Assembly: GCA_018303365.1 (NCBI GenBank)
Contig: JAGVYI010000009.1
Span: 1 to 41,921 of the forward strand
Direction: 5' to 3'
Length of the DNA stretch: 41,921 nt
From: Candidatus Woesearchaeota archaeon
GTDB taxonomy: Archaea; Nanobdellota; Nanobdellia; SCGC-AAA011-G17; JACPNG01
This document shows, one piece after another, positions 1 through 41,921 of this stretch. Both the position numbers and the translations under genes were made by a program. Within the stretch, counting starts at the first letter, position 1. Every line of letters begins with the position of its first letter. The notes beneath the pieces were generated by a model that saw only the letters and a list, made by a program, of their open reading frames with translations, made no database searches and was not told the DNA's origin.

Positions 1-3000
1 GAAAGGCTAATAGAATAATTAGAAGTAGTATTTGAATTACCTGCATTATCTATGCACCGTACAGCCCACAAATGGTCACCATTGTTACTACTAGTAAAAC
101 TCTTGCTAAAAGACTGCGAAGTGTTTACACTAATGGAATTATCAGTTTGGTCTAAAGAACCATCAAAATAAAGGCTGCAGTTTGAAAGGGCAGTATCTGT
201 AACATTATAAGAAAATCCAACAGATGTACTTGTCGAGTTTGTACCATTTACCGGAGACTCAAGATAAACAATTGGAACAATAGAGTCTAAAGAAAATGAT
301 ACAGAAGTTCTGTTTTGCTGCAAAATAGTGTCATTTGCATAAAGAAAAACTATATGGGGCCCATCGCCGCTTAAAGCAAATGTTGTATTGCCTAAAAGGG
401 TAATGTTTGTACCAGCGTCCACACCAAACCAGCGAACAGATAAGTGAGGGTCAATAGCGCTAAAGTTAAATGAAAGGTTGCTGACATCTGCATAAGTAAT
501 GTTTTGCGGATGGGAAATAAATAACGATGGTGGATTGGAATCAACTCTTATTGTATAATTACTTTCGTTAAACGCTGTCCTTCCGGCTTTGTCAAGGCAC
601 TGTACATTCCAGATGTAATCAGCATCAGGAAGCGAAATATTGGAAAAAGAGGTGAGCACCACTGAAGAAGCACCGATTGTTTCTGTATCGTTACTGCTAA
701 AACCACCTGTAAAGTTGCCATAAAGGGTACAGGTGTTTATGTTCGTATCATTGACTGTGAAATTAAACTGGACAGTTGTATTTGAAAAAGCGTTATTTAG
801 GGGTGTAGACAAATAAACAACAGGGTCAGTAGCATCAACAGTCAAAATTCTCGTTTCAGTTGTTGTTGTAGTTGTTGTATCATTGCAGGCAACATTCCAG
901 CTATGTTGCTCCTCAGATACATTTAAGTTAAAAGAATCAAGTGCGCCCACAACCACAGAGGTATGAGTTTGATTAAGAACACCATTGAGAGTAAGACTAC
1001 AATTAACAGTTGAGTCAGGAGTATCAACAATAGTATAATTAATAGAAACATTAAGACTTGTAAAGAACGTATCATTTAAAGGAAGGAGATTATTGAATTT
1101 AGGAGGACCAGTGAGACCACCAGAAATAACAAGAGAAAAGGTCTGCGGACCATTTGGAATATTCTGACCCGTAACATTAACAAGGTATGTTCCATTATCT
1201 GGAGTGGGCAAAATAACCTGCTCTACATTGTTCAAAGTATCTAATGTATCGTTATGCGGGCTTGTGAAATCATTTCCATAAAAAAGAGTACCATTAGGTG
1301 AAGTAACGCGCAAGTCAAGGTTGTTTACAAGATTAATCGAAGCAGAAGCGGTACTTGGATAATCAGTCCATACAAGGGTTGCTTTAAGTTCAACAGTATT
1401 ATTTACAACAGTATAATTAAATATTGTAGAGTTTCCAGTTGAACTAAGGCTAACGTTATCTTGATACACTATAGTGCGGGGTGAAACAGGAAAAACAGAA
1501 TTGGTGATGTTAATACGTCCCCAACCAACCTGATTACTTGGAATACCATAACCAACGTCCTGTGCACCATTAATAAGAGACGCCTTAATCAAAGAGGCAG
1601 TAGGTGTGATGCTTTGGTTTTCAACATAATACTGACGAACAAGGGCGGCAGCACCAGCAGCAAGAGGGGTTGCCATTGAAGTACCAGAACAATAAGAGTA
1701 ATTCGTATTACTAGCAAAATCAGCGTTACAAGAGCCAATACCACTAATGGTAGATTGTGTTGAAACAACATTAGTTCCAGGAGCAGCCAAGTCAGGCTTT
1801 ATCCTCCCATCATCAGTCAGACCACGACTGCTAAAAGAAGCAACTTGGTTGATATTATCAGAAGCAGCACCTTGATCCGGATGATTGTCTTCAGTTGCTG
1901 CAACACTCAAAATATTTTTTGCAGTAGCTGGGCACTGGACAGTATTTAATGTGCCACCAGTTCCATCATCGTTCCCTCCCCCAGTGTTTCCTCCAGCAAA
2001 GAGGATAAGAAAATCTGTGTTGTTAAATGCATAATCATCGACTTCAACAGAATCTGAGCTATAAGAACCGCCACAACTACCCCCCCAACTATTGCTATGA
2101 ATACGAGAACCATTTCCGTAAGCAGGAGCAAATAAGTTATGAAGATCTAAAGGAGGATAAACACTACCATTTCCTTTATCATTTCCGATAGCTTGAAAAA
2201 AAAGATTAGCACCAAAAGCGGTGCCGCGAAATTGCCCAAAACTCAAATCTCCATCACCAACAGCAGAACCAGCAACATGCGTTCCATGACCCAAATCATC
2301 ATCAGGAGAAGTGCAACTCTCGCCATAAGCAGTGCAGTCAATATTTGTAATAGTAGTCCTATTCCAAAAATCACGAAGAATTGTAGCAACATCACCAGTA
2401 TCAAGACCGCTATCAGCAATAGCAATAGTCTGACCGCTTCCATTAAGGCCATAAGTAAATGAAGTGTAGTTCGCTCCGATAATAAGCCCTCCTTGGTCAT
2501 TCAAAACAGAATAAGTAGGACGAAGAGTAACCCACTCAACAAAAGAAAGAGAAGCAATTTTTTCAATATTATCTGAAGACGTATGGAGCGCTGCAACACC
2601 ATCAGAAAAAGAAGGAAATAAAATTCCTGCCTTATCAGCCTCTAAAAGAGCCTCTGAAACATCAGTTTCTGGAAAAATACGAACCTCAAGAAAAACATCT
2701 TCATTAGAAGAAGCAACATCATTAAGAAGAGAAGGGTCAATTTTGTAAGAAGCAGCATAAGAAGAGACCCCTTCAACAAAAGAAAGACCGCGAACAGAAT
2801 CAAGCTGTGAAGAATCCAAAACAGCAAGGTAAGCATAATCCGGAAGATAACGGGAAAGAGAAACACCAAGAACCTTCAATTCATCCTTCCATAAGTCTTC
2901 AATAGGACCGCTAAGGTGAATGATGTAAGGCCTTCTCCCAGAAAAAGAAACAGAAGATGCTACCAAAAAAACCGAAGGTGTTACCGTACCTGCCTTAAGA

Positions 3001-3098
3001 TGAACTTCTGGAATTGAAGGCGGGGCATCAGCAAATCCAGGAACAATAAGGACTGCAAAAATGAGTAGAAAAAAAAGCATAATGCTACTTTTTCTCAT
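1..3098 (-). CDS. Secreted subtilisin-like (S8) serine protease with C-terminal Ig-like/beta-sandwich repeats; 3' end runs off the left edge
   Basis: Read by hand on the minus strand from ATG at 3098 (MRKSSIMLFFLLIFAVLIVPGFADAPP...; signal peptide). S8 triad motifs: IADSGLDTG (Asp), GHGTHVAGS (His), CSGTSMATPLAAG (Ser). Followed by Thr/Asn/Ser-rich repeated domains. Missing from the ORF track because no stop lies in the window. Confidence 0.9.
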   Translation of the reverse strand, partial: MRKSSIMLFFLLIFAVLIVPGFADAPPSIPEVHLKAGTVTPSVFLVASSVSFSGRRPYIIHLSGPIEDLWKDELKVLGVSLSRYLPDYAYLAVLDSSQLDSVRGLSFVEGVSSYAASYKIDPSLLNDVASSNEDVFLEVRIFPETDVSEALLEADKAGILFPSFSDGVAALHTSSDNIEKIASLSFVEWVTLRPTYSVLNDQGGLIIGANYTSFTYGLNGSGQTIAIADSGLDTGDVATILRDFWNRTTITNIDCTAYGESCTSPDDDLGHGTHVAGSAVGDGDLSFGQFRGTAFGANLFFQAIGNDKGNGSVYPPLDLHNLFAPAYGNGSRIHSNSWGGSCGGSYSSDSVEVDDYAFNNTDFLILFAGGNTGGGNDDGTGGTLNTVQCPATAKNILSVAATEDNHPDQGAASDNINQVASFSSRGLTDDGRIKPDLAAPGTNVVSTQSTISGIGSCNADFASNTNYSYCSGTSMATPLAAGAAALVRQYYVENQSITPTASLIKASLINGAQDVGYGIPSNQVGWGRINITNSVFPVSPRTIVYQDNVSLSSTGNSTIFNYTVVNNTVELKATLVWTDYPSTASASINLVNNLDLRVTSPNGTLFYGNDFTSPHNDTLDTLNNVEQVILPTPDNGTYLVNVTGQNIPNGPQTFSLVISGGLTGPPKFNNLLPLNDTFFTSLNVSINYTIVDTPDSTVNCSLTLNGVLNQTHTSVVVGALDSFNLNVSEEQHSWNVACNDTTTTTTTETRILTVDATDPVVYLSTPLNNAFSNTTVQFNFTVNDTNINTCTLYGNFTGGFSSNDTETIGASSVVLTSFSNISLPDADYIWNVQCLDKAGRTAFNESNYTIRVDSNPPSLFISHPQNITYADVSNLSFNFSAIDPHLSVRWFGVDAGTNITLLGNTTFALSGDGPHIVFLYANDTILQQNRTSVSFSLDSIVPIVYLESPVNGTNSTSTSVGFSYNVTDTALSNCSLYFDGSLDQTDNSISVNTSQSFSKSFTSSNNGDHLWAVRCIDNAGNSNTTSNYSISL

Positions 3099-3145
3099 GG
3101 GAAAAACAAGATAAGGAGAATTTATAAGGATTTAGCTAGAAAAAC

Positions 3146-3718
3146 TTAACCAATGCGACGAACACCTTTACTAAAAGAACGCTCTTCTAAAAGTTTAGAG
3201 CCATATTGCAAAGAAGAGCGGGCTTCAAGGGGGGTCATCCCAAGAACTTGGGCAAAGTTCAAAAGATCATGTGCGGGTCTCATTTCATAATGGGTTCTGG
3301 CAAAGCTTGCAAAAATCATCGGAACCTTGTATTTGCGGCATAAAAGAATATTCTGGTGCATTCTGCCCATAAAAACAAAGCGAGAAGAACTATCAGCAAG
3401 GAGAAGCGAAGAAAAGCTAAAACCAATAGCAATATGGTTTTTGACAGCAAGCTTGCAAAGAACCTGATTCAGACCAGAATTTCGATGATGAAGAAAGTCT
3501 CCTTGAGATGATTTTTCAGGGCACAAAAGAATAGAGACATTTGGTTGCTCAAGGATCTCACGATTAAACTTCCCGCCCTCAGCAACAACAAAAGATTGTG
3601 AACTACTTACGCGGCGAACATCAGATACATTTTGAAAATTGATTTGCTTAACAGGATACACCTTTGAAAAACCAAAGGGATTAGGGGGATTATCAAAAAG
3701 AACAAAGTCAACAAACAT
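3146..3718 (-). CDS. rnp3: Ribonuclease P protein component 3 (Rpp30/p30 family)
   Basis: ORF 190 aa; PHP-like Rpp30 pattern including LAVKNHIAIGFSFSSLL, MGRMHQNILLCRKYKVPMIFASFA, VLGMTPLEA. Confidence 0.8.
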   Translation of the reverse strand: MFVDFVLFDNPPNPFGFSKVYPVKQINFQNVSDVRRVSSSQSFVVAEGGKFNREILEQPNVSILLCPEKSSQGDFLHHRNSGLNQVLCKLAVKNHIAIGFSFSSLLLADSSSRFVFMGRMHQNILLCRKYKVPMIFASFARTHYEMRPAHDLLNFAQVLGMTPLEARSSLQYGSKLLEERSFSKGVRRIG

Positions 3719-3755
3719 AAAATAAGCACAATAAAAGATATTTTTAAACCTTTAG

Positions 3756-4055
3756 CTAATCAGAAGGCTGCATATAATGTCCAAAAAAAGTATATTTGAG
3801 TCCAAGAGGTCCTGCAACTCCATGAAAGCAACTTTCAGGAGAATCCCCTGATGAATTTGTACCAACAAGTATACTCAAAGGAATACCATTATGGTAACTA
3901 TTAGTGAATAAAAGATAACCTTGGTTAGTAAGACCATCAAGAAGTCTTCTTCCAACTTCAGGATTTAGTTTTATCTTTTCACCACCAGAACTAACCATGC
4001 CTTCTAAATTAAGATCAAATCTATAAAGATAAAGATTTTGAAATAGACCGGCCAT
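3756..4055 (-). CDS. Uncharacterised protein (99 aa) preceded by a structured leader
   Basis: ORF with ATG; TATA-like element (minus: gctatataaaccc) upstream of the leader. Confidence 0.55.
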   Translation of the reverse strand: MAGLFQNLYLYRFDLNLEGMVSSGGEKIKLNPEVGRRLLDGLTNQGYLLFTNSYHNGIPLSILVGTNSSGDSPESCFHGVAGPLGLKYTFFGHYMQPSD

Positions 4056-4072
4056 CGTAAATCAGTAAAAAA

Positions 4073-4108
4073 CCCTGGCAAGCTCTTCCGAAGAAGAGCC
4101 TGCTGGGG
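4073..4108 (-). promoter_or_regulatory. Stable hairpin with C(UUCG)G tetraloop followed by U6 in the 5' leader of the 3756-4055 gene
   Basis: Minus strand: CCCCAGCA-G-GCTCTTC-TTCG-GAAGAGC-T-TGCCAGGG then TTTTTT (4072-4067). 7-bp perfect inner stem, one mismatch, then 8 outer pairs with two wobbles; ATG at 4055. Confidence 0.6.
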
Positions 4109-4175
4109 AAAAAAGAGGTGATACATTTTTCAAGAAATATGGGTTTATATAGCTTTCGGTTGTAGCAACTTTAAG

Positions 4176-4202
4176 GTAGTTACAAATAGAAAAATTTATA
4201 AA
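4176..4202 (+). promoter_or_regulatory. Promoter-like element GTAGTTACAAATAG-N5-TTTATAAA
   Basis: gtagttacaaatag (4176-4189) followed by aaaaa and tttataaa; same motif and spacing at 17268. Confidence 0.5.
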
Positions 4203-4294
4203 GCATTTGGGAGAATAGCAAAAAACAAGGGGATATGCCCTTAAGAAGAAACCAGATAAACAACCTTTAAATAGCTACAAAAAAACAAGCCTAG

Positions 4295-4928
4295 ATGCAC
4301 GACAGAATTTACGATCTTCTCATAAAACAGGACGAAATAACCTGGCAAAACATCATTCTGGAGTTAATCAGAACAGAGCAGATGAACCCCTGGGATGTTG
4401 ATATCAGCCTGCTTGCAAAAAAATATTTGGAAACAGTAAGAAAGCTTCAGGAAGCAAACTTTTTTGTTTCTGGAAAAGTGCTTCTTGCACCCACCCTCAG
4501 AACAGGTATCTGAGGAGTTTGAAGAGATTGAAGAATTCAGGGATATTATTGAAATCCCGAAACTTGCAATAAAAACCCCTCAGACAAGAAAGAGAAAAGT
4601 GTCCGTCAACGACCTTCTTCTTGCACTCCATAAGGCTCTTGAGACAAGTCATAAGAAGGTCATGAAGAAAATGGAGGAAAGAAACTATGAGCACCCGGAG
4701 ATACCTCAAAAAAAGATAGACATAACAGAGCTCATAGATAATGTATACAAAAAATTGCTTGCCTATTTTGAAAGTCGGCAGAAAGTAACCTTTAGCAGAC
4801 TTGTTCAGTCAGAAAAAAGAGAGGATAAAATCCTGACATTTGTACCACTTCTCCACCTTGACAACCAATTGAAAATTAATTTAGAGCAAAAAGAGCACTT
4901 TGGTGAAATAGATATATATAAAATATAA
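4295..4928 (+). pseudogene. scpA: ScpA-family segregation/condensation protein, split into two frames (4295-4513 and about 4485-4928)
   Basis: N-part IYDLLIKQDEITWQNIILELIRTEQMNPWDVDISLLAKKYLETVRKLQEANFFVSGKVLLA and C-part IEIPKLAIKTPQTRKRKVSVNDLLLALHKALE...KVTFSRLVQSEKREDKILTFVPLLHLDNQLKINLEQKEHFGEIDIY are consecutive halves of kleisin ScpA in different frames. Confidence 0.75.
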
Positions 4929-4940
4929 AAAAAGAAGATA

Positions 4941-5135
4941 TTACTTGCGTTTATGGTCAATAGCAGCCCGGCAACCTGGACAATTGTGTTGGGCAAAAGA
5001 AATTACCCCAATAAGGACAAAAAGGACTGTCCACCAAGAAAGGTTGAAAAAATTCCAGACGCCAAAATCAACAAGCAAAAACAAGATGCCAAAGAGGAGA
5101 AAAAGAATTCCTCCAATTTTCATGCATTTTGCACA
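4941..5135 (-). CDS. Small membrane protein with terminal Cys motifs (CAKC ... CPGC)
   Basis: ORF 4941..5213; likely internal start near MIHGCAKCMKIGG; two hydrophobic segments. Confidence 0.5.
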   Translation of the reverse strand, partial: CAKCMKIGGILFLLFGILFLLVDFGVWNFFNLSWWTVLFVLIGVISFAQHNCPGCRAAIDHKRK

Positions 5136-5228
5136 ACCATGGATCATAAAAAAGATAAGTAAAACATCTATAAGAAGCTTGTGTAAATATAGGATTTGTG
5201 TAGAAAGTAGCAAATATTCATCTTCTCT

Positions 5229-6491
5229 TTACTTCTTCTTCAAAAAAGAGCCAAGAGACTCTAAAGACAAAAGCCGCTCCTTGCCGCTTTGCATATCCCG
5301 AAGTTTATACTTCTTTGAAGAAATCTCTTTCTCACCAACAAAAACAACATAAGGAATATTCATTTTATGGGCATAATCTAAATTCTTGCTCACTCCCCGG
5401 CCAATTAAATCAATTGAAGTGGAAATGCCGCAATCTCTAAGCTTTTGTGCAATAAAAAAGGATTTCTTTTGTGTGTGAATCGGAACAATATAGACAAGAG
5501 GAAGATTTAATTGCGTTTTCTGCTTTTTAGAAAGCACAGTAATAATTGGCTCAACACCAAAGGAAATCCCCACAGCAGAAACAGCGCCTTTTCCAGCATA
5601 AAGACCAATCATATTATCATAACGGCCGCCACCACAAACCGAAGAAGTCATCTCACCCTTGGTCAGAAACCCCTCAAAAACAGTACCCGTATAATACGCA
5701 AGCCCACGTGCTAAAGATAGGTTCAGCTTGACTTTTCTGCGCACAGAAGAATCAAGATAAGAAAAAAGCTCTTCAAGCTCCTTTACACCCTCCTGATTAA
5801 TATTCATCTTCTTAAGCTGAGGCAGTGTTGCAGTAGAGAAAAGAGATAAAATCTCATCAGCGGTTGAACCTGAAATCCCAATAGAGGATAATTCACCGCG
5901 GAATTCCTTTGGTGAGAGCTTCTTCAGCTTGTCAATTATGATAATCGCTTCTTCTTTTTTTGCAATACCAAAAGAATCAAGAAGAGCGTTCATAAGCTTG
6001 CGGTTATTAACCTCAATTCTGGCAGAAAGCCCCAAGCTTGAAAATACATCAATGGCAAGGCAGATAAGCTCGGCCTCACAAAGCATAGAGGAAGAACCGA
6101 CAGTATCGCAGTCACACTGGTAAAACTCACGAACCCTTCCAAGCCTTATAGGACCATCCCGGTAAACTCGTCCTATCTGGGAGCGTTTAAACGGAAACTT
6201 AAGTTCAGGGTGCATAGCAACATAGCGCGAAAGAGGAACTGTAAGATCAAAACGAAGCCCAAGCTGTCGCCCTCCCCGGTCTTTGAACTTGAAAATCTCT
6301 TTCATGACATCAGAGCCCTCTCCTGCAGCAAATTTTGCAGAAAGAATATCATATCTTTCAACCTGGGGGGTATCAAGAGGCAAGAAGCCGTAGCAGACAA
6401 AGTGCTTTTGTAGAAGCTGGAAAATAGAATCCCTGAAAAAAGTCTCCTGAACTGAAAAATCTCGCATACCACGCGGGGTCAATATATCCAT
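5229..6491 (-). CDS. hisS: Histidyl-tRNA synthetase
   Basis: MDILTPRGMRDF, RFDLTVPLSRYVA, GRVYRDGPIRLGRVREFYQCD, GLAYYTGTVFEG, CGGGRYDNMIG are class II HisRS motifs. Start placed at internal Met (ORF opens at 6539). Confidence 0.95.
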   Translation of the reverse strand: MDILTPRGMRDFSVQETFFRDSIFQLLQKHFVCYGFLPLDTPQVERYDILSAKFAAGEGSDVMKEIFKFKDRGGRQLGLRFDLTVPLSRYVAMHPELKFPFKRSQIGRVYRDGPIRLGRVREFYQCDCDTVGSSSMLCEAELICLAIDVFSSLGLSARIEVNNRKLMNALLDSFGIAKKEEAIIIIDKLKKLSPKEFRGELSSIGISGSTADEILSLFSTATLPQLKKMNINQEGVKELEELFSYLDSSVRRKVKLNLSLARGLAYYTGTVFEGFLTKGEMTSSVCGGGRYDNMIGLYAGKGAVSAVGISFGVEPIITVLSKKQKTQLNLPLVYIVPIHTQKKSFFIAQKLRDCGISTSIDLIGRGVSKNLDYAHKMNIPYVVFVGEKEISSKKYKLRDMQSGKERLLSLESLGSFLKKK

Positions 6492-6563
6492 AAGAAGAAA
6501 AGAACACAAATGGTTTATTAAGGTTGTGACAGTAAACAAAAATATCCCTATCTGTTAGACAAC

Positions 6564-7769
6564 CTAAACATGGTGCCTGTGGTATGATTGAAAAAGAATA
6601 AATCCAAAAGAAACAGATAAAAGCGCAAGAGAAGAAAAAGCCAGAAAGAGAAAAGCGCTCGGGTAACTGCCTTGTGTTATTATATAACCCAGAATAAAAC
6701 CGAAAACAGCAGCTACAATGCTGGAAAGCAGGGACTCTATTGAGAGGATTGTAGCTTTGAAATTACTCCTCTCAATTATGTCAAGAAGATAATGATTCTT
6801 AGTTTCCTTAAAACTCCAGTTAAAAGCTGAGGCAAAAATAAGAAGTGGTACAATAACAAAAGGGATTGGAAAAAGACCCAAACCAAATAAGATAGCTAAA
6901 GAAAAAAGAAGTTTAAGACCTAAAAACTGATGAAAAGAAAGATATGTTTTTACCTTGTCGTTAATAAGGAGCAAAAGGGAAACAAGAACCCTAGAAGTGG
7001 CCCAAAAAATACCATAATATATTATTGGAACGCCTAAAAAAGCCTGGTAAACATCTTTATATCCTGAAACAGAAAGAATAAGACCCATCACAAGAGATAA
7101 AAAAACCGCGTACTTGAAAAATCCAAAACGGTAACATTCCCTTACAACAGCCCAGAAGTTATGCACACCAATCTCTTTTATTTCTTCTTTTGTTCTTTCT
7201 GGAACAACCAAGAAAATAGCAGAAACAAGACCAAGGATATCTAAAAGAGCAACAACAGCAAACGGTACTCTAAAACTAATGCTTACAAGAAAAGGTATAA
7301 GGACAATAAGGGCAATAGGGATAGCAAAACCAATTGAGCTAACCCTCCCCATAACCTTTGAATATTCCTTCTCACGACCTAGTCCCCTGAGGGTCTCGTG
7401 CATAAAAGCTGTACCAGTGCCACTATGAAAAGAGATAGCAAAGTTCAGAAAAACAGCACCGACAACAAAATAAGATACACTGGTTCCAAAAAGGTATAAA
7501 AGAGTTGATATAAGCAGGGATATTTTAGAAAAGACAAGTGCTTGTTTATGTCCTATCTTATCAGCAATGTACCCGCTTGGAATCTCAAAAAAGAATCCGG
7601 CAAGATACCCTGCTAGAAGGGTAAGCCCGATACTTTTAGGAGTAGCGCCTGGAAGGGTCAAAAGATAAACCCCAAAAATAGACATAAACGGCCGTTTATG
7701 GGTAATAAGGAAAACAGTATATTTCCAGATGTTAGAAGCAAGATTTGTAGGCTGATTAGTCACACTCAA
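6564..7769 (-). CDS. MFS transporter
   Basis: 401 aa, about 12 hydrophobic segments, GYLAGFFFEIPSGYIADKIGHKQALVFSK loop 2-3 motif. Confidence 0.85.
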   Translation of the reverse strand: MSVTNQPTNLASNIWKYTVFLITHKRPFMSIFGVYLLTLPGATPKSIGLTLLAGYLAGFFFEIPSGYIADKIGHKQALVFSKISLLISTLLYLFGTSVSYFVVGAVFLNFAISFHSGTGTAFMHETLRGLGREKEYSKVMGRVSSIGFAIPIALIVLIPFLVSISFRVPFAVVALLDILGLVSAIFLVVPERTKEEIKEIGVHNFWAVVRECYRFGFFKYAVFLSLVMGLILSVSGYKDVYQAFLGVPIIYYGIFWATSRVLVSLLLLINDKVKTYLSFHQFLGLKLLFSLAILFGLGLFPIPFVIVPLLIFASAFNWSFKETKNHYLLDIIERSNFKATILSIESLLSSIVAAVFGFILGYIITQGSYPSAFLFLAFSSLALLSVSFGFILFQSYHRHHV

Positions 7770-7798
7770 TTGCCCTCCAAAAGAGGAGTATAATATGG

Positions 7799-7870
7799 GG
7801 TGGTATAGGGGAATCGAACCCCTGTCTCGGGATCCACAGTCCCGCGTTCTACCACTGAACTAATACCACC
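7799..7870 (-). tRNA. tRNA-His (GUG)
   Basis: Minus strand folds as G-1 GTGGTAT TA GTTC..GAAC G CGGGA CTGTGGA TCCCG AGAC AGGGG TTCGATT CCCCT ATACCAC C73; genome-encoded G-1 opposite C73. Confidence 0.95.
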
Positions 7871-7941
7871 ATCATAAAACAGAAAGCAGGAAGAGAATTT
7901 ATAAGCGTTTTTATAATGTTAAAAGAACCTCCACAGTATAA

Positions 7942-8478
7942 CTAAGACTTAAGAACAGAAGACATAAGTCCCCTGCTGTCAGAAACAGCAAAAACAGGAG
8001 CATTAAGGACAGCACGGGCAGAAGATAAAGAGCACCCCTTGCCAAAAAGAACAGTGCCAAGAACAGAAAGACCATTCTTGCGACAGGAAGAAATAATCCT
8101 GGACGCCTCGCGCAAAGAAGAGGCATGACCATCACAGAAAATAATAAATTCATCAACTACTTTAGGAAGAGAGGAAAAAGAATTGGCATCTTCGCGGCTC
8201 ACATCAACAAATACAAGGTCATAGTGGCTATGCACATGGGAAAGAAAGCCGGAAAAGTCAGAAAAAACAACAGAGGAAGGAACAACGCTAAGACCAGTGT
8301 CGTGAGCATAGTGAGAACCAGGATAAAGTGATAATTCAAGAAGTGGAGAAGTAAAATTAGCATCAACAACAAGAACAGTCTTTCCTGCGCCGAAAAATAA
8401 AGACCCAAACCCCAAGGAAAAAAGAGAAGAGACAGACTCACCTTTTTTTGCACATAGAACACCAATATAGCGGGTCAT
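7942..8478 (-). CDS. Degenerate MinD/ParA-like P-loop fold protein lacking a canonical Walker A
   Basis: MTRYIGVLCAKKGESVSSLFSLGFGSLFFGAGKTVLVVDANFTSPLLELSLY...YDLVFVDVS...VVDEFIIFCDGHASSLREASRIISSCRKNGLSVLGTVLFG aligns by eye with MinD, but KGGxGKT reads KKGESVSS. Confidence 0.65.
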   Translation of the reverse strand: MTRYIGVLCAKKGESVSSLFSLGFGSLFFGAGKTVLVVDANFTSPLLELSLYPGSHYAHDTGLSVVPSSVVFSDFSGFLSHVHSHYDLVFVDVSREDANSFSSLPKVVDEFIIFCDGHASSLREASRIISSCRKNGLSVLGTVLFGKGCSLSSARAVLNAPVFAVSDSRGLMSSVLKS

Positions 8479-8484
8479 AGGACA

Positions 8485-8925
8485 TCAACGGACGTAGTTA
8501 TATGCAAAGCGAACAAAGTCCTTTGTTTTCATGTAATAAAGGTGAAGTAAATCAACAGTCACCTTATAATCTCCAACAACCAAAGCAACGTTTTTATGAT
8601 ACTCATCTTGTGTCTTAAAAGGAGAACGATGAATTTTCTTAAGAAGGTGGTAAAAAGAAATATAGTCTAAGATAGCCCTTTCGCTTTTAAGCACAGAAGG
8701 AAGCATTTCAACAACCATCATTGGGTTGCTTGGAATATGCTTGACCCTACCATGTTCACGAGCAGAATGCATAATATCAGATGCAGCATACTCAATAGCT
8801 GCAATAAGGCGCTGTATGGTGTTACGAATAACATCTCCAGTTCTGGTATATTTTAAACTCACATGAAGAAGATGGTCAGCACGTTGTATTTCTAGCCTTG
8901 CACCCTCCTCATATTCATCAAGCAT
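8485..8925 (-). CDS. Uncharacterised helical protein B (putative paralogue of the next gene)
   Basis: 146 aa, ADHLLHVSLKYTRTGDVIRNTIQRLIAAIEYAASDIM; starts inside the upstream gene (8-bp overlap). Confidence 0.7.
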   Translation of the reverse strand: MLDEYEEGARLEIQRADHLLHVSLKYTRTGDVIRNTIQRLIAAIEYAASDIMHSAREHGRVKHIPSNPMMVVEMLPSVLKSERAILDYISFYHLLKKIHRSPFKTQDEYHKNVALVVGDYKVTVDLLHLYYMKTKDFVRFAYNYVR

Positions 8926-9391
8926 TATTATCCACCACCTTTGTAATTTTTATTAGGAGAGGTCTTGCCCTTGTAAGGTAAGAGCGCATCTTCTCAATGC
9001 TCAAAGTTTGCATTTGATAGTTTGCATCACAAATAACAAGACGGTCACGCCTAGTAAACTCAACAGGACTCTCTTTGTGCTGGGTAAGAACACCGCGAAG
9101 GTCGTCTAGAAGCACAACAAAATCCCGGTCAATACTATAACGCGGGGCACACTTGTTTTTAAAGACTTCAAAACGGGAATCAAAGTTATCCGGAAGTGGA
9201 CGAATGCGCCTATACATTCTGTCGTATTGGAGTACACTCTCCATTGCCTTGACCATAGACAAATATAAGTTTTCTGCAATAGATAGCAAAAGCTTTGTCT
9301 CGCGAAGTGCAGGGTAAGTCACATAAGCAAGATGGTCCGCAGTGGTGTAAAACTTTTGAATCTCAGAGGATAGTTGTTTTAGTGGGGGCAT
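8918..9391 (-). CDS. Uncharacterised helical protein A (putative paralogue of 8485-8925)
   Basis: 157 aa, ADHLAYVTYPALRETKLLLSIAENLYLSMVKAMESVL; TATA-like ctttattaa upstream on minus strand. Confidence 0.7.
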   Translation of the reverse strand: MPPLKQLSSEIQKFYTTADHLAYVTYPALRETKLLLSIAENLYLSMVKAMESVLQYDRMYRRIRPLPDNFDSRFEVFKNKCAPRYSIDRDFVVLLDDLRGVLTQHKESPVEFTRRDRLVICDANYQMQTLSIEKMRSYLTRARPLLIKITKVVDNNA

Positions 9392-9425
9392 AAGAAAAAT
9401 AGAAAGACCTGCAAATTAATAAAGG

Positions 9426-9764
9426 TTATTGTTGCAACCGCAAAATGGCAGCAGCAATATCACCTTGCTCTGCTTCAAGAGCTTCACGTGCTTCTTCAAG
9501 AGTACAATTTGTTTGCTCAGCAACAGTACTAATATCTTCATCTGAAAAAAGAGAAATTGGTCTCTCATGAATATCACCAACAACCTGAATGCTTTCCTGA
9601 CCCATCATATTAACACGGGAAACTTGTGGATTGGAAATAACAAGCTCTTTGTCCCTTGTACGAATAACAACCTCAACAGCATCAATTGGCTCTTCTTTAA
9701 TGCCAAACCTTTTCATAGCCTGCTTCATTGCTCTGGGATCCATGCCAGGAAACAAGAAAATCAC
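9426..9764 (-). CDS. nac: Nascent polypeptide-associated complex protein (archaeal NAC, NAC + UBA)
   Basis: FPGMDPRAMKQAMKRFGIKEEPIDAVEVVIRTRDKELVISNPQVSRVNMMGQESIQVVG and C-terminal UBA (VAEQTNCTLEEAREALEAEQGDIAAAILRLQQ). Confidence 0.92.
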   Translation of the reverse strand: MIFLFPGMDPRAMKQAMKRFGIKEEPIDAVEVVIRTRDKELVISNPQVSRVNMMGQESIQVVGDIHERPISLFSDEDISTVAEQTNCTLEEAREALEAEQGDIAAAILRLQQ

Positions 9765-9916
9765 CCACCCGCACGAAGAATAAGTTCGATAATAATAACA
9801 GCAACAGCAAAGCCAACAACAACATAGGGACTAAACTCCAGTTTACTCTTTGAACTATCGCTATATCTAAGAACACCCCCGCCAGAAGATGGAAGGGTAA
9901 TGCGATCATGCGCCAT
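9761..9916 (-). CDS. Preprotein translocase subunit Sec61-beta
   Basis: MAHDRITLPSSGGGVLRYSDSSKSKLEFSPYVVVGFAVAVIIIELILRAGG; stop overlaps the NAC start. Confidence 0.88.
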   Translation of the reverse strand: MAHDRITLPSSGGGVLRYSDSSKSKLEFSPYVVVGFAVAVIIIELILRAGG

Positions 9917-9982
9917 CAAATAAAAAGGAAAAGAGAGTATAAAAACATTGTGGTAAGCATGCATTTTTCAATTATTAAAATT

Positions 9983-10213
9983 CTAGGCTCTCAGCACGAC
10001 ATACAAAACAAACAAGATTATGAGGGATGTAAATATATGATATGCTGCAATGAGATTCGCATAAATCCCAATGAAGTCCCTGTACTCTTTGCTCCCGACT
10101 ATTGTAGATTTCCCTATCACCTGTCTTTTTATTCTTTTAAAATAAGAAACAAGCCCAACAACAGGGATAAAATCTCCAGGCTTTAGTTTATAGTCCTCCT
10201 TTCGTAGTTTCAT
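9983..10213 (-). CDS. Small uncharacterised membrane protein
   Basis: 76 aa ORF with C-terminal hydrophobic segment. Confidence 0.5.
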   Translation of the reverse strand: MKLRKEDYKLKPGDFIPVVGLVSYFKRIKRQVIGKSTIVGSKEYRDFIGIYANLIAAYHIFTSLIILFVLYVVLRA

Positions 10214-10304
10214 AGGAGTTAGAACGTCTAATCATCTTATTAAATACTTTTATATTAGCCAAAGACACAAAAGAATTTAAATAAAAAAGAAATGAAGATT
10301 CTAA

Positions 10305-11069
10305 ATGAATGTAGGGATCATGGGTTTTGGAGAGGTAGGAAGTTCCCTTACAAAGGTAATTCAGGAAAAACACAATATCTACATTCATGACAAAAAAGAA
10401 GTAAGTCACGAAGAAAAACTTAAAGAAGGCCAGAAAATAGACATTTTGCATATCTGCATACCTTATACAGATGATTTTCTGGATGAAGTGACAAGACTGG
10501 CAAAAAAAACAAATCCCAATCTGATTATAGTAAATGCATCAGTCCCATTAGGAACTACAAGAAAAATAGAAGAATTAACGAAAATAGATACCGTTCATAT
10601 TCCAATAAGAGGGATCCATCCCCGGTTAGCAGAATCAATTAAAACATTTACAGTATATATCGGAGCATCCTCAGACAGGGCAGGAAAAAAAGCAGTAGAC
10701 TATCTTAAGGAATTTAAATTAAATATAGTGAAAGCAAATAATCCAGAAGAAACAGAACTCGCAAAACTTCTAAGCACAACATACTATGCATGGAATATTG
10801 TTTTCTGCAAGGAAGTAAAAAAACTCTGTGACAGTTACAATCTTGACTTTGAAACAGTATATACAGATTTTAATAAAACCTACAACAAAAAAATGAACAA
10901 GAAAGAGGTTGTAAGGCCAGTGCTAAAACCAGTTCCAGGACCGATAGGCGGACACTGCCTTATTCCTAATGCAAAAATACTAAAAAGTATGGAAAAAAGA
11001 GACAATATAGCCCAAAGATTGGCAGCGCTCATACTTGAATGGAATAAGGAGTATAAAAATGAGAATTGA
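10305..11069 (+). CDS. NAD-binding UDP-glucose/GDP-mannose dehydrogenase-like protein
   Basis: MNVGIMGFGEVGSSLTK Rossmann start; IVNASVPLGTTRKIEEL; GIHPRLAESIKTFTVYIG; VPGPIGGHCLIPNAKIL. Leaderless (TATA tttaaata upstream). Confidence 0.7.
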   Translation: MNVGIMGFGEVGSSLTKVIQEKHNIYIHDKKEVSHEEKLKEGQKIDILHICIPYTDDFLDEVTRLAKKTNPNLIIVNASVPLGTTRKIEELTKIDTVHIPIRGIHPRLAESIKTFTVYIGASSDRAGKKAVDYLKEFKLNIVKANNPEETELAKLLSTTYYAWNIVFCKEVKKLCDSYNLDFETVYTDFNKTYNKKMNKKEVVRPVLKPVPGPIGGHCLIPNAKILKSMEKRDNIAQRLAALILEWNKEYKNEN

Positions 11070-11322
11070 AAAGAAAATATGGCCTGAATCTTTCCAAAAA
11101 GTATTGTCTGGAGAAAAAACATTTGAAGTAAGGCTTGCAGATTTCAAGTGCAATCCAGAAGATATCTTAGTATTAAAAGAATGGAATCCTAAAACAGGAA
11201 AGTATACTGGAAGGGCCATTGAAAAAAGGGTCAGTTACGTCATAAAAACAAAAGACATAAAGTTCTGGCCAAAAGAGGAAATAGAAAAATACGGGTTTCA
11301 GGTAATAGGATTAAAAGGGTAG
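11059..11322 (+). CDS. ASCH/DUF3850-like RNA-binding domain protein
   Basis: MRIEKKIWPESFQKVLSGEKTFEVRLADFKCNPEDILVLKEWNPKTGKYTGRAIEKRVSYV; overlaps the preceding stop. Confidence 0.7.
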   Translation: MRIEKKIWPESFQKVLSGEKTFEVRLADFKCNPEDILVLKEWNPKTGKYTGRAIEKRVSYVIKTKDIKFWPKEEIEKYGFQVIGLKG

Positions 11323-11633
11323 GAAAGGTATAAGCCATCTTCTGTAAAACCCTCAACTCAAAATGAGTCTCATTGAAGGTTTTGCTACCATTCAACTAAG
11401 CGTCAAAACTGACTTGCACCGGTTGGGGCTCGCCGTTTCACCGAAACCCTTTGCCTATTCAGCCAAAAAGCCACATCTTTAAAGCAGCAAAAGGCCGTCT
11501 CGTTTCTGTTGCGGTTGCCTTCCGTTTCCGAAACTTGGGTTTCCCCAAGCAACCCATAAAAGACGAGTCAAAGACCCGTAGTGGACGGACTTTCCTCAGC
11601 CAAAATGACCGACGGGTAGCTGCCTTTCCTACC
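11318..11633 (-). ncRNA. rnpB: RNase P RNA
   Basis: Minus strand has GGCTGAGGAAAGTCCGTCC (CR-I), ACAGAAGATGGCTTATACC (CR-V), and terminal stem GGTAGGAAAGG / CCTTTCCTACC (P1). TATA-like tttttaaatc upstream on minus. Confidence 0.92.
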
Positions 11634-11674
11634 AAAGAAAAGATAGATAAAAATGATTTAAAAGCCTTGTGGAA

Positions 11675-12469
11675 TTAAATGTAAGTCTGATCCCTTAGTT
11701 GTACACCCCTCAAAATAAAAGAGGTATTTTTTAGTAAATTTAACCAGCATTTAAAATAAAGTGTAAATAAGCTACCATGATATTTATGGGGTTCGTAACG
11801 GTACTTTTTACATAAATCATAGATAGCCATATCATAATCCAATAATAAAGGATTTATTTTTTTACCTGTTTTAAATTCAGTATAGGAAACGATATTGTCT
11901 ACAGAATACTTTATTGCTTTAAAACACCATATCCTAAAGCTATTTCTGTCATGACAAAGTACAGGCAGTACAAGAAGAATAAAATATGACAAAGGGAAAG
12001 TTAAAATCCTATCTACAAGAGATAAGTCGCCAATTTTAAGTTTGGATACTAAATCATGGCCATAAATTACCTCATAATTCCTTTTAAGATTGAATAAAAA
12101 CAACTCTTTACTAGTAAGAATTGAAGTAAATATTTTTAATCTCAGACTTTTTAAATTAAATCTGGCATCAAATTCATCTTCTGAGAAAATAATTAAATGC
12201 AATCCAGTAAGATCAGTTGCACCAAAGAAATTTCTTTGAATAAAATCGGATTTTGCTGAATGAGACTTACCGAAAACTTCAGATTCATGTCTCCTAAAGG
12301 TTTTCATAACTTTTGAAATAGATTTCTTTGATCTAGAAACAATAATTAAATCAATATCACCAAACCTAGGGTGTTCTAAACCAATTTTAGAACCAAATCT
12401 TACGATAGTTTTAATATCAGACCCGACCTCTTTCAATACCAAAGAAATTAATTTATCAAATTTTTCCAT
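11675..12469 (-). CDS. Nucleotidyltransferase-domain protein
   Basis: IVRFGSKIGLEHPRFGDIDLIIVS = GSxxxG...GDIDL minimal nucleotidyltransferase motif; helical C-terminus. Internal Met start preferred. Confidence 0.7.
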   Translation of the reverse strand: MEKFDKLISLVLKEVGSDIKTIVRFGSKIGLEHPRFGDIDLIIVSRSKKSISKVMKTFRRHESEVFGKSHSAKSDFIQRNFFGATDLTGLHLIIFSEDEFDARFNLKSLRLKIFTSILTSKELFLFNLKRNYEVIYGHDLVSKLKIGDLSLVDRILTFPLSYFILLVLPVLCHDRNSFRIWCFKAIKYSVDNIVSYTEFKTGKKINPLLLDYDMAIYDLCKKYRYEPHKYHGSLFTLYFKCWLNLLKNTSFILRGVQLRDQTYI

Positions 12470-12601
12470 ATATGGTTTATTTCCTACCAAATAAAGATGA
12501 AAAAACGTGTTTAAAAGAATTTCTGTTAGCTATCCCTCAAACATATTGTCCATACAAAACAAATCAACTTACAAATAATCCTCAAATACAGTTTTTTATA
12601 T

Positions 12602-13063
12602 CTAAGGACCAATATCTAGAATTTCAATTTTTTTTTCATCACTACCAAAATTAGTTTCAACAACATCCCCTATATCATGACCAAGGATAGCTCTCGCAAG
12701 AGGAGAAGAGTATAAAATTTTATTATTATCTGGATCTTCTTCACCCATCGCAACAATCTTAAAGCTTCCCTTTCTACCGTTTACTGAAACAGAAACATTA
12801 CATCCGAGTGCTACCCGGTCGTACGAAGAAGGACATTCTACTATTTTAGCTTGATTTAGTTGCTCATACAGCTCATTTATTCTCCTATCGTAAACACGTA
12901 CCTCATCAGTCAACATCTCATATCCAGCATTATCGTGCCAATCATCGCCCCCTGTTTCAGCTACTTCTTGTACTTGAAGTTGCAAAGCTCTCAACTTAGT
13001 TTCTAGTTCACCTATCCTCTCTTTAAATAAATTATAACCCTTACTCGTAAAATAGATTACCAT
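12602..13063 (-). CDS. GreA/GreB-family transcript cleavage/elongation factor-like protein
   Basis: TSKGYNLFKERIGELETKLRAL...GDDWHDNAGYEMLTDEVRVYDRRINELYEQLNQAKIVE and C-terminal FKB-like domain (DPDNNKILYSSPLARAILGHDIGDVVETNFG). Confidence 0.8.
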   Translation of the reverse strand: MVIYFTSKGYNLFKERIGELETKLRALQLQVQEVAETGGDDWHDNAGYEMLTDEVRVYDRRINELYEQLNQAKIVECPSSYDRVALGCNVSVSVNGRKGSFKIVAMGEEDPDNNKILYSSPLARAILGHDIGDVVETNFGSDEKKIEILDIGP

Positions 13064-13076
13064 CCTTAAAAACACC

Positions 13077-13655
13077 TCACAAAACATTCATAATTTCAAA
13101 GAGGGTATCGTCAATAGCCTTAGTTGAGGTATCAACTACTAACCAATCTTCCCTCTCAGCTATTTCAAGATACATATTATTTATCATTCTCCTAAATGAA
13201 CTCTGATTATAAGAAAGTGTATCACTGCCAGTCATAATCTCACCATTTCTCTCGTAAATTCTCCTTAATTGTTCCCCTTCTTGCACAGTAAGAAGAATGG
13301 TGTGGTTAGGAATTTCCAACCCGTCCATAATAAACTGAAACTCCCTCTTAATATCCCAAACCCCCCGTTGTGAATAAACAGAATACCCAACCAACGAGCT
13401 CCATATATAACGATCGCACACCACCGGACCATCTCTTAAAACCGCTGCAACCAAATCAGAAGCATATTTCACAGATGAAAGATAATACAAAAATTTTGCA
13501 AGAGGTTGAGCTTCACCCTCTACCAGACTCCTTATTGGACTATGTATTTCACCAGGAGTTTTTATTAACATGGCTTCAATTCTTTCTGATAAATGCTCAC
13601 AAATTGTACTCTTCCCTACTCCATCTCCCCCTTCTAATACAATAAACTTATTCAT
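13077..13655 (-). CDS. Thymidylate kinase-like P-loop kinase (copy 1)
   Basis: MNKFIVLEGGDGVGKSTICEHLSERI; VVCDRYIWSSLVGYSV. Confidence 0.75.
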   Translation of the reverse strand: MNKFIVLEGGDGVGKSTICEHLSERIEAMLIKTPGEIHSPIRSLVEGEAQPLAKFLYYLSSVKYASDLVAAVLRDGPVVCDRYIWSSLVGYSVYSQRGVWDIKREFQFIMDGLEIPNHTILLTVQEGEQLRRIYERNGEIMTGSDTLSYNQSSFRRMINNMYLEIAEREDWLVVDTSTKAIDDTLFEIMNVL

Positions 13656-13855
13656 TAAATAACCCCCCATTTTTCATTACAATGTTCCTATAATTCATTG
13701 CAACAACAACATCTTCATCAAACCCAATTCCCTCAACAACCGCCACAGCTCATTTTTCGAAGTAATTGGGTCTTTTCTTTAAACACAAAACCTCTCTCTT
13801 TTAGATTACCTCTTAAATTAGCTATATCATTCACTTTTAGCTTAATCTCTACTTC
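13648..13855 (-). pseudogene. Degraded ORF; N-part resembles a CYTH/CyaB-like domain start
   Basis: Minus reads GEVEIKLKVNDIANLRGNLKERGFVFKEKTQLLRKMSCGGC* without a start codon, then in another frame AVAVVEGIGFDEDVVVAMNYRNIVMKNGGLFNE*. Confidence 0.45.
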
Positions 13856-14546
13856 CCCCTTTTACCCCATAAGCCACAAAATAAACTCCTTTATAAGTAT
13901 TAACTTCATCTACTCCAACCCTTCTTAACCCCGCATCAATAAAATGCCGCTTAATCTCCTCAGTACTAAGAAAATGATGTTCTTCTTCATCGAGTATTAA
14001 TCTGTGTTTGAGAGCGTGCCAAAACTTTCCTTTCATATTATTTCTTACAGGGTCATAAACATCAGCGCAAAACACCCTCCCACCAAGACTCAAAAGATTC
14101 ATTTTTGCTCTCAAAAAAGAGATCCTTGCTTCCTTCCTTAATACAGGGTTAGGATCATCAACATGATGTATAACACATTTTGACAGAACTACATCAAAAG
14201 ACGCATTTCTAAAAGGATAAAAAACATTGTCACACACAAGACTTTGCACTCCGCTATCTCGAGTCTTCGATAGTTGTCTCTCAGAAATATCGGACCTAAG
14301 ATATCTAACAAAAGGATTTCCTCTAAGAACAAATTTATAAAAATCATCATCACCAGCCCCAACCTCCAAAACAGAAGTTGGATGTCCCAAATTGATTAAC
14401 TCACTTAACCTTATTTTCTCGTAAGGAGTCGGCCTAAAAATAAACTTATATGATGCGCTAACCACATCCCCAATTATTTTCCTAATAGGGGACTTACCAT
14501 TCTGGTAATCTCTCTCCTGAACGCAAGATAACTTACTCTCTAGCAC
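13842..14546 (-). CDS. Class I SAM-dependent methyltransferase
   Basis: SVLEVGAGDDDFYKFVLRG (motif I), RYLRSDIS, FRNASFDVVLSKCVIHHVDDP. Confidence 0.82.
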   Translation of the reverse strand: MLESKLSCVQERDYQNGKSPIRKIIGDVVSASYKFIFRPTPYEKIRLSELINLGHPTSVLEVGAGDDDFYKFVLRGNPFVRYLRSDISERQLSKTRDSGVQSLVCDNVFYPFRNASFDVVLSKCVIHHVDDPNPVLRKEARISFLRAKMNLLSLGGRVFCADVYDPVRNNMKGKFWHALKHRLILDEEEHHFLSTEEIKRHFIDAGLRRVGVDEVNTYKGVYFVAYGVKGGSRD

Positions 14547-14682
14547 ATAACCTAACTCAATGATAAGTTTTATTAACCCTCCTATCCATAAAATAAGGAT
14601 AGAACTTATAAGGGTGGAAAGCTGGTCAAGATTTAGATGGTAAGGGTGATAAGCTCGTAATTGAGAAGGAGGACGATTAGAA

Positions 14683-14859
14683 ATGAGTATTTGTAAAAAT
14701 TGTGGGAAACAAGCAGAATATGAGATTGAAACGATTTCAGCAGGTATTGCTCAAAAGGTTTGGAGACAAGGCAACTGGATTTTAAAAGAAGAAACTAAAT
14801 ACAATAAAACTCTAAAAAACAGCATTTTCGGTTGTGAAAACTGTATGGGAAGAAATTAA
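14683..14859 (+). CDS. Small zinc-ribbon-like protein (58 aa)
   Basis: MSICKNCGKQAEYEIETISAGIAQKVWRQGNWILKEETKYNKTLKNSIFGCENCMGRN; two CxxC pairs; GGAGG upstream of ATG. Below the ORF track size cutoff. Confidence 0.65.
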   Translation: MSICKNCGKQAEYEIETISAGIAQKVWRQGNWILKEETKYNKTLKNSIFGCENCMGRN

Positions 14860-14930
14860 TTTTTTTATGAATACCAAACGTAAACCTTACAGCTCAAGAA
14901 TTAAATGCAAATATTGATTTATTCAAGAAA

Positions 14931-15173
14931 ATGACTTACACAACCGTAATCCGATCTGGAAATGTAGCAGAAGGTAATCTTGAATCAAACAGTCTCTTAA
15001 GATTCGCATACAATCAAGCTGGAAAAAACCTATTAGAAGGAATCGCTGGAACATTTGATGGTCCAAATATCCCGTTCTCAGGAATTGTAAACTTAATGCA
15101 GGCAACAACAACCCCCTTAGTATTCCTATATTACCTAACAACAGGACCATTTCTTTACAAAAAGAGAATTTAA
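14931..15173 (+). CDS. Uncharacterised small protein with C-terminal hydrophobic segment
   Basis: 80 aa ORF; the frame stays open upstream of the ATG (...NVNLTAQELNANIDLFKK-M), so the true start is uncertain. Confidence 0.45.
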   Translation: MTYTTVIRSGNVAEGNLESNSLLRFAYNQAGKNLLEGIAGTFDGPNIPFSGIVNLMQATTTPLVFLYYLTTGPFLYKKRI

Positions 15174-15190
15174 AGAATAGACAAAATACC

Positions 15191-16246
15191 CTAAGACTCT
15201 GGCCTCTCAGCAAGTTTTACAACAAAATCTCTTCTTGTCTCATTGCGAAGCACAGTAACAAGAACCCCGTCCCCTGGAGAAATAAGTGCAACAACATTGC
15301 GAAGAGTATTGGAACTGTCAATAGTCTCGTTATTCAAATCAATTATAAGGTCTCCAATTTTAAGACCAGCCTTGGAAGAAGGTCCATCCTCTAAAAGACC
15401 AGTAACCAAAGAACCATTAAGAATATGCCCATTTCCGTTCTCATCAAAACGAATATCGTCGCGAACCTGCACTCCCAAATAACCCCTGACAACCTTCCCA
15501 TCATTAAGAAGACGTTCAATAATTTCCTGGAACAAATTAGAAGGAATAGCAAAGCCAAGCTCACCAGCAACCTGTGAAGAAACAATAAATGTATTCAGGC
15601 CAACAACCTCTCCTTTAAGATTGACAAGAGGCCCACCAGAATTTCCAGGATTTATTGATGCATCAACCTGTAGGTAATCCCTGTATTCGGTAGGACCAGC
15701 ATTACGGTGCTTTGCGCTGATAACTCCTGTAGTAACAGTAGAGGTAAACCCAAATGGACTACCAATGGCAACAATAGGTTCACCAACACGAAGAGCATCA
15801 GAATCACCAAACTGTGCAACAGGAAGGTCTGTGGCATTCACGCGCAAAAGAGCAACATCTGTAAGTTGGTCTGTTCCAATCACCTCAGCCCTGAAAATGC
15901 GCTTATCAGGCAAAGTAACACGAATGGGAGCACGGGTATTATTTGCGTTGTTAATCACATGAAAGTTTGTTAAGATAATACCATCATCCCTATAAACAAT
16001 CCCGCTCCCTTGGCTATCCCCGGCTTCAATAGCAACAACTGAAGGAGTCACCTTTGAAGCAACTCTCTCAAAAGCCGCAGAATCAACCAAGCCAGTAAAC
16101 TCTGGACGAACAACCTCTTGATGATTCAATGAAGAAAAGCGCTCTTCAAAAGAATAAAATACATAGGCATTAAAGGCAAAGCTAAAGGCAAGCACTACAG
16201 AAAATACAATAAGAAGATGCTGTAAGGTTCGGCGTCGCATAAGCAA
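15191..16246 (-). CDS. HtrA/DegP-like trypsin-fold serine protease with PDZ domain
   Basis: LTNFHVINN (His), TDVALLRV (Asp), NPGNSGGPLVN (Ser), C-terminal PDZ (VTGLLEDGPSSKAGLKIGDLIIDLNN); N-terminal TM. Confidence 0.92.
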   Translation of the reverse strand: MLMRRRTLQHLLIVFSVVLAFSFAFNAYVFYSFEERFSSLNHQEVVRPEFTGLVDSAAFERVASKVTPSVVAIEAGDSQGSGIVYRDDGIILTNFHVINNANNTRAPIRVTLPDKRIFRAEVIGTDQLTDVALLRVNATDLPVAQFGDSDALRVGEPIVAIGSPFGFTSTVTTGVISAKHRNAGPTEYRDYLQVDASINPGNSGGPLVNLKGEVVGLNTFIVSSQVAGELGFAIPSNLFQEIIERLLNDGKVVRGYLGVQVRDDIRFDENGNGHILNGSLVTGLLEDGPSSKAGLKIGDLIIDLNNETIDSSNTLRNVVALISPGDGVLVTVLRNETRRDFVVKLAERPES

Positions 16247-16446
16247 AACAATGAAAAGTCTGTTTATAAAAATTGCCTTATAGGTAAAAATAAGGTCTTA
16301 ATAGTTGTAAAAGCCTAAATGTTGCACTAAGTTTGGGAGATGGTGTTCGCGTTAATATAAAGCCAAGATTTTGATTTAAACCAGATGCTTTTATAGAACA
16401 GGTAAAATCCAACAAACCTTATATACCTCCCTAAATAATTTATTAT

Positions 16447-17067
16447 ATGCCTTATCAATGTTCTAAGTGTAAAAGAGAAATAACAAAAAAAGAACATGAT
16501 TATTCTATGAAAAATTTTAATTCTGCACTTTGTAGAACACATCAAGAAAACAATGATTCTACTTCCCAAACAAAAGGATTATCTAAAAGAGAAAGCAGTT
16601 ACAAAGAGGGCATGATAAAAGGTAGGATTGCTGAAACTTTAATCGAAGAATTATTTTTATCGTTAGATTATAATGTTTTTAGATACGGAATGGAAAATAC
16701 AGTTCCTGGAATAATGGAGTTGCTAAAGGGTGTTCGTAGCGATGTTGCAACAAACATTAGAAGAATGCCAGATTATGTAATTCAGCATAGAAGAACCAAA
16801 GAAGTATTTTTTATTGAAATTAAATTTAGAGCAAGTGAAGAATTTAAAAAATCAGATTTACCAAAAGATTATCCTTATGAAAATTGCTATTTTATAATCG
16901 TTTCAAAAAAACATATTAAATGTATAACTTATGCCGAATTAATAGAGGGGAAAGAAGTAACCCCAACATCTAAAAACTATTTGGGAAGTAGAAAAGAATT
17001 TGACCTTGATAAAGATGTGATTATTGATTTCTGTGATTTTGCCGTAAAATTCTTTAGTGAAGTTTAA
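16447..17067 (+). CDS. PD-(D/E)XK-fold putative restriction-like endonuclease with N-terminal Cys/His motif
   Basis: KGRIAETLIEELF...MPDYVIQHRRTKEVFFIEIKFR = E...PD...ExK; N-term CSKCKREITKK..ALCRTH. Confidence 0.7.
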   Translation: MPYQCSKCKREITKKEHDYSMKNFNSALCRTHQENNDSTSQTKGLSKRESSYKEGMIKGRIAETLIEELFLSLDYNVFRYGMENTVPGIMELLKGVRSDVATNIRRMPDYVIQHRRTKEVFFIEIKFRASEEFKKSDLPKDYPYENCYFIIVSKKHIKCITYAELIEGKEVTPTSKNYLGSRKEFDLDKDVIIDFCDFAVKFFSEV

Positions 17068-17267
17068 AGAGTATAACTAGAATCAACATTATAAAAAATG
17101 AGAAAATCTATAAAAAGTAAAGGTAAAATAAATATTAGACACGCACTTTATTTATCAATATCTACGAAGCAGACTAAATTTAAGGAGTTTCCATCTTAAA
17201 AGGCGAAGCCCAATCAAACAAGTACAACAAGAGAAGGTAACCCTTTAACCGATTTTGTCTTTTAGAA

Positions 17268-17294
17268 GTAGTTACAAATAGGAAGGTTTATAAA
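17268..17294 (+). promoter_or_regulatory. Promoter-like element GTAGTTACAAATAG-N5-TTTATAAA
   Basis: gtagttacaaatag (17268-17281), gaagg, tttataaa; ATG of the downstream protease at 17317. Confidence 0.55.
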
Positions 17295-17316
17295 TTGATT
17301 ATTTATTTCTTTAATT

Positions 17317-18234
17317 ATGTCAAAATTAGTTAATATTGTAAGAGCAACCGGAATAATCGCAGGAACAGGATTAGCTACATATGGCGGTATTGAATTAGGA
17401 GATAAATTAGGAAATTACCTGCCACAAGCTTATATGCTTCCTGAAATCACACAAGGAGTTACTGCTTTTCTAGTTGGAACAATTGGCAATAGAGTCTCTA
17501 GAAGCATTTTGGGAAAACGAAGAATATCGGAATCTGAAGCATATTCTATTGCTGCATTAAATGCTTTTGCAAATACAGTTAATGATTCAAGAAATCTGAG
17601 TACAAAAAAATCTTTAGAACAGATAAGCGACAATCTTGTTGAAATTATGGTAGATAACAATGGGAGAAGGTCACTTGGTTCTGGTTTGATGATAACAACA
17701 GATGGATATGTTATTACTGCCCACCATGTTATTGATAAGATAGGTGATGGTGGTCAAGCAAGAGTAAAAACTCAAGGTGGAATTACCTATCAAGTATCAA
17801 AAAAGAATGTGTGGTATAATGAAAATACTGATATTGCGGTTGTTAAAGCCACAAAACCATCTGGACATTCTGAACCAATAAGAGTGAAAGTTAATCAAGA
17901 TTGTAGATTAAGCAGAGGCGATGAAGTTAGGATTCTTGGATTTTGTGATGGACAAAAATATAATACTATAGGCGTAGTTACAGATCCAAGTCATACATGG
18001 AGACAAGACGATGGAAAGGTAGTTCAGGATTTATTTCAAACAGATGCTCGAGGTAAGCAAGGGCAAAGTGGCGGAGTTATTGCGAATGGCAATGGAGAAT
18101 TAATTGGCATAGTTGTCTATTCCTCAAGAAAAGATGGAGAAGATATTGGAACAATTGGTGGAGCAAAACTTTCAAACGCCTTAAATTATATTAATCAAAT
18201 TGCTGCAAAGAAATCAGCTAAGATGTTTAAGTAA
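17317..18234 (+). CDS. Trypsin-like serine protease, no PDZ, N-terminal hydrophobic segments
   Basis: VITAHHVID (His), TDIAVVKA (Asp), GKQGQSGGVIA (Ser). Confidence 0.8.
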   Translation: MSKLVNIVRATGIIAGTGLATYGGIELGDKLGNYLPQAYMLPEITQGVTAFLVGTIGNRVSRSILGKRRISESEAYSIAALNAFANTVNDSRNLSTKKSLEQISDNLVEIMVDNNGRRSLGSGLMITTDGYVITAHHVIDKIGDGGQARVKTQGGITYQVSKKNVWYNENTDIAVVKATKPSGHSEPIRVKVNQDCRLSRGDEVRILGFCDGQKYNTIGVVTDPSHTWRQDDGKVVQDLFQTDARGKQGQSGGVIANGNGELIGIVVYSSRKDGEDIGTIGGAKLSNALNYINQIAAKKSAKMFK

Positions 18235-18390
18235 TTCTAAGTTCCCCTTCCATTTCTAAAAATTAGGAACCCTTTATTCTTAAAGTAAAAATTCGATAAC
18301 CGAAATGATGTTATGCTCCATTCATTAAAAGGTTTTCACATATGGATCAAATTTCTTATAACCACTAAAAGCAATTATAAAAAATAAAAA

Positions 18391-18413
18391 ACCATGCACA
18401 AGTAAGATATATC
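18391..18413 (-). other. 3' arm of 23S processing stem
   Basis: Pairs with 21305-21327 over 23 positions including 3 G-U wobbles. Confidence 0.75.
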
Positions 18414-18424
18414 ATAACGAGTTG

Positions 18425-21300
<2,876 letters not shown>

Positions 21301-21304
21301 GTGG

Positions 21305-21327
21305 GATATATCTTACCTATGCACGGT
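21305..21327 (-). other. 5' arm of 23S processing stem
   Basis: gatatatcttacctatgcacggt; 12-bp perfect core gatatatcttac/gtaagatatatc. Confidence 0.75.
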
Positions 21328-21419
21328 CATGAAAAAAAATCATAACCCTTAACCCGCAACATTATGTTAGCGAGCCGCAGAGTGTCACAACAAATAATGT
21401 GATAAAAATGACAATGATA

Positions 21420-21527
21420 TGGACCCGTCGGGACTCTTCGATAAGCCACTAAAAAGGATGGCATTATTTTCGAACCCGAGGCCTCTGCCTTGCAAGGGCA
21501 GCGCTCTACCAACTGAGCTACGGGCCC
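21420..21527 (-). tRNA. tRNA-Ala (UGC) with a 35-nt intron in the T-loop (intron 21434-21468)
   Basis: GGGCCCG TA GCTC..GAGC G CTGCC CTTGCAA GGCAG AGGC TCGGG TTCGAA [AATAATGCCATCCTTTTTAGTGGCTTATCGAAGAG] T CCCGA CGGGTCC A; removing the bracket restores a canonical TTCGAAT loop. Confidence 0.88.
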
Positions 21528-21534
21528 ATAAAAA

Positions 21535-21566
21535 GAGTACGTGAACATCTACAGGATTGGTAGAGA
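21535..21566 (-). other. 3' arm of 16S processing stem (BHB-like)
   Basis: gagtacgtga (21535-21544) and ttggtagaga (21557-21566), each perfectly complementary to the 5' arm. Confidence 0.75.
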
Positions 21567-21570
21567 AAAA

Positions 21571-23045
<1,475 letters not shown>

Positions 23046-23073
23046 TAAAATTGGTCGCAAAAAAGGAAAAAAA

Positions 23074-23105
23074 TCTCTACCAAAAAAACTGCTGGTCACG
23101 TACTC
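23074..23105 (-). other. 5' arm of 16S processing stem (BHB-like)
   Basis: tctctaccaa (23074-23083) and tcacgtactc (23096-23105), separated by 12 nt as on the other arm. Confidence 0.75.
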
Positions 23106-23321
23106 CATCATACTTAATATGGGTGCATTAAGTACTCACTAAATAACTGTTATATGCCATAAAGACATATTTTTATGAAAAAGGTAAAAATTCACTCAAA
23201 AAGACGCCTTTGCATCTTTCATCATTCGCGCACAAGAAAAACCAATTTGCGGTTTAAAAAGTTTATGGTGCCAGAAGCAATTGATAAGACCACTTGGGGT
23301 AAACAACAGAAACCCCTAAGC

Positions 23322-23328
23322 AAAAAAA
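23322..23328 (-). terminator. U7 tract just after the dCMP deaminase stop
   Basis: Minus: TGA TTGAG-type stop context then TTTTTTT; archaeal intrinsic terminators are U-tract driven. Confidence 0.35.
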
Positions 23329-23329
23329 C

Positions 23330-24340
23330 TCAATCAAAAGAATAAAATTGAAGCTCAACACCAGCCTCTTCAAGCATCTTTTTTGCAGTCTCCCCTAAAG
23401 GATAATTTGTGTTATATATCACCTTTCCAATACCCGAGTTGATAACCATTTTTGCGCACCAAAGACAAGGAGAAAAAGTAGTATACAAAACAGACCCGTT
23501 TATATTTACGCCATGATACGCTGCCTGCACAATAGCATTCTCCTCGCCATGAGAACACAGGCACTCATCAAGTTTTGTTCCGCCTTCAGCATACCCGTTG
23601 CAACGCGGACAACCACCTTCGTTGCAGTTTTTAACCCCGCGCGGAGTACCGTTATAACCAGTAGATATTATGCGCCGGTCCTTAACAATAATGGCTGCGA
23701 CATTTCGTTTCATACAATTGCTTCTAAGAGAAACTTGCTGGGCAATACCCATAAAATAAGCATCCCAGCTCGGCCTGGCAGGAGTCTGACCACACTGGCG
23801 CAAGATAACATCAACTTTCTTGTGCAAAGAAGAAAAATCTGAATCATTGACCGCGGTATAGTCTGCAAGTGCTATGCAAGAAGAAATTTGCTGTGCACTA
23901 GGATCGAAAGAGTTCTCACGCTCTTCGTACTTTCGAAAATCATCTACATTCGATACGCCTTCACCAAGCCTGCTGCGAGAAAGCAAACGCTTGTAGCGGA
24001 TCTCCAAAGGAGCGTCAACAGCAACAAGAACAAAACCCTTGTGTCGGCGTAAAGAAGAAACTTCAGCTGGATTGCGAATAGAACTGACAACAAAATGAAC
24101 ATACCCTTTTGTAGAGTTAATCTTCTCAAGAGTAAATTCTGCAAGGACAGATGGGCCATGTTCTTGGCGAAGCTTGTTTCCAATAGCAATAAGGTTTTCA
24201 CGGCTTGATTCCCTGCCTTCTTGGGTAAGACGGTCTCGCAAAATATCAGAAAGAGAATAATGGCGAAAGCTCTTCTGTTCAAGATACGAAGCAACACTGT
24301 CCTTACCAGAAGCGTTTGTGCCAGTAAGACCAATAATCAT
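23330..24340 (-). CDS. Fusion of P-loop (deoxy)nucleoside/dephospho-CoA-kinase-like domain with zinc-dependent dCMP deaminase
   Basis: N-term MIIGLTGTNASGKDSVASYLEQ; C-term CSHGEENAIVQAA...TTFSPCLWCAKMVINSGI (HxE...PCxxC). Confidence 0.88.
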   Translation of the reverse strand: MIIGLTGTNASGKDSVASYLEQKSFRHYSLSDILRDRLTQEGRESSRENLIAIGNKLRQEHGPSVLAEFTLEKINSTKGYVHFVVSSIRNPAEVSSLRRHKGFVLVAVDAPLEIRYKRLLSRSRLGEGVSNVDDFRKYEERENSFDPSAQQISSCIALADYTAVNDSDFSSLHKKVDVILRQCGQTPARPSWDAYFMGIAQQVSLRSNCMKRNVAAIIVKDRRIISTGYNGTPRGVKNCNEGGCPRCNGYAEGGTKLDECLCSHGEENAIVQAAYHGVNINGSVLYTTFSPCLWCAKMVINSGIGKVIYNTNYPLGETAKKMLEEAGVELQFYSFD

Positions 24341-24386
24341 AAGAAAAGTAAAAAGAAGCATTTTTTAATAATATTGCTCTTAAAAG

Positions 24387-25139
24387 TTATAGGTTAAAAT
24401 AGCTACGAACAGCTTCTTGGGCAAGTCTCTTTGTCTCTACCGGACCACTTGTCTTAGTAGTATCAAGATAAGAAATAGTAGTGCCTTTGCCTTCAAAAAA
24501 AAACCGAAGCCCTGAAGAGAGGTAAGCTTCAGTCACCGAACGCAAAAAGTCAACCTTCTCGAACATACTCTTGTCAACCTTTTCAGTACGGGCTCTCTTG
24601 CGCTCCAAAAGAACTTCAGCATCAGAAGTAACAATCAAAAGAAGGCCTGGAGGGTGCTCTAAAGCAAACCTATTTCCAGGCAAAGATAAGAGAAAAGAGT
24701 AAGTCTCATCTCTTGGAATGCCTTTTCTAAGAAAAGTATCAAGAGGTTGGTACGTCAAAGAACTTACGACCCCCCTTTCTTGAATTACTATTTTACCTGC
24801 ATCAAGAGCAGGCAAAATCACACGACGGTATAATAAAGAGCGGTCAGCTGAGAAATGCTCTGCAATCTCATGAGGATGAAAATGACGGTCATTCTCATAC
24901 GTAGATTCGCCCCGGATAGCAGCGCCAATCCAGGCATGAGTTGGCTCACCAGATAAAAGCACATCAAAAGATGCAAAGTCTGAGAATTCAGGAAGGCGAT
25001 GATTTTCTTTGGAAAATAAGCGGACATCAAAGATGGTCTTGCCAAGAGAAGCAAAATAATCCCGCACACCATCAGCAGCAGTGCCTTTTCCAGAACAGTC
25101 AGGACCTTCAATCATAACGAAGTTTTCAAGGAGAGCCAT
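24387..25139 (-). CDS. tmk: Thymidylate kinase-like P-loop kinase (copy 2)
   Basis: FVMIEGPDCSGKGTAADGVRDYFASLG; VIQERGVVSSLTYQ; adjacent to thymidylate synthase. Confidence 0.78.
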   Translation of the reverse strand: MALLENFVMIEGPDCSGKGTAADGVRDYFASLGKTIFDVRLFSKENHRLPEFSDFASFDVLLSGEPTHAWIGAAIRGESTYENDRHFHPHEIAEHFSADRSLLYRRVILPALDAGKIVIQERGVVSSLTYQPLDTFLRKGIPRDETYSFLLSLPGNRFALEHPPGLLLIVTSDAEVLLERKRARTEKVDKSMFEKVDFLRSVTEAYLSSGLRFFFEGKGTTISYLDTTKTSGPVETKRLAQEAVRSYFNL

Positions 25140-26596
25140 TATGAAAACTCCAAAGCTTTATCTTGAATATAAGGGATATTTTTTATAAGGGCGATCTCAG
25201 CTTTTTGCAGCTCACAACCAATATCAAAAGCGTGAGATAGCTCAGAAACAACATGACCACTGCAAAGTTCTCTATAAAGTATAGCAGCCTTTGTACCCTC
25301 ATAAATTGCTAAAGGAGAACCTTCAGGACTTAGGTGGCGGACCTGGATTTTACCATCTTGAAGACGAATAATAAGGTTTCCCCTTGGGTCACCTTCAAAG
25401 CGAAGAGGAAAAGAATGTTTATCAAGAAGCTCTTTAGCAGCCTGCCAATTGCGCTCATATATATGTGCGCTACATGAAACCACACTAAGTGACCCCAAAG
25501 CAATGCCTGCTCCTTCAGAAATAAAAGATTGCAAGCGTCGAAGTGCAAAAATATTGCGTGGCCATGCATCAAACATATCATGACTTCTAAAATAAACAGT
25601 CATAAAAAGTTTATCATCTTCAACAAGGCACTGAAGTAAATCAAGGCACGGAGCATTGCTATTGGTAGCATCGTGAAGAATATCCCACGTAACAGCAACA
25701 GCGCGCCGGGTATAAGAAGAATCCTTGAGTTTATCAATAATTCCCTGAATTTGATTAAGATTTTTAAAATTAAATAAACGCTGACCATATGTATATTCTA
25801 CATTATCGAACCTGCGGTCTGATAAAACCTGGGGGTAATAGTCTTCAAGATCCTGCCTGGTAAAAGGAAAAAATTCATACCACTTAGGAGAATTGCCATC
25901 TTCATGTTCAATAACTGCAACAATGTTAAGTACCTCGCGTTGGTCCTCAGAATATTGGCTTTTTTTTACAACCCCAAAGCGCATAATAGTATCAAGAACA
26001 GAAAGCCAGACCTCTCCAACAAAATTACCGCGAACCTTAAAGCCAGAGTAGTCAGTGGGAAAACGTTCAGGAAGGGAAATTTCAGGGTCTGGAAAGGATT
26101 CAGGTTCGCCATAAGGCCCATCTGATGAAAGCTGTGAAACATATTGGGCAACTTCTGAAAAATCACGAACATCTCTTAAGTCATGGATATTAACATTGGA
26201 GCGGAAGCGCTCAACAGCATCGCATGGAATCTCTTTATCAAGTTTCGCAAAAGGGACGCCATTAATATTGCCTTCATCATCAATTCCTTTCTTAAATAAA
26301 TTAACAAGGGCCTGACCGCTCTGGTTTATGTCAGTACCAGTCACAACAATGTGGCGGATGTTCTTATTTAAAAGACAGTTTCTAACAAGGGCGCTAATGC
26401 CCTCTTGCCTGGAGTAAAGTTGGGAAAGGATTGTATAATCATCCAAAGGCACCTTGGAAGCAACAACATCCTTTAAAGTCCATAAAGTAACGATACCCAC
26501 CCCTTTTTCAGGATTGCCTAGAAGGAGGTTATCATTAAAATAAACCGGCCAATCAGCCAAAAAACCACCCCCATAATAAGGACAAAACAAAACCAA
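25139..26596 (-). CDS. thyA: Thymidylate synthase (ThyA) with N-terminal DUF4346-like domain
   Basis: C-term YTYGQRLFNF...SSYTRRAVAVTWDILHDATNSNAPCLDLLQCLVEDDKLFMTVYFRSHDMFDAWPRNIFALRRLQ (Cys in APCL); N-term VGIVTLWTLKDVVASKV...RHIVVTGTDINQSGQAL. Confidence 0.85.
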   Translation of the reverse strand: MVLFCPYYGGGFLADWPVYFNDNLLLGNPEKGVGIVTLWTLKDVVASKVPLDDYTILSQLYSRQEGISALVRNCLLNKNIRHIVVTGTDINQSGQALVNLFKKGIDDEGNINGVPFAKLDKEIPCDAVERFRSNVNIHDLRDVRDFSEVAQYVSQLSSDGPYGEPESFPDPEISLPERFPTDYSGFKVRGNFVGEVWLSVLDTIMRFGVVKKSQYSEDQREVLNIVAVIEHEDGNSPKWYEFFPFTRQDLEDYYPQVLSDRRFDNVEYTYGQRLFNFKNLNQIQGIIDKLKDSSYTRRAVAVTWDILHDATNSNAPCLDLLQCLVEDDKLFMTVYFRSHDMFDAWPRNIFALRRLQSFISEGAGIALGSLSVVSCSAHIYERNWQAAKELLDKHSFPLRFEGDPRGNLIIRLQDGKIQVRHLSPEGSPLAIYEGTKAAILYRELCSGHVVSELSHAFDIGCELQKAEIALIKNIPYIQDKALEFS

Positions 26597-26629
26597 TTTA
26601 TATAGATTTAGCCAACAAAATAACTAAAA

Positions 26630-27187
26630 GTGAAAATAACCATTACAGGGCAGCCCGGGTCAGGAAAGAGCACAGTTGCAAAGCTTCTTGCAGAAAGACT
26701 AGGCTGGAAACACTATAATATGGGTAAGATAAGAAGAGAATACGCAAGAAAACAAAAGATTACTATTGATGAATTAAATAAAATTGCTGAAAAAGACCCA
26801 ACATCTGACTTTTTAGTAGATAACTACTTAGAAAGCCTCGCAAACAAGAAAGAAGACGCAATCCTTGAAGGAAGGACAGCATTTTTCTTTATACCAAAGA
26901 GCATTAAAATATACCTTGACGTTGAAAAAAAAGAAGCAGCAAGAAGAATTTTTGAAGAAGAAATGAAGAACAAAGAAAGCAGAAATGAAAAAAGAGGAGG
27001 GACAATTGAACAAACAAGAAAGACAATCCAAGAAAGGATAGAATCTGATAAGTATAGGTATAAGAAACTTTATAATATTAACCCATACGCAAAAGAAAAT
27101 TATGATCTGCTTATAGATACATCAAGAATGAAAAAAGAGGAAGTTGTAAAAAAGATAATAAATATATTGAAAGAAAAAATAAAATGA
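26630..27187 (+). CDS. cmk: Cytidylate kinase, archaeal type (GTG start)
   Basis: MKITITGQPGSGKSTVAKLLAERLGWKHYNMGKIRREYA; leaderless with TATA ttatataga upstream. Confidence 0.88.
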   Translation: MKITITGQPGSGKSTVAKLLAERLGWKHYNMGKIRREYARKQKITIDELNKIAEKDPTSDFLVDNYLESLANKKEDAILEGRTAFFFIPKSIKIYLDVEKKEAARRIFEEEMKNKESRNEKRGGTIEQTRKTIQERIESDKYRYKKLYNINPYAKENYDLLIDTSRMKKEEVVKKIINILKEKIK

Positions 27188-27576
27188 ACCTTGTCGGGCT
27201 GTCGTATAGTTTGTTTCTTGGAGAAGAAGACCGAGGTCTAACAGAAGGCGACCTCGAAAGAGTAATTAAGATCTCTGATGGATTAAAAAATGCAAGAGAA
27301 AGCATCAAAGAGGAATATCCGGAAACAGGAGTCACAGTAGTCTTTGTTAAAAGTAAAGGCGGAGAGTATCTTGTGTACTTAAGAGGAGAAGAAACAGAAC
27401 TAAGATCTGCAGCAGAAACATTAATAGAAATGGCAGGAATACCAGATAGGGTCTATAGGGGGTGTGACCTCATTGGGAATATACTTGGCCAATATGGCAG
27501 GAAAATAAGAAGAAATATCTTTGGTCTGTTTCTTGGAAATAAAGTAGTAAAAATACCAAGAAAGACACAAAGATGA
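27184..27576 (+). CDS. Uncharacterised protein
   Basis: 130 aa ORF overlapping the cmk stop. Confidence 0.6.
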   Translation: MNLVGLSYSLFLGEEDRGLTEGDLERVIKISDGLKNARESIKEEYPETGVTVVFVKSKGGEYLVYLRGEETELRSAAETLIEMAGIPDRVYRGCDLIGNILGQYGRKIRRNIFGLFLGNKVVKIPRKTQR

Positions 27577-27613
27577 AAAGCCTAATGCCCTCTTACATGG
27601 CTATTGAAATAGG

Positions 27614-27904
27614 TCAAAAACCAGAAAACGCCTTGGATATTTCTCTTCTATATATAACTAGTTCAAAAATGGCAAGCCCGATATACACCCAAATCAAAAG
27701 AGGACGTGGAGAAACCCACAAAAATTGAACAAGCCAGAGTATGAAAAGACTGATTGCCTCAAAACAGGTAAAACGAAGCTTAAGAAGAAAAGTTGCTGCA
27801 TCAAAAGAAGTGAAATAAATATTTATTATAAAATTTTTTATAAATTCAAGAATAGCAAGATATAAACAAAAGTTATATAAAGAAAAGTAATAAAAATAGG
27901 ACAA
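27614..27904 (-). CDS. Uncharacterised membrane protein (start uncertain)
   Basis: 96 aa hydrophobic ORF; its annotated start coincides with the TrxB start, so it probably begins further in. Confidence 0.4.
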   Translation of the reverse strand: MSYFYYFSLYNFCLYLAILEFIKNFIINIYFTSFDAATFLLKLRFTCFEAISLFILWLVQFLWVSPRPLLIWVYIGLAIFELVIYRREISKAFSGF

Positions 27905-28836
27905 TGTACGATTTAATTATCATTGGCGGCGGTGTAACAGGCCTTGGTGCAGCAGTATACGCAGCACGTTTTAATCTAAAAACCCTTATTCTGGCAAAAA
28001 GAAAAGGAGGTCTTATTCAAGACACACACCTTGTAGAAAATTATCCCGGGATTAAAAGGATGTCTGGCCTTGAAATGGTGCAAAAGTTTGAAGAGCATGT
28101 TAAGGACTATGAAGTAGAATATTTAGAAGATGCAGTGGTAAAAGCAAAAATAAAGGGTGAAAAAGACAAATGCACCTACCTTGTTAAGACAGAAAACGGA
28201 AAAGAATATGAATCAAAGACTCTTCTCTTTGCAACAGGAACAAAAAGAAAAAAACTAGATATTCCGGGTGAAAAAGAATTCACAAATAAGGGTGTAAGTT
28301 ACTGTGCAACCTGTGATGCCCCACTTTTCAAAAACAAGGTCGTGGGGGTTGTAGGTGGCTCTGATTCTGCAGCAAAAGAAGCTTTACTCCTAGCAGAATA
28401 TGCAAGAGAAGTGTATATCATCTACCGTGGAGAAAAAATACGTGCAGAACCAATTAACTTGAAACGGGTAGAACAAAATCGCAAAATAAAAGTGATTACA
28501 AACACAAATGTTACTGAAGTCAAAGGAGAAACAATGCTAAAAAAAGCAATTTTTGACAAGAAGTACAATGGAAAAAAAGAACTTGAACTTGAGGGGCTAT
28601 TCATTGAAATCGGCCATATCGTAGAATCAGAAATAGCAAAGACTCTCAATGTAAAAGTCAATGAAAAAAATGAAATAATTATTGATACAGATTCAAAGAC
28701 AAACGTCAAAGGAGTCTATGCAGCAGGAGATGTAACTAACAGGGAATTCAAACAAGCAATCACAGGAGTGGCTGAAGGAGTAATTGCTGCCTTCTCAGCA
28801 TATACATACATCAAAAGTGGTGAATGTCCCTATTAA
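27904..28836 (+). CDS. trxB: Thioredoxin reductase (FAD/NAD(P)-dependent)
   Basis: IIGGGVTGLGAAVYAAR; CATCDAPLFKNKVVGVVGGSDSAAKEA; VYAAGDVTNREFKQAITGVAEG. Confidence 0.93.
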   Translation: MYDLIIIGGGVTGLGAAVYAARFNLKTLILAKRKGGLIQDTHLVENYPGIKRMSGLEMVQKFEEHVKDYEVEYLEDAVVKAKIKGEKDKCTYLVKTENGKEYESKTLLFATGTKRKKLDIPGEKEFTNKGVSYCATCDAPLFKNKVVGVVGGSDSAAKEALLLAEYAREVYIIYRGEKIRAEPINLKRVEQNRKIKVITNTNVTEVKGETMLKKAIFDKKYNGKKELELEGLFIEIGHIVESEIAKTLNVKVNEKNEIIIDTDSKTNVKGVYAAGDVTNREFKQAITGVAEGVIAAFSAYTYIKSGECPY

Positions 28837-28841
28837 AAGAA

Positions 28842-30671
28842 TCATAATCCAAAGATACCGCCATCTCCAGCAGAACCCTTCTTACGTCTTTCCCGCTCTT
28901 CTGTCTTGTTAATCTCTTCAAGAACGCGGCGCTTGAAATCCTTTACTTCATCTTCACGATTGCCAAAAGAAAAGCGAAATGGCCTACGAGGGGGCTTCTT
29001 TGAATCACCGGTAGAAGGTTTGTGGTATATATGCGCCACTTTATCAGGACGTGGCAGATGGGGCTTCTTGTGAGAAGAAGGGGTCTTAAATTTATATTTC
29101 TTCATGCCAAAAAAGTATATCAAAAAGGCAACAAGAAGTGCTAAGAAGAAAAGGAAGATACCGACAGCGTGTTGGGAAGGAACACTCACAACCTTCACAT
29201 TTTTAAATCGCTCTACAGTATCCCCGACAGTTATGACCACATCGTACTCGCCTGGAGGACCAACATCATAAAGTGGAACAGATATCACCTCTTCAGGAAC
29301 AACAGCTACCTTTCTAACAGCAACATACTGGTCATCATTAAGGCTTATTTTAATTGGCTTTCGAAGCTCAACATTACCTGTATTCTGAATATATGCTGTC
29401 TCATTATCAAGCCAGATAGACACACTTGAAACACCCCCAACAACAAAGGTCTCCTTTGAAGATATATCTGGAATTGAAACCTTTACTGTATAGATACCGG
29501 GGTCGGCAAATTTAGGAATAGTGTATGAAACATCTTCATTTGTTTTGGCAACATCAACAAAGAGTTTTTTACTGCGGTGATCAAGAATTTCAATAGATAA
29601 GTCGTCCTCAACAAGTTGGTCTGCTTGGTCATAGAGAAGGGGAGTTACAACAACACTATCGCCTGGTTTGAATGATTTACCGGAAAGGGTAGCAGTAAGA
29701 CGGCTTAATTTTGGCTCAACAAAAAACTCAGCAGTAGTGCTCCCGCGGTTACCAAATAAATCTGTCACGCGGACAATAACAGTTTGCCTTCCAGAATTAA
29801 TGGTAGATGGAAGGTTAAAAGTATAGGAAAATACCCCATCTTCAAGAGAAGTTGTATGGACAGCTTTTCCGATCTCCATACGAACAGCACCATCTCTTAT
29901 TTTTTCTCCAAGAAGAGTTTCAGCGCTGCCACTTATAGTCAGCTCTTGACTAGGAAAAGCAGTAACGCGGTCAACACGAGCGCCCACAACAATATCATCA
30001 ACAAGGTCAAATGTTGCAATCTGCTCAAAGAGCTGTTGGTTCCCGCCAGTGTCGATAACCGAAATATCAATACTGTAAGTCCCAGGAAGGCCTGCCTTCG
30101 TTGAGTGAGTATATCTTAACCTGCCATCAACAATGCTAATAACATTCACAAGGTATCGACCACCACCTCCATCAAAAAAAAGTTCTGCAGAGCCAGCAAC
30201 GTTCTGACCATTTTGCTTAAAGACAGTTCCTGTAATGGTAAGATTATCTCCCACCTGTAGGCGGTCGGCATCTATGTCAAAATTGCCATGAAGGGATTTT
30301 GTAATGCGAAATGAACTTGAGACAGCAGAATCAACAACAACATCATTCTCAATAAAATCCGCAACAATGCGACAATCACCTGTTAAGGAAATTGGAGCAA
30401 TAGTACGGGGGACGGAAAACTCGGAAGGGAATTGTTTTTTATCTCCACCTTCAACGCCAAGAGCAACGCTTGGTAAACGGGAAGTTTGTGTATCACACTC
30501 AAAGGAAAGTCGGAATAACCCATTTGTAGTGCGGTTCTCAAGTATATATCCTGAAAGGACAATTTCATCACCAACATTATAGATGTCTCTGTCAGGGCCA
30601 TCTAACGATACAGTTGCATAAACACTTGGAAGAATAAATACAAAAAAGAAAAGCATCAACCCCTTTTTCAT
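28842..30671 (-). CDS. Secreted/membrane-anchored Ig-like repeat protein
   Basis: Signal peptide MKKGLMLFFFVFILPSVYA; repeats of beta-sandwich type; C-terminal TM (AVGIFLFFLALLVAFLIYFFG) and basic tail. Confidence 0.75.
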   Translation of the reverse strand: MKKGLMLFFFVFILPSVYATVSLDGPDRDIYNVGDEIVLSGYILENRTTNGLFRLSFECDTQTSRLPSVALGVEGGDKKQFPSEFSVPRTIAPISLTGDCRIVADFIENDVVVDSAVSSSFRITKSLHGNFDIDADRLQVGDNLTITGTVFKQNGQNVAGSAELFFDGGGGRYLVNVISIVDGRLRYTHSTKAGLPGTYSIDISVIDTGGNQQLFEQIATFDLVDDIVVGARVDRVTAFPSQELTISGSAETLLGEKIRDGAVRMEIGKAVHTTSLEDGVFSYTFNLPSTINSGRQTVIVRVTDLFGNRGSTTAEFFVEPKLSRLTATLSGKSFKPGDSVVVTPLLYDQADQLVEDDLSIEILDHRSKKLFVDVAKTNEDVSYTIPKFADPGIYTVKVSIPDISSKETFVVGGVSSVSIWLDNETAYIQNTGNVELRKPIKISLNDDQYVAVRKVAVVPEEVISVPLYDVGPPGEYDVVITVGDTVERFKNVKVVSVPSQHAVGIFLFFLALLVAFLIYFFGMKKYKFKTPSSHKKPHLPRPDKVAHIYHKPSTGDSKKPPRRPFRFSFGNREDEVKDFKRRVLEEINKTEERERRKKGSAGDGGIFGL

Positions 30672-30841
30672 AGTAGTAAAATGGATTAGTAATATAAAAA
30701 GGTTGCGATGAAACTGTGTATCTTTGCCTTGTTGTATACTTTGGTTAAAGACACTCGATGTGAAGAAAGTTGTTGGGTTCGCAAATTTAGCTTCTTACAT
30801 TAAAGAGAGGATTTAAATAAGAAAGGGCAATAAAAGATAAT

Positions 30842-31327
30842 ATGAGAAAAGCAGCGTTCATGCTTGTAATGGTCGGGTTAGCTATACTTAGCGCCTGCTC
30901 TGGAGCTGCAAATCAAAACACAAATGAGGGAAAAGCAATTGAAGGATACCAAGGGAAGGTGCTTGCAGGAACAACAACCCCCTACATTGCCTTTACAGAC
31001 GAAGACTTTCAAAAAGCCCAAAATGAAGGAAAAACAATTTTTATCAACTTCTATGCAAATTGGTGTCCGACCTGTAAAAGAGAGCAAGTAGACATTTTCA
31101 GGGCTTTTGATGAACTAGAAGAATCAAATGTAGTTGGATTTAGAGTAAATTTTAGGGATAGTGACACAGACAATATCGAAAAAGAATTAGCAACACGTTT
31201 TAATGCAGCTTACCAGCATACAAAAGTTATCCTAGACAAGAATGCCAGTGAAAAATTCAACGCGCTCCAAGTCATGAATAAAGAAGAGATTAAAGCCTTG
31301 ATAACCCAGATGGCAAATAGGGCGTAA
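30842..31327 (+). CDS. Thioredoxin-like lipoprotein
   Basis: Lipobox AILSAC; FINFYANWCPTCKREQVDI. Confidence 0.85.
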   Translation: MRKAAFMLVMVGLAILSACSGAANQNTNEGKAIEGYQGKVLAGTTTPYIAFTDEDFQKAQNEGKTIFINFYANWCPTCKREQVDIFRAFDELEESNVVGFRVNFRDSDTDNIEKELATRFNAAYQHTKVILDKNASEKFNALQVMNKEEIKALITQMANRA

Positions 31328-31329
31328 AT

Positions 31330-32055
31330 ATGACAGAAGCAACCATTGCAATAGCTTTTATTGCGGGCCTCATCTCATTTCTTTCACCCTGCATACTGCC
31401 ACTCATACCAGCATTTCTAAGTTATCTTTCAGGAAGCAGCCTTGAAGAGATAAGAAAAGGACAAGCAAGAAAGCTTCCAATTATACTAAACACGGTTTTT
31501 TTCGTCTTGGGGTTCTCTATCATCTTCGCAGCAATCGGGGTGCTGTTAAATACAATATTCAAAAACGTATCTGTAAATGTGCTCGACATACTAGGAAAGG
31601 TAGGTGGAATCATAATCATCTTGTTTGGGTTGTACGTAATCGGCCTTCTTCCAAAATTGTCTTTTCTTGAAAGAGAGCACAAGATACGTGTGAGAGCGGT
31701 AAACATTAAGTATCTCAACTCATTTGTATTTGGTGCAGCCTTTGCAATAGGCTGGACTCCATGCGTTGGAGCGGTTCTTGCAGGAATACTTACACTAGCA
31801 ATCACGCAGCCAGCAAGTGCATTCTCTCTACTAATTTCGTACTCACTTGGGCTGACAGTTCCATTTTTACTTACAGGAGTATTTCTGTCCCAGGCAACAG
31901 GCTTTATAGGAAAGCACAAAAAAGCATTAAAATATTTCAACATTGCAGCAGGAATAATTCTTATAACTCTGGGAATACTGGTCTTCACAGACAACTTGGT
32001 TAGAATATCAAACTTCGCTGGACCGCTAAACAACTTATTTTTGGATTTAGAGTGA
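31330..32055 (+). CDS. ccdA: CcdA/DsbD-family transmembrane electron transporter
   Basis: FIAGLISFLSPCILPLIPAFLSYLSG; AFAIGWTPCVGAVLAGIL. Confidence 0.93.
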   Translation: MTEATIAIAFIAGLISFLSPCILPLIPAFLSYLSGSSLEEIRKGQARKLPIILNTVFFVLGFSIIFAAIGVLLNTIFKNVSVNVLDILGKVGGIIIILFGLYVIGLLPKLSFLEREHKIRVRAVNIKYLNSFVFGAAFAIGWTPCVGAVLAGILTLAITQPASAFSLLISYSLGLTVPFLLTGVFLSQATGFIGKHKKALKYFNIAAGIILITLGILVFTDNLVRISNFAGPLNNLFLDLE

Positions 32056-33113
32056 AAACGAAAAAAAACCATAAGAAATACATCCTACTTACATTGGTAA
32101 TCATTGCAATAATTGGAAGTATTAGATACCTTGAAAAAGCAAACGGAGATAATCAAAATATGAAAAAAGGGGCACCCGAATTTATTGGGATAGAGAACTG
32201 GTTGAATAGCGACCCAATAACATTGGAAGAGCTAAAAGGAAAGGTTGTCTTAGTTGATTTCTGGACATACTCTTGTATTAATTGTATCAGAACCCTTCCT
32301 TATATCACAGCATGGGATGAAAAGTACAGGGAAAGCGGTTTGGTGGTTGTAGGCATACACACACCAGAGTTTGATTTTGAGAAAAAGCCTGAAAATGTAG
32401 GGAAAGCAATAGAAAAATACAATATAAGATATCCAGTAGGGCAAGATAACAGTTATGCAACATGGAATGCGTTCCACAACAGATACTGGCCACGAAAGTA
32501 TCTTATAAACTACAAAGGTGAGATAGTCTATGACCACATAGGGGAAGGCGGATACGAAGAAACAGAAAAGAAAATCCAAGAATTTCTCCAGGAAAGAGCA
32601 AAATCCCTAAAAGAAAAAATCGAGGTTGAAAAAAAGACCATTAACAGAACAATAGACATTGATCCAAGACAGATAGGAACACCAGAAATATACCTTGGAT
32701 ACCAGTTTACTAGGGGTAATTTTGGAAACAAAGAAGGATTAAGACCTGAACAGACAATTGAATATACAATCCAAAAAGAAGTTGTTCCCAACAATGTATA
32801 TCTGCAAGGGAAATGGAAAAATAATAAAGACAATGTAGAACTCATAAGCAATACAGGAAAAATACTTCTCATCTATCAGGCAAAAGACCTCAACATTGTT
32901 GCAGAAAGTAATGAAAACACGCCAGCAGAGGTTCTGCTAAATACAAAGCCAGTCAAGGAAGAAAAAGGAAAAGACATAACAAAGGGGGGCATAGCAATTA
33001 TTAATGAATCAAGGCTTTACAATCTTGTAGAAGCAAAAGATTACAAAATAAGAGCGATAGAAATTAACTTCAAAAATAGCGGTGTTAAAGTGTATACATT
33101 CACCTTTGGATAA
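32052..33113 (+). CDS. TlpA/DipZ-C-like membrane-anchored thioredoxin
   Basis: GKVVLVDFWTYSCINCIRTLPYITAWDEKYRESGLVVVGIHTPEF; C-terminal beta-rich domain as in DipZ. Confidence 0.85.
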   Translation: MKTKKNHKKYILLTLVIIAIIGSIRYLEKANGDNQNMKKGAPEFIGIENWLNSDPITLEELKGKVVLVDFWTYSCINCIRTLPYITAWDEKYRESGLVVVGIHTPEFDFEKKPENVGKAIEKYNIRYPVGQDNSYATWNAFHNRYWPRKYLINYKGEIVYDHIGEGGYEETEKKIQEFLQERAKSLKEKIEVEKKTINRTIDIDPRQIGTPEIYLGYQFTRGNFGNKEGLRPEQTIEYTIQKEVVPNNVYLQGKWKNNKDNVELISNTGKILLIYQAKDLNIVAESNENTPAEVLLNTKPVKEEKGKDITKGGIAIINESRLYNLVEAKDYKIRAIEINFKNSGVKVYTFTFG

Positions 33114-33145
33114 TTATTTATAGAAGACAATAGCAGCCAAGATAA

Positions 33146-33571
33146 ATGGAACTCACACAAAACCAGAGAAGTTATGTCATATGGCAGGCATATTACAGTA
33201 CCAAGACTGTTCAAGAAATACTTGAAACAGAATTTCCAACAGCAGATCTCGCGCTTATAAGAAGTTACGACCGGCATGAACAAATACCCTGCACCTTAGG
33301 GGCATTCTTAAGTGAAGACGAAGCAGAACTAGCCCTAGCTGGGCTGTCTTCAAATGGAGTATGTAACCTGCTTATATTATATAGCGATAGGAAAGAAAGG
33401 ATAATAAAACTAAGTTTGGAAAAGAAAATAGATGGCAGTCCGTATATTATTAAAACAACTGTAGAAAAGCTGGCTAGAGGCAGGATAGTAGATAAGTATA
33501 CAGGAACCAAGCTAGATGAAAGGGACGGGAAGGTAGCCTACCTCTTGCTTGAGAGCACGCTTTGCGAATAA
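33146..33571 (+). CDS. Uncharacterised protein
   Basis: 141 aa ORF, TATA-like atttatag upstream. Confidence 0.6.
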   Translation: MELTQNQRSYVIWQAYYSTKTVQEILETEFPTADLALIRSYDRHEQIPCTLGAFLSEDEAELALAGLSSNGVCNLLILYSDRKERIIKLSLEKKIDGSPYIIKTTVEKLARGRIVDKYTGTKLDERDGKVAYLLLESTLCE

Positions 33572-33628
33572 AATTAATGTAAAAAAGCCAAAAGTTTATA
33601 TAATTCGCAGGAAATTCTATAACTTAGA

Positions 33629-34135
33629 ATGAATTTCAAAGAAGCACTCGTAAATCTTAGAAAGTCAAGAGAGTATAAAATATTTAAAGAAAAAAACAAA
33701 GAAGCATATTTGACAGCGGGGTTTATAGTTATAGAAAAGGGAAAACAAGAACCATGGCAGATAGATTTTTATGACCAAAAAAAAGACAACATAACAAGCT
33801 TTAACTTAAAAGAAAAGATAGAAGAGAAAACAGACAAGGTATTCAGAAAGGGGGATGAGAAAGTAGACAAACTTAAAGAGCAGGATGTTAAAATCACACT
33901 AAAAGAGGCGTTAAAAAAAGTAGATGAGCTGAAAGAAAGAGAATATAAAGAAGGGAAGTGTGAAAAGACTATAGCAATCATCCAAAGCATTAATAAAAAA
34001 ACATTATGGAACATAACTGAAATAACAAACAACTTTAACATTCTTAACATAAAAATAACAGCAACAGACGGCAAAGTAATACATCACGCCTGTGAGCCAG
34101 TTTTCAAGTTCAAGACTCCTGAAAAAAAGAAGTAA
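33629..34135 (+). CDS. Uncharacterised protein
   Basis: 168 aa ORF directly upstream of nth; TATA tttatata upstream. Confidence 0.65.
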   Translation: MNFKEALVNLRKSREYKIFKEKNKEAYLTAGFIVIEKGKQEPWQIDFYDQKKDNITSFNLKEKIEEKTDKVFRKGDEKVDKLKEQDVKITLKEALKKVDELKEREYKEGKCEKTIAIIQSINKKTLWNITEITNNFNILNIKITATDGKVIHHACEPVFKFKTPEKKK

Positions 34136-34137
34136 AT

Positions 34138-34776
34138 ATGGAAAAAAGAATAGAAAAGATATTCAGCATTCTAAAAGAAGAATACCTGAATACAAAGGGT
34201 GCTCTGAATTTTTCAAATCCGCTCCAGATACTCATAGCAACAATTCTCTCAGCACAGTGCACAGACGAGAGGGTAAACAAAGTAACAAAGAACCTTTTCA
34301 AAAAGTACAGGATCACGGAAGACTATGCAAAAGCAAACATAAAAGAGCTTGAAAAAGACATTCATTCAACAGGATTCTACAAAAACAAGGCAAAAGCAAT
34401 AAAGGGGGCAGCGACGCTTATCATAAAAAAATACAAAGGCAATGTGCCAAGGACAATGGAAGAGCTTATCACTCTTCCGGGGGTTGCAAGAAAAACAGCG
34501 AACATTGTCCTAGGAAATGCCTACGGCATTGTGGAAGGGATAGCTGTAGATACACATGTAAAAAGGCTCTCGCAAAGGCTCGGATTGAGTAAAGAAAAAG
34601 ACCCGCAGAAAATTGAAAATAACTTGATGGGAATATTGCCAAAAAAGCAATGGTTTGAGACAACTTATTTGCTTATTGAACATGGAAGAAAAGTGTGTAA
34701 GGCACCGACCCCCATCTGTAGTACATGTAAAATAAGCTTATACTGCCCCAGAATAGGCGTAACAAAAAGCAAATAA
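34138..34776 (+). CDS. nth: Endonuclease III with 4Fe-4S cluster motif
   Basis: ILSAQCTDERVNKVTKNLF; LPGVARKTANIVLGNAYG; C-x6-C-x2-C-x5-C (CKAPTPICSTCKISLYC). Confidence 0.95.
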   Translation: MEKRIEKIFSILKEEYLNTKGALNFSNPLQILIATILSAQCTDERVNKVTKNLFKKYRITEDYAKANIKELEKDIHSTGFYKNKAKAIKGAATLIIKKYKGNVPRTMEELITLPGVARKTANIVLGNAYGIVEGIAVDTHVKRLSQRLGLSKEKDPQKIENNLMGILPKKQWFETTYLLIEHGRKVCKAPTPICSTCKISLYCPRIGVTKSK

Positions 34777-34777
34777 G

Positions 34778-35509
34778 ATGAAATTATACATTCAAAAAGA
34801 TGCAAAAATCTATGAGCTAAAAGGAGAAGGAAGCGAAGATTTACTCCAGAACACATCTACAAACGACATAAAAAATCTAAAAGAAGGCCAAAGCTGTAAA
34901 ACACTCTTTCTTGATAGGTTTGGTAAAATAAAATCTATTGCAACTGTGCAAAAAGAAAAGGAACATTTCCTTCTTGCATTCCAGAAAGAAGCAGACAAAG
35001 CTTTCAAAGAACTTCTGGAAATGAGTATAAGGTTAATGCAATGCGAACTTGAAGAAAAAATGGGGTATGAAGAAGCAGTATACATTGATGGAAGAGAACA
35101 CACACAAAGTATAAGACCAAAGAAAAAAGAAGAAAGCATAACAGCAGGCGAATTCATAAAATGGCGAATTATCTACAAAGTTCCTGAATGGCAAAGAGAA
35201 CTGGATGATACAATAATCCCTCTTGAGGCAAATCTCAAAGAATACATTGACAGTACAAAGGGATGTTACACCGGCCAGGAAATCGTCGCAAGGATGCTCT
35301 CAAGAAACGCAGAACCCGCAAAGATGCTCACAAGGTTCAAAATAAGAGGAAAAGCAAAAGAAAAAGAAGAATTCTATAAAAAACAAAAAGAAGCAGGATA
35401 CCTTACAACAGTTTTAAAAGAAGATGCCCTTGGATTCTTGAGAAGGGAATATAAAAAAGAAAAAACATTCAGTACAAAAAAGGGGGCAATACTGGAAATT
35501 GAAGCTTGA
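34778..35509 (+). CDS. YgfZ/GcvT-like folate-binding protein
   Basis: [13 protein letters not shown] signature; N-term [13 protein letters not shown]...[10 protein letters not shown]. Confidence 0.88.
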
Positions 35510-35990
35510 AGAATATAAAGATAAAAGGAATTTTAGAAAAACGCCTGAGCCGCCTGCAGAACTCTCTGAAGATTTCTGTAAAGAGGTAATAACAAAATAT
35601 AAGGGAAAAACCCTAAAGCACCCAGTCTATGTAATTCAAAAACACCAAGCCTCAAGGCTTCACTATGATCTTAGACTAGAAGAAAGCAACACCCTTACAA
35701 GCTGGGCAATACCAAAAGAGCCGTCAGAAAACCCAAAGGAAAAAAGGCTCGCTGTCCAGACAGAAGACCACCCGATAGAATACGCAAATTTCAAAGGAAC
35801 AATACCTGAGGGAAATTACGGCGCCGGAAAAGTTGAGATTTGGGACAAAGGAACTTTCGAGGCTATAGAAAGAACAGAAAATAAATTTATTGTAAATTTA
35901 AAAGGAAAGAAACTAAAAGGTGTATATTGTCTTATAAAGCTAAGGCCAAAAGAAGACAGTAAAAACTGGCTGTTCTTTAAGAAAAAATAA
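35499..35990 (+). CDS. Stand-alone LigD-type 3'-phosphoesterase domain protein (TTG start)
   Basis: [18 protein letters not shown]...[53 protein letters not shown]. Confidence 0.9.
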
Positions 35991-36007
35991 AATAGCTTTA
36001 CAAAAAT

Positions 36008-37456
36008 TTATCCTTTCGCCTTGGAATAATAAGTCACGCGATTCGAATAAACAGTATAAAGCTTGTGAGCCTTTCGAAATTGAACAATAGCATTAGGTAA
36101 GGTGAGTTTGCCAATGATTCTCATCTTTGAATGAACCATATAGGAGACGACACGCTCTTCTCCAGGTTCAAGAGTTGCAAGCTCCCAAGTCAAGCGTATT
36201 CCGTGAACCCCACGCTGGATATTATCAGGGCTAAGGGTACCAAATTCTTTTGAAGGAGTTACAAGTTCTGGCAGAATATCCATAATTTTAACATGCTCAA
36301 CCCTTTTGCTTCTATTCTTAACATGAAGCATAACCTTAAGGTTGGAAACACCCTGATCGTCTTCTTTTACAGTAAAAATGGATTTACTTATCGTTACTTT
36401 GCGTGTTGCAAAGTAATAAAGTATAACCCCAGCAAAGACAAGGACCAGGAACAAAACAAAAAGAGACCGGTAGTCTTTTACAGCAACCAGATTGAAAGAT
36501 TCTCCGGGAGCAAGCTCAAATACCCACACCCACGAATCCTCTCTCTTTTCTGTAGGAGGGACGCTCGCCCGTGTAAAAGGTTTTGAAAGACTGCTGACAG
36601 GTAAAGAAAACCGTTCTTCGACAATATAATTTCCATTATTTGTTTTAGTGACAACAAATCTGTCTTGGAGAAAGCCATCAAGCTGTTCAAGGCTTTCGTG
36701 AATATTTGGGTTTTTTACTATTTCAAACTCCTGGGATGACTGGCCCCGAAGAGTGTTGCTTTCAAAAACAACAACATCAAGAGCATAAATCCCCGGAGAT
36801 GTAGAAGAGAGTACATCAAACTTAATTGGAATTGTAAGTTCCTGATATGGGAAAATCTTAACCGTTCTCTGCTCTTCAAAAAGCTCGCTGGAGATAATAA
36901 CAGTAGCGCTATCTAATATTGTGTTTATTGTGTTTCTAAGTTTTACATCAAAAGTAAGCCCTTTCCCAGGAATAACCCGCTCAGGCAGGGTGGTCTCAAC
37001 AGAGATAAGGTCTTTAGGAGAAACAACTGTGACTACAAGAGGCTCTTCTTGTTCAACACTTAAAGCCTCAGAGCGGACTATAAGTGAAGTCCTGTAGGTC
37101 TTGCCTGGAACAACACTCGAAAGCATGCGTACAAAGACAGGGATTTTAACAGTACTGTTAGGCCCGACCTGAACAGAGGTATCGTCAATAACAATAGATT
37201 CAATAATATCTGAAAAAGGAAGCGCGGCAAAGGGGTCTGATTCAATAACAAAATTATCCAGCTTTGAAAGGTCGTTATGTATTTCAAGTAAATACGCTGC
37301 AGTCTCGCCTGGAGCAACCTTATTAGTGACCTCAGAATGCTCAACGCTAAATGCAAATACGGACGATGAAAAAAGAAAGAAAAGGGTAAACAAGGATAAG
37401 AAAAAGACAAAATTGAATCTGGCTAAATTCCTCATCATAAACCTCTTTTCAAGCAA
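36008..37456 (-). CDS. Secreted/membrane protein with Ig-like domains and late TM segment
   Basis: Signal peptide; repeated beta-rich segments; TM LFVLFLVLVFAGVILYYFA followed by a conserved-looking soluble C-domain. Confidence 0.75.
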   Translation of the reverse strand: MLEKRFMMRNLARFNFVFFLSLFTLFFLFSSSVFAFSVEHSEVTNKVAPGETAAYLLEIHNDLSKLDNFVIESDPFAALPFSDIIESIVIDDTSVQVGPNSTVKIPVFVRMLSSVVPGKTYRTSLIVRSEALSVEQEEPLVVTVVSPKDLISVETTLPERVIPGKGLTFDVKLRNTINTILDSATVIISSELFEEQRTVKIFPYQELTIPIKFDVLSSTSPGIYALDVVVFESNTLRGQSSQEFEIVKNPNIHESLEQLDGFLQDRFVVTKTNNGNYIVEERFSLPVSSLSKPFTRASVPPTEKREDSWVWVFELAPGESFNLVAVKDYRSLFVLFLVLVFAGVILYYFATRKVTISKSIFTVKEDDQGVSNLKVMLHVKNRSKRVEHVKIMDILPELVTPSKEFGTLSPDNIQRGVHGIRLTWELATLEPGEERVVSYMVHSKMRIIGKLTLPNAIVQFRKAHKLYTVYSNRVTYYSKAKG

Positions 37457-37492
37457 AAAGATAGGTAGGATATATAAATATTATGGATAAAA

Positions 37493-37568
37493 TGGGGTGG
37501 GCAGGATTCGAACCTGCGATCTCCAACACCCCAAGCTGGAATCCTAGACCAAACTAGACCACCACCCC
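37493..37568 (-). tRNA. tRNA-Pro (GGG)
   Basis: GGGGTGG..CCACCCC acceptor, CCAGC TTGGGGT GTTGG anticodon arm, GCAGG TTCGAAT CCTGC T-arm; no intron. Confidence 0.94.
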
Positions 37569-37765
37569 GGATGAAAATGAAAAAGAAAGGGGGTTTATAT
37601 TGATTTATCCATTAATGTACTTACAGTTTAATTTATGCAGAACAGGCATTGTTAGACTTAGTTTGGTTATATCCTCAACCTACAAATACAATGCTACTAT
37701 CCAATAGTAAATCTTATAAGCACCAAGCCGAGAATATTACACATGAACGCAGGTTAAGTAAACAA

Positions 37766-38281
37766 TCACCCAATAAATTCATCCAAGTTTAAAAATTCAA
37801 TCTCTTCTCTTGTAGCTTTCAGGTCTTTAAAGGTAAATTCTTGCGTTTCATCATCAAAAGACACACAACAGTCTTTGATAACTTTAATCTCAAAATTCCT
37901 ATCATAAGCATCTTGAACAAGGCTTCTTACACAAAGATTGGTCAAAATCCCGCAAATCACAATTTTATTTATGCCTCTCAATACCTTGTCTAAATTAGTT
38001 TTATAAAATGGACTGATTTTGTTTTTAGTAATAAGCACGTCGGAATTTTGCTTATGCAATTCTTTGATTATTTCAACATTCTTTGTATTTGGAGCAAAAG
38101 CAGAATTAGAATCTTTTTCGACGTGTAGAGTAAAGATTATTTTGTAACCTTTTTTTCTACAAAAATCGATAAGTTTGTTAGTTTTTTCTATTAAATCAGA
38201 AACATTACCAACAAAATAATCTGAACTTTTATCAGTCCATTCGTTTTCAAAATCTACACAGATAAGGGCTTTTGATGTCAT
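37766..38281 (-). CDS. Isochorismatase-family cysteine hydrolase
   Basis: ALICVDFENEW; KIVICGILTNLCVRSLVQDAYDRNFEIKVIKDCC. Confidence 0.88.
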   Translation of the reverse strand: MTSKALICVDFENEWTDKSSDYFVGNVSDLIEKTNKLIDFCRKKGYKIIFTLHVEKDSNSAFAPNTKNVEIIKELHKQNSDVLITKNKISPFYKTNLDKVLRGINKIVICGILTNLCVRSLVQDAYDRNFEIKVIKDCCVSFDDETQEFTFKDLKATREEIEFLNLDEFIG

Positions 38282-38404
38282 AATACTATTGATTAAATTT
38301 GAATGATTATAAATTTATCTGTACGAATATAGATTGTCACAAGACAATGTCAACTTGATAGTTAAGAAAAGCCCAAAGTGCCCATAAACAATTCATTTAG
38401 CAAA

Positions 38405-38839
38405 CTAAAGGCTTTTTGTATAGCAGAGGTCTAGAAAGCTCTCAAATACCAAAGGCAAATTTTCAACCAAATCATAATTCTTATAGTCTTTTGGGTTAAT
38501 CCAAACATACCCTTCATGGTCCTCGCTTAGGGTAACTTTATCTGAATAACTAAAACATTCAAAAAAAGTTCCGACAATTTGCCACTGTTCACCTCTAACA
38601 TTTGGTCTCCACTCATCTACAAAGAATGGCCTTCCAATTGTTACATTCAACCCGGTTTCTTCTTTGATTTCTCTTAAAAGACTCTCGTCAAATCGTTGTC
38701 CCTGTTCAACGCGACCACCAACCACGTCAAATTTTCCAGCGTTTGACCCATCAGAATATTTTGAAGATTCTCTAAGTAAAAGGACTTTTCCGCTGTGAAC
38801 TATGAAAGCCTTCATAGCAACAAATATTTTATCTACCAT
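38405..38839 (-). CDS. NUDIX hydrolase
   Basis: GGRVEQGQRFDESLLREIKEETGLNV Nudix box. Confidence 0.93.
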   Translation of the reverse strand: MVDKIFVAMKAFIVHSGKVLLLRESSKYSDGSNAGKFDVVGGRVEQGQRFDESLLREIKEETGLNVTIGRPFFVDEWRPNVRGEQWQIVGTFFECFSYSDKVTLSEDHEGYVWINPKDYKNYDLVENLPLVFESFLDLCYTKSL

Positions 38840-38863
38840 ACTAACCTGAAGATTACTAGTGAG

Positions 38864-38980
38864 TTATATAATTTTTGATTCAAACAATATTTTGACGTTA
38901 AGTCCACCCAAATCATTTAAGTTTTGGAGGTATTGTTCATCATAAGTTTTTGAAACCCCCGCTTCAAGAACAAAGCCTAA
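38864..38980 (-). pseudogene. Possible C-terminal ORF remnant
   Basis: Minus: LGFVLEAGVSKTYDEQYLQNLNDLGGLNVKILFESKII* with a stop directly upstream and no start. Confidence 0.25.
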
Positions 38981-39026
38981 TTAAGCAAACACCCAAGAAT
39001 GGATGATAAAGATTAAATAAGACGAA

Positions 39027-39818
39027 TTGGTCATGGTTTTAATGATTTTAATCTATATTTTGTTGGGGTTAATTGGTGGATTGCATAGGGCATCCTATGG
39101 GGCTTACAAAGATTCTCCTTATGAGAATTTTTATATTGGCAGATTTTTAAGAGATTTAATAATCGGCGTCTTGGCTGCAATAATCTTTTTCAATTTCGGA
39201 TGGGGTAAAAATGAACCATTACTAATATTGGCTCTTACTTTCTTTAGCATCTCTTACATTATAGTAGAAGTTTGGAAAGTGTTTATTAGATATAAAGATG
39301 AAAGTGATTATAGAATACCAGTAAGAATGCACATTGGTGGTAAGGCAGTTGAATCCCATCTAATAAGGGCATTGTTTGCATTAATCTTTATAGGTGTAAT
39401 TTATGGAATCTATAAGATAGGAATTTTATTGCCTGAAAGCATCGACATAATCTATAAGGGGATGATTATGGGTTTCTTAATAACTTTATTTGAAGCCATT
39501 GGTGGTGGTTATAAAGATGGAACTATTGAGGGATTTAAATTAATCACTTTTTTAAGAAGTCCTATGTTGGGCATAATTGGTGGTTTTCTAATGGCTTTGT
39601 TAACAAAAAATTTAGCTTTAATCCTTCTAGGTCTACTCGCTTTTGAAAGAATCATAATTGAGACAAGAAAATTTTTCAAAGGGGGGTACATGCCTGGAAA
39701 ATTCATACAAGGTAAGGTCGTTTATCAAGAGTGGATGAAAAAAAGATGGATCTTCTTAATCCCATATACCTCGACTTGGATAGGGTTTATTGTGTTATTG
39801 ATTCTTTATTTTTATTAG
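39027..39818 (+). CDS. Uncharacterised multi-pass membrane protein
   Basis: 263 aa with multiple hydrophobic segments. Confidence 0.7.
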   Translation: MVMVLMILIYILLGLIGGLHRASYGAYKDSPYENFYIGRFLRDLIIGVLAAIIFFNFGWGKNEPLLILALTFFSISYIIVEVWKVFIRYKDESDYRIPVRMHIGGKAVESHLIRALFALIFIGVIYGIYKIGILLPESIDIIYKGMIMGFLITLFEAIGGGYKDGTIEGFKLITFLRSPMLGIIGGFLMALLTKNLALILLGLLAFERIIIETRKFFKGGYMPGKFIQGKVVYQEWMKKRWIFLIPYTSTWIGFIVLLILYFY

Positions 39819-39925
39819 TTTCCTAGTTTTTTACTGGATTTGGTGAGATTAGCTTTGCCAGAATATAAGTAATTGTATCAATGTTTAAATTTTTTGCCCT
39901 CAAGGCACTGTAGAAAGTTTTATAT

Positions 39926-39943
39926 ACTATAGTTAATTATAGT
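39926..39943 (+). promoter_or_regulatory. Inverted repeat ACTATA-gttaat-TATAGT between TATA and the antitoxin start
   Basis: Imperfect 18-bp palindrome ending 5 nt before ATG 39949. Confidence 0.5.
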
Positions 39944-39948
39944 TTACT

Positions 39949-40167
39949 ATGGCAACAACAATACAAATATCAGAAAGGCTCCAACATGAGCTTGCAAAAA
40001 AGAAATTATTTGATAAAGAAACCTACGAGGAAGTAATCTGGGATCTTATGGAAGATACAATGGAACTTTCTGAAGAAACAAAAAGGCATATTGCTCAAGC
40101 CGAAAAGGACATCAAAGAAGGACGTGTGTATACACACGAACAAGTCAAAAAGAGACTAAGTCTTTAA
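39949..40167 (+). CDS. RelB-like antitoxin
   Basis: 72 aa; stop abuts the ATG of the RelE-like gene. Confidence 0.75.
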   Translation: MATTIQISERLQHELAKKKLFDKETYEEVIWDLMEDTMELSEETKRHIAQAEKDIKEGRVYTHEQVKKRLSL

Positions 40168-40416
40168 ATGTTTGAGTTGCTGTATTCTAACCAAGCACTA
40201 AAACAGCTTGAAAAGCTTGAAAAATCAGTTAAGGAAAGGATTATTAGAACACTTGAAAGAATCAGAATACGACCTGTTTCTCATGTTAAGAAATTAGTTT
40301 CATCTCCTTATTTCAGATTACGTGTTGGTGATTACCGTGTTATTCTTAATATTAAAAATGATGAGATGATTATTCTCGTCATTGAAGTTGGCCATAGAAG
40401 AAATGTGTATAAATAG
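40168..40416 (+). CDS. RelE/ParE-family toxin
   Basis: FELLYSNQALKQLEKLEKSVKERIIRTLERI...SSPYFRLRVGDYRVILNIKNDEMIILVIEVGHRRNVYK. Confidence 0.9.
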   Translation: MFELLYSNQALKQLEKLEKSVKERIIRTLERIRIRPVSHVKKLVSSPYFRLRVGDYRVILNIKNDEMIILVIEVGHRRNVYK

Positions 40417-40497
40417 GCGCAGTGTGGTGCGAAACGAAGTGGAGACGAGTTGCGAGATAGCGTTAACTTTAATAATATGTTAGGTTTTTTGATAAAT

Positions 40498-40905
40498 ATG
40501 AGCATAAAAGAATATCCCATTTGTTATGATAGCCTCGGAGATGATGGGGATCAGCTACATAGAAGATGGGAATTAAATGTTATGGGTACTGGTTTACTGT
40601 TTGAACGTTATGGAAGTATGTGCGGTTGGAGTCAACTTAAACTGAAAAAGAATGGGGCAGAAGTTTACCGAATTGTAAAACCTTGGGGTAGTGAAGAAAG
40701 AACAGAATTCTTTTTCAATCAACCAACAAGAACCTATATGTGCAATCAATTAAGTTTTGTTGAGTACCTCATATCAGTCGCAGAACAAGAAAGGATTCCT
40801 GAAGCCCAAGAATTTGTTCAAGCTGGTTTAGACGCCGAAGTAGAAAAACAGTACAGGAAACATCTTCAAAAAATCATTGATACAAAAACGCCATTGAGCA
40901 ATTGA
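40498..40905 (+). CDS. Uncharacterised protein
   Basis: ORF opens at 40450; MSIKEYPICYD... likely start. Confidence 0.55.
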   Translation: MSIKEYPICYDSLGDDGDQLHRRWELNVMGTGLLFERYGSMCGWSQLKLKKNGAEVYRIVKPWGSEERTEFFFNQPTRTYMCNQLSFVEYLISVAEQERIPEAQEFVQAGLDAEVEKQYRKHLQKIIDTKTPLSN

Positions 40906-41081
40906 ACATAACCCTTGTTAAGTTCTTTTCCCGCTACGCAGTTCGGGAAAATTTCGACCGAAAAGTAATTTTTAGTGGCTCGTGTTCAATCCAGCGAACA
41001 AAGTGAGCAATTAAGAACAATCGTTAAGGGGGACATTTCGTTTCAGTCGTTTCGTTTTCGTAGGGGGCGGGGCGTATCAAA

Positions 41082-41666
41082 TCAAGATTTATTGTGTACA
41101 ATTCTATTTCTTTCTCTAATCAACTTTTGGAACGTTTCCTTAAATAAAAGTTCAGTTTTTTTTGATGGCTCTTTACTCTTAAGGTTTTCAAATTCTTTCA
41201 ATATATCAGTAGGGGTTAGTATTTTAATTCCTTTTAAATTTCGCTTCATTCCATGGAAGTCTCTTGTATTCCAAGTAATGAAATAGTCTAGTTCATTTAG
41301 GGCAAAAGTATGTGCATGTACAGTATCTCCTGTTGGCGTCTTAAATTTAATAGTTGTTTCTATGAGGTTATCTATGAGAGTTGTAAACGAGGTTCCCCTT
41401 TCCATAGGTGGTAATGGATTGATAAATTTCTTCCACGAATTTTTTACTCTATACAAAAGAGAATAAGTTTTGTCTTTATTTTTTGTTCTACGTATCATTG
41501 CAGAGGCTAATTCAAGAAAAGTAAATATTGAAGTAAAAAATTCTATATCTTTATCCTTAGTTTTTAAAACATAATCCATAAATTTCTTTGATTCTACATG
41601 GTTTTGCTCGCCTTTTATTTCGGATGCAACCATTACGTCAGAATCAATATACACATTTAAGCTCAT
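41082..41666 (-). CDS. PIN-domain protein with C-terminal extension
   Basis: NVYIDSDVMVASEIKGE; FTSIFTFLELASAMIRR; TPTGDTVHAHTFALNELDYFITWNTRDF. Confidence 0.82.
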   Translation of the reverse strand: MSLNVYIDSDVMVASEIKGEQNHVESKKFMDYVLKTKDKDIEFFTSIFTFLELASAMIRRTKNKDKTYSLLYRVKNSWKKFINPLPPMERGTSFTTLIDNLIETTIKFKTPTGDTVHAHTFALNELDYFITWNTRDFHGMKRNLKGIKILTPTDILKEFENLKSKEPSKKTELLFKETFQKLIRERNRIVHNKS

Positions 41667-41679
41667 TTTATCTTCCAGC

Positions 41680-41808
41680 CTAAAATTTAACCCTCTTTCT
41701 GCGTTTTGCAGGAACTTTTGCTATAAAAGAGATTCTTTGCCCTCCGGAAGTAAAAGATACCCTTTTTCTCACCTTCCTTCTTGCTAAAAAACTAATTCGT
41801 CTTGCCAT
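41680..41808 (-). CDS. Small basic internally repeated protein upstream of the PIN gene
   Basis: MARRISFLARRKVRKRVSFTSGGQRISFIAKVPAKRRKRVKF: two RISF[LI]A...KRV[SK]F units. A TATA-like tatataaa lies inside the longer ORF, supporting the internal start. Confidence 0.6.
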   Translation of the reverse strand: MARRISFLARRKVRKRVSFTSGGQRISFIAKVPAKRRKRVKF

Positions 41809-41921
41809 ATGGTTAATAACTCTGCTTTGATATTTAAGATTTTGTAAACCACTGGACATACATGCGTAAGATTTATATACTTCCTCATTTACATACATTT
41901 GTATTCATTTGAGGGGATTAT

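Follow-up and report, generated by a model that had tools for sequence, protein, structure and literature searches.

A 35-nt insert in the tRNA-Ala(UGC) gene between the 16S and 23S rRNA genes of a Candidatus Woesearchaeota archaeon is very probably an archaeal bulge-helix-bulge (BHB) intron, which would be excised between tRNA positions 59 and 60 by the endonuclease EndA, the exons being ligated by RtcB. The gene was analysed in a window of 41,921 nucleotides (the whole stretch of DNA under study; contig JAGVYI010000009.1, forward strand). The intron is a non-canonical member of the known archaeal tRNA introns and no new system. As judged from genome sequences, introns at this T-loop site are a real and recurrent feature of the order and class of the host, extending beyond one genome.

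The tRNA-Ala(UGC) gene and its insert

The following features were assigned (all on the minus strand):
18405..21313: archaeal 23S rRNA (Rfam)
21420..21527: tRNA-Ala(UGC) gene, located between 16S and 23S rRNA; 73 tRNA nucleotides and a probable 35-nt intron, CCA not encoded
21433..21436: 3′ bulge of 4 nt, GAGU, with predicted cleavage at GAG^U, 21434/21433 (homologue comparison)
21434..21468: probable intron between T-loop positions 59 and 60, sequence AATAATGCCATCCTTTTTAGTGGCTTATCGAAGAG, 35 nt (sequence, and homologues at the identical position)
21437..21440: intron strand of the central helix, CGAA (relatives)
21441..21467: inner stem-loop of the intron, AUAA/UUAU, bulged U, GCCA/UGGC (sequence and folding)
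21468..21470: 5′ bulge AAA, with predicted cleavage at AA^A, 21469/21468 (sequence and homologues)
21471..21474: exon strand of the 4-bp central helix, UUCG, positions 54-57 of the T-loop (in relatives, base 57 covaries with the intron base opposite)
21535..21568: putative trailer strand of the 16S processing stem, directly upstream of tRNA-Ala (folding)
21574..23045: archaeal 16S rRNA (Rfam)
23074..23105: putative leader strand of the 16S processing stem (folding)

Read on the minus strand from 21527 to 21420, the locus runs GGGCCCG..TTGCAA..TCGGG-TTCGAA, then the insert, then T-CCCGA-CGGGTCC-A. The insert is bordered by A59 (21469) on one side and U60 (21433) on the other, and the remainder of the tRNA is intact. 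The Rfam tRNA match (21471-21527, 42.3 bits) ends at the insert; ARAGORN called no tRNA on the unspliced locus and tRNA-Ala(tgc) on the sequence without the 35 nt. The original prediction had described a 35-nt insert at 21434-21468 in a minus-strand tRNA-Ala(UGC) of the rRNA spacer; its coordinates proved exact to the base, and the Rfam matches to 16S and 23S rRNA flank the gene as it had supposed. Since the insert lies at 59/60, it differs from a canonical intron at 37/38. A group I or group II intron was rejected, the insert measuring only 35 nt (versus hundreds) and having no Rfam match to a catalytic core.

In the precursor, UUCG of the T-loop would pair with CGAA near the 3′ end of the intron and so displace the normal T-loop. 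EndA would then cut the 5′ bulge behind AA and the 3′ bulge behind GAG, and joining of the exons by RtcB would give the 7-nt T-loop UUCGAAU. Both RNase P and RNase Z recognise the T-arm, and the unspliced tRNA cannot adopt the normal elbow shape; for both reasons, splicing probably precedes, or at least accompanies, the trimming of the tRNA ends by these two enzymes.

The geometry of the window departs from a strict canonical BHB (3-nt bulge, 4-bp helix, 3-nt bulge) in its 3′ bulge of 4 nt instead of 3, which speaks against a BHB intron, as does the computed minimum-energy fold of the T-arm. In this non-BHB fold (-17.1 kcal/mol, versus -12.8 kcal/mol for the BHB fold), UUC pairs with GAG, and a 4x4 internal loop is formed. 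Nearest-neighbour folding programs penalise bulges. Because the minimum-energy fold differs, the BHB assignment in the window draws mainly on homologues, one of which (L052) adopts a BHB-like shape in its computed fold alone. A correctly placed TTCG helix together with a 4-bp inner helix arose in 236 of 200,000 shuffles of the insert; a chance BHB was rejected on the basis of the shuffles and the relatives.

T-loop introns in related genomes

Relatives' introns were collected by searching 99 genomes (the host's own and those of relatives) with the spacer and by a pattern search of 84,980 named species genomes. This comparison, which the original prediction had proposed for the spacer tRNAs of relatives, yielded 61 distinct T-loop introns (17-43 nt) at the identical site, that of the window included. 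Most are located in the rRNA spacer, with the 3′ end of 16S rRNA a short distance upstream, and a few lie in other tRNAs elsewhere, for example tRNA-Ala(CGC). The named relatives with such a gene are almost all Candidatus Woesearchaeota or Nanoarchaeota and include archaeon GW2011_AR15 (chromosome CP010425.1); judged by them, the host is a member of an order of Woesearchaeota/Nanoarchaeota type. Five of 62 candidate loci (L097, L107, L115, L142 and L144) were rejected as chance matches in bacteria with no tRNA-Ala at the site. Loci L099 and L127 are archaeal rRNA-spacer sequence on contigs labelled bacterial, which are probably misbinned.

The host assembly (702,038 bases, 22 contigs, 90.86% complete) is a draft that is probably derived from a metagenome, and an artefact of assembly or binning might be suspected on this account; the probability of this is practically nil, as independent genomes from many sites have the intron at the same place, among them a single-contig genome (G041) and the chromosome CP010425.1, and the suspicion is thereby already refuted.

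Four pairs between T-loop positions 54-57 and the intron, together with an exact 3-nt 3′ bulge, were found in 51 of the 61 distinct introns, as compared with a mean of 1.3 and a maximum of 6 of 61 when the introns were shuffled. Position 57 of the T-loop is occupied by A or G, and the intron base opposite changes accordingly (A-U 34, G-C 12, G-U 5); none of 100,000 permutations attained as many Watson-Crick pairs. Pairing is less strict on the 5′ side, where 14/55 introns have no pair directly after the 3-nt 5′ bulge. After removal of the T-loop intron alone, a tRNA was called in 59/61 cases (38 as Ala), against 4/61 for the unspliced sequences, and many of the genes then called as other than Ala also carry anticodon-loop introns. 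The relatives, the covariation and the restored tRNA thus agree with the original prediction of a BHB-type intron at 59/60, the boundaries of which were exact.

The introns vary freely in length (17-43 nt) and inner sequence while keeping the helix at the splice sites, as is typical of introns. This argues against retention of the insert in the mature tRNA as an enlarged T-arm, a reading which the ability of the 35 nt to fold as a hairpin alone would favour. As the T-loop is required for the tRNA elbow and the joined flanks form a perfect T-loop, retention can hardly be credited, and excision as an intron is preferred.

A single U completes the T-loop at the intron end in 57/61 introns; the pattern by which many of them were retrieved required a T before CCCGA and left the bases of the intron helix unconstrained. 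A 4-nt 3′ bulge occurs in 4/61, namely in the window, in L075 and L084 (GAGU, as in the window) and in L071 (UAAU), so that the relaxed 4-nt bulge described in the original prediction is shared with relatives. A canonical 3-nt bulge is cut after its second nucleotide, and the bulge GAGU of the window might on this rule be cut one base earlier (GA^GU), still as a BHB intron. The resulting T-loop of 8 nt would violate a rule that nearly all tRNAs obey; this, the recurrence of GAGU in L075 and L084 and the single completing U make the earlier cut very improbable. The predicted cut therefore remains GAG^U.

Further introns were observed in the spacer tRNA-Ala genes of relatives, in the D-loop (L062, L071 and L077) or in the anticodon loop (L039, L055, L057, L063 and L078), sometimes two per gene. 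At L126 and L136 a T-loop insert seems to be present in more than one tRNA, so that such introns also occur outside the spacer tRNA-Ala.

The tRNA set of the host genome

The other tRNA-Ala genes of the host genome are CGC and GGC. An intact second tRNA-Ala(UGC), which the original prediction had named as evidence to the contrary, was sought and not found in the 90.86%-complete genome, and the ∼9% of the genome that is missing could hold such a gene or a second EndA subunit. A search of 11 other intron-bearing genomes (95-100% complete) likewise gave no intact UGC copy. These results bear on the reading that the insert has killed the gene, leaving a tRNA pseudogene and decoding by another tRNA-Ala(UGC) or another alanine tRNA. 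Incompleteness of the genome and failure of the automatic tRNA finder to call the gene would suit a pseudogene; the intact remainder of the tRNA, the restriction of the other tRNA-Ala genes found to CGC and GGC, the maintenance of the split gene with compensating changes across many families and the result from the 11 near-complete genomes oppose it and make it most unlikely. With the gene taken as functional and spliced, its omission by a standard tRNA finder means that genomes of a large uncultured group may be annotated without tRNA-Ala(UGC).

Two partial matches on contig C17 suggested an extra tRNA-Ala, which was rejected on account of a GAU-type anticodon; this intron-bearing gene is probably tRNA-Ile. 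The locus (C17:49113-49230, minus strand, L242) seemingly contains two introns and escaped the Rfam search for tRNAs. Other inserts in the host genome include an intron in the D-arm of tRNA-Thr(CGU) (C16:22552-22639, L032), an intron on the 5′ side of the anticodon loop of tRNA-Thr(UGU) (C7:22047-22142, L029) and inserts in both the D-loop and the anticodon arm of a further tRNA (C13:51317-51437, L028). Several unusually placed introns besides that in the T-loop thus indicate that the splicing machinery of the host handles such substrates generally.

Splicing enzymes

One gene for EndA and one for the ligase RtcB were identified in the host genome. The catalytic residues of EndA, Tyr121, His131 and Lys162, were assigned by alignment to EndA of M. 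jannaschii and are invariant in an alignment of eight sequences. The best PDB match is the α chain of Nanoarchaeum equitans EndA (3iey, E 2.9e-41); the C-terminal Trp of the host enzyme aligns with the N. equitans and M. kandleri α chains, which is suggestive only. PF01974 matches were obtained in 92/99 genomes, and in all but one of these there was exactly one match, of α length.

According to reviews, relaxed-motif introns are removed efficiently only by EndAs of the (αβ)2 and ε2 types, and the α′2 enzyme of A. fulgidus requires a strict 3-nt bulge (PMC6379350, PMC12397907). That one α-type EndA was found, relaxed cleavage being tied to (αβ)2 and ε2 enzymes (PMC6379350), is a further point against a BHB intron. 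Searches for a second EndA subunit in nine genomes (the host and eight of high quality) with PF01974 (E<=10), PF02778 and a profile of eight sequences gave only one α-length chain of ∼185 aa; in this the nine genomes differ from N. equitans, the EndA of which has a β subunit (NEQ261). As N. equitans β was retrieved from a single α query at 7e-13, a comparable β subunit would have been detected. Sequence comparison leaves two readings: an α-only enzyme that would tolerate these sites, or a β subunit too diverged to detect. Most of the T-loop intron sites offered to EndA have a canonical 3′ bulge. The combination of one apparent α-type gene with many non-canonical introns calls the requirement for (αβ)2 or ε2 enzymes into question, and the numerous natural variants of the recurrent site could serve to examine BHB recognition by EndA.

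Distribution and history of the intron

Among the 44 genomes that have a spacer tRNA and for which 16S rRNA was usable, the T-loop intron is present in 26 and absent from 18, in a patchy manner on the 16S tree. At least eight changes (gain or loss) are forced by well-supported branches of this tree, and 11 are counted by parsimony. Of 119 good genomes in a sample of the phylum, 24 had the intron according to a strict pattern; many of the 24 belong to other orders of the host's class, and the reversed control gave 0 matches. An old site with repeated loss and repeated gain both fit these data.

Within the family of the window, four sampled genomes have a spacer tRNA without the T-loop intron; three of these (G008, G010 and G011) have an anticodon-loop intron instead, and G001 has no intron. 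Two others (G006 and G009) have no spacer tRNA. In these two genomes and in G074 (L066, L067 and L082) other sequence follows 16S rRNA and no spacer tRNA is nearby, the rRNA genes being probably unlinked. The intron-free spacer tRNA-Ala genes of family f7 (L054, L070, L073 and L080) and of G001 (L065) are of a clearly different sequence type, and look like replacements of the ancestral gene.

Comparison with known systems and rRNA maturation

T-loop or T-arm intron sites in archaeal tRNAs have already been documented in general (PMC6379350, PMC12397907, PMC8450103, PMC11291895). A literature search, which took in the minority of subscription papers, gave no report of T-loop introns in spacer tRNAs of Woesearchaeota. 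Like the non-canonical BHB introns of Thermoproteales, Thaumarchaeota, ARMAN and Asgard Atabeyarchaeia, the insert is short and non-self-splicing, has a central helix with bulges and restores the tRNA when removed; it differs from them in that one T-loop site is repeatedly occupied in the rRNA-spacer tRNA-Ala(UGC) of Woesearchaeota-type archaea.

EndA of Haloferax cuts BHBs in rRNA processing stems, which are needed for mature rRNA (PMC7714728, PMC7038931). These 16S and 23S pre-rRNA stems of Haloferax and Sulfolobus (PMC7714728, PMC7038931) share enzyme, motif class and transcript with the present intron; there, however, the rRNA itself takes the place of the "intron" and is circularised, whereas here a 35-nt piece of tRNA would be removed. 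In the window, leader and trailer of 16S rRNA fold into a BHB-like structure with a central 4-bp helix, a 3-nt bulge on the trailer side and a longer bulge on the leader side. Folding of the 23S flanks gave a long helix at the mature ends and no assignable BHB. The claim of the original prediction that the intron makes rRNA maturation dependent on EndA is not supported as stated, because archaeal 16S and 23S stems are already cut by this enzyme and need it (PMC7714728, PMC7038931) and the 16S stem of the host is itself BHB-like; such dependence is not new.

For Haloferax it has been proposed that the 16S and 23S precursors stay joined because their spacer tRNA is processed slowly (PMC7038931), and an intron in the spacer tRNA would be a natural way of slowing its processing. 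By analogy, the T-loop intron might serve as a timer of ribosome assembly, which a single-gene, α-type EndA would have to remove before RNase P and RNase Z could part the two precursors; we consider this unlikely. If it were true, EndA would control both the processing and the separation of the rRNAs through an α-type enzyme handling non-canonical introns, against the current rule. In N. equitans the rRNA genes are unlinked (PMC7038931), whereas tRNA-Ala of the host sits between 16S and 23S rRNA.

The spacer also contains, at 21330-21385 on the minus strand and just upstream of 23S rRNA, a conserved hairpin, TGCARCTC...GGGTGAAGGA, which was likewise observed between tRNA-Ala and 23S rRNA in the spacers of most relatives.
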